A DNA stretch of 64,000 nucleotides from Candidatus Nanosynbacter sp. HMT-352 (GTDB lineage Bacteria > Patescibacteriota > Saccharimonadia > Saccharimonadales > Saccharimonadaceae): assembly GCF_022819385.1 (NCBI RefSeq), contig NZ_CP089290.1:124001-188000 (forward strand). Direction: 5' to 3'. The notes below the pieces were generated by a model. It ran no database searches. It was not told the origin of the DNA and saw only the letters and a program-made list of their open reading frames with translations. The translations under genes were made by a program, and so were the position numbers. Shown piece after piece: positions 1 through 64,000 of the stretch; the stretch's first letter is position 1; each line of letters starts with the position of its first letter.

Positions 1-212
1 CGAATAATTTCATAAACACGTCGACGTATACGATTCCGACGCACCGCTGACTTTAGAACTTTTTTACTAACAACAACCGCAAACCTGCTGTGATTTCGAT
101 ACGGATTTTTCACATATTTTATCGTGGCTATAGACGAACGAACCGCTTGTCCGTTTTTATAGACAAACTTAAGGCTGCCATGACCATGAAACCGATTACA
201 TTGTTGTAACAT
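1..212 (-). CDS. rnpA: Ribonuclease P protein component (3' end outside window)
   Basis: Protein subunit of RNase P, which trims the 5' leaders of precursor tRNAs together with the catalytic RNA. About 70 N-terminal residues are visible on the minus strand from an ATG at 212. They include FAVVVSKKV followed by the arginine-rich AVRRNRIRRRVYEIIR stretch, the RNR signature of the family. The rest of the gene lies before base 1. It follows rpmH on the same strand, as in most bacteria, with a hairpin between them. Confidence 0.93.
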   Translation of the reverse strand, partial: MLQQCNRFHGHGSLKFVYKNGQAVRSSIATIKYVKNPYRNHSRFAVVVSKKVLKSAVRRNRIRRRVYEII

Positions 213-228
213 ATTTTACAATTATATC

Positions 229-255
229 AAAAAATCCCGCCTTCATCGACGGGAT
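229..255 (-). terminator. Hairpin with T-tract between rpmH and rnpA
   Basis: Six-base inverted repeat ATCCCG/CGGGAT with a 10-nt loop, followed on the minus strand by six T. It could end or attenuate transcription leaving rpmH before it enters rnpA. Confidence 0.55.
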
Positions 256-271
256 AATTTTTAGCTATCAA

Positions 272-409
272 TTAAATAGCAATTTTAGCGCGGCCCTTTA
301 GGCGGCGGCGCTTCAAAACCATCCTACCAGCCTTGGTAGAAACTCGTGCCCTAAAACCGTGTGTCTTTGCGCGGTGTCGGGTGTGTGGTTGAAATGTTCG
401 CTTTGGCAT
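272..409 (-). CDS. rpmH: 50S ribosomal protein L34
   Basis: Basic 45-residue protein beginning [19 protein letters not shown] and continuing with the [10 protein letters not shown] and [10 protein letters not shown] blocks typical of bacterial L34. It is a structural protein of the large ribosomal subunit. Length and motif order match the family (44-47 residues). It is divergent from dnaA across a DnaA-box-bearing gap and upstream of rnpA, the usual origin-proximal order. The gene is short but unambiguous. Confidence 0.96.
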
Positions 410-632
410 ATCAATGAATAGTATATATTCTTTCAGTACTTTTTGCAAGTCGACAATGACTTTTCCACTATCGACGTATATTTTTCCACAATTTTAACAG
501 ATGAGAATTTTAATTGTGGAAAACTCCACCCCTGTTTTGAATAGTAACCTTTCTACTCCGTTTATACTTGTGGAAAACTCCCCTTATTTGCTATAGTAAA
601 GATAGTTAACAGGATTTGAGGGAGTAATTTTC
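410..632. other. rpmH-dnaA intergenic region with DnaA-box-like sites (candidate oriC part 1)
   Basis: AT-rich gap between divergent rpmH and dnaA. It holds DnaA-box-like 9-mers TTTTCCACA at 482-490, TGTGGAAAA at 515-523 and TGTGGAAAA at 569-577. These resemble TTATNCACA-type boxes with a TTTTCCACA core that recurs after dnaA. The divergent promoters of rpmH and dnaA must also lie here. It is a candidate half of a bipartite origin. Confidence 0.6.
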
Positions 633-1988
633 GTGGATAGTCATGCGGTTTGGCAGGGTGTTTTAGGTGAGATTGAAGTAACTGTATCGTCTTCGTCGTT
701 TACTGCGTGGTTTAAAAATACCAAATTGGAAATAATTTCCGACAAAGAAGTTCTTATAATTGCGCCGAATATTTTTGCTAGAACCCAACTTGAAAAGCGA
801 TTTCATCCGCAAATATTGGAAGCCCTGGCTCACAACGGCATTAATGCCCCGTCTATTTCTTATAACGTCGAATCTAGCAATAAAAAACCGCGTGTTAATC
901 GTGAAGTTGATAAAAGTGGACAACAAGAAACAGCGAAGCCGCTGATTTTACCATCGAGGAAATCCCATTCTAGTAATCTTAATCCCAGGTATACCTTTGA
1001 CAACTTCATCGTTGGCTCAAGTAACGATTTGGCCTATGCCGCTTGCCAAGCGGTCGCCGCACATCCAGGAGAAAAATATAATCCGCTCTATCTTTACGGA
1101 GGTTCTGGACTTGGTAAAACTCACTTAATGCAAGCTGTTGGTAACGAGATAGTTAAAAAACAACCTTCGGCGCGCGTGCTTTACATTACTACGGAAACGT
1201 TTGTTAATGAGTTTCTGGATTCTATTCGTTTCAAGAAAAAAGGTTTTTCTGATAAATATCGCAATGTCGATGTATTGATTGTCGATGATATGCAATTTAT
1301 CGCTGGAAAAGAAAAAACTCAGGACGAATTTTTCCATACATTTAACGATCTTCATCAGAACAATAAGCAAATCATTATTAGCTCAGATAAACCGCCAAAA
1401 AGTATTCCTACTCTAACCGATCGTTTGCGTAGTCGATTTGAATGGGGTATGGCGATTGATATTCAGATGCCCGATTATGAAACTCGTTGCGCTATCGTTA
1501 AAGCAAAAGCTGAACTCAGTAACACTGAACTAGATTCCGATGTCGTAGAATATCTAGCGACCAACTTTAAGACGAACATTCGCGAGCTGGAAGGTGCTTT
1601 GAATCGACTGCTTGCTTATGCGGAAATGCAGAATTTCACTCCTGATTTAGCGGCGGCTGAGGGAATTTTGGGAGATATTAAACGTAATAGACCGCAACAT
1701 ATAACCGCCAAACAAATAATTGATAAAACGGCGCGCTATTATAATATTGATGTAAAAGATATGTGCTCATCCAGGCGAGATAAATTTATAGCCATGCCAA
1801 GGCAAATTGCGATGTTTCTTCTACGTAGTGAGCTGAAAATGAGTTTTCCGAAAATTGCCCAAGAACTTGGACGAAAAGACCACACAACCGCTATGCATTC
1901 AATTGAAAAAATTACTAAGGAAAGTCTTACCAACGTCAGTATTCGCGAGCAAATTAACGACATTAAGGATAAATTATATGTTCATTAA
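633..1988 (+). CDS. dnaA: Chromosomal replication initiator DnaA
   Basis: AAA+ initiator that binds DnaA boxes, melts oriC and loads the replicative helicase. The 451-residue length is normal. Domain I is at about 1-80, a short polar linker at 80-118, and the AAA+ core from about 120 with Walker A GGSGLGKTH near 156-164 and Walker B VLIVDDMQF. The C-terminal helix-turn-helix carries the signature GRKDHTTAMHSIEKI. The start is a GTG preceded by a GAGGGAG ribosome site. Flanking TGTGGAAAA repeats on both sides suggest autoregulation and origin function. Confidence 0.98.
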   Translation: MDSHAVWQGVLGEIEVTVSSSSFTAWFKNTKLEIISDKEVLIIAPNIFARTQLEKRFHPQILEALAHNGINAPSISYNVESSNKKPRVNREVDKSGQQETAKPLILPSRKSHSSNLNPRYTFDNFIVGSSNDLAYAACQAVAAHPGEKYNPLYLYGGSGLGKTHLMQAVGNEIVKKQPSARVLYITTETFVNEFLDSIRFKKKGFSDKYRNVDVLIVDDMQFIAGKEKTQDEFFHTFNDLHQNNKQIIISSDKPPKSIPTLTDRLRSRFEWGMAIDIQMPDYETRCAIVKAKAELSNTELDSDVVEYLATNFKTNIRELEGALNRLLAYAEMQNFTPDLAAAEGILGDIKRNRPQHITAKQIIDKTARYYNIDVKDMCSSRRDKFIAMPRQIAMFLLRSELKMSFPKIAQELGRKDHTTAMHSIEKITKESLTNVSIREQINDIKDKLYVH

Positions 1989-2233
1989 TTGTGGAAAAGC
2001 TGTGCAGATGTTGTGTTTTTGCGGTGACTTACCAACACACAGATCTGTGGAAAGAAAACGACAAGTCAGCAGACAGTGGAATAATACACAAATATCCACT
2101 ATAAAGTCCACAAATAGCACACAGAGTTTTCCACCTATTTTATCGCCACTCTACCCCTGTTTGAACACATTTTTTACCCAGTTTCCACAGCACCTATTAC
2201 TATTAAGACTAATTAAAAATTAAGGAAAGTATA
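1989..2233. other. dnaA-dnaN intergenic region with DnaA-box-like cluster (candidate oriC part 2)
   Basis: 245-base AT-rich gap with several copies of the TGTGGAAA/TTTCCACA motif: 1990-1998, 2046-2054 and 2181-2190, plus weaker TTTTCCACC and TATCCACT forms near 2094-2135. No convincing gene is present. Motif density on both sides of dnaA fits a bipartite oriC. The dnaN promoter and its AAGGAAAG ribosome site are at the right end. Confidence 0.65.
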
Positions 2234-3331
2234 ATGAAAGTATCAGTCACCCAAGAAAAACTTGCAAAAGCACTTAATCTAATCAAAGATATCGCATCAA
2301 GTCGTAATGAACTGCCAATATTGAATAATATTTTACTTCGCACTGATGGAGGAAGATTATTGATTGCTGGAACAAATTTGGAAATTGCTTCTACTCAATA
2401 CATTGGTGCGAAAATTGAAGATCATGGATCTATTACAATCCCTGCTCGATTGGTATCAGAGTTCATCACAAACCTACCAAGCGGCCCGGTGGAACTTGAA
2501 ACTAAAAACGAACATTTGCATATAACTTCAGGAAAATTCTCATCAGTTATCAATGGCGTGGTGGCTGATGAATATCCTGAGCTGCCTACAATTGATGAAA
2601 AAACCGCTATACAATATGAAATTGACGTTGAGGATCTTAAGAAAGCCATAGTCCAAACGAAGTTGGCTGTCAGCTCTGACGTCACGCGAGCAGTTCTTAC
2701 GGGAGTTTATTGGCATAATTATGAAGGATCGCTATACTTAGCCGCTACTGATGGCTACAGGCTGGCAGAAAAGCGTCTAATAAAGTCAGATAATGAAGTG
2801 TCAGCCATTATTCCCGCTTCTACTCTGGCGGAGGTCAGTAAGAGCGTCGGCGATGAGAAGAAAATTACGGTTCTTTTTGACGATTCTCAAGTTTGTTTTA
2901 AGACGGGAGATATGGAAATTGTTAGCCGATTAATTGACGGGAAATTCCCTGATTATCGCCAATTAATTCCGGCAACCGCTAAAACTGAGATTGTTATTAA
3001 GAAGTCTGATTTTAGTCGAGTTACGAAAATTGCGGCGTTATTCGCGCGTGAATCTGGTGGTGGAATTACAATTACCGCATCAGAGGAAAATTCCCTACTT
3101 TCTATTCATTCGATTGCGTCTGAGCTTGGCGAGAACACATCAGAGGCAACAGCCAAAATATCCGCAGACGGTCAAGTAACGCTTAATTCACGCTACCTAA
3201 CGGAGGTTTTGAATATTATTGACGCGGATGAAATTGTATTCTCATTTAATGGCAAATTGTCGCCGTGCGTAATTCGCGAGCAGGTAAAAAATCCTGATTA
3301 TACGCACATTATTATGCCGCTTAAGAGCTAA
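2234..3331 (+). CDS. dnaN: DNA polymerase III beta subunit (sliding clamp)
   Basis: Ring-shaped processivity clamp that tethers the replicative polymerase to DNA. The 365-residue length and three-domain pattern are typical. Family motifs include LPILNNILL near residue 27, FITNLPSGPVELE in the first domain, AVLTGVYW and ATDGYRLAEKR in the middle domain, and the C-terminal YTHIIMPLK. It directly follows dnaA, the standard order. Its 3' end overlaps the convergent downstream gene by four bases. Confidence 0.98.
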   Translation: MKVSVTQEKLAKALNLIKDIASSRNELPILNNILLRTDGGRLLIAGTNLEIASTQYIGAKIEDHGSITIPARLVSEFITNLPSGPVELETKNEHLHITSGKFSSVINGVVADEYPELPTIDEKTAIQYEIDVEDLKKAIVQTKLAVSSDVTRAVLTGVYWHNYEGSLYLAATDGYRLAEKRLIKSDNEVSAIIPASTLAEVSKSVGDEKKITVLFDDSQVCFKTGDMEIVSRLIDGKFPDYRQLIPATAKTEIVIKKSDFSRVTKIAALFARESGGGITITASEENSLLSIHSIASELGENTSEATAKISADGQVTLNSRYLTEVLNIIDADEIVFSFNGKLSPCVIREQVKNPDYTHIIMPLKS

Positions 3332-4053
3332 ATATCTCTGTAGGTGTAGCACCAGTCAGGATTCGAGCCTCTACATTGAACTGCAGCTCCTGTAGACTTC
3401 TCTTTCTCTGTTGGCCAGATGTGATTATTGACTTTGATGTCATAGTCTTCTTGATTTATTCCCTTTTCTTTTAGCTTGGCAAACGCCTCGTCAATTTGAG
3501 AGCGGTTAAAATAGTCCGTTACTGTTATACATATTCCTATAGTCTTATCTCCTCCAGATCGATATCTGTCACATGGAAATATATAGAAATCTCTGCTGTG
3601 GATAGGTAAAGATTTGATAGCGGGATTTTTATTTTCCAATTGACGAGTAGCTTCTTTACCTTTTTTACCAGCTATACCCTCCTTGATATCAGTGTACTTG
3701 TCTTTTGCATATTCTTTTTTAGCTTCATCTGTAATAGGTTCTAAGGCGAATATGATGTTTTTCTTCTCGTTTTTGTTAATATTTATTTCTGTAGTATAAC
3801 TTTCAAATCCATTGGCCGAGAAAGTAAATTTATGGTTGCCGTGCTTTATTTTAATGTCTTTCCTGGATGAAATTCGCTGGTTTTTTACGTCGCCATAAGA
3901 CATCGTCAAACTGTCAGGTATGGAATATACATATATCGTGGCATCGAATTGCAGTAGATAAACCGCGTAGATTATAAGTGAGATGGATAACCCTACGAAT
4001 GAGACGATAGCTATTTTGACTTTGCGATCTAATTGTATAAAAATATTGAACAT
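3328..4053 (-). CDS. Membrane-anchored PEGA-like domain protein
   Basis: 241 residues with one N-terminal membrane helix at about 13-34 (IAIVSFVGLSISLIIYAVYL). A beta-rich segment at about 40-110 resembles PEGA-type surface domains: GNHKFTFSANGFESYTTEI followed by NKNEKKNIIFAL. The remaining half is charged and has two cysteine pairs, so it is probably extracytoplasmic. It is the last gene of the minus-strand secretion operon, two bases after the transglycosylase gene. The function is unknown; a surface-exposed accessory of the secretion system is inferred from position only. Confidence 0.7.
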   Translation of the reverse strand: MFNIFIQLDRKVKIAIVSFVGLSISLIIYAVYLLQFDATIYVYSIPDSLTMSYGDVKNQRISSRKDIKIKHGNHKFTFSANGFESYTTEININKNEKKNIIFALEPITDEAKKEYAKDKYTDIKEGIAGKKGKEATRQLENKNPAIKSLPIHSRDFYIFPCDRYRSGGDKTIGICITVTDYFNRSQIDEAFAKLKEKGINQEDYDIKVNNHIWPTEKEKSTGAAVQCRGSNPDWCYTYRDI

Positions 4054-4055
4054 AA

Positions 4056-5321
4056 TTATTTATTTAACCTCGCTACTACATTAGTTGAATATCCTAGCTG
4101 CGTTTGAACGCGACCAATATTAGCATACCTAGGCGGATGATCTCCAAGTGATGCTTCTACCGCAACGTTACCATCTCCTTGATCTCCGATATATATCATT
4201 GTGTGCCCGTATGATCCTGCACCACTATGGACTAATATATCACCAGGCTGAAGGTCGCTAGGAGATTTAGTATTTATGATGGTATATTTTGGTGAATTCA
4301 TCACATAATTTCTCTGGATGCTGGTGCCTGCTGGTGGGTAGTCTGGGTCAGCTCCACTGGCGCGCATAACGGTAGCGACATATTTTCCACAGTCTGTCAT
4401 ATCGCCACCGGCTTCAGGGTTATATTTGGCACGAGCGTCTTCATATGCCTGCGAGGATGTACCTGGATTGTCTTTATTTATCAGCCCTTTTGCTGTTTCT
4501 ACTATACTTCCGGCATGTACGCCGCCACTATTTGCGCAATTTGACGCACTTGCGGAGCTGTTTTCACTACCACCTTCCCCTGAAGGTGCCGGATCTTTGT
4601 AGTTTGGGTGACCTGATTTTGTGAAGTCGCTGTTAAATAGTTCGTAGATATTTTTAAGATAGTTTTGAGTTTCCGTTGGAGCGTCAGTTAAAGGACTGGA
4701 GTCGGACGTGTGGTTTTGAATATTACCTCCGCCCCAGTTGTAAGCACCCGCTGCATATAGAATTGTCATAGGTTCCCGCTTCCATGGACTACCAATGTCG
4801 CCTAATGGAGTATTTTTATCAGTACTCAGAGACTTAACTAGGTGTGCGGCAGAAAAAACAGCATCATAAGGGTTCATAATGTCAGCCTTACCATCCCCGT
4901 CTCCGTCTTCGGCGTGACCACTCCACGTTCCCGGCATAAATTGCATAGGACCACTAGCGCCAACCGGTGAAGATGCCCATTGAGAGTTTAGTGGTTTCCA
5001 AGTGTTTCCCTGTTCTGTTAAGTATAATGCTGCCAGGAAGTTAGGATTAACGCCGTGCTTTTCTGCTGCTGCGGAAAAAATTTTTCCCCAGTCTGACGGA
5101 ATGTTTTTAGATAATTCAGCCGACACGGAAACTGCAGCATTAGCACAATCTGCCTCTCCACTTTTATACCAGAGAATATCATTTGTAACATATGAGTCTG
5201 GATATCCTGTAGCTATTGCTATTGGCTGTGTCGCAATAGAGACGGATGCAATGAAATATATGAGAATAGATAATTTCTTGCGCGTGAAATAGTTTACCTT
5301 GTATCTAATATTATGACTCAT
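4056..5321 (-). CDS. Secreted lytic transglycosylase fused to a CHAP/NlpC-like cysteine peptidase
   Basis: 421 residues predicted to cut peptidoglycan glycan strands and peptide cross-links outside the cell. After a signal or anchor segment (about 15-38), a transglycosylase domain shows LAALYLTEQGNTW (likely catalytic Glu), then GASGPMQFMPGTW and a DGDGDGKADIMNPYDAVFSAA block as in MltB/SLT_2-type enzymes. A Ser/Gly-rich linker leads to a peptidase domain with TDCGKYVATVM (catalytic Cys) and GHTMIYIGD (catalytic His). I chose the ATG at 5321, one base after the preceding stop codon, over an upstream extension lying inside the neighbouring gene. VirB1-like wall openers are common in type IV secretion loci. 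Confidence 0.88.
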   Translation of the reverse strand: MSHNIRYKVNYFTRKKLSILIYFIASVSIATQPIAIATGYPDSYVTNDILWYKSGEADCANAAVSVSAELSKNIPSDWGKIFSAAAEKHGVNPNFLAALYLTEQGNTWKPLNSQWASSPVGASGPMQFMPGTWSGHAEDGDGDGKADIMNPYDAVFSAAHLVKSLSTDKNTPLGDIGSPWKREPMTILYAAGAYNWGGGNIQNHTSDSSPLTDAPTETQNYLKNIYELFNSDFTKSGHPNYKDPAPSGEGGSENSSASASNCANSGGVHAGSIVETAKGLINKDNPGTSSQAYEDARAKYNPEAGGDMTDCGKYVATVMRASGADPDYPPAGTSIQRNYVMNSPKYTIINTKSPSDLQPGDILVHSGAGSYGHTMIYIGDQGDGNVAVEASLGDHPPRYANIGRVQTQLGYSTNVVARLNK

Positions 5322-5322
5322 T

Positions 5323-8300
5323 TTAAATCTTCCTTGCATACTCCCAGTGCCACGGTTCAGGCTTACTACCGCCAGGCTTTGCCCAAGGCGGATTAACGTA
5401 GCCGTATTTATGTGCGTTCGCCTCGAGCCATTTATATGCGGGAGAATCAAAACCTCCAACATTAATGTCCGCAGCAAGACCCCAACCGTGGTTTGATATA
5501 CATGGAGGGGCTGGAGCCGCTCTTGATCCTAGTTCTTTACTATATCTAATCTGTGTTGCGCAATCTCGATACGCCTCATTAATTGTTAAGTCTGACCTGT
5601 TATCTGCTTTGTACGCTTTATTCATTTCTTCCATAGCCGCTGCAGCTTTCTTATTCATTTTATTGCCTGACGAGAAAGATAGAGCTTGTAATTCTGAGTC
5701 TGGAATTTCGCCGTTGCTATGGCCTCCCCATCCGTCTTGTTGTGCTTCTTCTAATTGCGGCTCGCCAACTGCCTCGCCATTGTCTGGAGCTTTAGCTGTG
5801 GTTGAAGGAGTGTCTTCTTCGTCTTCGCCATTTATCGACTGTGCGATTTGGAAGTCAATTAGTAATACTGACATAGCGGAAAGCTTTCTGTCGTCGTATT
5901 GCTTAGCGGAATTTTCAGCTCCGAAAGATTCGTTAGTAACATCTTTACCTTCTGCGTCTTTATAAGTAGCACTTGTAGTAGTTGTCGCCGCTTGTTTTGA
6001 ATTTGTCGGTGCTACGCACCCGCCACTATTAAACCAGTAATTTCCGCTACTCGCGTCACTACAATCTTCAATGAAGTCATAAAGAGGCGTATCTTTAACT
6101 ATATATCCATTAGTCATGAGATCGGATATATCTGCGCCATCTGAAATATCCATATCTTTTTGTATCCATCCTTCATCTTCGGCAATCTGTATAGCTTCCT
6201 CTACCGACATATTATCCTGGCTTTTAGTTATACCTGTACATGGTAGTCCTGCCAGATTTACAGCTGGATCGTCTGGTGACCCACTCCCCATGTAAAAGTC
6301 CTTTGCGTATCCACAGTATTTGTCAGAATACATACCGCTTGCTGCTTTTGCAGTGGATGAATAAGACAGCGCTATAGAAGGTAGCCTGAGAATATTAGAC
6401 AGCATTGCTACTGGAGTTTTACTATAAGTTCCATTAGCTATCATCATATTACCCATATTATGGAATATGCTACCTAAGAATGTATATCTACTGGATGTAT
6501 CAAATGGGCTTAATGAAGCAATATCCATCTCTTTTTGGAATTCTTCGTTGGCTATTTGGATTCCATTGAATTCTGCCAATTGACTCATTTTAAGCCCTGG
6601 TAACATCTGCCCCATAGATCCGCTTGCAAAGAACGCTGCCGCTCCAACACCAAGTGCATCACCTAAATCCTTATATTGAGCATTATTTGGTACAAGAAAT
6701 TTCTTTGCTAGTTCTTCAAGAATTGTTTTAACTTGGTCGCCTACTGCTACCTCTGCTACCTTTGTAACTATTGCACCGAGAGTTTGGCTTCCTACCCAAG
6801 TTACCAATTTAGGCCATCCACCGGCGGCGGCGGTAGCTGCACCCTCTATGGCCATAAAAGTGTACATTGTAACTGGGCTAAGTATGAAATCACATGCTCC
6901 CTGAGTGGCGCCTTTAAGGTCATTGATTTTGCGAATTATAGGATTTGTAACTATTGAATACCCTGGCACATAATTTTTAGCAATTCCTGGCTTGTCATTA
7001 TTGACACCCATTGCTGCAAGGAGAAATGGAGAATCCAGAGCTGATCCTTCGGTGTTTTCAGAATCTTTCATTTTGCCCCTTTGAGTAAGCATGTCGCCTA
7101 TAGTTTCCATCGTTTCTTGAGAGAACTCACTGCCTGTAGATTCGGCAGCTGAAGCCTTCTGACCTAATAATGCTGCGGCAGGTTGACTATCTAGTCCAGA
7201 AGCTTTAGCCTGCGATCCAGGAGATAGTACTACATCCATAACCAATCCGAGCAGAGGGGCTAGCTGAACTGCGGTAACTCCTGCTGCGATAATATTTGGA
7301 ATTTTTACAGCTAAGCAATAACCAGCAGCAATGGTGTAGGCTAGCGCTCCTTTTTTTAATTTACCTCCCATCTTATTAATTCCGGTCTTGACGTTATTGA
7401 CGGCTGTGCTGTTATTAAATTTTGGCATCCCCTCTCGGAATTTTTTTATCCTCTCTGTTATTTTAAGTTTTTTATCGATTTTTGACATTGCACTATTTCT
7501 TTTAAGGCTGAACTTATTATAGAGCTTACTCATATGCTTTCCTGTCCAGGCACGGAAACGCATTTTCAGCAGACCGGTTCTGCCATAGACCTTACTGGCA
7601 ATTTTACGATTCTCTTTCTTTAGTAATTCGTCCTTTAATTTTGAGGCTTCAATGGGCTTTCCGCCGTTTATTCCTTCTATCTTCCAATGGGTTGGATTTT
7701 TTTCTGGGTAACCAGTTCTCTTTAGTTTCATTTCATTGCCATTGGCGTCAACCGGAGTTAGACCAGATTTCTTAAATTTATTGAGAGCTCTATTAGAGAG
7801 CCGCCCTGTTTTACAGCGTATCTTTTTGTTTTTACAGATTCCTGCGTCATCACTTGCTCCAATCATTCTATTCATGACTTTTTTCACGCGAGATTCTTTA
7901 ACAATTGTAGCGGAGTCATTTTTCCAGGTGAAATTCTCCATAATATTTTGTAACATTGTCGCTGGGCTAAGAAATATTCCCATAATTCCACCGCCCAGTC
8001 CTAATATTCCGGCAATAGCTGCAATTGGTCCGCGTTTTTTCAGTAAAGACTTGAATGTCACTGGACTTTTCTTTTTTCCCGCAGATGGCTGATAAAAACC
8101 GTTGTCTGGAACAGAAGACTCTTGGTTATTAACAGCAGCGCTGGCGGAATCGTTTTGATTAGGATTCAAATCCGAATCTTTATTATCAAACTGAGATTCA
8201 AGGTCATTTATGGCATCTTTTTCGCGATCACTTAACTCTGATCCACTGTCGTAGCCAGCCGAGATTTGATCAAACTTAGCCTGCTCAGCAGGATTTAATC

Positions 8301-8343
8301 TGCTGTCAGTTTCGGAATCCGTCGTGTAATCAACTCGTGCCAT
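5323..8343 (-). CDS. Giant membrane protein with C-terminal VanY-like D,D-peptidase domain
   Basis: 1006 residues. The N-terminus is acidic and cytoplasmic-like (1-100). One hydrophobic segment lies at about 108-132, a very basic region at about 150-320, several hydrophobic stretches at about 330-600, and a long polar region follows. The C-terminus (about 890-1006) is a VanY/peptidase M15-like domain with SNHGWGLAADI (zinc ligands H952 and D959 inferred) and EPWHWEY (H999). Such enzymes trim D-Ala-D-Ala stem peptides. It sits between VirB4 and the transglycosylase gene, so it may combine a channel or scaffold role with local wall remodelling. The central part is unrecognised. Confidence 0.8.
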   Translation of the reverse strand: MARVDYTTDSETDSRLNPAEQAKFDQISAGYDSGSELSDREKDAINDLESQFDNKDSDLNPNQNDSASAAVNNQESSVPDNGFYQPSAGKKKSPVTFKSLLKKRGPIAAIAGILGLGGGIMGIFLSPATMLQNIMENFTWKNDSATIVKESRVKKVMNRMIGASDDAGICKNKKIRCKTGRLSNRALNKFKKSGLTPVDANGNEMKLKRTGYPEKNPTHWKIEGINGGKPIEASKLKDELLKKENRKIASKVYGRTGLLKMRFRAWTGKHMSKLYNKFSLKRNSAMSKIDKKLKITERIKKFREGMPKFNNSTAVNNVKTGINKMGGKLKKGALAYTIAAGYCLAVKIPNIIAAGVTAVQLAPLLGLVMDVVLSPGSQAKASGLDSQPAAALLGQKASAAESTGSEFSQETMETIGDMLTQRGKMKDSENTEGSALDSPFLLAAMGVNNDKPGIAKNYVPGYSIVTNPIIRKINDLKGATQGACDFILSPVTMYTFMAIEGAATAAAGGWPKLVTWVGSQTLGAIVTKVAEVAVGDQVKTILEELAKKFLVPNNAQYKDLGDALGVGAAAFFASGSMGQMLPGLKMSQLAEFNGIQIANEEFQKEMDIASLSPFDTSSRYTFLGSIFHNMGNMMIANGTYSKTPVAMLSNILRLPSIALSYSSTAKAASGMYSDKYCGYAKDFYMGSGSPDDPAVNLAGLPCTGITKSQDNMSVEEAIQIAEDEGWIQKDMDISDGADISDLMTNGYIVKDTPLYDFIEDCSDASSGNYWFNSGGCVAPTNSKQAATTTTSATYKDAEGKDVTNESFGAENSAKQYDDRKLSAMSVLLIDFQIAQSINGEDEEDTPSTTAKAPDNGEAVGEPQLEEAQQDGWGGHSNGEIPDSELQALSFSSGNKMNKKAAAAMEEMNKAYKADNRSDLTINEAYRDCATQIRYSKELGSRAAPAPPCISNHGWGLAADINVGGFDSPAYKWLEANAHKYGYVNPPWAKPGGSKPEPWHWEYARKI

Positions 8344-8360
8344 ATTTTCTCGCTATTTTT

Positions 8361-10220
8361 CTACACAGCTCCGTAGCCGCCGATTGGTGAATCTGACGGT
8401 TTTATTTGTTGTGATACGGGATTTGTATTGATCAAATTATATTCGGTATCGCTAGCCTGAATCTGGATGTGAACGTGATTTTGTCCAGCAAAGAATAAAC
8501 CTTGTCCAACCGGGAAATTAGCTAGTCGTTTCTGCTCTTCATCTGTCAATTTAAACACTTGCGCTAAAACGTCAACGGCGCTGGCAGACTGCTTCAAAAG
8601 TAGTTGCATTGAGGAGTTGGAAACGATTGCTCGTCCCATTTTACTTCCGACGAAGTCTTCCACGTCCTGCGTGATTGTCGTTAGTCCTAATTGATATTTG
8701 CGGGCGCGCTTGGCTAATGAGAATAAGAAGTTGGCAGAATCGTCATATTTCATCAATTGCCAAGCCTCGTCAACAATCAACATACGCTTTCTCTGGTCGG
8801 TGCGCGTAATATTCCAGATGTGGTTCAGAACAATATACATCGCCGTTGGTCGCAGTTCATCTTCCAAGTCGCGAATATTAAAGACGACCATATTATTATT
8901 AATATCAATGTTACTCTGTTGTGAGAATATTCCCGCAAATGTTCCAGAGGTAAATTTGCGGAGTCGCTGAGCCAGACTTGGACCAGTTCCGCCCATATGA
9001 AGCAAAGTGTCGTATAGGTCGGAAATTGTTGGCGGCGTGGAATTATGTGTCAACGGGTCTGAAGTAATGCCAACGCGTGCGTAAGTGTCGATTAATGCTT
9101 GATCAATATCAGCTTCTTCTGCTGGCGATAATCCTGCTACGACTTGCCCGCCAGCTCCTACTCCTGCGCCGCCCAGCATTTGCCTGAGCAGTCCGTGTAG
9201 CGTAACTAAGTTAGCGCGCAGCGCGTCATCTGCTTCATCAGTGTCAATAACACGCGGCAAATCAAACGGATTGATCCTCGTGTCGCTACTTAAACTCAAT
9301 CGAATATAACTGCCACCAACTGCGTCGCACAGTTTTTGGTACTCGTTTTCTGGGTCGATAATCACAATATCAGCCCCAACCATCATACTTCTTAAAGCTT
9401 CTAACTTAACGGTAAATGATTTACCAGCACCAGACTTAGCGAACACGACCATATTGGCGTTTTCCAGAGAGAACCTGTCAAAAATCACCAAACCATTATT
9501 ATGCATATTAATTCCGTAAAGCACACCTTTATTGTCCGTCAAATCGGCTGAAGTGAATGGGAAGCTGGTTGAAATTGCGCCAGTATTCATGTTGCGGCGA
9601 ATCTGTAGTTCATCGGTCAATTGTGGAATAGAGCTATTCAATCCCTGTTCCTGCTGGCTGGAAGCCACTTTTGAGAACACCAATTGCTGACCAAAAATAG
9701 TTTCAATTTTATGCTGGATGAAGTTTAGTTCGTCCAAGCTGTCGGCGTAAAGCGTGATATATAAGCCATAGCGGAAGAACTTTTCGGCGCCAATCTGCAA
9801 TTGATCGCGCAATTCTTCAGCGTCTTGCAAAGCCGCTTCCAAGCCTGGGTCGCGCACCTTTCCCTTTTCCATGTTTATATTCATGGTTGCTTCCAGCTGA
9901 GTAACTTTTTTGCGCAGGTTATTTAGGACAATTTGCGTATCGACTGGATAAATAAACATACTAATATCCAGCACTTCATCGATGTTAATGATTGAGCTAA
10001 GCCAGCCGGTGTAGATTTGACGAGGATAGCCATAAACATACATTGTGCGGCCATATTTTGAGCCAAGTCTGAAATGGTCAGAATGAAGCTCAATACTACT
10101 TGGCGCAATAAAATCACGCAAAGTTCTAACACCAGTTAAGAAGGCTTGTTCGACTTCGGCTTGCTCTCGTGCTCGTTGCTGAGCGGCAATATCAACAGCA
10201 TCTAATTTCTTCTTTGCCAT
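8361..10220 (-). CDS. VirB4/TraC-type secretion ATPase
   Basis: 619-residue ATPase that energises type IV secretion or pilus assembly at the inner face of the membrane. The N-terminal half has VirB4-family features such as YGRTMYVYGYPRQIYTGWL (58-76). The P-loop AKSGAGKSFT spans 261-270 and the Walker B strand with DEAW (MLIVDEAWQL) about 480-489. Later motifs include TITQDVEDF and SNSSMQLLLKQS. Its start overlaps the stop of the upstream gene by one base, which suggests translational coupling. Confidence 0.93.
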   Translation of the reverse strand: MAKKKLDAVDIAAQQRAREQAEVEQAFLTGVRTLRDFIAPSSIELHSDHFRLGSKYGRTMYVYGYPRQIYTGWLSSIINIDEVLDISMFIYPVDTQIVLNNLRKKVTQLEATMNINMEKGKVRDPGLEAALQDAEELRDQLQIGAEKFFRYGLYITLYADSLDELNFIQHKIETIFGQQLVFSKVASSQQEQGLNSSIPQLTDELQIRRNMNTGAISTSFPFTSADLTDNKGVLYGINMHNNGLVIFDRFSLENANMVVFAKSGAGKSFTVKLEALRSMMVGADIVIIDPENEYQKLCDAVGGSYIRLSLSSDTRINPFDLPRVIDTDEADDALRANLVTLHGLLRQMLGGAGVGAGGQVVAGLSPAEEADIDQALIDTYARVGITSDPLTHNSTPPTISDLYDTLLHMGGTGPSLAQRLRKFTSGTFAGIFSQQSNIDINNNMVVFNIRDLEDELRPTAMYIVLNHIWNITRTDQRKRMLIVDEAWQLMKYDDSANFLFSLAKRARKYQLGLTTITQDVEDFVGSKMGRAIVSNSSMQLLLKQSASAVDVLAQVFKLTDEEQKRLANFPVGQGLFFAGQNHVHIQIQASDTEYNLINTNPVSQQIKPSDSPIGGYGAV

Positions 10221-11104
10221 TATTTTATACCTCCTGATGGCGGTTGACCTGTACCCTTAGTTACGTAAGTTGTTGTAAGTTCACTTGGATCAATTGCCGC
10301 CAATGATTCACGCGATGAAGTGTCTGGATTATATGAGGTGTAGAACAGCTCACCCAATTGCCTGGTATTTAATTGCCAGCTTTTTACGCCCATTTGGAAT
10401 AGACCATTCATAACCAAATCAATACGGTTCTTAATTTCATCTTTGGCTTTAGTATAGGTGACTTGGTCAATTTTTGTTACGGTTGCCTCTTTTTTTCCAC
10501 TGAAGAAGCTATTGAATAATCCCTTAGTTTGCTGCTTGAAGGCATTTTCCTCGCCAGCTGGATAATATGGAACGACAACATAAAAACTTTTATCCATAAT
10601 GTTTGCCTCTTGTGCCAGAATATCAATGAAATCCATATAATCGTCCATTAGGACATTGAGAAGCATATTGTCTTGATTGCGGCGAATCTCAGCCAATCTG
10701 TCCAGATATGGGCCAATGTCCACGCGGCGTGAACGGATAAGAACTTGAATTGGGAAATATAGAGAGTTAATGAAGTTTTGATAGCTAAACTCAATTCCCT
10801 CTCTTTCGCGTGAACTCATCAGGTCAAAGTTGATTGATTCACATTCCACTACCGCCCGAAAACTACCGTCGCTCATAATGATCATATTTTCGCGCATTTC
10901 AGAGAAAAGCAGCGTATTCTGGGTGCTAATTGGTCCTTTTTGTTTCTTATTCTCAGGGGTTTTGTCTGGAGACGGCGCAGTTGGATTTGGTCCTGAACCA
11001 ATTGCCCCTGGTGATTGCTGAGGGACATTAGGAAGAGCCGCATTGGTTTGCGGACCCTGCTGATAAGATTGTTGATTTTGTAACTCTGGTTGCATAAACC
11101 CCAC
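10220..11104 (-). CDS. VirB4-associated N-terminal-like partner protein
   Basis: 294 residues. A Pro/Gln/Asn-rich start (1-60) is followed by a folded region beginning STQNTLLFSEMRENMIIMSD, with VVECESINFDLMSSRERE and later an IQVLIRSRRVDIGPYLDRL block. This resembles the N-terminal domain found in TraC/VirB4-like conjugation proteins, here as a separate gene without a P-loop. It lies between PrgI and VirB4 with a 1-bp overlap, so it probably works in a complex with the ATPase. The exact family name is uncertain. Confidence 0.72.
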   Translation of the reverse strand: MGFMQPELQNQQSYQQGPQTNAALPNVPQQSPGAIGSGPNPTAPSPDKTPENKKQKGPISTQNTLLFSEMRENMIIMSDGSFRAVVECESINFDLMSSREREGIEFSYQNFINSLYFPIQVLIRSRRVDIGPYLDRLAEIRRNQDNMLLNVLMDDYMDFIDILAQEANIMDKSFYVVVPYYPAGEENAFKQQTKGLFNSFFSGKKEATVTKIDQVTYTKAKDEIKNRIDLVMNGLFQMGVKSWQLNTRQLGELFYTSYNPDTSSRESLAAIDPSELTTTYVTKGTGQPPSGGIK

Positions 11105-12016
11105 CTAACGTAGTGAAATCACCACTTCCTCATCTGATAATTTATTTTCTTGCTGAATTCGATTTGCCTCACGCGCAATCGTTTCAATCGAGAGGTCGCG
11201 GTTATTTGCCAGTTCTATTATAGCAGGTGGCACCTCGTTTACGCTAGTTTGCGGCGTGGTTGTCGGTTGAGTTTGAGCTGGAGCGCTCGCGGCAGGCCGT
11301 TCGGACGCTGGATTTAATACAGATTGACGCATCGTTGGGTACGGATTCATTTGTAGTGGTGTGGCTGGAGTAGGATTATCTGGTTGAGATGATTGGGGTG
11401 TTTGCGCGGGAGGCGGCGTAGCAGATTGCCCTGTTTGCATCTTTTGGATAACTTCTTGTCGCCTACGAACATCGGACTGATTTATTAAGTGATTGATATT
11501 TTGCGCCGTAGCACTATTTTCATCCAATATGTCGTTAGCTGCCTGTCCTTCGTTAAACAAATCGGCACGCATTGAACTGTTAGGATCATTGACGCCACGA
11601 ATTGACCAACCTTGACTATCCACCAGATTCGCCAAATATGATAATCTTCGCTGGACTTCGGCTTGATCGTAATTATTACCGTAAGTCTTCTCCTCGACTT
11701 TTGGCGCGATAACTTCGACTAATCTTTCAATTCCATCAGGCTGCCATAGACGCTTTTTTGGTTTTAGCATAAAAGAAATGACTGCTGCCAAATAAACTTC
11801 CATCGGTTGATCTTTTTTAAGCGGTAAAGCTAGCGCTCCAAAGAATAAAATTATCGGCACAGGAATTATTGCCAAAGGTAGTAAAATTGTACTCAAACCG
11901 TATGCAATAGCGATTCCGATAACAGCTATAATTAAGAATACAAACTGTCGGAAACTAAACGGCCCGAGCAGTTTGTCCTCCGCCTCGACATCTTGAGGAA
12001 CTTTATACACCGACAT
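11105..12016 (-). CDS. PrgI-family membrane protein of the secretion system
   Basis: 303 residues. The N-terminus matches the PrgI family of Gram-positive conjugation loci: VYKVPQDVEAEDKLLGPFSF, then two close membrane helices at about 27-67, then YLAAVISFMLKPKKRLW. PrgI proteins act like VirB3 and anchor VirB4 at the membrane. The C-terminal two thirds are polar, with a Pro/Thr/Gln-rich linker (about 190-265) and a final helical segment, longer than in simple PrgI proteins. The stop codon is immediately before the start of the VirB4 partner gene. Confidence 0.87.
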   Translation of the reverse strand: MSVYKVPQDVEAEDKLLGPFSFRQFVFLIIAVIGIAIAYGLSTILLPLAIIPVPIILFFGALALPLKKDQPMEVYLAAVISFMLKPKKRLWQPDGIERLVEVIAPKVEEKTYGNNYDQAEVQRRLSYLANLVDSQGWSIRGVNDPNSSMRADLFNEGQAANDILDENSATAQNINHLINQSDVRRRQEVIQKMQTGQSATPPPAQTPQSSQPDNPTPATPLQMNPYPTMRQSVLNPASERPAASAPAQTQPTTTPQTSVNEVPPAIIELANNRDLSIETIAREANRIQQENKLSDEEVVISLR

Positions 12017-12045
12017 ACTGCTTATATTATATCAAAATATGGAGA

Positions 12046-14580
12046 TTATAGCATATTGCGGAAAATTTCAAATTGCTCTTTGGTTGCATCAGTTGCATTA
12101 GCTGATAACCTCTTATCGGTAAGGATTGTGTTGATAACTTTCTTAAGATCTTGACGTTTCTTATCAGTAATAACAGATGTAGTATTTACAGCTTCTATCA
12201 ACAACTTAACGGCATCGGCATCCGTAGACGCTAAAGTTTCAGGTTTATATTTACCACCCTGCAACCATTCAGCAAAGTAGTTCATTAGATCTCCCCTGTT
12301 ATTAATATCACCCTTCAGCATATCATCAATGAGCTTACCTCCCATAAAGGACGCCTTATTCCTTACACCAGATTCTGCTAGCGCTGAAGCTGCAGAAGAA
12401 TAGAATTCTGGCGGCAATTCGCTAAGAAGCTCGGCGACTTCTGTTGCGGTACCGTATTTAATCTGCTCCTCAATTGCGGCTTCACGTACGAATATACTAT
12501 CTCCAGATAAATTAACTCCACCAGGAAGGCTTATAGATACCTTGTCCAGGGCTAATCCCTGCCTCTGTTTTGCATCCAATTTGTAGTGCTTTATGATTTG
12601 ACGAGCCTCATCGATTGACTTAGCATACTCGCTACGGCTGGTTGCTATGGCTGAAGCTAAGGCCGCATTTGCACCAATCAAATTGCCATTTGCATCTTTG
12701 AATACGTGACCGCCGGCTTTCTCTCGAAGTTCCTTGCTGTTTATCAATTGCTCTGCAAATTCACTATGCTGTTGACGTTGAGCGTTATTTTTAATCAGAC
12801 CTGCAGTTGCAATTTCGGTTTCTAGGTCTTTAATGTCATTCATGAATGCAGTTTGCTGCTGATGAGCTTTCAAATCTTGTCGAGTTGCATAGGTAGCCGA
12901 CATATTTCTCCTAGCACGATCGTATAGAGATCTTTTTTCGTATATATCATCTGGTGCGTGACCCAGCGTAGCTTCGGTATAGCGATTATCATCTTGTGCA
13001 GATAAGAAATCTGAGCGTCTGGAAGCCTGCCTGGCATACAAGTCTGACTTCTTATACCTGGCTGTATTTCTAAATGAATTCTCGGCATTTTTCTGTGAAG
13101 TTTCCAGATCCTTTTTACGCAATCTACTGTTATGATCTGCCCAACGGCGTAAACGATTTGGGTTGAATCGCGCCATATTGGCATTAGCCAGTTTCTTGTT
13201 TTTAATAGTTTCGCGGCGATCTTTAGACCAGTTCTTAGTCCTGTCGTATAAGCCCTTGTTTTTATCATTAACAAACCCAGCAAATTTGCCTAATACTCCG
13301 CCGCTAAGTTTCAGAATTATAGGTGTTAAGGCTAATGGTATAACCTGAACTACCATACCTAAAATCTGCATTATTCCACCATTTGCTCCTGTAGCGTTTT
13401 GGATAATTATTATTCCTGCCAATTGTGCTCCACCGAATATTACAGCGAATGCCGGGAAGAATACTAACATCGTGAAGAATAAGTCTCGCCATTTCTTAAA
13501 CCATTTTTCTGTACCAGGAAGTAAATAACAAACAAATGCTAAAGGTGAAATGATGATTAAGATTACAATTAAAGCTTGGCGCGCTGCCATAATTAGAAGC
13601 ACTAAGAGAAGTACTAGACCTATTCCCACTAATGCTGATAGCGCCAACGGTAGCAATTCTGCGCCCATGGCTACTGTTGCGACTACCCCGCCAGCTAAAG
13701 CCCCGTTGGACAATATCATCATAATAACTTCCGACCATGTCCAACCTACGCCCGTATTTTCTCCTACAGTGGATATGGTATTTTTAATCCCCATGAAAGC
13801 GTCCTGGAAGGCGTAGCCAGTTACGTTTGATAAATCCAGCAATACAGCACAAAACGTGAATGATAAGTTAACCAGCACCGCCGCAATTACTAACCTAGGG
13901 AGCATTTTTTTAACGCCGTAATTGCTAATTCCTACGGAGGTTAATTGTGAGTAGATAATCACCAAAAACGCCACAATAAACGCCACGTTGCTGATGTTGC
14001 GCATAATGACCCACGCCAGATAAATTCCACTGTTTTGGTTGGTTGTTTCTAATGGCTTGGTTTTTAAGAACTCCTGAAGTGCGCTGTACATAAAATCAAT
14101 GCCATCAGCCAGCCAGTTGGAAACTGGACAGATAATCCAACCTATTCCCTGTACATCACAGGAAGTGCTGGTTGAATTTTCAGATGGCGATTCAATTGAA
14201 ATAGTTGAGGTGCTGGTTTGCTCATAAGTGTTCGGTGGCGTAAATGAATAAACCGCGTAGGTTGCGGAACTTAGTGAAGATATTTCGCTTGATGGGAAAT
14301 AAATAACCTTGGTTTCTTTTTTATTCTTGTCTTCATTAACATAAACAAGCGAATTATCAGGTAGGTTAAATTGTTTGATCTTTTTATCATCACTTACCTT
14401 CGTGTATTTTTCTTTGTTGTAGGTTAAATTATGACCGCTCCATTCTGCATCTACAGCATGAACAGAAGTCGAGTGTGTTAAGGTATTAAGAAAAATGCCC
14501 ACCAGCATCCCTGCTATCAGCAATACGAACCACTGCAGCCACTTGTTAAGAAGCTGCTTACGGGAAATTAACCACTCCAT
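12046..14580 (-). CDS. VirB6/TrbL-like polytopic membrane protein, copy 1
   Basis: 844 residues. An N-terminal signal or anchor helix (about 15-36) is followed by an exposed region, then the motif GWIICPVSNWLADGIDFMY (about 145-163) and about six membrane helices between 185 and 430 (for example NYGVKKMLPRLVIAAVLVNL). A long charged, coiled-coil-like cytoplasmic tail spans about 440-844. VirB6/TrbL proteins form the inner-membrane channel of type IV systems. It is clearly paralogous to the upstream 919-residue protein. A 29-bp gap separates it from prgI. Confidence 0.87.
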   Translation of the reverse strand: MEWLISRKQLLNKWLQWFVLLIAGMLVGIFLNTLTHSTSVHAVDAEWSGHNLTYNKEKYTKVSDDKKIKQFNLPDNSLVYVNEDKNKKETKVIYFPSSEISSLSSATYAVYSFTPPNTYEQTSTSTISIESPSENSTSTSCDVQGIGWIICPVSNWLADGIDFMYSALQEFLKTKPLETTNQNSGIYLAWVIMRNISNVAFIVAFLVIIYSQLTSVGISNYGVKKMLPRLVIAAVLVNLSFTFCAVLLDLSNVTGYAFQDAFMGIKNTISTVGENTGVGWTWSEVIMMILSNGALAGGVVATVAMGAELLPLALSALVGIGLVLLLVLLIMAARQALIVILIIISPLAFVCYLLPGTEKWFKKWRDLFFTMLVFFPAFAVIFGGAQLAGIIIIQNATGANGGIMQILGMVVQVIPLALTPIILKLSGGVLGKFAGFVNDKNKGLYDRTKNWSKDRRETIKNKKLANANMARFNPNRLRRWADHNSRLRKKDLETSQKNAENSFRNTARYKKSDLYARQASRRSDFLSAQDDNRYTEATLGHAPDDIYEKRSLYDRARRNMSATYATRQDLKAHQQQTAFMNDIKDLETEIATAGLIKNNAQRQQHSEFAEQLINSKELREKAGGHVFKDANGNLIGANAALASAIATSRSEYAKSIDEARQIIKHYKLDAKQRQGLALDKVSISLPGGVNLSGDSIFVREAAIEEQIKYGTATEVAELLSELPPEFYSSAASALAESGVRNKASFMGGKLIDDMLKGDINNRGDLMNYFAEWLQGGKYKPETLASTDADAVKLLIEAVNTTSVITDKKRQDLKKVINTILTDKRLSANATDATKEQFEIFRNML

Positions 14581-14626
14581 CTGAGGTTATATTAGCATTT
14601 TTGATGGAAAAAGTCAAGAGTAGGGG

Positions 14627-17386
14627 TCAAGAGCCAACTTTACGGAATGTGCTATCCAATTTTCCGTTTATATTCTTTGCAGTATTTGGGTTCAATCTAG
14701 CCTTAAGGGCCATACTTTTAATATTCGATATGGCACTTGTGGCATTTTTGTTGGTTTTTTTATCCTCCGCCTTCATAGATGCGTCAACTAACCATTCAGT
14801 ACCCGCTGCATTTTGCACAAGATGTTCTGCTTGTAAATTGCCACCTGCAGCGTTATCTATAGCCATATTCTTTAGATCAGTCATATTTCCAACTTTATCT
14901 TCGAGGATATCATTCCCGAATTTGTTTCCTATGATATTATTATCTCCCTTTGCAAATGAACCTTTAATCGCTCGTTGTTTTATAGAAGTATCTACACCTT
15001 TTAGGCTACTCAGCACCTCCATACGTTCTTCAAAACTACCATTAGCCATAGTATGATCAATGGCAGCTGCGCGCATAGCTTTTGAGGCTTTTGTGTCTGT
15101 GCCGTTGGCTATCTTGGCTATATCGTCCGATGTCATACCTTGCAACATTGTGGATGCGTCTTCAACGTCGCTTTCGAACGCCTTAGCTACAGTTGCGCGG
15201 GCGCGTGCTCCACCTTTATCCCAACCCATAAATCGACCAACCTTACCATTGTCTATCTTTGTGCGAAAATCACCTGCTCGCATGCTTGCGCGTTTTCTAT
15301 TTATGAAGTCTGAATATTTTCTTTTCGTATCGCCAATAACAGAATTGTCAACACGTCCTTTTGCTGTACCTTTTATGTTTCCGGCAAATCTACTATGGGC
15401 ACCGGCGCTCATTTTCCCTATCTTTGCCCCGATACTACCCAGTGAACTTAAGGAGTTTTGCAATACGAAAGGTGTGGCAATGAGCGGCATAGTAGTGGCT
15501 GCTAAAGCAACTAGCTGCAGAGTCTCGTCTGGATTATTCGGATCAACTGTCGCACTTGATGCTAACACTGCACCAGCTAATTTTCCCGCGCCGTACAACA
15601 AAGATATTATAGGAAATACTAATAGCAGTCCCCGGAACATTTTCATCCATTTTTTAAATAAGTCTTCTGTATTTGGCAGTAGCCACGCCGCGAAGGCTAT
15701 AGGAGACATGGATATTAATAGTATGATACCTGCTTGCCTAACTACTAGAATAATAAATACTGTCATAATCGCCAAGAATCCAGCAGCAAGAGTGGGGATT
15801 CCAATAGCTAAGGCGGCAAATGCAGCTACTCCGCCAACACCCACTATGGTGGCAGCGATGGCACTACCCCATCCTGCAGCTTCAGATTCAGTACCTATTC
15901 CTCCCGCTCCAGCTTCTAAGGCGTCCTTTAATGTATGCCCTAATATATTAGATAAGTCTACAAAAATCTGACAAAGATAATAAGATAAATTAACTAGTAA
16001 AGCCCCTATTATTAAGCGAGGCAGGATTTTCTTAATTCCATAATTACTAACGCCAACATTAGAGATTTGAGAAAATATAATCCATAAGAATATTACGGCG
16101 AATATGGCGTTGGCTATATTGCGGAAAAAATCCCAACCTTGCTTTGCTCCGGAAGTATTGCTGTTGTCACCAAGTATTGCTGGTTTTATATCTAAAAATC
16201 CAGAAATAGCACCGTAGGCTGCGTCATTAATGTTAGCTACGAATGTCATTACGGGGCAGATTAGCCAGCCTAAACCGCCATCAATACCGCAGGAGTTTTT
16301 TGGTTCGCCGCCTTCCTCTTCTTCTGGGGCTTCAATTTTGGCAGACTGACCTTGTTTACAGGCGTTTATTTTTTCTTCGTCACCATCATAGGTTTTTCCA
16401 CAGTGTGCGGTATCACTCTTATGGTTTGCGCCGTCTTTGCAGGCTTTAAGCTTTTCATCAGCCAGTCCTGCGCAGGCAGTATCTACTGCATTTATTTTTA
16501 GAATAATTAAATATTTTTTAGCCGCAATTGCCAGTTCACTTTCAATTGATTTGCATGAAGGAAAATCAGGCGTATTATATTTGTTATATCCTCCGTCATA
16601 CATGTACTCAGTTTTGCCTTTTGGCTTGTATATCCTATCAACCTTTTTAGCGGCTATGTTAACGACAGAAACCTTCCATGTGTTGTCAGACTTACTGGTT
16701 GCTTCACCATCCACACAACCCTTAATCCAGTCTGAATATTTTCTATATTTTATGTAAGCATCTTCTTCTGCTTTAGTGTGATCGTATCCAGTTAATGTCT
16801 TAAGAGCATTTAAGAAATTCTCTTTGCCATTCTTAGGCATACCACTATAGGTGAAATCGTTAGTTAATCCTAAAGCAACACATTCTTCATGTTTTGCATT
16901 ACTATCATTATTTCCTTTTAAACCGTTCTTTGAGTAGCCCATATAACACAGTAACTCATTTGGTGAAATTCCAAATGTATTAAAAGCCTCTTGCTGAAAT
17001 TCTGTACTGTTACATTTTATTCCACCCTTATTAAACCCCTTTACTTCCGGATATGTACCTATATAAGCATAAACAGAAATATAATCCCCCCACGTCGAGA
17101 ATACTACATTATCATTCAACAGCTGGTCATCAACGTCAGTATGCACCGCTAGAGGAAGGGTGAAGCATTTTGCCATAGCAGAGGCGTACATGAAGAACTT
17201 GTATTGTTCATTCTCTTTTAGATTACTGAACCTGCTCGGGTCTTTTGAAGCTAACGCGGGATGGGCTGATAAAATATTTGCTATAGGTAGTATAAAAAGA
17301 GTAAATATGCATAAAAGTATAATAGACTTCTTAAGCCACCCCACCCTTTTAATTGCTTGTTTCCCAATAAACATAAACACCTTCAT
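14627..17386 (-). CDS. VirB6/TrbL-like polytopic membrane protein, copy 2
   Basis: 919 residues. A signal helix at about 20-46 is followed by a cysteine-containing exterior domain of roughly 330 residues with repeated short ADEKLKACK/DEEKINACK units. Then come GWLICPVMTFVANINDAAY and a multi-helix block with NYGIKKILPRLIIGALLVNL, matching copy 1 nearly residue for residue, and a charged C-terminal tail. It is inferred to be a channel component. The start is ambiguous: ATG 17386 lies inside a perfect hairpin, and an in-frame ATG at 17374 has GAAGG just upstream. Confidence 0.86.
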   Translation of the reverse strand: MKVFMFIGKQAIKRVGWLKKSIILLCIFTLFILPIANILSAHPALASKDPSRFSNLKENEQYKFFMYASAMAKCFTLPLAVHTDVDDQLLNDNVVFSTWGDYISVYAYIGTYPEVKGFNKGGIKCNSTEFQQEAFNTFGISPNELLCYMGYSKNGLKGNNDSNAKHEECVALGLTNDFTYSGMPKNGKENFLNALKTLTGYDHTKAEEDAYIKYRKYSDWIKGCVDGEATSKSDNTWKVSVVNIAAKKVDRIYKPKGKTEYMYDGGYNKYNTPDFPSCKSIESELAIAAKKYLIILKINAVDTACAGLADEKLKACKDGANHKSDTAHCGKTYDGDEEKINACKQGQSAKIEAPEEEEGGEPKNSCGIDGGLGWLICPVMTFVANINDAAYGAISGFLDIKPAILGDNSNTSGAKQGWDFFRNIANAIFAVIFLWIIFSQISNVGVSNYGIKKILPRLIIGALLVNLSYYLCQIFVDLSNILGHTLKDALEAGAGGIGTESEAAGWGSAIAATIVGVGGVAAFAALAIGIPTLAAGFLAIMTVFIILVVRQAGIILLISMSPIAFAAWLLPNTEDLFKKWMKMFRGLLLVFPIISLLYGAGKLAGAVLASSATVDPNNPDETLQLVALAATTMPLIATPFVLQNSLSSLGSIGAKIGKMSAGAHSRFAGNIKGTAKGRVDNSVIGDTKRKYSDFINRKRASMRAGDFRTKIDNGKVGRFMGWDKGGARARATVAKAFESDVEDASTMLQGMTSDDIAKIANGTDTKASKAMRAAAIDHTMANGSFEERMEVLSSLKGVDTSIKQRAIKGSFAKGDNNIIGNKFGNDILEDKVGNMTDLKNMAIDNAAGGNLQAEHLVQNAAGTEWLVDASMKAEDKKTNKNATSAISNIKSMALKARLNPNTAKNINGKLDSTFRKVGS

Positions 17387-17411
17387 TTAATCACATATGA
17401 AGGTGTTTATG
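17372..17411 (-). promoter_or_regulatory. Perfect 15-bp hairpin covering the start codon of VirB6-like copy 2
   Basis: Arms CATAAACACCTTCAT (17372-17386) and ATGAAGGTGTTTATG (17397-17411) are exactly complementary with a 10-nt loop. On the minus-strand transcript the 3' arm contains the start codon at 17386, so folding would hide it. It may be translational control or a read-through terminator after the lipoprotein gene. Confidence 0.6.
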
Positions 17412-17431
17412 CAAGGAATAGATTAAAAAAT

Positions 17432-18667
17432 CTACTTATTTCTATTTTCAATAGCTTCAGCAACCTCGGGAATGGATCTAGGTGCTACTTTAACACCATT
17501 TTCTTCCAGGAATGGAAAGTCTATATCAGAGTCGGTCAATATATCAAAACCAGCTATTACGGGTGTCATATACATTTCTTTGCCGACGTCAGTGAAATCT
17601 ACGCTATGTAAACTACTACAAACCTCCTGAGTTCCGGGGACATTTAAGTTATTTGGATCTGTGTCGCCGTTAACAAACGTTCTAACTACAAAAGGTACAG
17701 ATCGTTGCTTGCCGTCAGTATTTTCATAGGATATTTTATATACTTTAGCTATTTCTATAGTAGCAGCTCCATATATAGAACCGGTTCCAGACGGAGATTT
17801 ATTTGGTCCAAGATCTACGCCAGCTTCGGTTTCCATGCATCTTGCGATAGATTGTTTAACGTCACAATGGTTCTGGGTCCCTTTTTCATAAGGGTCAGAC
17901 GTGTAATAGGTATATGGGGTCTCTTCACCTTTATAGTTTTTACCCGTGCTCTCAAAAATGGCCTCTGCCCTAATATTGGTTATATATTTTATCCTGAATA
18001 TATTAGGAAAATGCTCATTCTTATCATACTTAGTTATAGAACCTAAGGAGAACTTAGCTTGAGCGGCTGTAATTGTATTTAATACACCCTTGTCTATGAT
18101 TTTCATTTCTTCTTTAGAGAAAGGATAACCGTGTTCAATAGAGTCTTGACGTATACTTCCAAGAGCGAATATACCTATAACATTATTTTCGATGACAGGA
18201 CTTAGATCTTCGACTAGATTATCTCTGTTAGTGTATACAGCTTCGTATTTATCTGCAGATATTCGATTGTCTTCTGGTATTAAGTTTTCGTTTACGAATT
18301 TAGTGAAAGTAGCTCGCCATTCACTATAGCTAACTTCTTCACCACTTTTTTCTTTTTCTAAAAGACCTCTGATGTCAGATAGATTTACGTCTTTATATTT
18401 GTCGATTATTTCTTGAGGTATGTCTTTCTCAGCCTTAGTTGTGCTGGCTTCAGGAGATGGAGTTGGGCTTAAAGTTGATGTTGGATTCTGCGTTTCCTGC
18501 GCTGTAGATGTTGTTGTATCTGGAGTTGGCTCGCTGTGAGTCTCGCCGCAGGCTGACATTGGTAATATGCTGGTAGCAGCAATAGTGAGCGTAGCGATAG
18601 CTTTTCTTAGTAGAGGGTTTGTTTCTTTTGAACCGCTTGGGTTAAGTCGTTCACCATTTTGAACCAT
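17432..18667 (-). CDS. Putative lipoprotein, function unknown
   Basis: 411 residues from ATG 18667. A short positively charged start is followed by LRKAIATLTIAATSILPMSAC, a lipoprotein-type signal with Cys as the likely first mature residue. A Thr/Pro/Ser-rich spacer (about 35-80) precedes a folded domain with no motif I recognise. The chosen start has AAAGGA 11 bases upstream; longer reading would run into tRNA-Asp and is not credible. It is probably a surface protein encoded at the head of, or just before, the secretion operon. Confidence 0.75.
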   Translation of the reverse strand: MVQNGERLNPSGSKETNPLLRKAIATLTIAATSILPMSACGETHSEPTPDTTTSTAQETQNPTSTLSPTPSPEASTTKAEKDIPQEIIDKYKDVNLSDIRGLLEKEKSGEEVSYSEWRATFTKFVNENLIPEDNRISADKYEAVYTNRDNLVEDLSPVIENNVIGIFALGSIRQDSIEHGYPFSKEEMKIIDKGVLNTITAAQAKFSLGSITKYDKNEHFPNIFRIKYITNIRAEAIFESTGKNYKGEETPYTYYTSDPYEKGTQNHCDVKQSIARCMETEAGVDLGPNKSPSGTGSIYGAATIEIAKVYKISYENTDGKQRSVPFVVRTFVNGDTDPNNLNVPGTQEVCSSLHSVDFTDVGKEMYMTPVIAGFDILTDSDIDFPFLEENGVKVAPRSIPEVAEAIENRNK

Positions 18668-18829
18668 AACGCTTGGGGTCCTTTCTCTGACATTGTCAGG
18701 TATTTTATTATAAAAACTCCTTAGACCTTCCAGTCTAATTGGCGATATCATAACATAAATTGTACAGAAATGCAATAAAAATGGTATATTTTCCATAAAA
18801 AAACACCCTATCAAGGGGTGAATTATCTG

Positions 18830-18907
18830 TGGCGCGCTCGACCGGATTCGAACCGGCGATCTCCTCCGTGACAGGGAGGCGTGATAGGCCAACTTCACTA
18901 CGAGCGC
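18830..18907 (-). tRNA. tRNA-Asp (GTC)
   Basis: Complete cloverleaf on the minus strand: acceptor GCGCTCG/CGAGCGC, anticodon arm CCTCC-CTGTCAC-GGAGG with anticodon GTC, and T-loop GGTTCGAATCC. Discriminator G is at 18833 and CCA is encoded at 18830-18832. Confidence 0.97.
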
Positions 18908-18960
18908 ATATCAATATCCCTTATATTATCAGATTACTTCTGTCTTTTCAAGGAAAATGT

Positions 18961-18989
18961 TTGCTTTTTTCGCTTGACTATTTTACAAT
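18961..18989 (+). promoter_or_regulatory. Promoter of the pilin-like gene array
   Basis: TTGCTT (18961-18966), a 17-nt spacer and TACAAT (18984-18989), 21 bases before the first ATG of the array. It faces away from tRNA-Asp and the secretion operon. Confidence 0.55.
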
Positions 18990-19010
18990 TTAGGTATAAG
19001 AGAAAATTTT

Positions 19011-19382
19011 ATGACAAAAAGAAATATTGTAGTCAGTATATTTATCGCAACAGTAATCGCAGGGAGCGTTTTTATACCCAGAATAGCTTTGGCCGCCAGT
19101 TGCGGTGGCGCGGAAACCTCTGTTATTTCTTGTGAAGGCGAAGGTAGCACGGCAATTATCAACATAATTAAACAAGTTATTAAAATCTTAACCGCTGGAG
19201 TTTTGGTTGCGGCAGTTGGTGCTGTTATATATGGCGCATTCTTATATACCACTTCTGAGGGTAGTCCAGATAAGATAAAAAAAGCACGTGAAGTCTGGAC
19301 GAATACTGTTATTGGGATAATAATGTTTGCGTTTATGGTGGCAATTACTAACTTTATTATTCCAGGAGGGGTTTTCGATTAA
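19011..19382 (+). CDS. VirB2/TrbC-like pilin protein 1
   Basis: 123 residues: signal-like helix (about 6-27), a short exported segment with two cysteines (SCGGAE and ISCEGEG), then two membrane helices. These are joined by the loop TTSEGSPDKIKKAREVW, the hallmark arrangement of the array. The family forms pilus or channel subunits in type IV systems. It is the first of six genes in tandem; its stop overlaps the next ATG by one base (TAATG), suggesting coupled translation. Family assignment rests on topology and loop motif. Confidence 0.78.
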   Translation: MTKRNIVVSIFIATVIAGSVFIPRIALAASCGGAETSVISCEGEGSTAIINIIKQVIKILTAGVLVAAVGAVIYGAFLYTTSEGSPDKIKKAREVWTNTVIGIIMFAFMVAITNFIIPGGVFD

Positions 19383-19819
19383 TGAAGAAGATTATAATAG
19401 CAATGTCTTTAATGATTATAGGGTCGTTTGGGGTGAGTATGACTTTCCCGGATACTTCTTTTGCTGAAAGTAAAGGTAATGAATGTGATGAAAAAGGTAA
19501 AATTTTAACATTAAAGCCGTGGTATTATGGATTGACGAAAGGTGACTGTTCTATTAAAGATATTGGTTCAGACGCTGATTCACAGGCAAAATTTATCTGG
19601 AAAATCGCGCTTAATATCGTTGATGATTTGCTGCAACTTATTGGTTATACGACCGTTGGATATATTATATACGGTGGTTTCTTGATGATGACCAGTAACG
19701 GGGCTCCAGATAAGGCTGCGCACGGGCGAAAGACTATTATGAGTGCCGCGATTGGCTTGGTTATCGCCTTAGCTTCTGTTGCGTTGGTTAACTTTATATC
19801 ATCAAATATAGGAGTATAA
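19382..19819 (+). CDS. VirB2/TrbC-like pilin protein 2
   Basis: 145 residues with an N-terminal signal helix (about 3-24). An exported segment holds two cysteines (NECDEKG and GDCSIKD), likely disulphide-bonded. Two membrane helices flank the loop MMTSNGAPDKAAHGRKTIMS. The exported part is the longest of the array, so this may be a specialised or minor subunit. Start overlaps the previous stop; the next gene begins one base after this stop. Confidence 0.76.
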   Translation: MKKIIIAMSLMIIGSFGVSMTFPDTSFAESKGNECDEKGKILTLKPWYYGLTKGDCSIKDIGSDADSQAKFIWKIALNIVDDLLQLIGYTTVGYIIYGGFLMMTSNGAPDKAAHGRKTIMSAAIGLVIALASVALVNFISSNIGV

Positions 19820-19820
19820 A

Positions 19821-20105
19821 ATGAGATATATGGAATTTTTTGCTGGATTGTTGGGGAGTGCTGATAGTCTTGGTGTGCCGCAGAATAATGATGTAGATAT
19901 TATGAGGTTTGTTAATTTGGCATTTTGGGTGGCTGGTGTCATAGCTGTTATAATTGTTATTATTGCTGGGATAAATTATTCCCTATCTGCCGGCGATCCA
20001 GCTAAGACGGCTAGCGCAAAGAATACTATTCTATATGCAGTCATCGGTTTGGTAATTATTGCTAACGCGATTGCTATAACAGGTTATATTATAGGAAAGG
20101 TTTAA
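19821..20105 (+). CDS. VirB2/TrbC-like pilin protein 3
   Basis: 94 residues, the shortest of the array. It lacks a clear cleavable signal peptide and begins MRYMEFFAGLLGSADSLGVP. Two membrane helices surround the conserved loop SLSAGDPAKTASAKNTILYA, ending AITGYIIGKV. The AGD-x-x-K-x-x-x-AK signature is the one shared by members 3 to 7. A GGAG-like ribosome site lies at the end of gene 2. A structural role in a pilus or pore is inferred. Confidence 0.76.
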   Translation: MRYMEFFAGLLGSADSLGVPQNNDVDIMRFVNLAFWVAGVIAVIIVIIAGINYSLSAGDPAKTASAKNTILYAVIGLVIIANAIAITGYIIGKV

Positions 20106-20106
20106 G

Positions 20107-20535
20107 ATGAAGATTTTTACAAAAATCCTGACGGCTGGAATACTAATGATTGGGCTTCTTGGAGTGTTCACTCCAGCAGTGTCTGCGGCTAACGGTATTA
20201 ATATTTGCTCAGAGGAAAATCAAAACTCTGTCTATTGCCAAAATAAAGATAAAGATAAAGGTGAAGGTCAGGTGAACGGCATTATAAAAACTATTGTTGA
20301 AGTTCTACTTATGGCTGTCGGTGCTATTTCGATTATTATGATAGTCATTGGTGGTATTTTATTTGCACTTTCCAGTGGTGATGCTCAGAAGGCTGCAAAA
20401 GCCAGGAGTACTATTTTATATGCTGTCGTTGGCTTAATAGTTTCTGTATTCGCTTCGGCGATTGTCAATTTTGTGTTTGACGGGTTTAATAAGCCTGTTA
20501 AGCATGATGAATCTAGTAATCATAGTAAGGAGTAA
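20107..20535 (+). CDS. VirB2/TrbC-like pilin protein 4
   Basis: 142 residues: signal peptide about 1-27 ending VSAANG, an exported segment with two cysteines (NICSEEN and VYCQNKD), two membrane helices joined by SSGDAQKAAKARSTILYA, and a charged tail (DESSNHSKE). The signal shows a good AxA-type cleavage site after VSA. It lies one base after gene 3 and two bases before gene 5, clearly in the same transcript. Confidence 0.78.
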   Translation: MKIFTKILTAGILMIGLLGVFTPAVSAANGINICSEENQNSVYCQNKDKDKGEGQVNGIIKTIVEVLLMAVGAISIIMIVIGGILFALSSGDAQKAAKARSTILYAVVGLIVSVFASAIVNFVFDGFNKPVKHDESSNHSKE

Positions 20536-20537
20536 AA

Positions 20538-20951
20538 ATGAAAAAAATGATATTATCGGCATTAATTGTAGCTTGTTCGGTGTTTGGATTTTCAGCCATA
20601 TCAGTAGCTTCTCTTTCCACAAATGTTTCCGCGCAAGCTGCTAATAGCGTCGTAAAAAAAGGTATAAAAACTGCTACTACGGCGGATATGGAAAATAAAA
20701 GCATTGCAGGTGAAGGTGGATTAATAAGTATATTGATTAATTTTCTACTGTGGGCTGTGGGTATTTTATCTGTTGCTATGATTATCTTTAGCGGATTTCG
20801 CTATATCACCTCAGCTGGAGATGCCGCAAAAACGAAGTCTGCTCAAACTGCTCTCACTTATTCGATAGTTGGTCTAATTGTGGCTGTTCTTGCATGGGTT
20901 ATAGTTAAGATGATTTTGAGACAATTCGGAATTGAGGTAAAGACTAATTAG
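20538..20951 (+). CDS. VirB2/TrbC-like pilin protein 5
   Basis: 137 residues: signal peptide about 1-35 ending VSAQAAN, a lysine-rich exported segment, then two membrane helices around TSAGDAAKTKSAQTALTYS, finishing with KMILRQFGIEVKTN. It has no cysteine pair, unlike members 1, 2 and 4. It is the last gene of the five-gene cotranscribed block; a new promoter follows its stop. Confidence 0.78.
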   Translation: MKKMILSALIVACSVFGFSAISVASLSTNVSAQAANSVVKKGIKTATTADMENKSIAGEGGLISILINFLLWAVGILSVAMIIFSGFRYITSAGDAAKTKSAQTALTYSIVGLIVAVLAWVIVKMILRQFGIEVKTN

Positions 20952-20953
20952 TT

Positions 20954-20981
20954 TTGCAAATAACAGATAAAAATGTATAAT
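20954..20981 (+). promoter_or_regulatory. Promoter of pilin-like gene 6
   Basis: TTGCAA (20954-20959), a 16-nt spacer and consensus TATAAT (20976-20981), followed by a leader with AAGGAG ahead of ATG 21013. It gives the sixth pilin gene separate and probably stronger expression. Confidence 0.65.
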
Positions 20982-21012
20982 AGTAATATCATTAAACAAG
21001 GAGAAAATAACA

Positions 21013-21390
21013 ATGAATAAATTAAAATTAATCTTGGCGGGACTACTGGTAGTACCAACTGTTGCTTTGGCTGTAGCTCCAGCTGCAAGCGCTGAAAGTG
21101 ATTTTACCTTAACTAATGGTGTAAGCAGTGCAAGAGGAGAAGGTGTGAGTGAAACCGCTTCAGATCCTCAAACTTTGGTTAAGCAATTTGTAAATATATT
21201 CTTGTTTGCCGTTGGTGCATTGAGTGTTATTATGCTTATCTGGGGTGGTATCCGCTACACTACTTCAGCTGGTGATAGTAATAAGGTTCAGGCGGCTAAG
21301 AACACAGTTTTGTACGCAATTGTCGGTTTGGTGATCGCTATTTTGGCATATGCAATCGTCAATATGGTTATCGATAAGTTTAAGGGTTAA
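21013..21390 (+). CDS. VirB2/TrbC-like pilin protein 6, candidate major subunit
   Basis: 125 residues: signal peptide about 1-28 (LVVPTVALAVAPAASAES), a short exported segment, and two helices joined by TTSAGDSNKVQAAKNTVLYA, ending NMVIDKFKG. Independent consensus promoter, strong AAGGAG ribosome site and dedicated terminator set it apart from genes 1-5. This expression layout suggests the abundant structural subunit (inference). It closely resembles the distant copy at 24323-24730. Confidence 0.8.
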   Translation: MNKLKLILAGLLVVPTVALAVAPAASAESDFTLTNGVSSARGEGVSETASDPQTLVKQFVNIFLFAVGALSVIMLIWGGIRYTTSAGDSNKVQAAKNTVLYAIVGLVIAILAYAIVNMVIDKFKG

Positions 21391-21410
21391 TCTACCCTAC
21401 CGGTAAAAAA

Positions 21411-21437
21411 GAGCCTCGCTGACGAGGTTCTTTTTTT
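21411..21437 (+). terminator. Rho-independent terminator after the pilin array
   Basis: Eight-pair stem GAGCCTCG/CGAGGTTC with a CTGA loop followed by seven T, 20 bases after the stop of pilin gene 6. Confidence 0.88.
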
Positions 21438-21443
21438 GTGGCT

Positions 21444-21474
21444 AAAAAAATACCGCCAACTTGTGACGGTATTT
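21444..21474 (-). terminator. Terminator of hsp20
   Basis: Stem AAATACCG/CGGTATTT. Read on the minus strand it is followed by seven T. It lies just beyond the hsp20 stop and back-to-back with the pilin terminator. Confidence 0.8.
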
Positions 21475-21490
21475 TCTGTGAAATGATTTT

Positions 21491-21985
21491 TTACAGAACT
21501 TGAATCTTCTTTGCTTTTTCTTGCTTTATCTTTTCAAAAGTAATTGTCAAAACACCATCTTTTAATTCTGCCTTAACGCCTTCTTCATTTACAGCGGTTG
21601 GCAATGCTAATGTACGACTGAATTCGCCCCAGTAGCACTCTTGGATGTGCCATTGGCGAACATCTGCTTCGTCACCGCTAGACAGTGTACCGCTAATTGT
21701 TAAGATACCGTCAGAAATGCTTACGTCTAGGTCGTTTCGGTCTACGCCGGCAGTACGAGCTTTAATAATCAGGTTATTTTCTGTCTCAAAAACGTCAACA
21801 GCTAATTGACCCATTGCATCATCAGCTTCATCTTCCCAGTTGTCATCGGATCGTGTCGCTGGTGTACTGTTGCTTCTACTATTGTCGTCGTTAAAACCAG
21901 GTAGCAGATCGTCGTTATCATCGTCAATAAACGCCGCAGCCAATTCCTGTTCTGTTAGTAATGTATCATCTTGCTTTCGGGCCAT
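21491..21985 (-). CDS. Small heat shock protein, Hsp20 family
   Basis: 164 residues. It is an ATP-independent holdase that binds unfolding proteins. A disordered acidic N-terminus (1-65) precedes an alpha-crystallin domain with VDVFETENNLIIKARTAGV, VSISDGILTISG and the closing ELKDGVLTITFEK, which includes the conserved G-x-L motif. A short lysine-rich tail ends IQVL. Start chosen at ATG 21985 because GGAGG sits five bases upstream. No CIRCE element is seen here, unlike groES. Confidence 0.93.
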   Translation of the reverse strand: MARKQDDTLLTEQELAAAFIDDDNDDLLPGFNDDNSRSNSTPATRSDDNWEDEADDAMGQLAVDVFETENNLIIKARTAGVDRNDLDVSISDGILTISGTLSSGDEADVRQWHIQECYWGEFSRTLALPTAVNEEGVKAELKDGVLTITFEKIKQEKAKKIQVL

Positions 21986-22089
21986 AATTTCCTCCACTTT
22001 TATAATAGGCTCATTGACAAAGTCTTTATTAGTATAACTGTAATGTGCGTTATAATCAACAGAGAAAGGCTTAAAACGTAAAAATTACA

Positions 22090-22764
22090 ATGTTTGACAC
22101 GCTATTATCAATCATCGCTCCTCACCACTGTTATAAGTGCGGTAAAACGGGTGGTATTTTATGCTTAGATTGTAAAAAATACATCACGAGTCGGAAGTAT
22201 GATATGTGCGTATTATGCGGTGATTCATTGGAAAATGGCAACTTATGTAAAAAGCATAAGCTCCCCTGTGATATGATCTGGTGTTTTTCACGACGTACAG
22301 GTGTTGTCGCAAAGATTATTGATGATTATAAGTTTAACCGCGTTCAGGCGGCGGCCGATTTACTAAGCGAGTTCTTAGACGAAGCCCTGCCTGAATTGCC
22401 GTCAGGTACAGTAATCGTACCGATTCCTACAATTTCTAAGAATATTCGGCGTCGTGGATTTGATCATATCCGAAAAATTGCTATTAAACTATCTCGACGT
22501 AGAAAAATAGAGTGTTGTTCCCTGCTCCGGCGCAGAAATAACGTCACTCAGCATTTTACAAAGTCTTCCGCCCAGAGAAAACGTCAAGCAAAGGAGTTTT
22601 TTGAAATTGCGGGTAAAGTTGATAAAAATAAGCGATATATCATTATTGATGATATATTTACGACTGGCTCAACTGTGTTGGCGGTGGCGGAATGTTTGAA
22701 GAAAAATGGTGCCAAACACGTGGAAATTGCGGTTATTGCCAGGCACGGGCGCCCGAAGCTATGA
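22090..22764 (+). CDS. comF: ComF-family phosphoribosyltransferase-like protein
   Basis: 224 residues. An N-terminal zinc-finger region has CYKCGKTGGILCLDC and a second Cys pair (CVLCGD). A phosphoribosyltransferase fold follows, with the PRPP-binding motif IIIDDIFTTGSTV near residue 178. ComFC homologues are needed for natural DNA uptake in Gram-positive bacteria. The protein is close to the usual family length. The 3' end overlaps the convergent rlmH gene by six bases. Competence would suit a nucleotide-scavenging epibiont, but that is inference. Confidence 0.9.
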   Translation: MFDTLLSIIAPHHCYKCGKTGGILCLDCKKYITSRKYDMCVLCGDSLENGNLCKKHKLPCDMIWCFSRRTGVVAKIIDDYKFNRVQAAADLLSEFLDEALPELPSGTVIVPIPTISKNIRRRGFDHIRKIAIKLSRRRKIECCSLLRRRNNVTQHFTKSSAQRKRQAKEFFEIAGKVDKNKRYIIIDDIFTTGSTVLAVAECLKKNGAKHVEIAVIARHGRPKL

Positions 22765-23211
22765 GTGATGATAGTGACTGCCGCGATGAATTTCTTGGGC
22801 GCGATACAATTGCTCAGCTAAAATAAGACGGGCCAATTGATGTGGAAACACTAAGTTTGATAATGACCAAACGATGTTGGATTTTTGACGCAAGTCGCTA
22901 GTAACTCCATAAGCGCCACCGATGATGAAGACAATATGCTTATTGATGTTGTCTGTAATTAAATTAGATAATTCCGGTGACGATAAGTTTTTTCCGCGCT
23001 CATCGAGCAAAATAACGAAGTCGTCCGAATTGAGGCGTGAAAAAATACGCTCAGACTCTTCCTGGCGCGCTCTGTCGCCTTCAAAGCTTGAATGCGGTAG
23101 AATAATCATTTCCGCAGCAAAAGGTGCTCGTAGACGCTCTAAAAAACGAAAAATGCCTGGTTGAACCCAGGCTTCGTGCTTTTTTCCGATTGTTATAATG
23201 GTGATCTTCAT
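22759..23211 (-). CDS. rlmH: 23S rRNA (pseudouridine-1915 N3) methyltransferase RlmH
   Basis: 150-residue SPOUT methyltransferase that modifies pseudouridine 1915 in helix 69 of 23S rRNA. It begins MKITIITIGKKHEAW and contains LLDERGKNLSSPELSN, the SAM-binding knot loop VFIIGGAYGVTSDLR, and ends LYRAQEIHRGSHYHH, all strongly conserved. Start is ATG 23211; the longer frame runs into tRNA-Ser and is rejected. It lies nine bases after the tRNA CCA and is likely cotranscribed with it. Confidence 0.96.
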   Translation of the reverse strand: MKITIITIGKKHEAWVQPGIFRFLERLRAPFAAEMIILPHSSFEGDRARQEESERIFSRLNSDDFVILLDERGKNLSSPELSNLITDNINKHIVFIIGGAYGVTSDLRQKSNIVWSLSNLVFPHQLARLILAEQLYRAQEIHRGSHYHHS

Positions 23212-23219
23212 AATGTCTA

Positions 23220-23307
23220 TGGCGGAGAGAGAGGGATTCGAACCCTCGATGAGTTGCCCCATACCGCTTTTCGAGAGCGGCCAGTTCAACCACTCCTGCA
23301 CCTCTCC
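23220..23307 (-). tRNA. tRNA-Ser (CGA)
   Basis: Class II cloverleaf on the minus strand with long variable arm. Acceptor GGAGAGG, anticodon arm CCGCT-CTCGAAA-AGCGG giving CGA, T-loop GGTTCGAATCC. Discriminator G at 23223 and CCA encoded at 23220-23222. Confidence 0.96.
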
Positions 23308-23328
23308 GTATCTAACTAATTCGGGAAA

Positions 23329-23562
23329 TTATTTTTTATCAGTCTTCTTTGAGTCTTTGGCCACTATAGTACCGATAATACTCCAGACGATACATAGAGC
23401 TAGACCGACGCCACCTAGTTGACAAAATTTAATCATCCACTTACTAGCTTCATTCCAAGTTATCAATTCAAAGAACTCTGCGCCAGCTAAAATTGCTATA
23501 GCAGTCGAACAGATTGCTATAATTCCCAATCCTGAATATTTTACGTACTTAATAAAATTCAT
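23329..23562 (-). CDS. Small two-helix membrane protein, unknown function
   Basis: 77 residues from ATG 23562. Two hydrophobic helices lie at about 7-28 and 44-66, with a charged, lysine-rich C-terminus (AKDSKKTDKK). The start has a GGAGG-type ribosome site (AAGGAGGGGT) just upstream, and a longer frame would enter tRNA-Arg. It is sandwiched between two minus-strand tRNA genes. No motif is recognised. Confidence 0.6.
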   Translation of the reverse strand: MNFIKYVKYSGLGIIAICSTAIAILAGAEFFELITWNEASKWMIKFCQLGGVGLALCIVWSIIGTIVAKDSKKTDKK

Positions 23563-23580
23563 ACCCCTCCTTAGGTTAAT

Positions 23581-23657
23581 TGGTACACCCGGCAAGATTC
23601 GAACTTACGACCTCTGGCTCCGCAAGCCAGCGCTCTATCCAGCTGAGCTACGGGTGC
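23581..23657 (-). tRNA. tRNA-Arg (GCG)
   Basis: Cloverleaf on the minus strand: acceptor GCACCCG/CGGGTGT, D-arm AGCTCAGCTGGATAGAGC, anticodon arm CTGGC-TTGCGGA-GCCAG giving anticodon GCG, T-loop AGTTCGAATCT, encoded CCA at 23581-23583. GCG in place of the usual bacterial ACG is noteworthy. Confidence 0.95.
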
Positions 23658-23768
23658 ATACAGCCTTTCGAAAAAAAACGATTGGCCGCAACAAAAAATA
23701 TAAGGTACCTTCATTGCTATAAAGCACTGAACTTTCGTATTCTACCACATAAAATATAGTCAATCAAG

Positions 23769-24287
23769 CTATAGCTTTATCAGCCGAATAAACTTCTCTA
23801 AGGCGTCTGGTTTAATTTCTTGCATTGGTAGGCGCGCTCCGAGCATATCAACAATTCTCTCGCCCTCTGCTTCGGAAAAGTAAATAGTTAAACCTGGTGA
23901 GAATCGTTTTACTGGCAATAATAGAATCGAATGTTGGTTATTTTCGTGAATTAATCCAAATGCGCGAAATTCGCTAAAATCGTGTAAAACATCGGCGATG
24001 TAAATACCTTTGGGGCTAATCGCGTAGTTTATTACTTGTGGGGTTTTGTTCGATAATACAAACAAGGCTACAGCCATAATTGGTAGTAAAACTGCGAAAG
24101 TCCAGTTCTTAAACACTAAAATTGCTAAAGCCATTAAACCTATCAACACAATGACAAAAAACACGTACCACAATTTACCGCGTTGAACCTGCACGCCTTC
24201 TTGCGCGTTCCAGGCTATTGGCTCGGTTAAATCAAGCCTGTTGGGTGATGGCGTTTCAAAGTCTTGGTTTTCTGGACTATCGTTCAT
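23769..24287 (-). CDS. Membrane protein with two helices, unknown function
   Basis: 172 residues: polar N-terminus (1-38), two close membrane helices (about 40-60 and 62-82), then a soluble domain that includes INYAISPKGIYIADVLHDF and LPVKRFSPGLTIYFSE. The layout resembles small PH-like membrane-anchored proteins of CPR genomes, but I cannot name a family. TATACT lies six bases before the ATG (24294-24299), predicting a leaderless mRNA. Its neighbour is a VirB2-like gene on the same strand. Confidence 0.7.
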   Translation of the reverse strand: MNDSPENQDFETPSPNRLDLTEPIAWNAQEGVQVQRGKLWYVFFVIVLIGLMALAILVFKNWTFAVLLPIMAVALFVLSNKTPQVINYAISPKGIYIADVLHDFSEFRAFGLIHENNQHSILLLPVKRFSPGLTIYFSEAEGERIVDMLGARLPMQEIKPDALEKFIRLIKL

Positions 24288-24322
24288 GACGTTAGTATAT
24301 CACGATGAGAATTAGTGAACAA

Positions 24323-24730
24323 TTAAACGTTAGTGGTTGATCCGCCGCTTAAAGCTGCGCCAAGGATGAAGTTGATTATGGCGTAAGCAAAGACTGCGAT
24401 TAGTAGACCGATGATTGCATATAAAATTGTGTTTTTGGCGTTTGTGACGGATTCTTTTTTACCGCCAGATATTACATAGCGGAAACCGCCGAAGATTAGC
24501 ATAACGACGCTTAAGACGCCGACGCCGAATAGCATAATGTTGATGGCTCGCCTTACGATTGATGAATCACCATTAGCTAAGTTGGCTGGCGTATTATCGC
24601 CGCGTGCTGCGTTAATTCCGGCTGGCGCACCGCCCTCACCTAATGCGGAAACTGGAGCCGTCACCAAAGCTACGCCGAATCCGATTGTAAGTAATCCTGT
24701 TATAATTTTAGAAATATATCCTTTTACCAT
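24323..24730 (-). CDS. VirB2/TrbC-like pilin protein 7 (detached copy)
   Basis: 135 residues: signal peptide about 1-29 ending PVSALGE, an exported stretch with DNTPANLANGDSSIVRRAIN, and two membrane helices around the loop ISGGKKESVTNAKNTILYAI. It shares the YAI-x-GL-x-IA-x-FAYAI block with pilin 6. Start taken at ATG 24730 because TATAAT lies at 24737-24742, leaving only six bases (leaderless). It is on the opposite strand and about 3 kb from the array. Role inferred as an alternative or regulatory subunit. Confidence 0.8.
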   Translation of the reverse strand: MVKGYISKIITGLLTIGFGVALVTAPVSALGEGGAPAGINAARGDNTPANLANGDSSIVRRAINIMLFGVGVLSVVMLIFGGFRYVISGGKKESVTNAKNTILYAIIGLLIAVFAYAIINFILGAALSGGSTTNV

Positions 24731-24802
24731 AATTCTATTATATCCTATTTGCAATAAAGCTGTTAATAATTACACTTCTATGGTACACTAAATAGTGAAT
24801 TT

Positions 24803-24895
24803 GGAGGAGTACCCAAGTGGCTGAAGGGGACGGTTTGCTAAATCGTTAGTATGGAGAGATCTGTAGCGGGGGTTCGAATCCCCCCTCCTCCGCCA
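24803..24895 (+). tRNA. tRNA-Ser (GCT)
   Basis: Class II tRNA with acceptor GGAGGAG/CTCCTCC, anticodon arm ACGGT-TTGCTAA-ATCGT giving GCT, a long variable arm, and encoded CCA at 24893-24895. It is 17 bases before a second tRNA-Ser. Confidence 0.96.
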
Positions 24896-24912
24896 AAATT
24901 CAGAGATAGTAC

Positions 24913-25002
24913 GGAAGGGTGACCGAGTGGTTGAAGGTACCGGTCTTGAAAACCGGCGTGCGGTAAAACGTACCGAGGGTTCGAATCCCTCCCCTTCCGC
25001 CA
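24913..25002 (+). tRNA. tRNA-Ser (TGA)
   Basis: Class II tRNA: acceptor GGAAGGG/CCCTTCC, anticodon arm CCGGT-CTTGAAA-ACCGG giving TGA, long variable arm GTGCGGTAAAACGTAC, encoded CCA at 25000-25002. Confidence 0.96.
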
Positions 25003-25023
25003 AGATAGTACTATTGAATTTGA

Positions 25024-25058
25024 AAAATAGGAGATTCATACGGGTCTCCTATTTTTTT
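25024..25058. terminator. Bidirectional terminator
   Basis: Eleven-pair stem AAAATAGGAGA/TCTCCTATTTT with a 10-nt loop and T-tracts on both strands. It serves the two tRNA-Ser genes on the plus strand and the VanZ-RDD gene on the minus strand. Confidence 0.88.
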
Positions 25059-26160
25059 ATTTCTCTTGTTTGACTTGAATCGTACTTTCGTAACTTGCGT
25101 CAGATAGACGATCAAACATAAAACGTCGGTTAAATAACGCTACGACAATTGTAATTAATACGAATAATATGAATGCTAAGAATGCAATTGCGAGCAGACA
25201 GAGAAACAATAGCGAATCCGCTTCCTTATTAAATTCATCCGCGAGGTAAAACAAGCCTGCGGGAATGATGCAAAAATATATCGTGAGTAAGATTCCTCTG
25301 AAAATTGTGCGAATCCATTTTTTATTTTCAAATGTTAGCCCAAACTTTAATAATGCGCTACCAAAAGTTTTACCGTTTAGTAGAGGAATTAGGCTAAAAT
25401 AGAGGGCTAAAAATAGCGAAAACGGAAGTTGGGTTTTTGATAAGGTGTAAGGAATACGGATGATAACAGCGTCGATTATTAGAGATAAACTAACGCGGAC
25501 TGCAGAAACTCGCGAACCCGCCTCAAGGGATTTTTCATCTATTTCCTCCCTGGACGGAAGTAGCCACGTCGCAAACCAGCCCAGAAAGTAACCGACGCAT
25601 CCGCCTATCGTGTTCTGGATGATATCATCGACATCGGCTAATCGGTAAGGTCCTGAATAGATGAAATAAAGTCCAGACAGTTGAGTTAACTCAAAGAATA
25701 AACTTAAAATAGCTGTCAATAACAACGTCTTTTTAAGGCGACATTTGAAATAGTAGCGCAGGTAAATTCCGAACGGAATGAGCATTAAAACGTTGAAAGC
25801 AGGAACGTAAAAAGTGGGATGTTTTATCGCCGTAATCCAAGTTGAGCTATCTGTTAATACTAGTGGACTGTTCTTTATAAAATCTGCGACGAATGAAAAC
25901 GGAATTAAATTCAGATTTTCTGCGTAAGTCGTGTGAACGGATTCTGGATTTGGTAACGGTAAAATAACTAAGAAATATACGGTTAATAAATACAGAATAA
26001 AGGAATAGAAAATCAAAGTCCGCAGCTTATTGACGGAGCCGTATTTTCGATAGTTCGCAATCATATACGGTAATGTGATAAGAAAAGCCAAGATTGGGAA
26101 AAGGATTAGTGCGACCTTAATAGAAATTAGGTATCCCATAAACTCCATTATACTAAACAT
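25057..26160 (-). CDS. VanZ-like and RDD domain membrane protein
   Basis: About 367 residues with roughly nine membrane helices. The first part carries a VanZ-like pattern: NLIPFSFVADF, NVLMLIPFGIYLRYYF, ELTQLSGLYF and DVDDIIQNTIGGCVGYFLGW. The second half (from about 215) looks like an RDD domain with LLNGKTFGSALLKFGL. VanZ-type proteins can alter teicoplanin susceptibility, but the biochemical role is unknown. Start is uncertain: ATG 26160 is preferred, while an in-frame TTG at 26214 is possible. Confidence 0.82.
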   Translation of the reverse strand: MFSIMEFMGYLISIKVALILFPILAFLITLPYMIANYRKYGSVNKLRTLIFYSFILYLLTVYFLVILPLPNPESVHTTYAENLNLIPFSFVADFIKNSPLVLTDSSTWITAIKHPTFYVPAFNVLMLIPFGIYLRYYFKCRLKKTLLLTAILSLFFELTQLSGLYFIYSGPYRLADVDDIIQNTIGGCVGYFLGWFATWLLPSREEIDEKSLEAGSRVSAVRVSLSLIIDAVIIRIPYTLSKTQLPFSLFLALYFSLIPLLNGKTFGSALLKFGLTFENKKWIRTIFRGILLTIYFCIIPAGLFYLADEFNKEADSLLFLCLLAIAFLAFILFVLITIVVALFNRRFMFDRLSDASYESTIQVKQEK

Positions 26161-26207
26161 TTTCTCTGTAAAGTTCAGGATGACTATTTCTATGCTGGGA
26201 AATATAC

Positions 26208-26236
26208 TTGACAAAAAACAAAGCTTATGCTAACAT
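26208..26236 (+). promoter_or_regulatory. Strong promoter for the 113-residue protein gene
   Basis: Perfect TTGACA (26208-26213), a 17-nt spacer and TAACAT (26231-26236), 44 bases ahead of ATG 26281. Confidence 0.7.
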
Positions 26237-26280
26237 TGTAATCAGTATTCTAAAAATAGATACAAAAAGAAAGAATAAAA

Positions 26281-26622
26281 ATGAATTTAGTACAACAGTT
26301 TTTCACCGTTACAACTATGTTTATCAGTTTGAATGTAGCGTTTGGTGTGCTGCTGCACGACACCAACGTCGATAAAGCGTTTTTGTCATCTTGGAAAACA
26401 TATAGCGTTCAGAGTGGCGTTGAGGATGAAATAAAAATGCCAGAAACAAAGCCCCATACTCATCCAGAACACGCTCAATTGTCAAATGTGCTGAAAGAAG
26501 GTTCAGCGCGACCGCGAACTACGCCTCGAAATAACGACAAGAAGCGATTACGCCAAAAATATGCCGCCCGTGGTCAACATACTTTTGACGGATATCACCT
26601 TGACTTTGAAGGTGTGAGCTAG
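26281..26622 (+). CDS. Small protein with N-terminal hydrophobic segment, unknown function
   Basis: 113 residues: an uncleaved-looking or signal helix at about 5-25 (FFTVTTMFISLNVAFGVLL), then a polar tail rich in Lys, Arg, His and Pro with no cysteine. No recognised motif. A perfect -35 box and well-spaced -10 box upstream, and a stop two bases before the convergent valS stop, support a real gene. The basic tail could contact nucleic acid or membrane phosphates; this is only a guess. Confidence 0.6.
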   Translation: MNLVQQFFTVTTMFISLNVAFGVLLHDTNVDKAFLSSWKTYSVQSGVEDEIKMPETKPHTHPEHAQLSNVLKEGSARPRTTPRNNDKKRLRQKYAARGQHTFDGYHLDFEGVS

Positions 26623-26623
26623 G

Positions 26624-29179
26624 CTATTTTAAGCTAATCACTTCCAGTTCCGAAACAAGCCGAGTAATGATTTTTTCTTGCTCGGCTAATTGCTCACGAG
26701 TTTCCTCGACAAGGTGGGCTGGCGCCTTCTCAATGTAAGTCGGATTTTCCAGGCGCTTCTTTAATCCCGCCAATTTCTGACGTGCTTCGGCTAGGCGCAT
26801 TTCCAAATTTTCCTGATGCTGGTACAGAGTTTCGCTATCAATATCTAGCCACGCTTCCCTGTTTGCAGCTGCTAATCTCAGTCCGCGTGGTTGGTCGGTG
26901 TGCTCAATTGCCTCAAGCCGCATCAGATGCTTAATTGTGTCTTGATTGTCAGCGATAAGACTGTCATTACCGTATAACAATCGATATTTCTTATTCCCTG
27001 GCAGCTCGGCAATCACCCAGCGACCTTCAGCGACCAGAAGTTTAAGTTGCTCGAATTGTTCGGCAGCAATCGGATCGAACTTTTCTGGAGTTGGCCAAGC
27101 TTCACGCATCAAAATGCCGTCGGTGTAATTGAGTGTTTGCCAAATCGTTTCCGTAACGAACGGCGCAAATGGATGAGCGATTTTCAAAGAAGTTGCCAAA
27201 ACCCAAGATAGCAACGGACGATTGATCGCGGTTTTAGACGATTCAATGTACCAGTCAGCCACGTCGTCCCAGATGGTGTGATAAACAGTTTCTGATGCCT
27301 CTGAGAAGCGATATTGCTCTAATCGAACGGCGATGTTGTTGGCGGCGTCGTTCAATTGGCGGATAATCCAGTGGTCAGCCGGAGTTTGTGGCTCTAAGTC
27401 GACAATTTGGTGATTATCGCCAATCTGAGCTTCGACAAACCTGGCAATATTCCATAGCTTATTGCAGAAGTTGCGAGCAGCGATAACAGAGCCGCGGTTG
27501 AAGGCCTGACTTTGAGCCGGCGCTCGCCCAGAAATAAGCCCCATACGTGTTGCGTCAGATCCGAATTCCGCAACCAACTCCATTGGATTTATGACATTGC
27601 CCTTAGACTTAGACATTTTTTGGTTGTGCTCGTCATTAACCATTCCGTGTAGATAAACTTCTTTGAATGGCAACTTCCCTGTTCGGTACAGACTGAGCAT
27701 AATCATTCGTGAAACCCATGCGCGCATAATATCCATACCGGTTTCCATCATGTCGGTCGGGAAATAATTGGCCAATTCGCCGCCATCCAAATAATCTGTA
27801 ACAATATATGGCCATTGTCCAGATGAGAACCAAGTATCAAAGGTATCCTCTTCCCTGATATATGTTGTGCCATTTACAACAATACTTTGCTCGTTGGTGC
27901 GAGTATCGAATATCCAATCCTTAGGGTCGTTTTCATTTACAAACGCAGGAATTGGTATTCCCCATGGAATCTGTCGTGAAATATTCCAGTCTTTCAATTG
28001 CTCAAGATATGCGATGAGTTCTTTGCGCTTGGATGCTGGATAAAAAGTGATTTCTTCTTTTTTGAGTGCATCAATTGCTGGCTGTGCGAGTGATTGTGTT
28101 TTAATAAACCACTGCTCTTTAATCATTGGCTCAATTACGCTGCCACACCTATAACAATGTCCAACGGCGTGTTCAATTTCAGTCTCACCACGGCGTAGCT
28201 CCAGTGCCTCCAGCGCTTCCAAAACTCGAGCGCGAGCTTCTACTGGTGTTAATCCTAAGAACTGTGCTGGCACGTTTATCATCTTCCCTTCTGGGCTGAT
28301 AATTGACTCTAGAGGCAAATCATGACGTTTTGCAATTTCAAAGTCGTTCGGGTCGTGCGCCGGCGTAATCTTAACCGCACCGGTGCCGTAACTCATGTCG
28401 ACATATTCGTCCGCGATGATAGGAATTTCCTTATTGACAATCGGCAGTAAAATGCGAGTTCCAACCAATTTTTTGTATCGCTCGTCATCTGGATGAACCG
28501 CCACGGCAACGTCGCCAAGCATAGTTTCTGGGCGCGTAGTGGCTATGATAATCTCGCCAATTTTATCTAATGTCGGGTAAGCTATTTTCCACAACTTCCC
28601 TTTCTCATTCTTATGTTCTACTTCGATGTCGGCAAAGCTGGTTTGGTGTTCGGTACAATAATTGACAATTCGCTCACCTCTGTAAGCCAAATTGTCATCC
28701 CACATTTTCTTAAATGTGTCGTATACGGTGTTGATGACTTTATCGTCCAGAGTGAATGTCAAATGCTTCCATGATGCACTAACACCTAATGCGCGCAATT
28801 GCAGTTCCATGTTACCGCGTTTTTCTTGTACAAAATTCCAAACTTGACTATACAATTGGTCACGTGAAAAATCGAAGCGACTCTTCCCTTGCTTTGTTAA
28901 TTCTCTTTCATACACAACCCAAGTTTCAAACCCAGCATGGTCAGCGCCTGGAATAAATACGGCGTCGTCACCCTTCATTCGGTGATAGCGAATCAGAATA
29001 TCCTTCAGGTTCATATCGAGTGCGTGCCCGATGTGAAGATTGCCGTTCGCGTTAGGTGGCGGCATAATGATTGAATATGGCTTGCCTACCCCTGTTGGCT
29101 CTAATGCGCCGCTGGTTTCCCATAAGGCGTAAATATTTGGTTCGTAATCGTTTGGTATGTATTGTTTAGCTAGCTGCAT
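26624..29179 (-). CDS. valS: Valine-tRNA ligase
   Basis: 851-residue class I aminoacyl-tRNA synthetase that charges tRNA-Val. Signature PPPNANGNLHIGHAL (HIGH-like) lies near residue 41 and MSKSKGNVINPMELV (KMSKS) near 525. The editing domain includes TTRPETMLGDVAVAVHP. The C-terminal coiled coil (about 790-851) is rich in Leu, Glu and Lys, as usual for ValRS. Length is normal to slightly short. It is transcribed after the FemAB gene across a gap holding two small inverted repeats. Confidence 0.97.
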   Translation of the reverse strand: MQLAKQYIPNDYEPNIYALWETSGALEPTGVGKPYSIIMPPPNANGNLHIGHALDMNLKDILIRYHRMKGDDAVFIPGADHAGFETWVVYERELTKQGKSRFDFSRDQLYSQVWNFVQEKRGNMELQLRALGVSASWKHLTFTLDDKVINTVYDTFKKMWDDNLAYRGERIVNYCTEHQTSFADIEVEHKNEKGKLWKIAYPTLDKIGEIIIATTRPETMLGDVAVAVHPDDERYKKLVGTRILLPIVNKEIPIIADEYVDMSYGTGAVKITPAHDPNDFEIAKRHDLPLESIISPEGKMINVPAQFLGLTPVEARARVLEALEALELRRGETEIEHAVGHCYRCGSVIEPMIKEQWFIKTQSLAQPAIDALKKEEITFYPASKRKELIAYLEQLKDWNISRQIPWGIPIPAFVNENDPKDWIFDTRTNEQSIVVNGTTYIREEDTFDTWFSSGQWPYIVTDYLDGGELANYFPTDMMETGMDIMRAWVSRMIMLSLYRTGKLPFKEVYLHGMVNDEHNQKMSKSKGNVINPMELVAEFGSDATRMGLISGRAPAQSQAFNRGSVIAARNFCNKLWNIARFVEAQIGDNHQIVDLEPQTPADHWIIRQLNDAANNIAVRLEQYRFSEASETVYHTIWDDVADWYIESSKTAINRPLLSWVLATSLKIAHPFAPFVTETIWQTLNYTDGILMREAWPTPEKFDPIAAEQFEQLKLLVAEGRWVIAELPGNKKYRLLYGNDSLIADNQDTIKHLMRLEAIEHTDQPRGLRLAAANREAWLDIDSETLYQHQENLEMRLAEARQKLAGLKKRLENPTYIEKAPAHLVEETREQLAEQEKIITRLVSELEVISLK

Positions 29180-29193
29180 AAGTTATTCCATGG

Positions 29194-29250
29194 TTTTTTC
29201 ATGTGAAAAAAGACAAAAGAAAACAAAGTAGCTTTTCACGTGCAAAAGCT
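29194..29250. repeat. Two small inverted repeats between femAB-like gene and valS
   Basis: Palindrome TTTTTTCATGTGAAAAAA at 29194-29211 and hairpin AGCTTTT/AAAAGCT with loop CACGTGC at 29230-29250. Read on the minus strand both are followed by T-rich runs, so they may end the upstream transcript or shape the valS leader. Confidence 0.5.
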
Positions 29251-29341
29251 CTTATTTGCGTAATCCTCTAATTTCTCCACATATTTATATTACATCTTAA
29301 TTATACCACAAATTTATGTGGTGCGATGGATGAAATTAAGG

Positions 29342-30268
29342 TTATTTTCTGATCGTTTGATACGCTCGATATAACCAATATTGAAGTGGCTTTAAGGGAA
29401 GTTCCCAGGTTGACCCAGAGTAGACATCTTCGCCGCCGAACGATTGCTTGAACTTCGTAAAGCCAGCCCATGGGTGATTTTTTGGTGCGTTTTCAGGAGC
29501 AATTCCGTATAAATCGACTTTCTCCATTTGACGATGTTTTGCATCGATTATCGCTTCGGTGAGCAGGGCAGTTCCGGCATTAAGTTTGCGATATTCTGGT
29601 GCAGAATTTGCTGCTGCATGCGCGTAAATTCGAGTTGTTTTTGAGTCGAAAAATAGGGCAGTAGCAATTACTTTATTGTTGTATGTCGCGTACCAAAATG
29701 AAGCGTCCTTTGATGGCAGCAGGGAACCAGCTTGCTTGTGAAAATATGAATCTGGGTGCGGCGACATACCAGTCCGTTTGGCAACTTCATGTATCAATTC
29801 TAGGAAATATTTAATATCGTCCGGGTTTTGAGATTGATGGACTGCTACGCCTTTTTTGTGATAATTCCTATAGCAATTCCTTACGGGTTGCGCCATACTT
29901 GCTATAATTTCTTCCTCTGGTTGCTGAAGATTGATAATATGCGTATGTTCTGGTTGTAGATGGACGTAAGTGGCTTTTTTCCAATTCTCGTCAGATAGCA
30001 CCTTAGAAAAGGTAGGTTTAATTGGTCCGACTCTAAGGAAAGTCACGCCAAGTTTTTTACCTAGGTCAACGAGATCTTTTAATGCCAACTGCAAATTTTT
30101 CTCATTAGTGGCGGTTGGTCCAAAAGGACAATATAAGCGAGAATTGCCCGTGCCGTGCTCTAATATTGCGAAATATTCCCATCCTTCACCTCTGTTGTGA
30201 AAGACTTTTCGACCGAGCGATTGTTGGAATTTTTCCCAGGCTGATGATTGTAGAAAATGTTGATTCAT
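29342..30268 (-). CDS. FemAB-family peptidyltransferase
   Basis: 308 residues with the double-GNAT-like fold of FemX/FemA enzymes, which add amino acids from aminoacyl-tRNA to the peptidoglycan stem peptide and build interpeptide bridges. Supporting motifs: LQSSAWEKFQQSLG at the start, RVGPIKP, RNCYRNYHKKGVAV in the middle and NAGTALLTEAIIDAKH plus KFKQSFGGE near the end. It is about 100 residues shorter than staphylococcal FemA because the coiled-coil arm is absent, like the compact FemX type. GAGG ribosome site precedes ATG 30268. Confidence 0.88.
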   Translation of the reverse strand: MNQHFLQSSAWEKFQQSLGRKVFHNRGEGWEYFAILEHGTGNSRLYCPFGPTATNEKNLQLALKDLVDLGKKLGVTFLRVGPIKPTFSKVLSDENWKKATYVHLQPEHTHIINLQQPEEEIIASMAQPVRNCYRNYHKKGVAVHQSQNPDDIKYFLELIHEVAKRTGMSPHPDSYFHKQAGSLLPSKDASFWYATYNNKVIATALFFDSKTTRIYAHAAANSAPEYRKLNAGTALLTEAIIDAKHRQMEKVDLYGIAPENAPKNHPWAGFTKFKQSFGGEDVYSGSTWELPLKPLQYWLYRAYQTIRK

Positions 30269-30286
30269 GTTGTAATCCTCACAACG

Positions 30287-31357
30287 TTATATTGCTGTCA
30301 TTGATAAACTTGGCTGAACTTCCAGATCGTATGGATCTGTCGGTTCGTCAATTTGAGATTTGAAATAACCGAGAGTGGCAATCATCGCGGCGTTATCTGT
30401 ACAGAGTTGGATAGGGGCGTATTCGATGTCAATTGGCAAAGCTTCGCGTAATTGACGGCGCAATTCTTGATTAGCTGCGACTCCGCCAGCGATTACAACG
30501 GAAGCTGGTTGGAAATTGTCAAACGCCTTCTTGGTTTTATTTACGAGAGTTTTTATGGCTGTATACTGGAAACTCGCCGCCATATTACGTCGTAATTCGT
30601 AATCTACGAGTGCTGGAAGCTCATGAGAGGGAAAAGTGAAGTCTTTACCGACTTCGTGCTGAACGGCTCTCAAAACGGCTGTCTTAAGCCCAGAGAAGGA
30701 AAAATCGTAATCGCCGGATAATTTAGCAATAGGTAAGTGAAACGCGTGTGGATCGCCAAGCTCAGCAGCTTTAGCGATGGCTGGGCCGCCAGGATATGGC
30801 AAGCCGATGATTTTAGCGACTTTATCAAACGCTTCGCCAACCGCGTCGTCTTGGGTTTGTCCGATAAGTTGATAATCACCGTGATTTTTGAATAGGACAA
30901 GTTGTGAATGCCCGCCTGAAACGATTAACGAAAGCATAGGGAATGACGGCTGCTGTTTTGGCAATGTTAGAGATAAATTGTCGGCTTGCTTATTGATAAA
31001 ATTGGCGTACACGTGAGCTTCTACGTGATGAATCTTAAAGAGCGGTTTATCGTGGATAATAGCGAGAGTTCTAGCGGCGAGAGTGCCGATTAATAGCGAT
31101 CCAATAAGCCCTGGCGCGTAAGTAACGGCGATGGCATCGATGTCATCCCAAGTGCAATTTGCATCAGACAAAGCTTTTTTAATGACGGGATTTACAACTT
31201 CCAAATGACTACGCGCGGCAATTTCTGGAATAACTCCGCCGTATTCTGCGTGAATGTCAATTTGAGAATTGACGACATTTGAAAGCAAGCGTTCGCCATC
31301 TTCAACTATTGACGCCGCTGTTTCGTCGCAACTGGATTCAATTCCCAAAATCCTCAT
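30287..31357 (-). CDS. tsaD: tRNA threonylcarbamoyladenosine transferase TsaD
   Basis: 356 residues. It transfers the threonylcarbamoyl group to adenosine 37 of ANN-decoding tRNAs. Family motifs: MRILGIESSCDETAASIV at the N-terminus, HHVEAHVYAN (metal-binding histidines), LIVSGGHSQLV, GEAFDKVAKIIGLPYPGG and VIAGGVAANQELR. TATAAT ends eight bases before the ATG, a nearly leaderless arrangement. It is divergent from the MurE-like gene across about 40 bases, so the promoters almost touch. Confidence 0.97.
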   Translation of the reverse strand: MRILGIESSCDETAASIVEDGERLLSNVVNSQIDIHAEYGGVIPEIAARSHLEVVNPVIKKALSDANCTWDDIDAIAVTYAPGLIGSLLIGTLAARTLAIIHDKPLFKIHHVEAHVYANFINKQADNLSLTLPKQQPSFPMLSLIVSGGHSQLVLFKNHGDYQLIGQTQDDAVGEAFDKVAKIIGLPYPGGPAIAKAAELGDPHAFHLPIAKLSGDYDFSFSGLKTAVLRAVQHEVGKDFTFPSHELPALVDYELRRNMAASFQYTAIKTLVNKTKKAFDNFQPASVVIAGGVAANQELRRQLREALPIDIEYAPIQLCTDNAAMIATLGYFKSQIDEPTDPYDLEVQPSLSMTAI

Positions 31358-31398
31358 TTGTTTTTATTATAGCAAATATAAGTGGTAAAATGGATATT

Positions 31399-32715
31399 AT
31401 GAAAAACGAGTTGGTAAAAATTGCTAGAAAAACGCTACCTCAAGGAGCTTTGGAAAAAACCGAAAACGCCTATAGAGTTGCGCGCACGAAGATGATTAGC
31501 CTAAGGTATGGCAATCCAGCTCGTGGCTTGAGAATTATCGCAGTAACAGGGACGAACGGGAAAACTACGACTGCTTGTTATATCAATGAGATCTTGAAAG
31601 AGGCTGGCTTTAAGACCGCATTATTCACGACGGCGGTGATTGAAATTGCTGGCAAGGAAAAGATAAATGATTTGAATGCGACAGTTCCGACTGTGGCGAG
31701 GCTGTTTAGTTTTTTCCAGACGGCTCAGCGTGAAGGCGTAGAATATGTGATTTTAGAGGCAACAAGTCACGCTTTATCACAGCATAAATTTGACGGCGTG
31801 CCAATTGAGGCGGCGGTGATGACTAATTTGACTCAAGACCATTTGGATTATCACAAAACGATGGAAGCTTACGCGGCGGCTAAGGCTAAATTATTTGAGA
31901 AAAAGCCGAAATATATCGTGCTGAATCGTGATGACGAGTGGTTTGAATACTTTGATAAGTTTACAGCTTCTGGCGAGAAAATGACTTACGGGACGAATCC
32001 GGAAGCTGAAGCTCATTTAACGCACGTTAAGTTGTATAAAAAGGGAACAGAGGCGAGTTTACTGATTGACCATCAAACTCATTTGGAGCTGGCGACTAAT
32101 TTGCCTGGCGAATTTAACGTGATGAATATGTCGGCTGCGGTGTCGTTGGCGTATTTGTTGGGGATAAAGTTGGAAGATATCCAAGAAGGTGTGGCGAACT
32201 TGGAAGCGATTCCTGGACGATTCGAGCGAGTAGAAAATAAGCTTGGAATTGATATTATTGTGGATTATGCGCACACACCAGACGCGCTGGAAAAATTGCT
32301 AAAAACTACTCATAAAATTACCAAGGGGCGATTAACTTTGGTGTTTGGTGCGTGCGGCGATAGAGATAAGACAAAGCGTCCGATTATGGGCGAACTGGCG
32401 GCTAATTTGGCGGATAGGATTTTCCTAACTGACGAGGAAAGCTATAACGAAAATCCAGATGAAATTCGGGCAATGATTCGTCAGGGAATTGAGCGAACGA
32501 AGAAGGCTCATAAAATGACGGAAATTGCTGATCGAAAACAGGCAATTTATCAGGCTTTGAAGTCGGCTGTTCGTGGCGATACGATTCTGATTACGGGCAT
32601 GGGTCATGAGCAGTACCGAATTGTGAATGGCAAGCGAATTCCGTGGAATGACAAGAAGGTCGTTCAGGAAATTATTTCTGAGATTGAGAAAAAGAGTCGT
32701 AAAATTTCGCTTTAA
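31399..32715 (+). CDS. MurE-like UDP-N-acetylmuramyl peptide synthetase, short N-terminus
   Basis: 438 residues. Mur ligase that adds the third residue to the peptidoglycan stem peptide by family resemblance. ATP-binding loop AVTGTNGKTTT lies at about 48-58 instead of around residue 110, so most of the usual UDP-MurNAc-binding domain is missing. Central motifs include MTNLTQDHLDYHKTMEAY; the C-terminal domain has DYAHTPDALEKLL, VFGACGDRDKTKRP and EESYNENPDEIR at the amino-acid specificity loop, differing from the DNPR (mDAP) and DNPA (Lys) forms. ATG 31399 follows TAAAAT by seven bases. Confidence 0.86.
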   Translation: MKNELVKIARKTLPQGALEKTENAYRVARTKMISLRYGNPARGLRIIAVTGTNGKTTTACYINEILKEAGFKTALFTTAVIEIAGKEKINDLNATVPTVARLFSFFQTAQREGVEYVILEATSHALSQHKFDGVPIEAAVMTNLTQDHLDYHKTMEAYAAAKAKLFEKKPKYIVLNRDDEWFEYFDKFTASGEKMTYGTNPEAEAHLTHVKLYKKGTEASLLIDHQTHLELATNLPGEFNVMNMSAAVSLAYLLGIKLEDIQEGVANLEAIPGRFERVENKLGIDIIVDYAHTPDALEKLLKTTHKITKGRLTLVFGACGDRDKTKRPIMGELAANLADRIFLTDEESYNENPDEIRAMIRQGIERTKKAHKMTEIADRKQAIYQALKSAVRGDTILITGMGHEQYRIVNGKRIPWNDKKVVQEIISEIEKKSRKISL

Positions 32716-33961
32716 TCTGTTTCCAGCTTTGTGATTGGCGAACTAATTTTTCTGCATCGCTTGGGTCGAGTAGTAATTCTTTCACGGCGTCTTCAAGGTA
32801 AATACCGCCCTGTGAGCCCTTGAATAGAATTGTCGTATCTTTAGTGTCGCTATTTTTCAGGAATTTTCCAGCTTCAAGCGCCGTGTCAAAAGAAATTACT
32901 TTACAGTCATTTTCTTCAGCGATTGGCGCGAGGTGTTTCTTGGTCATTTTACCGACGGTGACGAGTAATTCTAACTGTTTAGGGTCGCAAATTTCGCCGA
33001 TTTTTTTATGCTCCGATTCGGACGTTTCGCCTAGTTCATTCATATCGCCCAATACGGCAATTTTATGATTGGCAGAGATGGAATAGAGCGTTTTTAGCGA
33101 GTTTTCCATGGCAATAGGACTGGCGTTATAAGTGTCGTCCAGCAACGTACAGCCGCGTATGCCGCGTAAAATATTCATTCTACCTGAAACTGGTTTGATT
33201 TTTGTTAAAGCCGCCGCAACTTCTTCAATATTCATTCCGCAGGCTAACCCCGCTGCCGCTGCGCCAGTGATTGAGCGGATGTTGTGCTTTCCTAATACAG
33301 AAATATTGATGTCCTGAGAAGTTCCCTCGGAGTGTTTTAAATTGACAATACAACCAGTGTCTGTAGTCTTTTTAATTTCCAGGAAAACATCAGCGGATTC
33401 GTCGCCGTAACTCACGCGATTTCCAACTATGAGATTATGATATTTTTCATCGATATCGTGAAGGTTGAAGATGGTTTTTTTAGCGACTTGACTAATAGAC
33501 AATTCCTCATGAGCTACCGTATCCATATTTTTGAAAAACTCCATATGCTCAGGAGCAACAGAGGTAATTATGGCAATGTCGGGTTGAATATAGCGCATAA
33601 AAGTAGCCATTTCACCAGGACAATCAATGCCGCATTCTTGAATAATTATATCTGGCGATTCGGGGTTTTTTACGCTGGCGTGTGCTGCGAAGAAGACTTT
33701 TAGCCAGGCTAGGGGAGATTTGGCGTTTTTTGGCCCGTCTACGCCTAAGATTTCCAGCGGCGCACTTAAGGTTGTGTTTAAATTGCCACGACTATGGCGC
33801 ACGGTGAATTTTTCTGATAGAACAGTGGCGGTTGCTGATTTTACGCTAGTTTTACCAACGCTGCCGACTACGGCAATTAGTTTGGTGTCAGGATGAGATT
33901 TAAGATATTTTTTTACATAAGAACCGAGAATTGTTTCTAAGAGATGTTTGAATAATTGCAT
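32672..33961 (-). CDS. MurF-like UDP-MurNAc-tripeptide D-Ala-D-Ala ligase, short N-terminus
   Basis: 429 residues. Mur ligase that would add D-Ala-D-Ala to the nucleotide precursor. The ATP loop VVGSVGKTSVKSAT lies at about residue 31-44, so the N-terminal substrate domain is nearly absent. Later motifs: SVAPEHMEFFKNMD, LLDDTYNASPIAMENSL and AVLGDMNELGE, all MurF-like. Its 3' end overlaps the convergent MurE-like gene by 44 bases. TATAAT stands six bases before the ATG (33968-33973). Confidence 0.86.
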   Translation of the reverse strand: MQLFKHLLETILGSYVKKYLKSHPDTKLIAVVGSVGKTSVKSATATVLSEKFTVRHSRGNLNTTLSAPLEILGVDGPKNAKSPLAWLKVFFAAHASVKNPESPDIIIQECGIDCPGEMATFMRYIQPDIAIITSVAPEHMEFFKNMDTVAHEELSISQVAKKTIFNLHDIDEKYHNLIVGNRVSYGDESADVFLEIKKTTDTGCIVNLKHSEGTSQDINISVLGKHNIRSITGAAAAGLACGMNIEEVAAALTKIKPVSGRMNILRGIRGCTLLDDTYNASPIAMENSLKTLYSISANHKIAVLGDMNELGETSESEHKKIGEICDPKQLELLVTVGKMTKKHLAPIAEENDCKVISFDTALEAGKFLKNSDTKDTTILFKGSQGGIYLEDAVKELLLDPSDAEKLVRQSQSWKQIKAKFYDSFSQSQK

Positions 33962-34007
33962 GGAGTTATTATAACAGATTGAGGAATAGTAGGGAGAAGG
34001 GTTGAGG

Positions 34008-34036
34008 TTGCATTTTTAATGATTTTATGGTATTAT
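34008..34036 (+). promoter_or_regulatory. Promoter of the nuclease-like gene
   Basis: TTGCAT (34008-34013), a 17-nt spacer and TATTAT (34031-34036), 12 bases before ATG 34049. It shows that an in-frame ATG at 34019 is inside the promoter, not the true start. Confidence 0.65.
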
Positions 34037-34048
34037 ATCAACTATTGT

Positions 34049-34912
34049 ATGGAGATTGCTAGAGGATCAGGAGTAGCTGAGATTGCTTGGGAGATTGTTG
34101 AATCTTCCAAATATCAAGAAAGACTGCGTGAAATTGTATTAGGAATAGGGCGAGCTGCAACCAGAGAGTTTAATCCGGAAAGTTCATATCGATTAGTGGA
34201 TAGATATGTTGCGTCAGGTGTTGCGGATGATATTTTAAAAGAGAGAGGTGACACGGATAAAGCACCGGAATATAAAATACTAGAGTTGATACAAAGGATG
34301 CCTTATTGGATTTGCGCGGAAGAAAAACTTGAATCTTATAGGAATGGGGTATTTTATGAGCGCAATAATAAGATAAAAGAAAAAGAGACAGTTGTAGCTT
34401 TTAATAAAGTTGTACGAGACATAATTAGCGAAGGGCAATATACTCGCAAATCAGATCTTATATCGGACGTTCAGAACGCTATGGATTGCCTTGGCTATAG
34501 CGATGAGGAAATTGAAAATGCATATAAATTCTTAGATCACGTGATCAATGGTATGCGTCACGAAATCGCTGCTGAAATAGCTTTAAGGAAAACTAAGGGA
34601 GTGCGGGCTGTTCATACGACTAGCATTGACGATGATCTTGCTGGAATAGATCTTATAGTTGAGTATAAGGGTAATACAATTGGTCTTGATATAAAATCAA
34701 CGCCAGACTCTGCGCGGAATGCTAATAATAGTGACCGTGATGAGGGATACCACGCTAGTTGGTCTGGTTTCGATCATAGACGGGGTGACTTTGGTTTATA
34801 TGGAGACAATTTAATGCCGAGTGATAACGCTGTTAAAAGGGTGTGTTCACTTTATAAGGAAGAACTTGAAGAAATATCTAGGAAAGAAGACAGCCGTCAT
34901 AAAAAGAAGTAG
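34049..34912 (+). CDS. Putative PD-(D/E)XK nuclease-like protein
   Basis: 287 residues. The first 165 are helical and unrecognised. From about 168 the sequence RHEIAAEIAL is followed by DDDLAGIDLIVEYK and IGLDIKST. The pattern D201, then D214-x-K216, with Glu172 upstream, fits the PD-(D/E)XK nuclease core, and the hydrophobic strands around it agree. A restriction or repair-type DNase is therefore possible; the active site is inferred, not proven. A consensus-spaced promoter and a long hairpin flank it. Its neighbour downstream is groES. Confidence 0.65.
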   Translation: MEIARGSGVAEIAWEIVESSKYQERLREIVLGIGRAATREFNPESSYRLVDRYVASGVADDILKERGDTDKAPEYKILELIQRMPYWICAEEKLESYRNGVFYERNNKIKEKETVVAFNKVVRDIISEGQYTRKSDLISDVQNAMDCLGYSDEEIENAYKFLDHVINGMRHEIAAEIALRKTKGVRAVHTTSIDDDLAGIDLIVEYKGNTIGLDIKSTPDSARNANNSDRDEGYHASWSGFDHRRGDFGLYGDNLMPSDNAVKRVCSLYKEELEEISRKEDSRHKKK

Positions 34913-34953
34913 GTCCGCTTTCCCATCCAATACGGGTGGCGCTACCTACTTCT
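34905..34953 (+). terminator. Long hairpin after the nuclease-like gene
   Basis: Perfect 10-pair outer stem AGAAGTAGGT/ACCTACTTCT spanning the stop codon, with weaker inner CGC/GCG and CCC/GGG pairing. There is no clear T-tract, so it could instead be a structured RNA or RNase-resistant 3' end. Confidence 0.45.
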
Positions 34954-35011
34954 GTGTGAATATTACCACGACCGTTGTAAAAAATCTAGAAAGTCGAGGC
35001 GTAGGAGGTAA

Positions 35012-35038
35012 TTAGCACTCACACTTGACGAGTGCTAA
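35012..35038 (+). promoter_or_regulatory. CIRCE element (HrcA operator)
   Basis: Perfect consensus TTAGCACTC - 9 nt - GAGTGCTAA. The repressor HrcA binds this palindrome and is inactivated by heat. It overlaps the -35 box of groES, so binding should block RNA polymerase. Confidence 0.97.
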
Positions 35039-35054
35039 ATTAGTGCGTTACAAT
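35025..35054 (+). promoter_or_regulatory. groESL promoter
   Basis: TTGACG (35025-35030) inside the CIRCE palindrome, an 18-nt spacer and TACAAT (35049-35054), 30 bases before the groES start. Confidence 0.8.
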
Positions 35055-35084
35055 AGATACGTTGTTAACGAAATGGAGGATAAC

Positions 35085-35354
35085 GTGAGTACACCTATTA
35101 AGCCTCTTGGCGACCGTGTTGTAGCGGTGCGTGAAGAAGCAAAGACTCAGACAGCGAGCGGAATTTACTTGCCTGATAACGCTAAAGAAAAGCCAGTAGT
35201 TGCGGAAGTTAAATCAGTTGGCGGCGATGTGAAGAACGTCAAAGTCGGTGATCGAATTGTCTACAAAGAATATTCGACTACGGATTTGAAAATTGACGGC
35301 ACGGAATATTTGGTTGTTCGCGAAGAAGATATTTTAGCAACGGTTGTTGGATAA
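35085..35354 (+). CDS. groES: Co-chaperonin GroES
   Basis: 89 residues, normal size. It caps the GroEL cage. Motifs: IKPLGDRVVA at the start, the mobile loop KTQTASGIYLPDNA, VGDRIVYKEY and the closing EEDILATVV. Start assigned to GTG 35085, which follows GGAGG by five bases; a longer ATG-like extension would include the CIRCE promoter and is rejected. It is followed 16 bases later by groEL. Confidence 0.97.
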   Translation: MSTPIKPLGDRVVAVREEAKTQTASGIYLPDNAKEKPVVAEVKSVGGDVKNVKVGDRIVYKEYSTTDLKIDGTEYLVVREEDILATVVG

Positions 35355-35370
35355 AAAGGGGAGTTTAATT

Positions 35371-37014
35371 ATGGCAAAAAAAGTTTTTTATGATGACGAT
35401 GCGCGAAATCGCGTGCTTGGCGGTGCTAAATCGCTATACGACGCAGTTAAGGTAACTTACGGTCCAAAGGGTCGCAATGTTGTGATTGCGAAGGGTTTTG
35501 GCGGTCCAACTGTTACTCATGACGGTGTAACTGTGGCTGAAGGAATTGAATTGCCAGAAAACGATGACGAAACGCTGGGCTATAAAGTTGGTGCCGATTT
35601 AATCAAACAGGCTGCTAAGAATTTGAACAAGCAAGCAGGCGACGGCACGACGACTGTAACGGTGTTGACATACTCGATTTTGAAAGAGGCAAATCGATTG
35701 ATTGCGGCTGGACATAATCCGATGGAACTTAGGAAAGGCATCGAGCAAGCTGGCGCGGAAATTGTTAAAGAATTGAACAAATTGGCTGAGCCGATTGAAG
35801 GCAAGTCTGACCGCGTGGCTGAAGTTGCTACGATTTCGGCGGGAGATGCGGAAATTGGTAAATTGATCGCTGGCGTAATCGAGAAAGTTGGCAAAGACGG
35901 CGTGGTTACTGTTGAGGCTGGTCAAGGTTTGGAGCTGGAAGCTGAAGTTGTCGAAGGTTTTAGCTTGGACAAGGGTTGGGTGAGTCCATTCTTTGTTACT
36001 GACGCGGGTCGCCAGGAAGCTGTGTACGAAAAGCCAGCAATTCTAATCACTGATAAGAAGATTTCTAGCGTGCAGGAATTCTTGCCAATGTTGGAAAAAT
36101 TGGCACAAAGCGGTAAAAAGGACGTTGTTCTGATTGCTGATGAAGTTGAAGGCGAAGCATTGAGTATTTTGGTCTTGAACAAATTGAAGGGCGTATTCAA
36201 TACTGTAGCCGTTAAGGCGCCAAGTTTCGGCGACCGTCGCAAGGATGTTCTTCGTGATATCGCTGTGCTGACTGGCGCAACTGTGATTTCTGAAGATCAC
36301 GGATTGACATTCGAAAACGCTGGCTTAGAAGTTTTGGGTTCGGCGCGCAAGGTGATTGTCGGAAAAGACGAAACGACAATTATCGAAGGCGCAGGCAAAC
36401 CTTCAGGTGTGAAGGAGCGAATTGCTGAGATTAAGTCGCTTTCGGAAAATGCTTCTAGTGAGTATGAGAAAGAGCAATTCGACAAGCGTGCCGCGGCATT
36501 GTCTGGCAAGGTTGCGGTTATTAAGGTTGGTGGCGCGACTGAGACGGAAATTGATGAAAAGAAATTCCGCGTTGATGATGCTGTGGCGGCTACTAAGGCG
36601 GCTTTGGCTGAGGGAATTGTCGCTGGTGGTGGCGTAACTTTGGTCAATTTGGCTGGCAATCTAAAAGTTAGCGGCGCGGAGAGTTTGTCGGTTGGTCGAC
36701 AAATCCTAAAAGACGCTCTGAAGCAACCGTTCTTGCAGATTATGAAAAATGCTGGGTTGAATGCCGACGCGTTGCTTGCTCAAGTTGAATCTGGCAAACC
36801 TGGATTCGGCGTTAACGTTATGAAGCCAGAAGATGGTCTGATTGACGTGAAGAAGGCTGGCGTTATTGACCCAGCTCGCGTGACTAAAGAAGCTGTTCAA
36901 AATGCAGTGTCAATTGCGTCAATTGCGGCAACTATGGGCGCTTTGGTGGTTGACATTCCGGAGGCTGAAGTTGCAGCTGCTCCTGGTGGTATGCCGGGAA
37001 TGGGTATGATGTAA
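35371..37014 (+). CDS. groEL: Chaperonin GroEL
   Basis: 547 residues forming the tetradecameric folding chamber. It begins MAKKVFYDDDARNRVL, with VTYGPKGRNVVIAKGFG, the nucleotide motif AGDGTTTVTVL and a C-terminal Gly-Met tail ending GGMPGMGMM, like classical GroEL. Start taken at ATG 35371 with a GGGGAG ribosome site. Coexpressed with groES from the CIRCE-controlled promoter. The Met-rich C-terminus stays inside the cavity in the known family. Confidence 0.98.
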   Translation: MAKKVFYDDDARNRVLGGAKSLYDAVKVTYGPKGRNVVIAKGFGGPTVTHDGVTVAEGIELPENDDETLGYKVGADLIKQAAKNLNKQAGDGTTTVTVLTYSILKEANRLIAAGHNPMELRKGIEQAGAEIVKELNKLAEPIEGKSDRVAEVATISAGDAEIGKLIAGVIEKVGKDGVVTVEAGQGLELEAEVVEGFSLDKGWVSPFFVTDAGRQEAVYEKPAILITDKKISSVQEFLPMLEKLAQSGKKDVVLIADEVEGEALSILVLNKLKGVFNTVAVKAPSFGDRRKDVLRDIAVLTGATVISEDHGLTFENAGLEVLGSARKVIVGKDETTIIEGAGKPSGVKERIAEIKSLSENASSEYEKEQFDKRAAALSGKVAVIKVGGATETEIDEKKFRVDDAVAATKAALAEGIVAGGGVTLVNLAGNLKVSGAESLSVGRQILKDALKQPFLQIMKNAGLNADALLAQVESGKPGFGVNVMKPEDGLIDVKKAGVIDPARVTKEAVQNAVSIASIAATMGALVVDIPEAEVAAAPGGMPGMGMM

Positions 37015-37029
37015 ATCTGCCCCGAGCAA

Positions 37030-37062
37030 TAAAAATCCCGCCGAAAATGGCGGGTTTTTATT
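37030..37062. terminator. Bidirectional terminator after groEL
   Basis: Stem AAAAATCCCGCC/GGCGGGTTTTT with loop GAAAAT and T-runs on both strands. It also serves the convergent gene ending at 37076. Confidence 0.9.
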
Positions 37063-37075
37063 TTGGAGAAATGGC

Positions 37076-37585
37076 TTAACGAGGATTTGAGAAATAGTCG
37101 ATTTCTTTAATGATATCCAGGAGAGCCTGAGCGCGGCGAGCTTCGTCAACAATAGCTACGGCAGCGTCGTGTGCTGGTGCGATCAGAGTTTTATCGTCCG
37201 TAGAGCGAAGAAGCAATAGGTAAGTATCAAACTTTTCTTCTGGAGAAACGTCTAGTTTGTCGACCAATGGACGCAACTCGTTCAAGGCAGTTTGCTTAAT
37301 CGTATCAAGCGCAGGATCTGCAGTTGCAGTTGGAGTTGGTGCGCTGACCACTGGAGTTGGCGTAACTGGCTCTGGAGCGGCAGGCTTCGTTATGTCAGTA
37401 GCAGGCTCATTGCTCTGGTCTGTAGCGACAGGGTCTGGTGAGATGGTTGCAGGATTAATTACAGGTGAAGCTGTAGCATTTGTTTCTTCGAATTGTAAAT
37501 TATTGTCTGTATCTTGTGATACACCAGCTAATACCTTAGCCAGTTCTTGGTCGTCACTGAATGATTGATTAGCTTGAGAATCCAT
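37076..37585 (-). CDS. Acidic, Pro/Thr-rich protein of unknown function
   Basis: 169 residues: acidic N-terminus, a low-complexity Pro/Thr/Ala/Val linker at about 40-100 (APEPVTPTPVVSAPTPTAT), and a compact C-terminal helical domain at about 105-169 with NELRPLVDKLDVSPEEKFD and DEARRAQALLDIIKEIDYF. Soluble, without a signal peptide. The helical part looks like a conserved CPR-type small domain, but I cannot name it. AAGGTGGG ribosome site precedes ATG 37585. Confidence 0.6.
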   Translation of the reverse strand: MDSQANQSFSDDQELAKVLAGVSQDTDNNLQFEETNATASPVINPATISPDPVATDQSNEPATDITKPAAPEPVTPTPVVSAPTPTATADPALDTIKQTALNELRPLVDKLDVSPEEKFDTYLLLLRSTDDKTLIAPAHDAAVAIVDEARRAQALLDIIKEIDYFSNPR

Positions 37586-37662
37586 TATAACCCACCTTAT
37601 ATATTAAATTGTTTAAGCTTATATATGTTACACTATAACATGAGTTAATCAAGGAGCGCAAG

Positions 37663-38703
37663 ATGTTAGATGATATGAATGTGATAAAACAATATGATCC
37701 AGGCGACGTTTTGAGCGGCGTTTTGAATATTCCAGAACAAGCTCGATATGAAGTGTCGATTCACGAAGGTGCGAATCAGCGTCGAGATTTTAAGAATATT
37801 GTGATCGCGGGAATGGGCGGTTCGGCTTTAGCGGCTGATATGGTTCGAGTTTTGACCGCGGGCTGGTTGCACATTCCGCTTGAAGTGGTGAAGGGCTATG
37901 ATTTACCGGGATTTGTGGGCGAGGAAACGTTGGTTATTGCGGTTAGTCATTCGGGCAATACCGAGGAGACTTTGAGTTGTTATCAGCAAGCATTGGAGAA
38001 GAAGGCGTGTTTGGCGGCTATGTCGACTGGCGGGGCGTTGATTGAGCGAGCGAAGAATGACAACGTAACTTACGCCCAAGTTCCAGCTGGCGCACAGCCA
38101 CGAATGTCGACGGTTTATCATCTGCGAGGATTATTGAAACTATTGCAACATTTTTGGGTGATTGATAATGATTTGTATGATCAGGTAAAAAATAGTGCTG
38201 ATTGGTTGGCGGGCGAGATATCTAATTGGACAGCCAAAACGCCAGAAGCTGATAATTTGGCAAAGCAGATTGCGAAATTAACAATTGGCAAGACGCTGGT
38301 TGTTTTTGGTGGTGAATTGACTTGGCCGCTGGCGTATAAGTGGAAAATCAGCTGGAATGAATCGGCGAAGAATTTGGCGTTCTCGAATCAATATCCAGAA
38401 TTTAATCATAACGAGTTCATCGGTTGGTCGTCGCATCCAGTAGAGAAGCCGTTTACGGTTTTTGATATTCGTAGCAATTTGGAGCGGGACAGAATCCGCG
38501 AGCGAATGGAGCTGAGTGATCGTTTGTTGAGTGGTAAGCGACCAAAGGCGCACGTACTGGAGCTTCGAGGGAAGACGCTTATGGAACAATTGCTGTGGGG
38601 CTTGGTGCTGGCTGACGCGGCTAGTATTTACACAGCCATTCTTAATGGAGTTAATCCCGGACCAGTTCAGCTGATTGAAAAATTGAAAGCGGAACTTAGT
38701 TAA
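37663..38703 (+). CDS. Phosphoglucose/phosphomannose isomerase-like SIS-domain protein
   Basis: 346 residues. Predicted interconversion of fructose-6-phosphate with glucose-6-phosphate or mannose-6-phosphate. First SIS domain: VIAGMGGSALAADMVR (about 46-61), AVSHSGNTEETLS. Second SIS region: FSNQYPEFNHNEFIGWS, with the glutamate and histidine typical of bifunctional PGI/PMI. The C-terminal helix ends PVQLIEKLKAEL. This archaeal-type enzyme often replaces Pgi in CPR bacteria. AAGGAG ribosome site and a divergent gene to the left. Confidence 0.92.
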   Translation: MLDDMNVIKQYDPGDVLSGVLNIPEQARYEVSIHEGANQRRDFKNIVIAGMGGSALAADMVRVLTAGWLHIPLEVVKGYDLPGFVGEETLVIAVSHSGNTEETLSCYQQALEKKACLAAMSTGGALIERAKNDNVTYAQVPAGAQPRMSTVYHLRGLLKLLQHFWVIDNDLYDQVKNSADWLAGEISNWTAKTPEADNLAKQIAKLTIGKTLVVFGGELTWPLAYKWKISWNESAKNLAFSNQYPEFNHNEFIGWSSHPVEKPFTVFDIRSNLERDRIRERMELSDRLLSGKRPKAHVLELRGKTLMEQLLWGLVLADAASIYTAILNGVNPGPVQLIEKLKAELS

Positions 38704-38704
38704 T

Positions 38705-39916
38705 TTAATATCGTAGAGATTCGATAGGGTCACGTCTAGTGGCGCGGGCTGCTGGATATACGCCAGAAATTACGCCGATGATTATTGATAGTCCAATTGA
38801 TAAGACGGCTGTCTGCCAATAAATATAAGGTGTGAGCGGTAAATATAAGCTGGCAATATAAGCTCCCGCCAAGCCTAACCCGTAGCCCAATATTCCGCCG
38901 AGGAATCCGATGATCGCTGCCTCGATTAAGAACTGATTGATGATGTCCCAGCCCGTGGCGCCGACGGCTCGTCTGACGCCGACTTCACGCTGGCGCTCGG
39001 CGACATTGACAAGCATCACGTTCATAACGCCTATTCCACCAATTAACAGAGAAATAATGCCGATGACAGTTAAGATTATCGAGAGGAATTTCGCGACATT
39101 AGACTTCTTTTCGTTTATCTCTTCGCCAGAAACGATTCGATAATTCTTATCGCTATCATGATTCTTCTTCAAAATATCGTCAGCCGATTTTATGACTGAT
39201 TTGAGGTTTTTCTGGTCTTTGGTAGTCACGATGATTTGCTGAATCTGCGGCGTGCCTTGGGTGAATTTTTTAATCACAGACAATGGAATAATGGCGGCGT
39301 TATTAAAATTCACGTCCAAATAACTGGCTGGATTTTCAATATTCTTCAACACGCCAACAACAGTCAATGGTTGATTTCGGATGTAAATAACGTTTCCGAT
39401 GGACCTTTCGGTGCCGAACAAATCGACCGACAATTGCTGACCGACGACAACTCCGCCGATGTCGTTAATAAATTGCCCAGTAGCAATTTGCAAATTGGCG
39501 ACGTCTTTTAGCGATTCCGTACTGCCGATTAATGCAGCGTTTTGGATATCGACTTTACCTTCGCGGGCGCGCAGCTCGGCGTGTAGGAAAGCAATTGGCG
39601 CGGCTTTCGTATTGGCAATTTTCCCTATATCTCTGGCGTCCGTTTCAGTCAATGTGTTGACCGTCGTTGTGTTGTCGGATTCGGTCAGCAGATTCGGGAC
39701 GGCTTTTTGATTGCCAGACTTAACAATGGCGACAGGAGCGGATGATTGGTTGGAATTGTCGCCGAATAGGTGATTAAATCCGCCAGTTAGAGATAGAACC
39801 ATGGTGATGCTGGCGATTCCAATAGCTACGCCTACAATTGTCAAAAATGTTCGTCCACGATTAGCTCGTAGCGCCTGAGTAGCGTTCTCAAAATGATTTT
39901 TTACTAATATTTTCAC
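38705..39916 (-). CDS. ABC transporter permease, MacB/FtsX type
   Basis: 403 residues with the four-helix MacB layout: one helix at about 22-45, a large periplasmic-like domain (about 50-270), and three helices at about 278-395. Conserved motifs: RTFLTIVGVAIGIASI, LLIGGIGVMNVMLVNVAERQREVGVRRAVGA and PAARATRRDPIESLRY. Such permeases transmit mechanical force to move peptides, lipoproteins or antibiotics out. Its start overlaps the ATPase stop by four bases. Confidence 0.93.
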   Translation of the reverse strand: MKILVKNHFENATQALRANRGRTFLTIVGVAIGIASITMVLSLTGGFNHLFGDNSNQSSAPVAIVKSGNQKAVPNLLTESDNTTTVNTLTETDARDIGKIANTKAAPIAFLHAELRAREGKVDIQNAALIGSTESLKDVANLQIATGQFINDIGGVVVGQQLSVDLFGTERSIGNVIYIRNQPLTVVGVLKNIENPASYLDVNFNNAAIIPLSVIKKFTQGTPQIQQIIVTTKDQKNLKSVIKSADDILKKNHDSDKNYRIVSGEEINEKKSNVAKFLSIILTVIGIISLLIGGIGVMNVMLVNVAERQREVGVRRAVGATGWDIINQFLIEAAIIGFLGGILGYGLGLAGAYIASLYLPLTPYIYWQTAVLSIGLSIIIGVISGVYPAARATRRDPIESLRY

Positions 39917-40707
39917 GATTTTTTCGCCCTCGATTTCTTTGAAGATTTTTGCTTCTTAGGTTTTTCTTCTTTTTCATCGTCTACAATTAACTTCTTAGTG
40001 AACTTGCGCTTTTCCTTATGCTCGTCAGTGTCGATTTTTCCGTCCAGCATGGTGATAACGCGACTGGCATAATGAGTCAATTCTGGGTTGTGAGTAACCA
40101 TAATTATAGTATTGCCGCGACGGTGTAAGTCGGACAACTCTTCCATAATGAGATGACTCGATTTGCTATCCAAATTTCCTGTTGGTTCGTCGGCTAAGAT
40201 AATTGACGGACTATTAACCAACGCTCTGGCAATTGCTACGCGCTGAACCTGACCGCCAGATAATTGATGTGGCATGTAATATTCACGTTGTCCCAGATGA
40301 AAAGTTTTCAGAATGCGGCTAGCTTCCTGGAGTCGTTTGACTTTCCCGAGTCCTTTATACGTTAGCGGCAGCGCCACGTTTTCAATTACAGTCAGACGAG
40401 GAATAAGATTGAAATTCTGGAAAACGAAGCCGATGTGTTTGGAGCGAATTTTGGCGCGTCGTCGTGAGCTCAGATTGTCAACAGCGACATCGTCCAGATA
40501 ATATTCGCCCTCTGATGGCTGGTCTAATAGTCCAAGGGTGTTTAATAAAGTAGTTTTTCCGCAACCGCTTGGTCCCATAATAGCAATAAACTCGCCCTTT
40601 TTAACGGTTAAATCGACATTATCTAAGGCGCGAATCTCAGCATCACCAAAGCCAAATTTTTTGGTGACATTAACAAGCCTAATGCGTGGTGGAATAGTTT
40701 CTTTCAT
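39913..40707 (-). CDS. ABC transporter ATP-binding protein, MacB/LolD type
   Basis: 264 residues. Walker A GPSGCGKTT, Q-loop FVFQNFNLIPRLTVIENV, signature LSGGQVQRVAIARAL, Walker B IILADEPTGNLDS and H-loop MVTHNPE, all intact. The DEPTGNLD pattern is typical of the LolD/MacB/FtsE branch. A lysine-rich tail (about 225-264) is extra. Start is ATG 40707; the longer frame lies in the divergent tRNA region. TATAAT ends nine bases before the ATG. Confidence 0.95.
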   Translation of the reverse strand: MKETIPPRIRLVNVTKKFGFGDAEIRALDNVDLTVKKGEFIAIMGPSGCGKTTLLNTLGLLDQPSEGEYYLDDVAVDNLSSRRRAKIRSKHIGFVFQNFNLIPRLTVIENVALPLTYKGLGKVKRLQEASRILKTFHLGQREYYMPHQLSGGQVQRVAIARALVNSPSIILADEPTGNLDSKSSHLIMEELSDLHRRGNTIIMVTHNPELTHYASRVITMLDGKIDTDEHKEKRKFTKKLIVDDEKEEKPKKQKSSKKSRAKKS

Positions 40708-40785
40708 CTTTGACTTATTATAGAGAATGAACGTCAGTAAGTGCAACCATAAGGGGCAATAAAGTTGTGGTATAATTATCAACAA

Positions 40786-40875
40786 GGAAGGGTGCAGGAG
40801 TGGTTGAACTGGCACGCCTGGAACGCGTGTAACGGAGCAATCTGTTCGAGGGTTCGAATCCCTCTCCTTCCGCCA
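40786..40875 (+). tRNA. tRNA-Ser (GGA)
   Basis: Class II tRNA: acceptor GGAAGGG/TCCTTCC, anticodon arm CACGC-CTGGAAC-GCGTG giving GGA, long variable arm, encoded CCA at 40873-40875. TATAAT at 40771-40776 is a good -10 box. Confidence 0.96.
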
Positions 40876-40997
40876 AGTGTGTTTTTGGAATTACACTAGT
40901 CGAGAATGGTATTAAAAACCTTACAAAGTCTAACCTTAATTGACTCTGAGATAAATTTAGTCTGTTCGTTAGATTATATTGGCAAGGACTTGGATTA

Positions 40998-41921
40998 CTA
41001 TTGTTTCAGGGATAATTCCGAATAAAAGTTGACTATAGTTATTGCGGCATCTACCGCCAGCCTTGCTTCGATAGCTGTCGGTTTTGGTATTTTGCTAGTA
41101 TGGGAATGTCCACTGCCTTTATTATTTCGTAGTTCCGCGATTCCGTTCACGATTTGAGATAGACCGCTGATAATAGCTCTAATTTCTTTTAACTCTGACC
41201 TATTTAATTTGAAGTAGTCTCTAGCTTTTGACATCAATTGTATTATTGATAATTTGTTAACATCCTCTTCTATCTTGCTGTCTAGTATACCCTGAAGACA
41301 GGTCTCAATATATTCTTTTGCCATTCCGATGGCTTTTACTGCATCTGTTTTTATCATAGCTAGCATTAGTTCCGATTGGTCCTTCTGATATTGACTTGAA
41401 AAGGTTACTTCCGTATTTTTGAGTCGTTTTTCCGTAACTACATCTTTTATCAAGAGAACTGGCTCATATTTTTCTATTTCCGGTAGTTCAAGCTCTTCTG
41501 GAATATAGCTACCACCGCTATCCCGTAGAAATTCAAGACATCGAGACATCCAGTTTGCATAATCTTTTCTTATTTCTACGCCTACGCCCACTTCATCCAG
41601 ATTCTTTTCCAAGGAAAAAACACTTTTAATAAGCAAAGATAATTCCCGACTTTGTGCGGCATTGAAATGACGATTTTTGCGTACTTTTTCATGCATAAAA
41701 TCGAGTAGTTTGTTTAGTCGATCGTGAATACACGCAAAAATTACTTTGCAATCATTCGGTGTGTCTTCGTATATTTCGATTATTGTAGAGCTTGGTTGAT
41801 ATGGCTCTATATTAAAACCACTATTGCCTAGATACAGATTTTCAAAAATTTCTGCTCTTTCCACTAGGCAATTACTTTGGTAGTAGTCATTTAAAATAAG
41901 CTTTCTTTTATCGACCGCCAT
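40998..41921 (-). CDS. Abortive infection C-terminus (Abi_C)-like protein with HEPN-type motif
   Basis: 307 residues. The C-terminal third resembles the Abi_C domain: AKEYIETCLQGILDSK, ARDYFKLN, then GIAELRNNKGSGHSHTSK and IEARLAVDAAITIVNFYSEL. The segment RNNKGSGH fits the HEPN RNase pattern R-x(4-6)-H (Arg265 and His272), suggesting RNA cleavage as the toxic step. The N-terminal two thirds are unrecognised. Start ATG 41921 has AAAAGG six bases upstream and overlaps the methyltransferase gene by 14 bases, so it belongs to the restriction cassette. Confidence 0.66.
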   Translation of the reverse strand: MAVDKRKLILNDYYQSNCLVERAEIFENLYLGNSGFNIEPYQPSSTIIEIYEDTPNDCKVIFACIHDRLNKLLDFMHEKVRKNRHFNAAQSRELSLLIKSVFSLEKNLDEVGVGVEIRKDYANWMSRCLEFLRDSGGSYIPEELELPEIEKYEPVLLIKDVVTEKRLKNTEVTFSSQYQKDQSELMLAMIKTDAVKAIGMAKEYIETCLQGILDSKIEEDVNKLSIIQLMSKARDYFKLNRSELKEIRAIISGLSQIVNGIAELRNNKGSGHSHTSKIPKPTAIEARLAVDAAITIVNFYSELSLKQ

Positions 41922-42687
41922 AGTTTGCCTTTTCAAAAACAAATAAATATTCGTGCGCCAACAGAAGAAAATTATATTTTATGCTATTCGTTTTCCAGTA
42001 ACCGGTTGCTCGGCAGTTGTGTTGTTCTTTCATGACGATTTCTTTTAGTGTAAAGCCGGCTTCTTCGAATACTCGCATTGTTTTAAAACTTAGCGGAATT
42101 ACGTGACCTTTTTGGCGCGTGTCGCCCATTAGAATTGCACAGAATTTACCAAACTTTAATACACGGTAGCTTTCTGATGCTACACTTTTCATTTGTTCTA
42201 GAAATTCATTAACTTTAAAGTTTGACAAATCTTGTGGAATATCTTGGTCTTTGCTGTAGTGGATGATATTTGCATATGGCGGATGTGTGCATATTAGGTC
42301 GATGCTTTCGTCAGGAAGTGGTTTTAAGTTTCGTGCATCACATTTCAACACCTTAACTATGCCGTCTGCGCCCTCATGTTTGAATTTAACTTTTTCACGA
42401 CATCTTTGAAGTGCGACTGGATTAACGTCCATTCCAATAATGTTACGGTTTAATAATTTTGCCTCCACTAATGTGGTGCCGCCACCGGCGAATTGGTCTA
42501 ATACCCAGTCATCCTCTTTTGAATAGCGAAGCAGAATATTTCTTGGAACGTACGGTGACCAATTTCCTCTCCATTTTGCATCGTGGGTAGCCCAGTTACC
42601 GCGATTAGGAAAACTCCAGACGCTGGTCATTTCTAGCTCAAAATCGTCTGGCTCCCATTTTTTTATCTCTTTCTTTTTGTCGGACAT
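41908..42687 (-). CDS. Beta-class DNA methyltransferase (second methylase of the DpnII-type cassette)
   Basis: 259 residues. SAM-binding motif VLDQFAGGGTTLVEA is at about 62-76 and the catalytic motif CTHPPYANII at about 130-140, the N4/N6 methylase order with motif IV as HPPY. The context after a DpnII-like nuclease matches DpnA, the second adenine methylase of the pneumococcal DpnII system (268 residues). GATC specificity is therefore inferred. It lies five bases after the nuclease gene. Confidence 0.82.
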   Translation of the reverse strand: MSDKKKEIKKWEPDDFELEMTSVWSFPNRGNWATHDAKWRGNWSPYVPRNILLRYSKEDDWVLDQFAGGGTTLVEAKLLNRNIIGMDVNPVALQRCREKVKFKHEGADGIVKVLKCDARNLKPLPDESIDLICTHPPYANIIHYSKDQDIPQDLSNFKVNEFLEQMKSVASESYRVLKFGKFCAILMGDTRQKGHVIPLSFKTMRVFEEAGFTLKEIVMKEQHNCRATGYWKTNSIKYNFLLLAHEYLFVFEKANYGGR

Positions 42688-42692
42688 ATAAA

Positions 42693-43547
42693 CTAAAATC
42701 TCTCTATCACACCGCTTTCAAGGTCGTTGATATTATAAATGTCATCCAATATATCAAATGTTTCTTTTAGGTTGTTTCTGGCACTATTCCAGCCTTTCCC
42801 ATCGGTAAACCATACGAATTTAAAGCCATCTATCATCTTAGCTTCAAGTGCAAGCGTTTTATAGCTACGAGCCGTCTCGTTAAGCTTGGAGCCACGACTA
42901 CCATAAAAATTAGTCTCGATTCCATAGATGCTATTATTGGTTTTAATTACAAAATCAAAACGTTTTTCGGTACTGCCTTGGTTGGAAATGGCAGAAAGAT
43001 CAATGCGCCACTTATTCTCAATTTTACTAAGGTTCATTTCCTTGAAATAGTCTTTGTCTTTGACGTAGCCAGCTTTCTGGATAAATCCTTCTACGAGATT
43101 TTCCATTAAATGACCGCCGCGGTTCTTGCGACCGTTGGAATCTAGTCCGGTTTCTATACCAGTAGCATAATCTACTAAGTTGTTGATAATATGATTCGTG
43201 ATAAGGTCGAATAGACCAGTCTTTCGCATAAAGATTTTATATTGTTCGGCGGAATAATTCATTTTACTGAAGTTATAGTTATATTCACCGTCTTCATCTA
43301 TAGCATAAATCTCGTTAGAACGAATCGCTAGCAAGATAGGAATACATTTTAATGTTTCTGGATATTTCGCGATAAGATTGTCGAACTCTTGCTCTATATT
43401 CTGTGAGCCGACAAGCGTGTTCAAGATATTTAGTTCTATCTTGATAGCATCTACGTTTTTATAAATCTTTGGAAAGTCGATATAGTAGCCATAGTCGGCA
43501 ATGCTTTCTCGAAATCCCCCTAGCCATTCATTAAAATTCCTTTTCAT
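42693..43547 (-). CDS. Type II restriction endonuclease, DpnII/MboI family
   Basis: 284 residues, close to DpnII (288). It would cleave unmethylated GATC. Family-specific stretches: RKTGLFDLITNHIINNLVDY, GLDSNGRKNRGGHLMENLVE and KRFDFVIKTNNSIYGIETNFYG. The last supplies the PD-(D/E)XK-type catalytic Asp (FDFVI) and Glu-Thr-Asn core and continues as SRGSKLNETARSYK. It is flanked by two methylases in the order of the dpn system. Recognition sequence is inferred from family. Confidence 0.9.
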   Translation of the reverse strand: MKRNFNEWLGGFRESIADYGYYIDFPKIYKNVDAIKIELNILNTLVGSQNIEQEFDNLIAKYPETLKCIPILLAIRSNEIYAIDEDGEYNYNFSKMNYSAEQYKIFMRKTGLFDLITNHIINNLVDYATGIETGLDSNGRKNRGGHLMENLVEGFIQKAGYVKDKDYFKEMNLSKIENKWRIDLSAISNQGSTEKRFDFVIKTNNSIYGIETNFYGSRGSKLNETARSYKTLALEAKMIDGFKFVWFTDGKGWNSARNNLKETFDILDDIYNINDLESGVIERF

Positions 43548-43560
43548 TTTGTTCCTCTCT

Positions 43561-44625
43561 TTAAAAGTTTGATATTAATAATTCGTTAATTTTTCCGCGT
43601 TTGTCGCTATTTCGATTTATCATACGCGTTGCGGATACGCGTCTTATATTCTGTTTTGCGTAAGCTTTATCGAAGAAGTTGTCATCTTTGTTAGTGTTCT
43701 TCGGATCGGAATTACTTGCGACTATCTTGGCGCCTTTTTTGTCTAGTTCTTGAATGAATTTCGCAAGTTCTAATTGGTTTTTATCGTCAAACATACCTTC
43801 TGTGTAGGAAGTGAAGCTTGCGGTCGGAGTTAGTGGACGATATGGCGGATCGAAATAGACAAACGTTTTGTTATCTATGAAGTCGCCGGATTTCTTGTAA
43901 TCACCGCATACTATATTTACGTTTTGTAGTTTTTTGGATACTATCTTTAAATTATGCTCGTTGCAAATAATCGGTTTTTTGTACGCACCCATCGGTACGT
44001 TATACTCACCCTTACGATTTACACGATATAAGCCGTTAAAGCAGGTTTTATTAAGGAATATCATTAAGGCAGCTAGCTCAATTCTGTTTTCTTTTTTGGA
44101 CTTAAGTTCGTTAAAACGTGCGCGCTTGGCTAGATAGACTTCTTTGCGATCATCGTTGTCTAATGCTAAATAATTATTCTCAAAGTGTCTTAAGACTCCT
44201 AATAGTGCGTCAATGTCGTCACGGATGACAGTATATGTGTTTATTAGTTCGGCGTTGATGTCGCTAATATAGACTTCCTGAAGTTTGAACTTATTCAAAA
44301 TATCAAAAAGAACCGCGCCACCACCAACAAACGGTTCTGCGTATTTTGTAATAGTAGTGTCTTTGGAGAATGGGTAATATTGTTCGATCTCCTTGAGTAA
44401 TTGTCCTTTACCTCCAGCCCATTTTAAGAAAGGTTTTGCTCTGGTGCTGGTTAATGACGCTTCTTTTGTCCGAGCGTCTAGTGGCTTAATGGCATTATGT
44501 GGAATTATCCATGTATTCCCGGCGAATACAGCACCAATAACTCGTCCTTCAGAACATAGAGCAGCTACTCTCCTTTGAGAAATAGCCCATTTTACAGCCG
44601 TTTCTTTTGCCGAAATATAATCCAT
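43561..44625 (-). CDS. Dam/DpnM-type adenine methyltransferase with N-terminal DNA-binding domain
   Basis: 354 residues. Class-alpha (D12) N6-adenine methylase expected to modify GATC. Motifs: AKPFLKWAGGKGQLL (SAM site), YAEPFVGGGAVLF and the catalytic DPPYRPL, with GLYRVNRKGEYNVPMG. About 60 extra N-terminal residues (YISAKETAVKWAISQRRVA, then AVFAGNTWIIPHNAIKP) look like an excisionase/MerR-type helix-turn-helix fused to the enzyme. It is the first gene of the cassette, so the fused domain may autoregulate it. Confidence 0.9.
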   Translation of the reverse strand: MDYISAKETAVKWAISQRRVAALCSEGRVIGAVFAGNTWIIPHNAIKPLDARTKEASLTSTRAKPFLKWAGGKGQLLKEIEQYYPFSKDTTITKYAEPFVGGGAVLFDILNKFKLQEVYISDINAELINTYTVIRDDIDALLGVLRHFENNYLALDNDDRKEVYLAKRARFNELKSKKENRIELAALMIFLNKTCFNGLYRVNRKGEYNVPMGAYKKPIICNEHNLKIVSKKLQNVNIVCGDYKKSGDFIDNKTFVYFDPPYRPLTPTASFTSYTEGMFDDKNQLELAKFIQELDKKGAKIVASNSDPKNTNKDDNFFDKAYAKQNIRRVSATRMINRNSDKRGKINELLISNF

Positions 44626-44795
44626 TTTACCTCGCTTTATTCTACTTATTATTATATTCTAAAACTAGAATAACGCTAGATCTAAAATAGGCTATTTTAT
44701 TTCGGTAGTTTTATAGATTGTTTTGTTAAAAAATCGTAGACAGGGGCGGCTCATCTGGTCGTGAAATAAATAGGTTGTAATTTTTACTAAATAGC

Positions 44796-44825
44796 TTGCA
44801 AAACACTAGATATAGCGGCTATAGT
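44796..44825 (+). promoter_or_regulatory. nrdA promoter
   Basis: TTGCAA (44796-44801), an 18-nt spacer and TATAGT (44820-44825). The first NrdR box fills the spacer, so repressor binding would exclude RNA polymerase. Confidence 0.75.
44803..44818 (+). promoter_or_regulatory. NrdR box 1 of nrdA
   Basis: ACACTAGATATAGCGG matches the NrdR consensus core CwAtATaTwG (44806-44815). NrdR is the zinc and ATP-cone repressor of ribonucleotide reductase genes. Confidence 0.8.
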
Positions 44826-44834
44826 TATTATTGT

Positions 44835-44850
44835 ACGCTATATATATAGC
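44835..44850 (+). promoter_or_regulatory. NrdR box 2 of nrdA
   Basis: ACGCTATATATATAGC, core CTATATATAT at 44838-44847, centred 32 bp (three helical turns) after box 1. It matches all but the last core base and sits just after the predicted transcript start. Confidence 0.72.
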
Positions 44851-44891
44851 GAGCCCATAAATAAACAAAAAACACAAGCTACGAAGACAGG

Positions 44892-44922
44892 CCACCAGAT
44901 GAGGTGTTGGTGGTTTGTTTTT
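44892..44922 (+). terminator. Terminator-like attenuator hairpin before nrdA
   Basis: Stem CCACCA/TGGTGG, 10-nt loop, followed by TTTGTTTTT (44914-44922), located between promoter and nrdA. It could end transcription early. Confidence 0.55.
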
Positions 44923-44947
44923 AAGAGGGGAAAATTAAGGAGGGTAT

Positions 44948-47350
44948 GTGAAAGAAATTAACGTAGTCAAACGCGACGGAACAAAAGAACCGTTTGATGC
45001 TAATAAAATTAATACGGCTATTTTAAAAGCGTGTGAAGGTTTGCCGGACCAAATTTCTAAGGTTGTTCAGGTGGCGACTGAATTACAATTGACATTATTT
45101 GATGGAATTACAACCGAGCAATTGGACGAGGCTGTCATTCAAACAGTTTTGCAAAACGTTAAGGACGACCCAGACTATGATAAAATCGCGGCACGATTGC
45201 TACTGAAAACTGTCTATAAGCAGATTTTGGGCGATTATGAGACGGCGGAAGAATTGAAAAAGCTTCATGCGCGCGAATTTCCGAAGTTCGTTAAGGCGGC
45301 GGTGAAAGAAGGGCTGTTGGATAAGCGCATGACTGACGGTCGATTTGATCTGAAAAAGCTGGCGGCAGAACTTGATCCAGCACGTGATGATTTGAGTAAA
45401 TATTTGGGTGTGGTGACCAATAAAAATCGCTACGCTCTTCGCAAGCAAAACGGCTCGCCAATTGAAACACCTCAGTTTACGCACATGCGAATTGCTATGG
45501 GGCTTAGTTATAACGAATCTGACCCAACGACTGCAGCGATTGAGTTTTATAATCACATGAGCAATTTGGAGTACGTTCCGGGTGGATCAACGCGAGTTAA
45601 TGCTGGCGGCTCGTTCCCGCAACTCAGTAACTGTTTCTTGCTTAATGTCGATGATGACATGGAGTCAATTGCTAAGGCTGTTCGCGACACAATGTGGATT
45701 GCTAAAGGTACGGGCGGAATTGGCATTGGTTTTACAAAGCTACGTGCAGCGGGCAGTCCAGTTAAAACCACCAACACTGAATCGACTGGCCCAATTCCAT
45801 TTATGAAGATGATTGATACGGCGCTTTTTGCGGTTTCTCGTAAGGGTAAAAAGGCTGGTGCAGCTGCAATTTACATGGAAAACTGGCACCTTAATTTTGA
45901 TCAATTTGTTGACCTTCGCCAAAACTCTGGTGACCCATATCTAAGAACCAGATTTGCGAATACTGCGGTATTTATCTCTGACGAATTTATGAAGCGAGTA
46001 GAAAAAGATCAAGATTGGTATTTGTTTGATCCAGCAGAAACTCCAGATTTGACAGAACTATACGGCGAAGAATTTTCGGCGCGATATAAAGAATATATCA
46101 AGATGGCGGAAGCTGGGAAGTTGCGAACATTTGATAAAGTTCCAGCTCGTCAGCAATTTAAGCGCATTTTGACTAGCCTACAAGCAACTTCTCATCCGTG
46201 GCTAACTTGGAAAGATACGATTAACGTGCGTGCGTTAAATAACAATACGGGTACAATTCACCTCAGTAACTTGTGTACGGAAATTACATTACCGCAGGAT
46301 AAAAATAATATTGCAACGTGTAACTTGGTGAGCATTAATTTGTCGGCATTTCTTAGTGAGGATAAAACTTGGGACTGGGATAGATTGAAAGAAGCGGCTC
46401 GTGCGGCAGTGCGACAATTGGACAATTTGTGCGACATCACTCAAACTCCAATTCCAGAAGCGATGTATTCGAATCAGCAAACTCGAGCAATTGGCCTCGG
46501 GATTATGGGTCTTTCTGACGTGTTGGAAAAATTGGGTTATTGCTACGAATCGAAAGAAGCGTACGATTTGATTGATCAATTGACAGAGTTTATTAGTTAT
46601 CACGCCATTGATCAATCGGCTGACCTGGCGAAGGAATTGGGCAGCTATCCAACATTCGCAGGCAGCGGTTGGAGTAAGGGAATTCTTCCAATTGATACGA
46701 TTGATAAGCTATCAAAAGATCGCGGCGTGAAGGTGAAAATAGACCAAAAGGCGCGACTAGACTGGGATGGTTTGCGAAAGAAAGTGAAGAAGGGAATGCG
46801 AAATGCGACTCTTATGGCAATTGCGCCGACGGCTAACATTGGTCACGTGGCGGGAACGACTCCTGGAATTGATCCGCAATTTGCGCAGATTTTCAGTCGC
46901 TCGACTTTGAACGGTAAGTTTTTGGAAGTGAACCATAATTTAGTTCGCGACTTGAAGAAGCTTGGTTTGTGGGACAATTTGAAGGATGAGATTTTTGCGG
47001 CTCAAGGCGATATTCAAGATATTGATGGCATTCCTCAGAATATCAAGGATGTTTATAAAACAAGTTTCCAGCTTAGTCCGTACGCATTTATTGAGGTGGC
47101 GGCTAGGGCTCAGAAGTGGGTCGATCAAGCGATTTCTCGAAATATGTATCTGGAGACGCGAGATATTGATGAATATGTGAAGATTTATTCGGAAGCGTGG
47201 AAGCGTGGCTTGAAGACGACATATTATCTGCATGTTAAGCCGCGTCATCAGTCGGAGCAGACAACAGTTTCAGTTGATAAAATTGCAGAACAAAAAGTCC
47301 GTACAAATAGTAAAGTGCGCGGATTTGGATTTGCGAAAATTAATAAATAA
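44948..47350 (+). CDS. nrdA: Class I ribonucleotide reductase catalytic subunit lacking the C-terminal Cys pair
   Basis: 800 residues. It reduces ribonucleoside diphosphates to deoxy forms using the NrdB cofactor. The N-terminal ATP-cone is present (NVVKRDGTKEPFDANKIN). Active-site cysteines are seen in LSNCFLLNVDD, HLSNLCTEITLP and IATCNLVSINLS, matching the C225, C439 and C462 positions of the E. coli enzyme. The protein ends with RTNSKVRGFGFAKINK and has no terminal C-x-x-C/CxxxxC pair, which in the family reduces the active site. Start is GTG 44948 with GGAGG upstream. Confidence 0.96.
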   Translation: MKEINVVKRDGTKEPFDANKINTAILKACEGLPDQISKVVQVATELQLTLFDGITTEQLDEAVIQTVLQNVKDDPDYDKIAARLLLKTVYKQILGDYETAEELKKLHAREFPKFVKAAVKEGLLDKRMTDGRFDLKKLAAELDPARDDLSKYLGVVTNKNRYALRKQNGSPIETPQFTHMRIAMGLSYNESDPTTAAIEFYNHMSNLEYVPGGSTRVNAGGSFPQLSNCFLLNVDDDMESIAKAVRDTMWIAKGTGGIGIGFTKLRAAGSPVKTTNTESTGPIPFMKMIDTALFAVSRKGKKAGAAAIYMENWHLNFDQFVDLRQNSGDPYLRTRFANTAVFISDEFMKRVEKDQDWYLFDPAETPDLTELYGEEFSARYKEYIKMAEAGKLRTFDKVPARQQFKRILTSLQATSHPWLTWKDTINVRALNNNTGTIHLSNLCTEITLPQDKNNIATCNLVSINLSAFLSEDKTWDWDRLKEAARAAVRQLDNLCDITQTPIPEAMYSNQQTRAIGLGIMGLSDVLEKLGYCYESKEAYDLIDQLTEFISYHAIDQSADLAKELGSYPTFAGSGWSKGILPIDTIDKLSKDRGVKVKIDQKARLDWDGLRKKVKKGMRNATLMAIAPTANIGHVAGTTPGIDPQFAQIFSRSTLNGKFLEVNHNLVRDLKKLGLWDNLKDEIFAAQGDIQDIDGIPQNIKDVYKTSFQLSPYAFIEVAARAQKWVDQAISRNMYLETRDIDEYVKIYSEAWKRGLKTTYYLHVKPRHQSEQTTVSVDKIAEQKVRTNSKVRGFGFAKINK

Positions 47351-47363
47351 GGAGGAAATTAAG

Positions 47364-48341
47364 ATGGGAATTTTAGGTTCAGGATTACGCGATGGATTAT
47401 CACTTCACCCAATTCGTTACCCTTGGGCGTATGATCTTTATAATCAAGCAGTGGCTAACACGTGGTTTCCAAACGAAGTCCAATTAGTTCAGGATTTGGC
47501 GGATTTTGAAAAATTGTCAGACGACGAAAAACACGCATTGAAAACAGTTATTAGCTATTTGAATCCAAACGAGTTATTGATCAATAAATCATTGGCGTTT
47601 GGCATTTATCCATATGTGAACGCGGCGGAAGCTCAACTATATTTGTCAAAACAGATGTGGGAAGAAGCCAACCACTTCATGACGTTTGAATACATTATTG
47701 AGACATTTCCATTTGATCGCGAGGAAATTTATGCTGCGGGATTTGGTAAAAAATCATTGGCGGATAAGGCTGACTTCCAGAATAAACATTTGGACGTGAT
47801 GCTTGATCCGAATTTGGATATTTATTCGCTGGAAGGCAAGAAAGATTTTGTTAGGTCTTTGGTAGCGTATAACATTGTGCTGGAGGGAATTTGGTTCTAT
47901 TCAGGCTTTATGGTTGGCATGAGTTTCCGTCAGCGTAATTTGTTGCGCAATGTTGGCTCACTACTAGACTGGATTACTCGCGATGAAAATCTTCATTTGA
48001 CGTTTGGTATCAATCTGCTTTTGACGATTTTGGACGAGAACCCAGAATTGCAAACGCAGGAATTTGCCGAGGAAATCCGTGGCTTGATTCTGCAGGCAGT
48101 GGAGCTTGAGAAGGCTTATAACAAAGATATGCTACCAAAGGGAATTTTGGGATTGAACGCTGATTATGTGAACCAATACGTTATGCATATGACCGACCGA
48201 CGCTTGCAGGAATTAGGTTTTGAGCCTGAATATAACGTGCCAAATCCAGCCAAATGGATGGCAGCCGCCAATGATACGCTGGAATTGGTGAATTTCTTTG
48301 AAAGCACAAACACTAGTTACGAAGTTAATACCACGAAGTAA
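47364..48341 (+). CDS. nrdB: Class Ic-type ribonucleotide reductase radical-cofactor subunit (Phe at radical position)
   Basis: 325-residue ferritin-like R2 protein holding the dimetal site. Ligand pattern: E70 in PNELLINKSL, E101 and H104 in EEANHFMTFEY, then EGIWFYSGFMVG and RDENLHLTFG. The residue four after H104, where classical R2 has the radical Tyr, is Phe108. This is the Chlamydia trachomatis-like class Ic arrangement, known to use an Mn/Fe cofactor. ATG 47364 has GGAGGAAATTAAG upstream, 13 bases after nrdA. Confidence 0.95.
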   Translation: MGILGSGLRDGLSLHPIRYPWAYDLYNQAVANTWFPNEVQLVQDLADFEKLSDDEKHALKTVISYLNPNELLINKSLAFGIYPYVNAAEAQLYLSKQMWEEANHFMTFEYIIETFPFDREEIYAAGFGKKSLADKADFQNKHLDVMLDPNLDIYSLEGKKDFVRSLVAYNIVLEGIWFYSGFMVGMSFRQRNLLRNVGSLLDWITRDENLHLTFGINLLLTILDENPELQTQEFAEEIRGLILQAVELEKAYNKDMLPKGILGLNADYVNQYVMHMTDRRLQELGFEPEYNVPNPAKWMAAANDTLELVNFFESTNTSYEVNTTK

Positions 48342-48355
48342 TGGGAGTTGATGAT

Positions 48356-48751
48356 ATGAACGAATTAGCGAAAGAAATATTAGATACAGTCGAAGTTGGT
48401 GCGTTGGCGACGGTGAATGTTGATAGAACTCCTTTGGTGACGCCGCTGCACTTTGCACGATTGGGTGATTCTATAATTTGGATATCAGAGCCGACTGCGC
48501 GCCATTCAGAAAATGCGTTTCGAAACGGTAAGGCGGAATTTGTGGTTTGGGATGATAAAAAGCGAGCAGTTTTCTTAAAAACTAACGTGACTGAACTTCC
48601 AGAATCTGAGAAAGAGGCGGCAATGGCAGCTTATAAAGAGAAGTTGGCTGATTTTATGCCACGCTGTGAAAATCCGCAAATATACGTTGCGCCAATTGGC
48701 GAACTTGATGAAAAAACTACAACGGGCAATTGGCTGCATTTTATTGCATAA
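48356..48751 (+). CDS. Pyridoxamine 5'-phosphate oxidase-like FMN-binding split-barrel protein
   Basis: 131 residues. It has the short split-barrel flavin-protein pattern: VGALATVNVDRTPLVTPLHF, GDSIIWISEPTARHSENAFRNG, and VVWDDKKRAVFLKT. Family members are oxidases or reductases of flavin or pyridoxal compounds. It directly follows nrdB, so it may supply a redox partner or a cofactor step, but this is speculative. Start at ATG 48356 follows GGGAG by eight bases; an ATG 15 bases upstream overlaps the nrdB stop. Confidence 0.8.
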   Translation: MNELAKEILDTVEVGALATVNVDRTPLVTPLHFARLGDSIIWISEPTARHSENAFRNGKAEFVVWDDKKRAVFLKTNVTELPESEKEAAMAAYKEKLADFMPRCENPQIYVAPIGELDEKTTTGNWLHFIA

Positions 48752-48772
48752 GCGCTATATCTAGCGTAAAAT
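48744..48772 (+). promoter_or_regulatory. Promoter of the CxxC small protein
   Basis: TTGCAT (48744-48749), a 17-nt spacer and TAAAAT (48767-48772). The spacer holds an NrdR box, as at nrdA. Confidence 0.75.
48752..48767 (+). promoter_or_regulatory. NrdR box 1 of the CxxC small protein
   Basis: GCGCTATATCTAGCGT, core CTATATCTAG (48755-48764), a close NrdR match lying between the -35 and -10 boxes. Confidence 0.8.
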
Positions 48773-48783
48773 TGGTTAAGTAA

Positions 48784-48799
48784 CTACTAAATATAGGGG
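48784..48799 (+). promoter_or_regulatory. NrdR box 2 of the CxxC small protein
   Basis: CTACTAAATATAGGGG, core CTAAATATAG (48787-48796), a full consensus core centred exactly 32 bp after box 1. It overlaps the GGGG ribosome site. Confidence 0.8.
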
Positions 48800-48808
48800 A
48801 AAATGAAA

Positions 48809-48982
48809 ATGAACGCAAATCAGATTATTACTGATGACATGACTTTGGAAGAGAAATTGAGTGCCATTGACGCAGCTCTTAAAGCAGCGCAGGAAGCGGC
48901 TGACGATCAAGCAAAGTCGAACGGTACTGTTGCAGCACCAGTTGACCCAGCAAGTTTGACTATTTGTGACGGTTGCGAATAG
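48809..48982 (+). CDS. Small CxxC-ending protein, proposed trans-acting redox tail of NrdA
   Basis: 57 residues. A helix (LEEKLSAIDAALKAAQEAA, about 13-31) is followed by a flexible Ala/Pro/Ser stretch (TVAAPVDPASLT) and ends CDGCE. The layout, helix then flexible arm then terminal vicinal cysteines, is that of the C-terminal tail of class I NrdA, which is missing from nrdA here. Its own promoter carries paired NrdR boxes with the same 32-bp spacing as nrdA. ATG 48809 has GGGG at good distance; ATG 48803 is an alternative. Function is inference; it could alternatively be a small thiol partner. Confidence 0.75.
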   Translation: MNANQIITDDMTLEEKLSAIDAALKAAQEAADDQAKSNGTVAAPVDPASLTICDGCE

Positions 48983-49004
48983 AGTTTCGAGCAGCGTTTT
49001 ACTA

Positions 49005-49034
49005 TTGACAGCATAGCCAATTATGTTGTATAAT
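49005..49034 (+). promoter_or_regulatory. Promoter of the acyltransferase-like pair
   Basis: Perfect TTGACA (49005-49010), an 18-nt spacer and perfect TATAAT (49029-49034). It ends 10 bases before GTG 49045, so the leader is only a few bases. Confidence 0.8.
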
Positions 49035-49044
49035 TAAGAGCATC

Positions 49045-49950
49045 GTGAAAAAAATTGAGACTTTTTCAGGATCTGAGGCTATAAAAGAGATTAAACAGTA
49101 CGCTAAAAAGGGCGCATCTGAAGGTCTGTATGATCCGAGCCCAAGAAGACTGCGCGTTCCTCTTGAATTGGTTACTGATTTGCTTTTTGGTAATGTGGGG
49201 GATGTTGTCGTTGAGGGGGCTGATAATCTTTTTAAGGCAACTAAGAAAACCGAGGAAAACAAGGGTGTTATATTTGCTGCGAGTCACCTAACGGACGTTG
49301 ATGTTTCGACTGTTGCTAGCGTAGTTTCTGGGTTTAGACGTATAGGCATGACAGTAGCCTCCACTAATATGGATCTTTGGCATCAGAGGATACCATATGA
49401 ACTTGTTGGGATGGATAACTTTTTTCAGGTTCCGTATGGAAGAGATCCATCTGCGGAAAAAGGTGCCATTGATAATAAGTACGCGTTGCCGTTTAATGGT
49501 GACGATTACTTAGGTCTGCAAGAAAAAATAACAGATAGTGGACTTTCTGTTATTACTGCAGCACATAACCCGATGAGCAATATTGGGATAAAAAATGACG
49601 GTGAACTGCCAGAAAAGGCGGGTAAATTAGCTCCTCATCTAAGCCTGGCGACGGGTGCTACTATAATTCCTGTACTTATGCAGGTTGAGGGTCAGAAGAG
49701 AAATCCAGACCAATTTAATGACAATGCGATACATCTAAAACAGTATTTAGGTGAAAAAACTGTGCGACTGGTATTTGGTGAGATTATTAAGCCTAGTCCT
49801 GATGAAGTTGAAGCTTATGCCAATGTTTCGCATGAAGCGTCTTACTCAAAGGCGGCTCGTGAAGAGCAGTGTCGCATATTGGAAGCGTTTGGTGGGAAGG
49901 CGATATTAGGGTATATGCGTGATAAATATGATCCGGTATTGGCTGCGTAA
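49045..49950 (+). CDS. PlsC-like acyltransferase-fold protein, copy 1
   Basis: 301 residues. It has GVIFAASHLTDVDVSTVASV, where H-L-T-D-V-D fits the HX4D motif of glycerolipid acyltransferases, followed by VASTNMDLW, and a later GATIIPVLMQVEG, as in PlsC-type folds. No membrane helix is obvious. It is clearly paralogous to the next gene. Acyl transfer to a glycerophosphate or other lipid is inferred only from the motif. Start is GTG with TATAAT ten bases away. Confidence 0.65.
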   Translation: MKKIETFSGSEAIKEIKQYAKKGASEGLYDPSPRRLRVPLELVTDLLFGNVGDVVVEGADNLFKATKKTEENKGVIFAASHLTDVDVSTVASVVSGFRRIGMTVASTNMDLWHQRIPYELVGMDNFFQVPYGRDPSAEKGAIDNKYALPFNGDDYLGLQEKITDSGLSVITAAHNPMSNIGIKNDGELPEKAGKLAPHLSLATGATIIPVLMQVEGQKRNPDQFNDNAIHLKQYLGEKTVRLVFGEIIKPSPDEVEAYANVSHEASYSKAAREEQCRILEAFGGKAILGYMRDKYDPVLAA

Positions 49951-49968
49951 TAAGGAGAGATAGTTAAA

Positions 49969-50988
49969 ATGACTGCAGGAATAGATAAGTTTACCCCAAC
50001 CCCAGAAGAACAAAAATTGTTCGATGAAGTCTTCCATCCAGGCATCGCTGAAGAGTCTGATATTGACGTAAAAGAAACTGAGCCACAGAGAGAGGGTTTT
50101 TCTCTGTCGGTTGCGCTTGGTTCTCTTAAGAAATGGGTGCGTGGTAGACGAGAAAAGCACAGCAAACCTTTTGGACTAACTAACAATTCGGCGGTAGAAA
50201 AACTTGAGGCAGCTGGAGAAGAATTGGGACTGCCAGAAACAGACGTTCGACTTTCCCCTGGACTTAAGCTGTTGATGGGCTTAATGCATGGCAAAAAGGA
50301 AGTTGAAATAATTGGCGAAGATATTTTAATTGAAGCCGCCAAAAAGTCCAAAGAAGAAGGTAGGGGAAGTGTTATAGCGCCAACACATTTCAATGGAGAG
50401 GATGTTCCTACGGCTAGTTATTTGGCGTCTTTGTTGAACAAAATTAATATTGGCATAGCGTCGACTAATAGAGATTGGATTAAGAAGGGCGTTGGCGGAA
50501 TCAACCTAGAGGCTATACAATATCTTGCGTTTGGCGCTAAAAACTTTTTTGGTGTGCCATATGAATGGGTAGATAAAAAGAGTAAAAAACCGGTTCACTT
50601 TTCAACAGACCATTACGAAGAAGCGGTTAAATTTGTTGAGGATGGTGGATCTTTGGTTTTGGCTGGATATTCAGCGGATGACTCAGTAGGTTCAAAGCCT
50701 CGCAGTGAAATGGGATCTGCGGCGATTCATACGGCATTAAAATCTGGTGCAGAATTGATATTTGTTTACGTATCGTCAGAGGATAAGAAACTTACCATCA
50801 GAGTTATGGAGGATGAGGATGGTATGTTTGCGGCGTTTAGTAATTCATATAGAAAGGCGCTAGAGATGAAGGATTCTGATGCATCCGAGCGTTTATTGTC
50901 GTCATGCAAAGAGTACTTAAAAGACAGCGAAATAGGTAGGGTTATAGCGGAAGAATATAGGCGTCGATCAGACAAAAATAAAGCCTAG
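49969..50988 (+). CDS. PlsC-like acyltransferase-fold protein, copy 2
   Basis: 339 residues, about 40 longer than copy 1 because of an acidic N-terminal extension. Core region SVIAPTHFNGEDVPTASYLA carries HX4D (H-F-N-G-E-D) and continues IGIASTNRDWI, aligned to copy 1. Later KSGAELIFVYVSSED parallels copy 1. It lies 18 bases after copy 1 with a GGAGAG ribosome site, so the pair is one operon. They might act as a heterodimer or on different substrates (inference). Confidence 0.65.
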   Translation: MTAGIDKFTPTPEEQKLFDEVFHPGIAEESDIDVKETEPQREGFSLSVALGSLKKWVRGRREKHSKPFGLTNNSAVEKLEAAGEELGLPETDVRLSPGLKLLMGLMHGKKEVEIIGEDILIEAAKKSKEEGRGSVIAPTHFNGEDVPTASYLASLLNKINIGIASTNRDWIKKGVGGINLEAIQYLAFGAKNFFGVPYEWVDKKSKKPVHFSTDHYEEAVKFVEDGGSLVLAGYSADDSVGSKPRSEMGSAAIHTALKSGAELIFVYVSSEDKKLTIRVMEDEDGMFAAFSNSYRKALEMKDSDASERLLSSCKEYLKDSEIGRVIAEEYRRRSDKNKA

Positions 50989-51012
50989 CGAGCGGCACCG
51001 AAGTCTTAGTTA

Positions 51013-51041
51013 TTGACAAAATAAAAATAATGTGATATCAT
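51013..51041 (+). promoter_or_regulatory. Promoter of the 52-residue protein
   Basis: Perfect TTGACA (51013-51018), a 17-nt spacer and TATCAT (51036-51041), 37 bases before ATG 51078, followed by an AAAAGGA ribosome site. Confidence 0.7.
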
Positions 51042-51077
51042 TTTACTGTATAAAAAATTAAAACAAAAAGGAATAAA

Positions 51078-51236
51078 ATGGCTGAAGAAAAAGATATTCA
51101 CAGACTTACCGAAGGCATATTGAGTCGAGACGATATGTCGGCATTGACATATGTATTGCAACACGTGAAAGGATCTAGCCCAAGTTCGGCGACGAAATTA
51201 AGCCTGGAACTGGAAGAACTTGACGAAACAGCGTAG
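51078..51236 (+). CDS. Small soluble helical protein, unknown function
   Basis: 52 residues beginning MAEEKDIHRLTEGILSRDDM and ending in an acidic helix (KLSLELEELDETA). No cysteine, signal or membrane segment. A consensus-quality promoter and ribosome site, and clear codon structure, support a real gene. It lies between the acyltransferase-like pair and argS. I do not recognise it; the charged helices suggest a protein-binding role. Confidence 0.6.
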   Translation: MAEEKDIHRLTEGILSRDDMSALTYVLQHVKGSSPSSATKLSLELEELDETA

Positions 51237-51281
51237 GGATTTAGCTAGATAATAATCCACCTCTGTTGTATACTGGACAGT

Positions 51282-52913
51282 ATGGAACAGATTATTTCTC
51301 AAGTAGTGAAGCAACTTTTTGATCAAGATGTATCGGTACAATTGACGCGTCCTGATCCGAAATTTGGTGACTTTGCTACAAATGTGGCGTTGCAATTGGC
51401 TAAGCCGCTAGGGAAGAATCCGCGTGAAATTGCGGAGATGATTGCTGAAAATCTGCGCAAGGAAGAAGAGTTTAATGAAGTAAGCGTGGCTGGTCCAGGT
51501 TTTATCAATGTAAAACTGAGTGATCAATCCGTTCTAAATTCTTTGAAAAAAGAGCCAACGACGAAGCGCGCCGGTCAGACGGTTGTAATTGAAACCAATT
51601 GCCCGAATCCATTTAAGGCTATGCATATCGGACACGCTTTGAATGCGATTTTGGCGGACACGATGGCTAATCTGTTGGCGGTTGACGGCGCAATTGTGCA
51701 TCGAGTGAGTTATCACGGTGATGTTGGGACGCATGTCGGTAAAAGTATGTGGGCGATTCTGCGTGAGATTGACGGCGATATGAATAAATTGAACGAAATC
51801 CCAGCCGATAAGCGAAATGAATTTATGAGTCGCATGTACGTTGAAGGTGCGCGTGCGGCGAAAGAATCTCCAGAGGCGAAGGCAGAGATTGATGAACTAG
51901 CTAAGCAATCATTCGTCCTGGATGATCCACTATATAAACAAGTTTACGAAATCTGTAAAAGTTGGAGTTTTGACGAAATCGATTCTAATGTTGAGCGACT
52001 TGGAAACGTGCCGATTGAGCGACGTTACGTTGAGAGCGAAACTGAAGAATTGGGCAAATCTTTGATTAAAGAAAAAACTCCAGAGGTGTTCACCAAATCT
52101 GACGGTGCGTATGTTTTTAATGGTAGCAAATACGGCGCGTTCGATAACGTGTTTATTGGATCTCATGGCAATGGTCTTTATGGGGCGCATGATATGGGAT
52201 TGATCCAGTTGAAGTATAAGGACTACCCGAATTTGGACTTGTCAATTACAGTAAATGGCGAGGAGCAAGCAGCATACTTCCGCGGCGTGATTGCGGCTAG
52301 TGAATTGTCAATTCCAGCCTTGAAAGGAAAATTGTTTAATTACGCAACTGGCTTGGTCAAATTGACAACTGGGAAAATGAGTTCGCGAACGGGTGAGGTT
52401 GTTACAATTGGCTGGCTGTTCGATGAGTTTAAGAAGGCAATTGAAAATGCTGGCGGCGAGCCAACTGACGACGTGATTGCTGGCGCGCTTCGTTATCAAT
52501 TCTTGAAAGTGAAGATCGGCGGTGACGTCATATTTGATATTAACGACGCGGTAAGTTTGACGGGAAATACGGGAAGTTACTTGCAATACGCTCACGCTCG
52601 GGCGCGAGGTATTTTAACTAAATCCGACAAAGAAATTGCCTTTCCGACAGAGTTGTTTGACGAAGATAAAATGCTGGTCAGAAAATTGAGTGAGTACGTG
52701 GACGTGGTTGATCGTGCTAAGGAGAGTCTGGAGCCTCATCACATCTGTACGTATTTGTTTGAATTGGCGCAAGAATTTAATCGATATTACGAGAAAAATC
52801 AGGTTATTGGTAGCGACAAAGAGGCGCATCGTGTAGGAATCGTGGCAATTTACGCCGATATTCTTAAGGCCGGATTGGCTATTTTGGGAATCGTGGCGCC
52901 AAATAAGATATAA
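51282..52913 (+). CDS. argS: Arginine-tRNA ligase
   Basis: 543 residues charging tRNA-Arg. N-terminal Add-1 region (LTRPDPKFGDFATNVALQLA), HIGH motif FKAMHIGHALNAIL near residue 109, then SYHGDVGTHVGKSMW, a KMSKS-like TTGKMSSRTGEVV, and the anticodon-binding DALR domain at the C-terminus (SYLQYAHARARG, LAQEFNRYYEKN). Length is at the short end for the family. TATACT seven bases before ATG (51269-51274) predicts a leaderless mRNA. Confidence 0.97.
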   Translation: MEQIISQVVKQLFDQDVSVQLTRPDPKFGDFATNVALQLAKPLGKNPREIAEMIAENLRKEEEFNEVSVAGPGFINVKLSDQSVLNSLKKEPTTKRAGQTVVIETNCPNPFKAMHIGHALNAILADTMANLLAVDGAIVHRVSYHGDVGTHVGKSMWAILREIDGDMNKLNEIPADKRNEFMSRMYVEGARAAKESPEAKAEIDELAKQSFVLDDPLYKQVYEICKSWSFDEIDSNVERLGNVPIERRYVESETEELGKSLIKEKTPEVFTKSDGAYVFNGSKYGAFDNVFIGSHGNGLYGAHDMGLIQLKYKDYPNLDLSITVNGEEQAAYFRGVIAASELSIPALKGKLFNYATGLVKLTTGKMSSRTGEVVTIGWLFDEFKKAIENAGGEPTDDVIAGALRYQFLKVKIGGDVIFDINDAVSLTGNTGSYLQYAHARARGILTKSDKEIAFPTELFDEDKMLVRKLSEYVDVVDRAKESLEPHHICTYLFELAQEFNRYYEKNQVIGSDKEAHRVGIVAIYADILKAGLAILGIVAPNKI

Positions 52914-52940
52914 TATCCAATAACAAAAGGAGAATTTATT

Positions 52941-53378
52941 ATGGCAAAACCTAGTATCGACAAATCGGCTAAAAAGTTGGTTTCTAAGAGTGTAAAAGCC
53001 GCGGCGAAAGTTGCCACCATCAAAGAAAAGAAAATTGTAAGTGCAGCGATAAAAGACACTCACATGGCTGGATTTATTAATTTTATTCGCGAACAGGGCG
53101 TTGTCGGTATGGCGGTTGGTTTGGCAATCGGTACCGCAGCTGGTGATACTGTGAAAAAATTGGTAACAGCATTTATTGATCCGCTAGTGCAGCTGGTTGT
53201 TGGTTCTCAGCAAGGGTTGCAATCAGCTTCATTCACAGTTGAAGTTGCTGGACGTAAAGGTGAGTTTTTATACGGCGCATTCGTTAGCTCGTTAATTACG
53301 TTGATAGCCGTTGCATTTGTTGTATATGCAATCATTCACTTCTTGAAACTCGATAAATTAGATAAGAAAAAGGATTAA
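52941..53378 (+). CDS. mscL: Large-conductance mechanosensitive channel MscL-like
   Basis: 145 residues. After a lysine-rich start (1-40), the MscL pattern appears: NFIREQGVVGMAVGLAIGTAAGDTVKKLV (first helix), AFIDPLVQLVVG, an extracellular loop, and a second helix at about 112-134 (SSLITLIAVAFVVYAIIHFL). It releases solutes during hypo-osmotic shock. It follows argS with AAAAGGAG upstream. The N-terminal basic extension of roughly 40 residues is longer than usual. Confidence 0.88.
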   Translation: MAKPSIDKSAKKLVSKSVKAAAKVATIKEKKIVSAAIKDTHMAGFINFIREQGVVGMAVGLAIGTAAGDTVKKLVTAFIDPLVQLVVGSQQGLQSASFTVEVAGRKGEFLYGAFVSSLITLIAVAFVVYAIIHFLKLDKLDKKKD

Positions 53379-53382
53379 AACC

Positions 53383-54087
53383 TTAACTAATAAGCGTGCC
53401 TACTGATTCTCCGCGGGTTGCGCGGAGAATATTTCCGTCTGTAAGCAAATCACAAATTACAACTGGAATATGCTCGTCCATTGCTAGTCCAATTGCCGCC
53501 TTATCCATGACAGCAATGTTAGGATTTGTCAGGGCTTCTTGGTAAGATAAATGATCAATTTTTACGGCGTCAGGGAATTTCATAGGATCTTTGTCGTAAA
53601 CTCCGTCGACTTTCGTTGTTTTAACCACGGCGTCACACTGCATTTCTAGCGCTAAGTTTAAGGCTGCGGTATCAGTAGTCAGGAATGGTCTGCCGGTGCC
53701 GCACGCCACAATAACGATGCGGTTTTTCTTAATATGGCTAATTGCGCGTCGGAAAGTATAGTGGTCGATAAATTGATTGACTTCAACTGTAGATAATGCG
53801 CGAGTTGGCAGTCCTGCGTCATTTAATACGTCAGCCAGTGCAATAGCATTCATTAGCGTAGAAAGCATGCCAATATTATGTGCGGAAACAGGTTGAATTC
53901 CGTGACCGATGATTTGATTACCGCGAACGTAATTGCCACCGCCAACCATAATTACAATTTCAGCCCCGTCGTCCAGCGCTGGTCGAATTTGTTCAGCAAT
54001 CCAGCGAGCGCGTTTTGGGTCAAAGCCGCTGGCGAATTCGCCTTGAAGTTGTTCACCTGATAATTTGAGTAGGATGCGTTTTGTCAT
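53383..54087 (-). CDS. pyrH: Uridylate kinase
   Basis: 234-residue hexameric UMP kinase making UDP. N-terminal RILLKLSGEQLQG, glycine loop IVIMVGGGNYVRG, nucleotide motif VACGTGRPFLTTDTAA and KTTKVDGVYDKDPMKFPDA are typical. Family length. TACACT lies six bases before the ATG (54094-54099), again leaderless in design. It ends five bases from the mscL stop on the opposite strand. Confidence 0.96.
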   Translation of the reverse strand: MTKRILLKLSGEQLQGEFASGFDPKRARWIAEQIRPALDDGAEIVIMVGGGNYVRGNQIIGHGIQPVSAHNIGMLSTLMNAIALADVLNDAGLPTRALSTVEVNQFIDHYTFRRAISHIKKNRIVIVACGTGRPFLTTDTAALNLALEMQCDAVVKTTKVDGVYDKDPMKFPDAVKIDHLSYQEALTNPNIAVMDKAAIGLAMDEHIPVVICDLLTDGNILRATRGESVGTLIS

Positions 54088-54230
54088 GACACCAGTGTAT
54101 CATAGCGCGCTTGAAAAGTAACATAAATGCAAAAGGGGGGCGGCAGTGTAATACAAATTGCGATTTGCTATACAAATATTCGTTTTTTAAGTTAGACAAA
54201 CTAGACAAGAAAAAGCTAAGACGCTTACGT

Positions 54231-54259
54231 TTGCTATTTTACTTTCTCCTATCTACAAT
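54231..54259 (+). promoter_or_regulatory. Promoter of the DEAH helicase
   Basis: TTGCTA (54231-54236), a 17-nt spacer and TACAAT (54254-54259), 24 bases before GTG 54283, followed by AAAGGAGAG. Confidence 0.7.
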
Positions 54260-54282
54260 GTGAGTATAAAGGAGAGAGTAGT

Positions 54283-56829
54283 GTGAAAGATGGAGTTCGT
54301 CGGCCGGGCTATTTACGTAGATCGCAAGAACCTAGCAGTAGTCATTTATTGAGTCGAAATAGTGAAAGACCCAGTCAACCGTCGTATAGTTATGGTGAAC
54401 CGCCCGAACAGAGGCGACAGCGTTTAAAAGAATTGCGGGAACGGTACAGTAAACTACCGGAAACTCCTTTTGCTGACTATGATCTTGGTGACAAAAAACT
54501 ACCTGCATATAAGCACAAAGCAGAGATATTAGACACATTATCGGAAAGTAAAATATCCTGGCTGTGCGGACCGACGGGTAGTGGTAAAACGACACAAACC
54601 GCTCAGTATGCACTGGAGCGGTTTGATCGTGTCGTGGTGTTGATGCCGCGGCGGGTTATCGTCGATAATGTTACTGAATATGTTGAGAAGAGTTTGCGTG
54701 AACAGCTTGGCGAACAATATTCTAATCACTTGGTGGGCAAGATTCACGGACGTGCCACTGAAGCGACGCCGGACACTAGGCTCTGTTTCATGACTCCAGC
54801 AACGTTTACGAAAAAGCTGGAACAATTTTCTAGCGACTGGCAGGACGAGAAGACGCTTATCCTGGTTGATGAAATACATGAAGCCAATTTGGAGATGGAA
54901 TTTGCTACCGCTCTGGCGGCAAAATCGATAGAGAATACCGGCAAATGGCATATGGCTTTTTCTAGTGCCACGCCTGACACGGAAGTTTCTCAGGCGATGT
55001 ACGAAGATATTAACGGGTCAGAACTAACAGTCGTAACCATTGAGGGTCGGCCGCATGATATTGATATTGAAGAAGATAAGGTGAATACCGTATCCGAGGC
55101 CTACCTTGAATATGGTAAGGACTCGAAAAAATCACTAATCTTTGTTGAAGGCGTGAGGAGTATTGATGAGACCATTGCGTCAATCAAACGTCATACTCTC
55201 CATCAATCCGGGAAAATACGATTTTTCAAACTACATTCTGGCATATCAGAAGCTGCGCGCCGAGAGATTTTTACTGCCAAACCAGCAGAAGATGAGTCGT
55301 TTGTCATCGTTTCGACCTCGGCTGGACAGTCTGGAATCACTATCCCTGAGGTTGATTTGGTGCTATCGAATGGACTGACGAAGAGTAAGGAGATTGGCGA
55401 AGAAGGTGCAGAAGGGCTACCGCCTCGATTGTGTACTCAAGCAGAGCTGATGCAGCAGGCGGGGCGGGGCGGTCGTGATATTGATGGCGCTAAGTTTGTA
55501 TTGGCCCGTCCGATATCTTACGATAAGATTTATTTGCCAGATGAGCTGAAAGGATTTTATGATATTGCGTCCCGTGAACAGCATATTCCACCGGAGATAT
55601 ATCACACGAATATTGTGCGCAACGTTTTGTCGGCTATCCATCTGAATGGTGATTTTGAGGATCTGAACCGATACCTGATGCATCCTGTTGCTAGTAAAAA
55701 AGTTATTCAAGAGTCGTACGATTTGCTGGAAACCCTGGAAGCAATTGATGGAGAGGGGCAGATCACAAAAATTGGTGAGTTTATGGATAATTTGCCATTG
55801 TCACCAGAGTTGTCTCGGGCATTAGCAGAAATGATTAAGAATGGGGGAAGCTTACGTGAAGTGTTGGCATTATCGGCCATGGCAGCCTCCGTCTCGGGTG
55901 GTGGCTTTGCCGCCTGGCATCAACCAAAGGAATTGTTCCAGGAATTTGTCAGCCCCGATACAACAGATGACTTTTTTGCCGAATACGATGCTTTTTTGAA
56001 AACCAGAGAGATTTATGACGGCTGTCGTACTGACAATGACGTCTACCTGACTAATGGTATTGATCCCAATAAGGCGGATAATATTCACTATCAATTTAGT
56101 AAAATATGTCGGCGCCTGTCGGTTAATCCAAACGATATCGACATGGGTGAACTAAACAGCGAGGAAAAACACAATATATCGGTGGCTTTGGTGCGCGGGT
56201 TTCAGGAATTATTGTATGCCAAAACTGGTAGTCGGCGCATTGGACGAACAATGGTTAATCAATACAAGAATGTTCATACTGGCGAACGTGGTATTTCTGA
56301 GTATGAAATTAGTTCGCACAGCTTAGTGCGACGTATGGGCTCGGAGGCGTTGAAGTTGGCCCTGGCTTTACCGTGGTGGTATGATGCGCGTGATGGTCGT
56401 CGATACACACTCAACACAATTTTACCAGTAACCAAGAATCAAGTTGCTCAAGCCTTGAGTAGCAGCGCTGTGTCTGAATCCCTTGGTGATAGAGTTGCTC
56501 CTAATGGTGACTTGGTTCGTGTGACGCGGCCGAAAGTCGGCTCGCTGATACTCGGTCCAGAGCGGCAGCAAAAAATCCCCGCCATAACAGATGAGCAAAT
56601 CGCGCTGATAGTGGACGCAATGAAAAACAAGGCTAATAAACAAGTAAGAGTATTGTTTGATTTACAACATCAGCGAGTTATCACCAAGGGTCAATTGCAT
56701 CAGGTCCTAGACGGGTCTGCGGTAAATAGTCACAATGTCCATGAGGCGGAGGCTAAGGTTTGGGCTGAAGTGCAGAATGTGTTAACGAGCGAGCAGCAAG
56801 AAGCTTTTTATGGTCAGATAAACAGATAA
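54283..56829 (+). CDS. DEAH-box ATP-dependent helicase, HrpA-like
   Basis: 848 residues. Ski2/DEAH superfamily 2 helicase. Motifs: Walker A WLCGPTGSGKTTQTAQYAL (about 93-111), DEIH box ILVDEIHEANLEMEF, SATPDTE, FKLHSGISEAAR, STSAGQSGITIPEVDLV and QQAGRGGRDIDG. The C-terminal region resembles the HA2/OB-containing part of HrpA, which unblocks stalled ribosomes or RNA-protein complexes. The long polar N-terminus (1-65) is unusual. Start GTG 54283 with a GGAGAG site. Confidence 0.9.
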   Translation: MKDGVRRPGYLRRSQEPSSSHLLSRNSERPSQPSYSYGEPPEQRRQRLKELRERYSKLPETPFADYDLGDKKLPAYKHKAEILDTLSESKISWLCGPTGSGKTTQTAQYALERFDRVVVLMPRRVIVDNVTEYVEKSLREQLGEQYSNHLVGKIHGRATEATPDTRLCFMTPATFTKKLEQFSSDWQDEKTLILVDEIHEANLEMEFATALAAKSIENTGKWHMAFSSATPDTEVSQAMYEDINGSELTVVTIEGRPHDIDIEEDKVNTVSEAYLEYGKDSKKSLIFVEGVRSIDETIASIKRHTLHQSGKIRFFKLHSGISEAARREIFTAKPAEDESFVIVSTSAGQSGITIPEVDLVLSNGLTKSKEIGEEGAEGLPPRLCTQAELMQQAGRGGRDIDGAKFVLARPISYDKIYLPDELKGFYDIASREQHIPPEIYHTNIVRNVLSAIHLNGDFEDLNRYLMHPVASKKVIQESYDLLETLEAIDGEGQITKIGEFMDNLPLSPELSRALAEMIKNGGSLREVLALSAMAASVSGGGFAAWHQPKELFQEFVSPDTTDDFFAEYDAFLKTREIYDGCRTDNDVYLTNGIDPNKADNIHYQFSKICRRLSVNPNDIDMGELNSEEKHNISVALVRGFQELLYAKTGSRRIGRTMVNQYKNVHTGERGISEYEISSHSLVRRMGSEALKLALALPWWYDARDGRRYTLNTILPVTKNQVAQALSSSAVSESLGDRVAPNGDLVRVTRPKVGSLILGPERQQKIPAITDEQIALIVDAMKNKANKQVRVLFDLQHQRVITKGQLHQVLDGSAVNSHNVHEAEAKVWAEVQNVLTSEQQEAFYGQINR

Positions 56830-56848
56830 CGTGTGTGTAATAGATAGT

Positions 56849-56917
56849 ATGAGTAAGGCGAAAAAATATTATGGATCGACCTGGAGATGACTGGACTAGA
56901 TCCAGTGCGTGATGAGA
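56849..56917 (+). pseudogene. Remnant of a second orn 5' end, frameshifted
   Basis: ATG at 56849 followed by a stretch encoding, after a one-base frameshift, WIDLEMTGLDPVRDE, the N-terminal motif of oligoribonuclease. Bases 56882-56917 are identical to 58097-58132 in the intact orn. It is a broken, partial copy left upstream of the nucleotidyltransferase gene, pointing to a duplication or insertion event. Confidence 0.85.
56882..56917. repeat. 36-bp perfect direct repeat, copy 1
   Basis: Identical to 58097-58132, the region of orn that encodes the catalytic DLEMTGLDPVRDE. The two copies flank the nucleotidyltransferase gene at 57008-58057. Confidence 0.95.
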
Positions 56918-56929
56918 GGACTTCTTTGA

Positions 56930-56958
56930 TTGACTTTTTAAATTGTTTATGCTATAAT
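56930..56958 (+). promoter_or_regulatory. Promoter of the nucleotidyltransferase gene
   Basis: TTGACT (56930-56935), a 17-nt spacer and perfect TATAAT (56953-56958), followed by GAGG and ATG 57008. It starts just after the orn remnant. Confidence 0.75.
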
Positions 56959-57007
56959 ATTAATTACGGAAAAATTAAGCCCGACTCCGAGTGGTATAGA
57001 GGCGAAG

Positions 57008-58057
57008 ATGCATCAACCTTGCGCCTTGCAAGTGCTTGATAGCGGCGAGCGCCGCGTAGAATTTGGAGGAATTAGCTGCCAGCTGAAATATTATGATTGC
57101 GAGCAGCCTGGCAACCCGGAAGCTCGCTGCAATGAAATATATGAATATGAATTACCTGCCGATGCTATTGAGCGGGCTAATTTGGGTTTTGATCTAGACG
57201 AACTACCGTCATTTATTGGTGTAAAGGGTGGGGCGGCTCGTCAGGTTTTGGAGTCTCTAGTTCATAGCGACCGTCAGTTACCGCCTCCTCGCGATGTCGA
57301 TTTGGTAATTTTAGAAGAAGTTATTGCTGGTGGCGATTATGATCCAGATGAGATTCGGGCGGTAGCGAGCGATCTTTCAATGCGTTTTTCGCCACGTGAT
57401 GCAATGAATGGCTATGGCGCGGAGTCTGTACAATCTACTGCCGAGTTTATGAGGCGGCATGATTTTACAATCAATCAAGTGCTCATACACAAGAACAACG
57501 GTGCTTGGAGGCTATTGGCTAGCACTCAAGCAGTGTTGGATACTGCTGAGCATATTATTAGACCGACAGTTTTTGAACACGACATTGATTATGGCTATCG
57601 AATTGGCAATAAATTAGCCCTCAAGGCAGTGAGGCTTCTGTCTGATATGCAAGTTCAGGGGATTGACTATGCAACCATCAAGAGTGTTCAATTGCCAGAT
57701 GATATTTATGGTGATCCAAGGGGTGATTATTTCATGCAAGCGCTACAGCTAGATAAGGCGTTAGAAGTCAGCGACGAATTGGCCGAACGCTATGTGGAAA
57801 ATCTAAAGTTTTATGGAATGATACCATATGGTTGTGAAGATATGAGTGCTATTGAGATGTATTATTATCTAGTGAATGAGACGGATTTTGTCCCGTCTGA
57901 TGGCGTGCTTGAATCCCTTCGGACTGAAAGAGAAAATCGCCTGAAGCTTGGTGGTGCGGCAAAGTTTGATGACGTTGTTGAAAGGCTATTAAGACAGGTG
58001 CCAGAGCGGTTTCTCGAGATTACTACGATGTCAAAAAGTAGTATAATAAAGATATGA
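57008..58057 (+). CDS. Atypical nucleotidyltransferase of the PcnB/CCA-adding type
   Basis: 349 residues. Pol-beta-like nucleotidyltransferase pattern: GVKGGAARQVLESL, then PPPRDVDLVILEE (catalytic DxD), and RRHDFTINQVLIHKNNGAW, reminiscent of the RRDFTIN motif of tRNA CCA-adding and poly(A) polymerases. The rest is divergent, and the tRNA-binding C-terminus is not recognisable. All tRNAs in this window encode CCA, so a poly(A) or repair role is possible. Position between two orn copies suggests recent acquisition. GAGG ribosome site five bases before ATG. Confidence 0.65.
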   Translation: MHQPCALQVLDSGERRVEFGGISCQLKYYDCEQPGNPEARCNEIYEYELPADAIERANLGFDLDELPSFIGVKGGAARQVLESLVHSDRQLPPPRDVDLVILEEVIAGGDYDPDEIRAVASDLSMRFSPRDAMNGYGAESVQSTAEFMRRHDFTINQVLIHKNNGAWRLLASTQAVLDTAEHIIRPTVFEHDIDYGYRIGNKLALKAVRLLSDMQVQGIDYATIKSVQLPDDIYGDPRGDYFMQALQLDKALEVSDELAERYVENLKFYGMIPYGCEDMSAIEMYYYLVNETDFVPSDGVLESLRTERENRLKLGGAAKFDDVVERLLRQVPERFLEITTMSKSSIIKI

Positions 58058-58605
58058 AAGCAAGTTTTAAGCCGAAAAAGATTTTGTGGGTGGATTTGGA
58101 GATGACTGGACTAGATCCAGTGCGTGATGAGATTTTGGAAGTAGCGGCAATTGTTACGGATTGGAATTTTAAGGAAATTGCGACGTATGAAGGAATTGTG
58201 CTCCACGATTCGGAAAAGCTGGCTAAGTTGTTGGACCGAAATGCTGGTTTTTGGAATGAGCATCCGGAAGCGCGACGCGGGCTAGAGGAGCAGAATGAAT
58301 CGGGAAAACCTTTGGCGGAAATAGAACGCGAATTGTTGGCGTTTTGTGATGAGTATTTTGCGGGTGAAACGAAGATTTTGTTAGCAGGCAATTCAATTCA
58401 CCAAGATCGTCGATTCATTGACCAATGGTGGTCAACGTTGTCAAAAAGACTACATTATCGAGTGTTGGATGTGAGCGCGTGGAAGGTGGTGTTTGAGGGT
58501 AAATACGGTAAGAAATTTGCCAAGCCAGAAGATCATCGAGCGCTGGAAGATATCCGCGGCAGTATTATGGAACTTGAATATTATTTGAAAAAGGTGAAAG
58601 TATGA
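58054..58605 (+). CDS. orn: Oligoribonuclease
   Basis: 183 residues. DEDDh 3'-5' exoribonuclease that finishes RNA decay to mononucleotides. ILWVDLEMTGLDP (first acids), ILEVAAIVTD, and the C-terminal EDHRALEDIRGSIMEL helix with the catalytic His and Asp are present. Its ATG overlaps the previous gene's stop by four bases. TATAAT is six bases before the ATG (58042-58047). A partial copy exists upstream. Confidence 0.95.
   Translation: MKASFKPKKILWVDLEMTGLDPVRDEILEVAAIVTDWNFKEIATYEGIVLHDSEKLAKLLDRNAGFWNEHPEARRGLEEQNESGKPLAEIERELLAFCDEYFAGETKILLAGNSIHQDRRFIDQWWSTLSKRLHYRVLDVSAWKVVFEGKYGKKFAKPEDHRALEDIRGSIMELEYYLKKVKV
58097..58132. repeat. 36-bp perfect direct repeat, copy 2 (within orn)
   Basis: Second copy of the repeat at 56882-56917; this one is inside the functional orn gene. 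Confidence 0.95.
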
Positions 58606-58940
58606 CGCATAAACAATTTGAAGAATTTATTTTAAGTTTGCCGGGCGTATGGCTGGATTATCCGTTTGGTGAGGATATTGCGGTGTATAAATTTGGTCGA
58701 GATAATGATGGCACAGGGAAAATGGTGGCGTTGGTGGCGGAAGGTTTAAAACCTCTCAGAGTAAGCCTAAAATGCGATCCGTTGTTGGCGCAGAATTTAC
58801 GAGAAAAGTACGAAACTGTTTTGCCAGGTTATCACTTGAATAAGAAGCATTGGAATACAATTATTTGTTCAGGTCAATTGACTGACGAAGAGGTCTTTGA
58901 TTTGGCGAGGTTGAGCTATCGATTAGTCTCGGAAGCTTAA
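58602..58940 (+). CDS. MmcQ/YjbR family protein
   Basis: 112 residues. Matches the small DUF419 (MmcQ/YjbR) fold: FEEFILSLPGVWLDYPFGEDIAVYKFG, KMVALVAEG, LKCDPLLAQNLREKYETVLPGYHLNKKHWNTI. Members have a CyaY-like, possibly DNA-contacting surface and unclear role. It overlaps the orn stop by four bases, so it is cotranscribed. Confidence 0.88.
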   Translation: MTHKQFEEFILSLPGVWLDYPFGEDIAVYKFGRDNDGTGKMVALVAEGLKPLRVSLKCDPLLAQNLREKYETVLPGYHLNKKHWNTIICSGQLTDEEVFDLARLSYRLVSEA

Positions 58941-59548
58941 TCTGCTTTAATGATTTGATTGATTTGCTTCTGGATATTCTCTAAATCGTCAGCAGTTTTT
59001 ACTAGCCATTCGCGCATCTTTTTTGACTTGGTAGATTTGTATACCTTTTTCATCATGTTGATTGTATCTGTTATTTGCACATTCATCTCGTGGGCATAGG
59101 TAATATCCAATTGCGTGTTCAGAAGAGCTTCGTCCAATTTTTTCTCTAATTTTTCTGACGGATCTAGAGCGAGGATGTCCTTTTGCTTTTCCTTATAATT
59201 GATGCCGGTTGCTTGAAGCGCTTCGCCCATTGAGGCGTCTGCGGTGGTCAGTACTGCAACCAGAGAACTGTTGGTGGTTTGCAAGCTGGTTGAGCGGAAT
59301 TTATTATTGTATTTTTTGGAAATAGTGAGTAGCTTATTAACGCGCGCTGCAACTTGTGACGGGTTGGCGTTTGGCATGGAATCTTGTGAAAAAACAAATA
59401 TCGCAATCAGGGTTATCAAGCCGATAAAGCTCAAGATAGCGATGATGATTTTGGTTTTTTTATCAAAACCTTCCGCTGGCGGAGGTGTGGCAATTTGATT
59501 CAGATAATCGATACCTTGAGGTTGGTTATTCAAATTGTCAGGATACAT
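58937..59548 (-). CDS. Single-pass membrane protein, unknown function
   Basis: 203 residues from ATG 59548. Short polar start, one helix at about 28-51 (TKIIIAILSFIGLITLIAIFVF), and an exported helical region (about 55-203) rich in Lys, Asn and Thr with coiled-coil character (QATGINYKEKQKDILALDPSEK). Resembles other Saccharibacteria-like anchored helical proteins; no enzyme motif. It overlaps the convergent MmcQ-like gene by four bases. TTAAAT six bases before ATG. Confidence 0.6.
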   Translation of the reverse strand: MYPDNLNNQPQGIDYLNQIATPPPAEGFDKKTKIIIAILSFIGLITLIAIFVFSQDSMPNANPSQVAARVNKLLTISKKYNNKFRSTSLQTTNSSLVAVLTTADASMGEALQATGINYKEKQKDILALDPSEKLEKKLDEALLNTQLDITYAHEMNVQITDTINMMKKVYKSTKSKKMREWLVKTADDLENIQKQINQIIKAD

Positions 59549-59601
59549 ATTTCTATTTAACCACAAACAATAACAGAGGTAAAGAGTGATATAATAAAAA
59601 T

Positions 59602-61335
59602 ATGAATGATGCCAAAGAAGAAGTGCGGGCGCGACTAAACATCGAGGATGTGATTGGTGAGTATGTTCAGTTGAAGCGAGCAGGGCGCAATTTGAAGGGT
59701 TTAAGTCCGTTTACTGATGAGCGAACCCCAAGCTTTATGGTTAGTCCAGAAAAGCAGATTTGGCACGATTTTTCTTCTGGAAAAGGCGGCGATATTTTTA
59801 CGTTTGTGATGATGGTGGAAGGAATGGATTTTCGTCAATCGCTGGAACATTTGGCTCGGAAGGCAGGCGTTGATCTGACTTTGTTTTCTAATGGCGACGG
59901 ACGAACAGCCAAGCGTCGCGCCAGGGCTAGGGAGGCGCTGAAGCTGGCTGCTAATTTCTATCAGCAGAATTTGGTAAAAAATTCATTAGCTCTGGATTAT
60001 GTGGTTAAAAAACGGCGATTAAATCGTCAAACAATTGGTGATTTTTTGATTGGCTATGCGCCAGAGAATGGCGACACATTGACGAAAGCGTTGGAAAAAA
60101 GAGGATTTTCTAAGCAGGAATTGGCGGACGCTGGCTTGTCGAATCGGTTTGGTGGCGATTTGTTTCGCGGGCGAATGATGGTGGCATTGAGTGATGGCAA
60201 TGGCGAAGTTGTGGGATTTACGGGCAGAATTATTCGTGACGATCCGCGCGCGCCAAAATATTTGAACACGCCGCAAACGCTGTTATTTGATAAATCGCGA
60301 CATATTTTTGGTTTGCATCAAGCCAAGGAAGCGATTCGAAAAAGCGATGTGGCGGTGATTGTTGAGGGCAATTTGGATGTGATTAGTAGTCATCAAGCGG
60401 GCATCAAAAACGTGGTTGCGACCTCTGGAACGGCGATGACGACGCAACATTTGAAGTCGCTTAGTCGATTGGCGGGGCGGATTCGCTTGGCGTTTGATGG
60501 CGATCGAGCGGGAGTTAACGCAACGGAGCGCGCTATCAATTTGGCGCAGGAAGTCGGCGTGGAATTGGAAGTGGTGAGCTTACCTGATGGCGTCAAAGAT
60601 CCAGACGAATTGGTCCAAAAAGATTCAGCGCTTTGGCAAGCGGCGATTGACCAATCTCAGCCAGCGGTGGATTGGGTGATTGCTAGATACGCGGAAATGG
60701 AGAATTTGAAGTCGGCGGAAGGCAAGCGAAGATTTTCGACCATTGCGCTGAGAATTGTCCGAGGCTTGAAAGATCCAGTGGAACAAGAGCATTATTTGTT
60801 GGTGATTTCTGAAAAAACTGGCGCGTCAATCACCGCACTGAAGGCGAAATTGTCGAATGAAAAAGTCGCTGAACATCAATTGAAAAAGGCTAAAATTGAA
60901 AAAGAAAAACCGACTCCGGTTCAGGATGAAACTGAAGATATGCTGGCGGGGTTGGCGGCGAGTGAAAAATCTGTGCGGCGCTGGTTGGCGGCGGTTTCTG
61001 GCGAAATGTTGGATGATGACAACGCGCGGCAGTTAATTGGCTATTTGCGGAATAATCCAGACGCGGATTTGGGTGAAGTTCCCCTGGACTTGCAAAAAAT
61101 TGAACAGTATGTGAAAATAGTACAGTTGAAAAGTGAAAGTCGTTACGCCAATTGGGAGCAAAAAAGCTTGGACGAAGAGATGGCTCGGCTAGTCAGACAG
61201 ATAACAATCAAACATCGCGAAAACAAAAAGAATCAATTATTAACGCAGCTTAGGGAGGCCGAGGCGTCGGGTGATGAGGTTTTGTCTCAGAATTTGCGCC
61301 AGAGCTTAAATAATCTGATTAAGGAGAAAAAGTGA
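59602..61335 (+). CDS. dnaG: DNA primase with zinc ligands replaced
   Basis: 577 residues. It makes RNA primers for replication. The N-terminal zinc-ribbon region aligns but reads [18 protein letters not shown] and [12 protein letters not shown]: the four ligands C/H/C/C become Ser35, Thr38, Asp56 and Ser59. The TOPRIM core is intact: [17 protein letters not shown] and [17 protein letters not shown]. The C-terminal helicase-binding part is short. TATAAT is six bases before ATG. Stop overlaps the sigma factor start by four bases. Confidence 0.95.
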
Positions 61336-62294
61336 GCGACGATATCACGACGAAGCCAGTAAACTTAAACGAAGATGATGATTTTGATCCAACGCTTATA
61401 GACGAAGAAGAATCGGAAGATTTGGATTCGTTGACAACTGGGCAATATTTGGACGACGTGTCGGATGACTCGGTCAGGCTGTATCTGCGGGAAATTGGTA
61501 AAATCCCACTACTTAGCGCTGAAGAGGAAATGGACTTGGCGCGCCGAATTGTCGAGGGTGATAAAAAGGCTAAGGATAAGATGGCTGAGGCGAATATGCG
61601 TTTGGTGGTGTCAATTGCTAAGCGTTATTCTGGTCGTGGTTTGGACTTTTTGGATTTGATTCAAGAAGGAAATACTGGACTTTTACGTGCGGTTGAGAAG
61701 TTTGATCCGGATAAGGGGTTTAAGTTTTCGACTTATGCGACTTGGTGGATTCGTCAGGCAATTACGCGTGCGATTGCTGATCAGGCGCGAACGATTCGTA
61801 TTCCAGTTCACATGGTGGAAACGATCAATAAATTGCTGCGTACTCAGCGACGAATGACACAGGAATTGAACCGTGAGCCAACAATTGAAGAATTGTCTAA
61901 AGAGCTGGATATGGAACCAGAGAAAATTGAATATGTCATTAAGATCAAGCAAGACATTTCTTCTTTGGATGCTGGCGTTGGGCGTGATGGTGAAGATGAC
62001 GACTCAGTTTTGCAAGATTTTATCGTTGACGAAGATACGGTTTCGCCAGAAGATTCCGCTTCAAATCAATTGTTAAAAGAGCAAGTTCAGGAAATTCTAT
62101 CAAGTTTGAGTGATCGCGAGCAGAAAATTGTTCGAATGCGTTTTGGTTTGGATAATGGAAAAAACCACACTTTGGAAGAAGTTGGTCAGGAATTTGCAGT
62201 TACGCGTGAGCGAATCCGCCAGATTGAAGCTAAGGCACTAGCAAAACTTCGTAAGCACAAAGATGCGAAAAAACTTTACGAATATCTGGACTAA
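61332..62294 (+). CDS. rpoD: Primary RNA polymerase sigma factor
   Basis: 320 residues. Region 1.1 is absent. Region 1.2/2: [65 protein letters not shown]. Region 3: [13 protein letters not shown]. Region 4: [27 protein letters not shown]. Length is short for a housekeeping sigma. Its predicted -10/-35 specificity (TTGACA/TATAAT) agrees with promoters seen here. It is translationally coupled to dnaG, as in many bacteria. Confidence 0.96.
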
Positions 62295-62882
62295 TTAACA
62301 CTGTTCGGGCGATTTACAAAAATGGGCGTCGTGAGTTGCGGCGTCTATTTTTTGGTGTAATTGCTCGAGGCTGCCGTCGTTAATGATGAAATAATCAGCA
62401 ATAGCAATTGGTCCACCTTTTTCCAAATTCTCGATTTCTGACCAGTCGCGCTGATCAACTTCGTGCGGTTGCATTGGGCGCTCTATGCGCTTAGCCATTC
62501 GTTGATAACGGAGGTATTTCGGTGTAACAATAGCAATAACGACAACTTGTCCAGGAAATTCGTGCTTAAGGAATTTATATTCACTCCAAGTGTATAATCC
62601 GTCCAAAACGATTTTATTTTGCCCAGCGTTTATTAAATCGTGGATATTTTTTATGACGCGTTTGATTACGAAATCTTTGCCTTCGCGGCGACGAATCTCT
62701 TCGCGAAATTGCTGTTGATTGTCCCAAGTTTTTTCAATTCCAGCTTCGTCCATGGCTTTATAAATAACGCCACCGAAGTAAATTTTTGGAAATCCTTTTT
62801 CTGTCAAATATTCGACAGCCGAACTTTTGCCGCTGCCCGCCAATCCAACCAGGGCGATAATTTTTGCGTATGGTTGTGTCAT
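62295..62882 (-). CDS. P-loop nucleoside/nucleotide kinase, dephospho-CoA kinase-like
   Basis: 195 residues. Begins KIIALVGLAGSGKSSAVEYL (P-loop), then FGGVIYKAMDEAG, KIVLDGLYTWSEYKFL, and RYQRMAKRIERPMQPHEV, close to the archaeal-like dephospho-CoA kinase or adenylate-kinase type. It would use ATP to phosphorylate a nucleotide-like substrate. ATG 62882 follows TAAAAT by six bases. Exact substrate is uncertain. Confidence 0.8.
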   Translation of the reverse strand: MTQPYAKIIALVGLAGSGKSSAVEYLTEKGFPKIYFGGVIYKAMDEAGIEKTWDNQQQFREEIRRREGKDFVIKRVIKNIHDLINAGQNKIVLDGLYTWSEYKFLKHEFPGQVVVIAIVTPKYLRYQRMAKRIERPMQPHEVDQRDWSEIENLEKGGPIAIADYFIINDGSLEQLHQKIDAATHDAHFCKSPEQC

Positions 62883-62902
62883 GTACTAATTTTAACAATT
62901 TG

Positions 62903-62931
62903 TTGACATTCTTCCAAATAGAGAGTATCTT
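62903..62931 (+). promoter_or_regulatory. Promoter of the 239-residue hypothetical gene
   Basis: Perfect TTGACA (62903-62908), a 17-nt spacer and TATCTT (62926-62931), 13 bases before ATG 62945. It overlaps the divergent kinase promoter region. Confidence 0.6.
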
Positions 62932-62944
62932 TAAGCTACACACT

Positions 62945-63664
62945 ATGGAAACACTTCATGGACATACTGGAGAGTTACCTCAGGATCCACTTTCTGATTT
63001 TAGTATCTGGGGTCGTTTAATAGAATATCGTAAAAAAGTTCAATGGGATAATATATTAGAGCAAGTTAAGGAACTGGAATCGAAATTTGATCGTAGTAAG
63101 ACATGGGAAAAATTTGTTAACAAACCGGTTATTGATCAGTATGGTCAGGTATGGATGATTTGGAAGAATCCTGACACTTCGTCACCTAATCCGAAAGATC
63201 GATATCAGATATATAAGATGCCATACGATAAAGATGAGTTTGATTATGTTTTTATAGATGATCTTTCTATAGTTGATTTTGTGCCTACTTCTATTTCTAT
63301 ATTACGGGGATCGATTTATAAATTTTCTGTCGGATTTGATAATTTTGGTGATGTAGAAATCTTGCATATACTAACGAGCGATAAGACAGATATAAATAAG
63401 ACAAGTGAATACTGTCACCTCTACAGTTACGAAAGGGAAAAGTGGGAGTCTCATAGGCGTTGGATGAAATACGATGATGGCTTCTACAATTCTATGGAAG
63501 AACTTAGAGAAATCTATGAGAGATACGGCAAATGGCAGAAAAAACAGGGTAATAATTCTTTCAATGCTAAAAAAATATTTGGGGAGATTTATGATAATTA
63601 TGGGAGAATACAACAAAAACTTGCCGAAGCGTCAATAATCAACTCTCTAACGACAGTCGCTTAA
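62945..63664 (+). CDS. Soluble protein of unknown function
   Basis: 239 residues, charged and aromatic-rich (Trp, Tyr), with no membrane segment or known motif. Features include FSIWGRLIEYRKKVQWDNIL, EQVKELESKFDRSKTWEKF and a YERYGKWQKKQGNNSFNAKK region near the end. Start at ATG 62945 because the promoter lies immediately upstream. The protein sits alone between the kinase and polA. I do not recognise it. Confidence 0.6.
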   Translation: METLHGHTGELPQDPLSDFSIWGRLIEYRKKVQWDNILEQVKELESKFDRSKTWEKFVNKPVIDQYGQVWMIWKNPDTSSPNPKDRYQIYKMPYDKDEFDYVFIDDLSIVDFVPTSISILRGSIYKFSVGFDNFGDVEILHILTSDKTDINKTSEYCHLYSYEREKWESHRRWMKYDDGFYNSMEELREIYERYGKWQKKQGNNSFNAKKIFGEIYDNYGRIQQKLAEASIINSLTTVA

Positions 63665-63680
63665 ATGCTACAATAGAACT

Positions 63681-64000
63681 ATGAAGCGTCTAGTAGTTAT
63701 TGATGGAAAGTCGGTGTTTTACCGAGGTTATTATGCTATGCCGGGATTGTCGATGGCTGACGGAACTCCGACTGGTGGTGTGTATGGATTTGTAAGTTTG
63801 GCAATTGAGCTAATTAAGAAATTAGAGCCGGATTATGTGGCGGTAGCTTGGGATAAGCGAGGCACGAATATCCGCAAGCGGCGGGAATTATATCCAGAAT
63901 ATAAAGCTGGTCGCAAGCCAGCACCCGATGACTTTTATCAGCAAATTCCGATTTTACACGAACTGCTCGATGCGTTTGGCTGGCCGCTTTATGAAATTGA
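63681..64000 (+). CDS. polA: DNA polymerase I, 5' exonuclease portion (runs off window)
   Basis: First 106 residues only. Begins MKRLVVIDGKSVFYRGYYAM, followed by GVYGFVSLAIELIKKLEPDY and VAWDKRGTNIRKRRELYPEY, then KAGRKPAPDDFYQQIP, the FEN/5'-3' exonuclease domain of PolA. Removes primers and repairs DNA. Whether the polymerase domain follows is outside the window. TACAAT is six bases before ATG (63669-63674). Confidence 0.93.
   Translation, partial: MKRLVVIDGKSVFYRGYYAMPGLSMADGTPTGGVYGFVSLAIELIKKLEPDYVAVAWDKRGTNIRKRRELYPEYKAGRKPAPDDFYQQIPILHELLDAFGWPLYEI

Follow-up and report, generated by a model that had tools for sequence, protein, structure and literature searches.

According to the introduction of PMC6187632, all class I ribonucleotide reductases (RNR) carry a redox cysteine pair in the large subunit NrdA. 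The available text of PMC9669993 describes class I enzymes as having almost exclusively a C-terminal double-cysteine motif and regards split domains as peculiar to class II, while 1737 of the 2022 class I sequences counted in the accessible part of PMC9531940 have a CXXC motif, thus other tail-less lineages may exist. In the split class II reductase NrdJab, the catalytic chain NrdJa is devoid of the C-terminal redox cysteines (available sections of PMC4520616 and PMC9669993). Full activity depends on the second chain, which provides the dithiol exchange in trans; in Pseudomonas aeruginosa, NrdJb mediates this exchange for NrdJa and is needed in vivo (PMC4520616, same sections). The nrdA of phage Aeh1 is also in two pieces, separated by an intein (PMC3653736, in the part of the article at hand). 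Literature searches of open-licence PMC text for a class I tail acting in trans, for RNR genes of Saccharibacteria or Patescibacteria and for RNR genes of Saccharibacteria phages brought up nothing on such a tail in the titles and abstract beginnings listed, and no nrd gene is mentioned in the main text of a Tn-seq study of S. epibionticum (PMC10633639). Here we describe a gene of 57 codons that very probably encodes the C-terminal redox tail of a class I RNR as a separate protein, which would reduce NrdA in trans. The detached tail looks like the class I counterpart of split NrdJab, with a catalytic chain lacking its C-terminal cysteines and a second chain proposed to supply the dithiol exchange. 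Unlike the adenosylcobalamin-dependent class II NrdJab, the system belongs to class I, apparently has at least three origins and has copies on phage contigs. In contrast to Aeh1, only the flexible tail appears to be detached, and neither an intein nor an intron was seen at the NrdA and tail ends that were read.

The window, i.e. the whole analysed stretch of 64,000 nucleotides, carries nrdA at 44948-47350 on the forward strand. The gene has a GTG start and codes for a class I large subunit of 800 aa with ATP-cone and barrel (PF02867 at 1.8e-168, PF03477, PF00317). The RNR barrel, all-alpha and ATP-cone domains were over cut-off, and NF005101 (PRK06539) matched with 1321 bits over profile positions 3-788 of 822. 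Cysteines are present only at positions 29, 229, 443, 458, 495 and 532, and the protein ends in ...VRGFGFAKINK. As the original prediction had stated, a C-terminal redox pair is absent from this NrdA, its last cysteine being C532 of 800 aa. C229, C443 and C458 align with C218, C429 and C444 of human R1 (positions counted off the alignment), of which we take C218/C444 to be the redox pair and C429 the radical (thiyl) site. By alignment, all three active-site cysteines were kept in 36 of 36 NrdAs compared, therefore NrdA should still form the active-site disulfide at each turnover. The class II model TIGR02504 (NrdJ) reached 399.2 bits, under its cut-off of 399.95, and nrdB is adjacent; judged by sequence, the window NrdA is a class I chain and not an adenosylcobalamin-dependent class II chain. 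The small subunit gene nrdB (47364-48341, forward strand, 325 aa; PF00268 at 1.6e-72, NF007186 over cut-off) was near nrdA in 75 of 76 loci of the window's family, the exception, G437, running off its contig. Between nrdB and the tail gene, the window lineage has a forward-strand gene for a PNPOx-like flavoprotein (48356-48751; PF01243 at 2.4e-08), which as far as seen stands outside the mechanism. On the other side of nrdA, a reverse-strand cluster at 41908-44625 comprises a D12-class adenine methyltransferase (43561-44625), a methyltransferase-like ORF and a 284-aa ORF that presumably resembles a DpnII-type nuclease, together likely a restriction-modification system.

The putative tail gene is located at 48809-48982 on the forward strand. 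Its start lies 1,458 bp past the nrdA stop, in agreement with the separate 57-residue ORF predicted about 1.46 kb downstream; an alternative in-frame ATG upstream at 48803 would yield a 59-aa version. The product, MNANQIITDDMTLEEKLSAIDAALKAAQEAADDQAKSNGTVAAPVDPASLTICDGCE in full (MNANQ...LTICDGCE), consists of an N-terminal helix, an Ala/Gly/Pro linker and the C-terminal PVDPASLTICDGCE, and its only two cysteines form the proposed redox pair C53-D-G-C56 (48965-48976, forward strand). AlphaFold2 predicted a single long helix at residues 13-38, short helices at 3-6 and 47-51 and a mostly coiled C-terminus, at a modest confidence (mean pLDDT 68, lowest for the last residues); a helix followed by a flexible C-terminal part had been expected from reading the ORF. 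The Pfam search returned no match over cut-off for the peptide, and hints to RanBP1 and homocysteine methyltransferase in Pfam/NCBIfam were rejected (E about 0.05, under cut-off). A chance ORF was rejected as well, since in a protein search with the peptide 557 of 558 candidates were homologues at E<=10, the best with an E of 1.9e-27; wherever these homologues carry a name, it is 'hypothetical protein'. The terminal C-x-x-C of the original reading proved to be a lasting feature: C-x-x-C plus one residue formed the end of 117 among the best 120 of the 557 homologues (one exception had lost a cysteine, two read past the end) and of the tail in 64 of 64 genome loci. Both cysteines were present in 47 of 47 rows of an alignment built from the window, 27 homologues and 19 hand-picked loci, with the divergent G404, G405, L175 and L176 types left out. 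Invariant in these rows were M11, L13, K16, L17, I20, D21, P44, D46, P47, C53, G55 and C56, and in most of the window's family the helix came close to the CxxC in conservation.

Homologous tails were sought in a phylum sample of 379 genomes, of which 40 contained NrdA at E<=1e-100, 14 of them in the window's family. Of the remaining 26 NrdAs, from outside the family, the five closest were 54-61% identical to the window NrdA and all had a fused tail, with the C-terminal ends CPVDPQLRLQCDSCQ, CPIDPQERLQCDSCQ, CPVDPQERAQCDSCQ, CPVDPQERLNCESCQ and CPIDPQERLTCDSCQ and the consensus CP[VI]DPQ...C[DE]SCQ. The typical end of the detached peptide, AP[VLI]DP-x5-C[DE]GC[QE], has the same spacing, which leaves PxDP-x5-C[DE]xC[QE] as the common pattern. 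Compared with these five tails after exclusion of both cysteines, the window peptide scored above 20,000 of 20,000 shuffles (z 4.9). Values for other detached peptides were z 5.2 (G397), 6.9 (G430) and 6.6 (G229); of the divergent family tails, G404 reached z 4.7, with 1 of 20,000 shuffles as high, and G405, the weakest match, z 3.7, with 11 of 20,000. These comparisons are direct evidence for a homology of the peptide's C-terminus to fused NrdA tails that extends beyond the cysteines. With an ordinary class I tail the peptide thus has the terminal motif in common and, in sister Patescibacteria, similar flanking residues at equal spacing; it differs in being a separate gene with a helix of its own and, when moved, usually an NrdR-box promoter of its own. 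The fused tails showed no such helix, so that it may serve a different function. In the divergent tails of G404 and G405, as in those detached in G125 and G229, the CxxC end is kept and the helix motif is not, thus the CxxC end has to be seen as the common part.

The tail peptide was detected in 14 of the 379 phylum genomes, all of them in the window's family. Of 151 family genomes, 73 had NrdA and peptide, one the peptide only, five NrdA only and 72 neither (Fisher p about 1e-35); for this table, the peptide search matched 74 genomes, and window-type NrdA, defined by rows at >=59% identity with rows at 24-38% excluded, was present in 78. Three of the five genomes with NrdA only contained a divergent tail ORF below the reach of the sequence search, located between nrdA and nrdB in G404 and G441 (...LVDPxDDLACEGCQ) and right behind nrdB in G405 (...ITDPADAFMCDGCQ), thus a genuine tail loss was rejected for them. 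In the other two, G422 (87% complete) and G444 (81%), NrdA was represented by no more than an N-terminal piece at the edge of a contig. A tail-pattern search revealed no tail gene in either genome: G444 had no match, and the single match in G422 was rejected as a 15-codon open frame. In G389 (67% complete), the sole genome with the peptide and without NrdA found, a prophage copy was discounted, as the contig seems to carry ribosomal-protein genes, judged from ORF starts. With G422 and G444 excluded from the count, 76 NrdA C-termini of the family were readable. None had a cysteine pair after the KTTYY motif, one had a single cysteine inside this motif, and all 76 genomes encode a separate tail. 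The ORF looked for beside nrdAB in relatives hence accompanies the tail-less NrdA throughout the readable family genomes, and a tail-less NrdA without such an ORF was encountered neither there nor in G125 and G229 outside the family. Co-occurrence and homology to fused tails together support the split reductase with a trans-acting tail that had originally been suggested.

Tail and NrdA C-terminus were on one contig in 72 of the 73 genomes with both matches (in G437, contig edges separate them). In all 72, the tail was downstream of nrdA on the same strand, 50 times within 300 bp (18-276 bp) and 22 times at 1.05-2.73 kb. The promoter of the window's tail gene, which was not listed by a promoter scan of the window, comprises by direct reading a weak putative -35 TTGCAT (48744-48749) and, 17 bp from it, a putative -10 TAAAAT (48767-48772). 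A first candidate NrdR box, GCGCTATATCTAGCGT (48752-48767, by consensus score), occupies the -35/-10 spacer, and a second, CTACTAAATATAGGGG (48784-48799), follows 32 bp after it and overlaps the ribosome-binding region; all four elements are on the forward strand, and the two boxes were found as first described. The nrdA promoter has boxes at the same distance of 32 bp, ACACTAGATATAGCGG (44803-44818) and ACGCTATATATATAGC (44835-44850), also on the forward strand. By a simple hand-made score on an NrdR consensus, these two promoters tied for the best pair at 30-33 bp in the window (33/40 each, the next 30). According to the available text of PMC12051234, binding measurements on NrdR agree with two boxes spaced by roughly three turns of the helix. 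Both promoters, with paired boxes about three helix turns apart, are putative members of an NrdR regulon. The claim that they are identical in design was borne out for the box spacing and the placement relative to -35 and -10, but not for the second box, which in the nrdA promoter lies about 100 bp upstream of the GTG and not at the ribosome site; the two promoters are thus not identical. A perfect TTGACA-18-TATAAT precedes the next gene after the tail gene (49045-49950), hence the tail gene may be transcribed as a unit of its own. This gene (301 aa) and the consecutive ORF at 49969-50988 (339 aa) had no Pfam match at E<=0.1; HxxxxD-like motifs in them recall acyltransferases.

A set of 64 tail loci was taken from named genome contigs, labelled Saccharibacteria, Saccharimonadia, TM7, Patescibacteria or 'bacterium' and once Chloroflexi. 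The tail was less than 300 bp behind nrdA in 43 of them and behind nrdB in 16; neither gene was in view in five. An NrdR pair above the 95th percentile of the locus itself preceded the tail in 14 of the 16 loci behind nrdB, in 1 of the 43 behind nrdA and in 1 of the remaining 5, several of these loci being close relatives. Before nrdA itself, such a pair was observed in 38 of 42 and 14 of 14 loci; here the scored stretch exceeded the background ones by 60 bp. The boxes thus go with tail genes that no longer sit directly behind nrdA. NrdR itself was over cut-off in 20 of 20 genomes tested. Comparison of the genomes in this way presents a real gene that is homologous to fused tails at its C-terminus, occurs with tail-less NrdA and is either linked to it or marked by putative NrdR boxes.

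Outside the family, C-termini were read for 25 of the 26 NrdAs (not for G170): 23 had a fused tail, and two, G125 and G229, were tail-less. The NrdA of G125 (family f10) stops at ...INKKFAAPTA, whereas four f10 relatives end in GDPNLNICESCQ. Its detached tail is an ORF of uncertain start that begins just behind the nrdB stop and ends in GDPNLNVCESCQ; no clear NrdR pair was found in G125. G229 belongs to the same class as the window's nearest genome, its NrdA ends in ...APVPKQQSSKSKK, and a tail ORF was absent from the nrdA strand within 5 kb downstream. Screened blindly for C-[DE]-x-C-[QE]-stop, the G229 genome yielded a single match (none in the control), the end of a 36-aa ORF, MPDKKAQKNSIADSDWDKPMVCPIDPEELKECEACQ, 66 kb away and with an AGGAGGG ribosome site. 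Genuine tail loss was therefore rejected for G229, since this pattern match located its detached tail far from nrdA. The best NrdR pair of the 3-kb tail locus of G229 lies upstream of the tail (31.5), that of the 14-kb nrdA locus at nrdA (36.5). The G229 tail resembles sister-clade tails more than the fused tail of G319, the closest NrdA relative, thus its history may include a transfer. In a maximum-likelihood NrdA tree of 36 rows with the C-termini cut off (12 family rows including the window; G298 with an in-frame TGA and the partial G170 excluded), the tail-less label changed three times; the starred branches force three changes, and 200 bootstrap trees gave a 5-95% range of 3-3. By this comparison of NrdA sequences, the tail was detached at least three times. 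The fused-tail NrdA of G298 (L079) may owe its in-frame TGA to a sequencing error, a frame break or recoding. In G501 (L138), where the usual tail gene lies between nrdA and nrdB, a further tail-like ORF of shorter length follows nrdB (5182-5380, ...MEQTLTGGDMTLEQKLQAITEALRRLDGDNTNDLICEGCE) and is possibly a paralogue.

We infer the mechanism, from docking and entry into the active site to thiol exchange and the reductant involved, as follows. Reduction of a ribonucleotide would leave NrdA with a disulfide between the active-site residues C229 and C458. The flexible C-terminus of the peptide would enter the active site, and the C53/C56 dithiol would reduce this disulfide; glutaredoxin or thioredoxin would then reduce the peptide. 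Through its conserved N-terminal helix (MTLEEKLxAID), the peptide probably binds to the holoenzyme, which would keep the tail close. Synthesis of the tail may be kept in step with NrdA by a position directly behind nrdA or, after a move, by its own NrdR boxes. Glutaredoxin (PF00462) was found in 19 of 20 near-complete family genomes and thioredoxin (PF00085) in 9 of 20, which suggests glutaredoxin as the usual RNR reductant; G425, the only one of the 20 without a glutaredoxin found, has thioredoxin.

Small thiol proteins that are co-regulated with RNR exist, and the peptide may accordingly be an RNR accessory factor, i.e. an activator, a factor for NrdB assembly or for metal or cofactor, or an inhibitor, rather than the reductant of the active site. 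The helix, conserved almost to the degree of the CxxC, points in the same direction. We regard such a role as improbable, since the likeness of the peptide's C-terminus to fused tails goes beyond the cysteines, the peptide is present where NrdA has lost its own cysteine pair, and the part kept in the tails of G404/G405, G125 and G229 is the CxxC end and not the helix motif. Even less probable is a direct reduction of tail-less NrdA by glutaredoxin, thioredoxin or small thiols, which would make the peptide a dispensable helper or a relic. A tail can be bypassed: DTT does so for E. coli NrdA, L. leichmannii NrdJ and NrdJa, but NrdJb is required in vivo despite this bypass (both in the available sections of PMC4520616). 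A dispensable peptide is also at odds with its retention in reduced genomes, in every one of the readable cases, and with two cysteines that did not vary in any aligned sequence. The window read alone would allow a small CxxC protein that lies near nrdAB by chance and is unrelated to RNR; co-occurrence, linkage, homology and the common NrdR boxes refute this, and we give it next to no weight. A detached redox tail acting on NrdA in trans is the reading we prefer.

As a small CxxC protein proposed to serve RNR, the tail is comparable to NrdH-redoxin, glutaredoxin and thioredoxin, and phages may likewise carry it as their only RNR gene. Unlike these proteins, which have a fold with an N-terminal CxxC, the tail has 57 aa with the CxxC at the very C-terminus, and Pfam/NCBIfam searches and AlphaFold2 gave no sign of a thioredoxin fold in it. 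A viral scan with the aligned peptide revealed a tail gene on 20 IMG/VR contigs of 5-86 kb, several of them near relatives, that encode 18 distinct tails of 47-58 residues, all ending in CxxC plus one residue. NrdA (PF02867) and NrdB (PF00268) were each detected on 0 of these 20 contigs, all of which may be fragments. Proteins sampled from 7 of the 20 matched terminase, portal, major head, tape measure and minor tail families; further matches in these seven were primase, RecT, endolysin, RNA ligase and polynucleotide kinase, and some proteins had no match. The INPHARED phage collection contained no match to the tail peptide. Among the 64 tail loci, three that are away from nrdAB look phage-like: L181/L150 (terminase, portal, head), L226 (amidase, groEL) and L238 (Erf, endolysin). 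Near the tail gene of the phage-like contig L226, the ORF at 4246-5916 matches the PHROG chaperonin family (groEL-like). An ORF near the tail gene of L001/L162, also phage-like, is presumably a GroEL (L001:10627-12216). An NrdR pair above the 95th percentile was observed for 2 of the 20 viral tails and 0 of the 3 phage-like loci, close to chance. Two Saccharibacteria MAGs (SW22112_bin_18, UBA6039) hold an operon copy and a phage-like copy, which is the evidence for Saccharibacteria as hosts. We lean, with considerable reservation, towards the view that phages of Saccharibacteria carry the tail alone and that infection floods the tail-less RNR of the host with it, raising the dNTP supply outside NrdR control.

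Across one family of Saccharibacteria, tiny parasitic bacteria for which RNR is an essential enzyme of DNA synthesis, the 76 class I NrdAs with a readable C-terminus appear to break the rule of a redox pair within NrdA, as do two further lineages. Their detached tails span about 36-67 residues, given the uncertain start in G125. The tail gene marks an annotation gap: it has no Pfam match over cut-off, is called a hypothetical protein and is carried on phage contigs. A tail encoded apart becomes separately titratable, mutable and replaceable, thus the re-reduction of the active site, a step studied for a long time, can be dosed in trans. If the role proposed for infection is true, the phage tail of 47-58 residues would rank with the smallest auxiliary metabolic genes, and by the split the tail would have become a rate-setting, exchangeable part of RNR.
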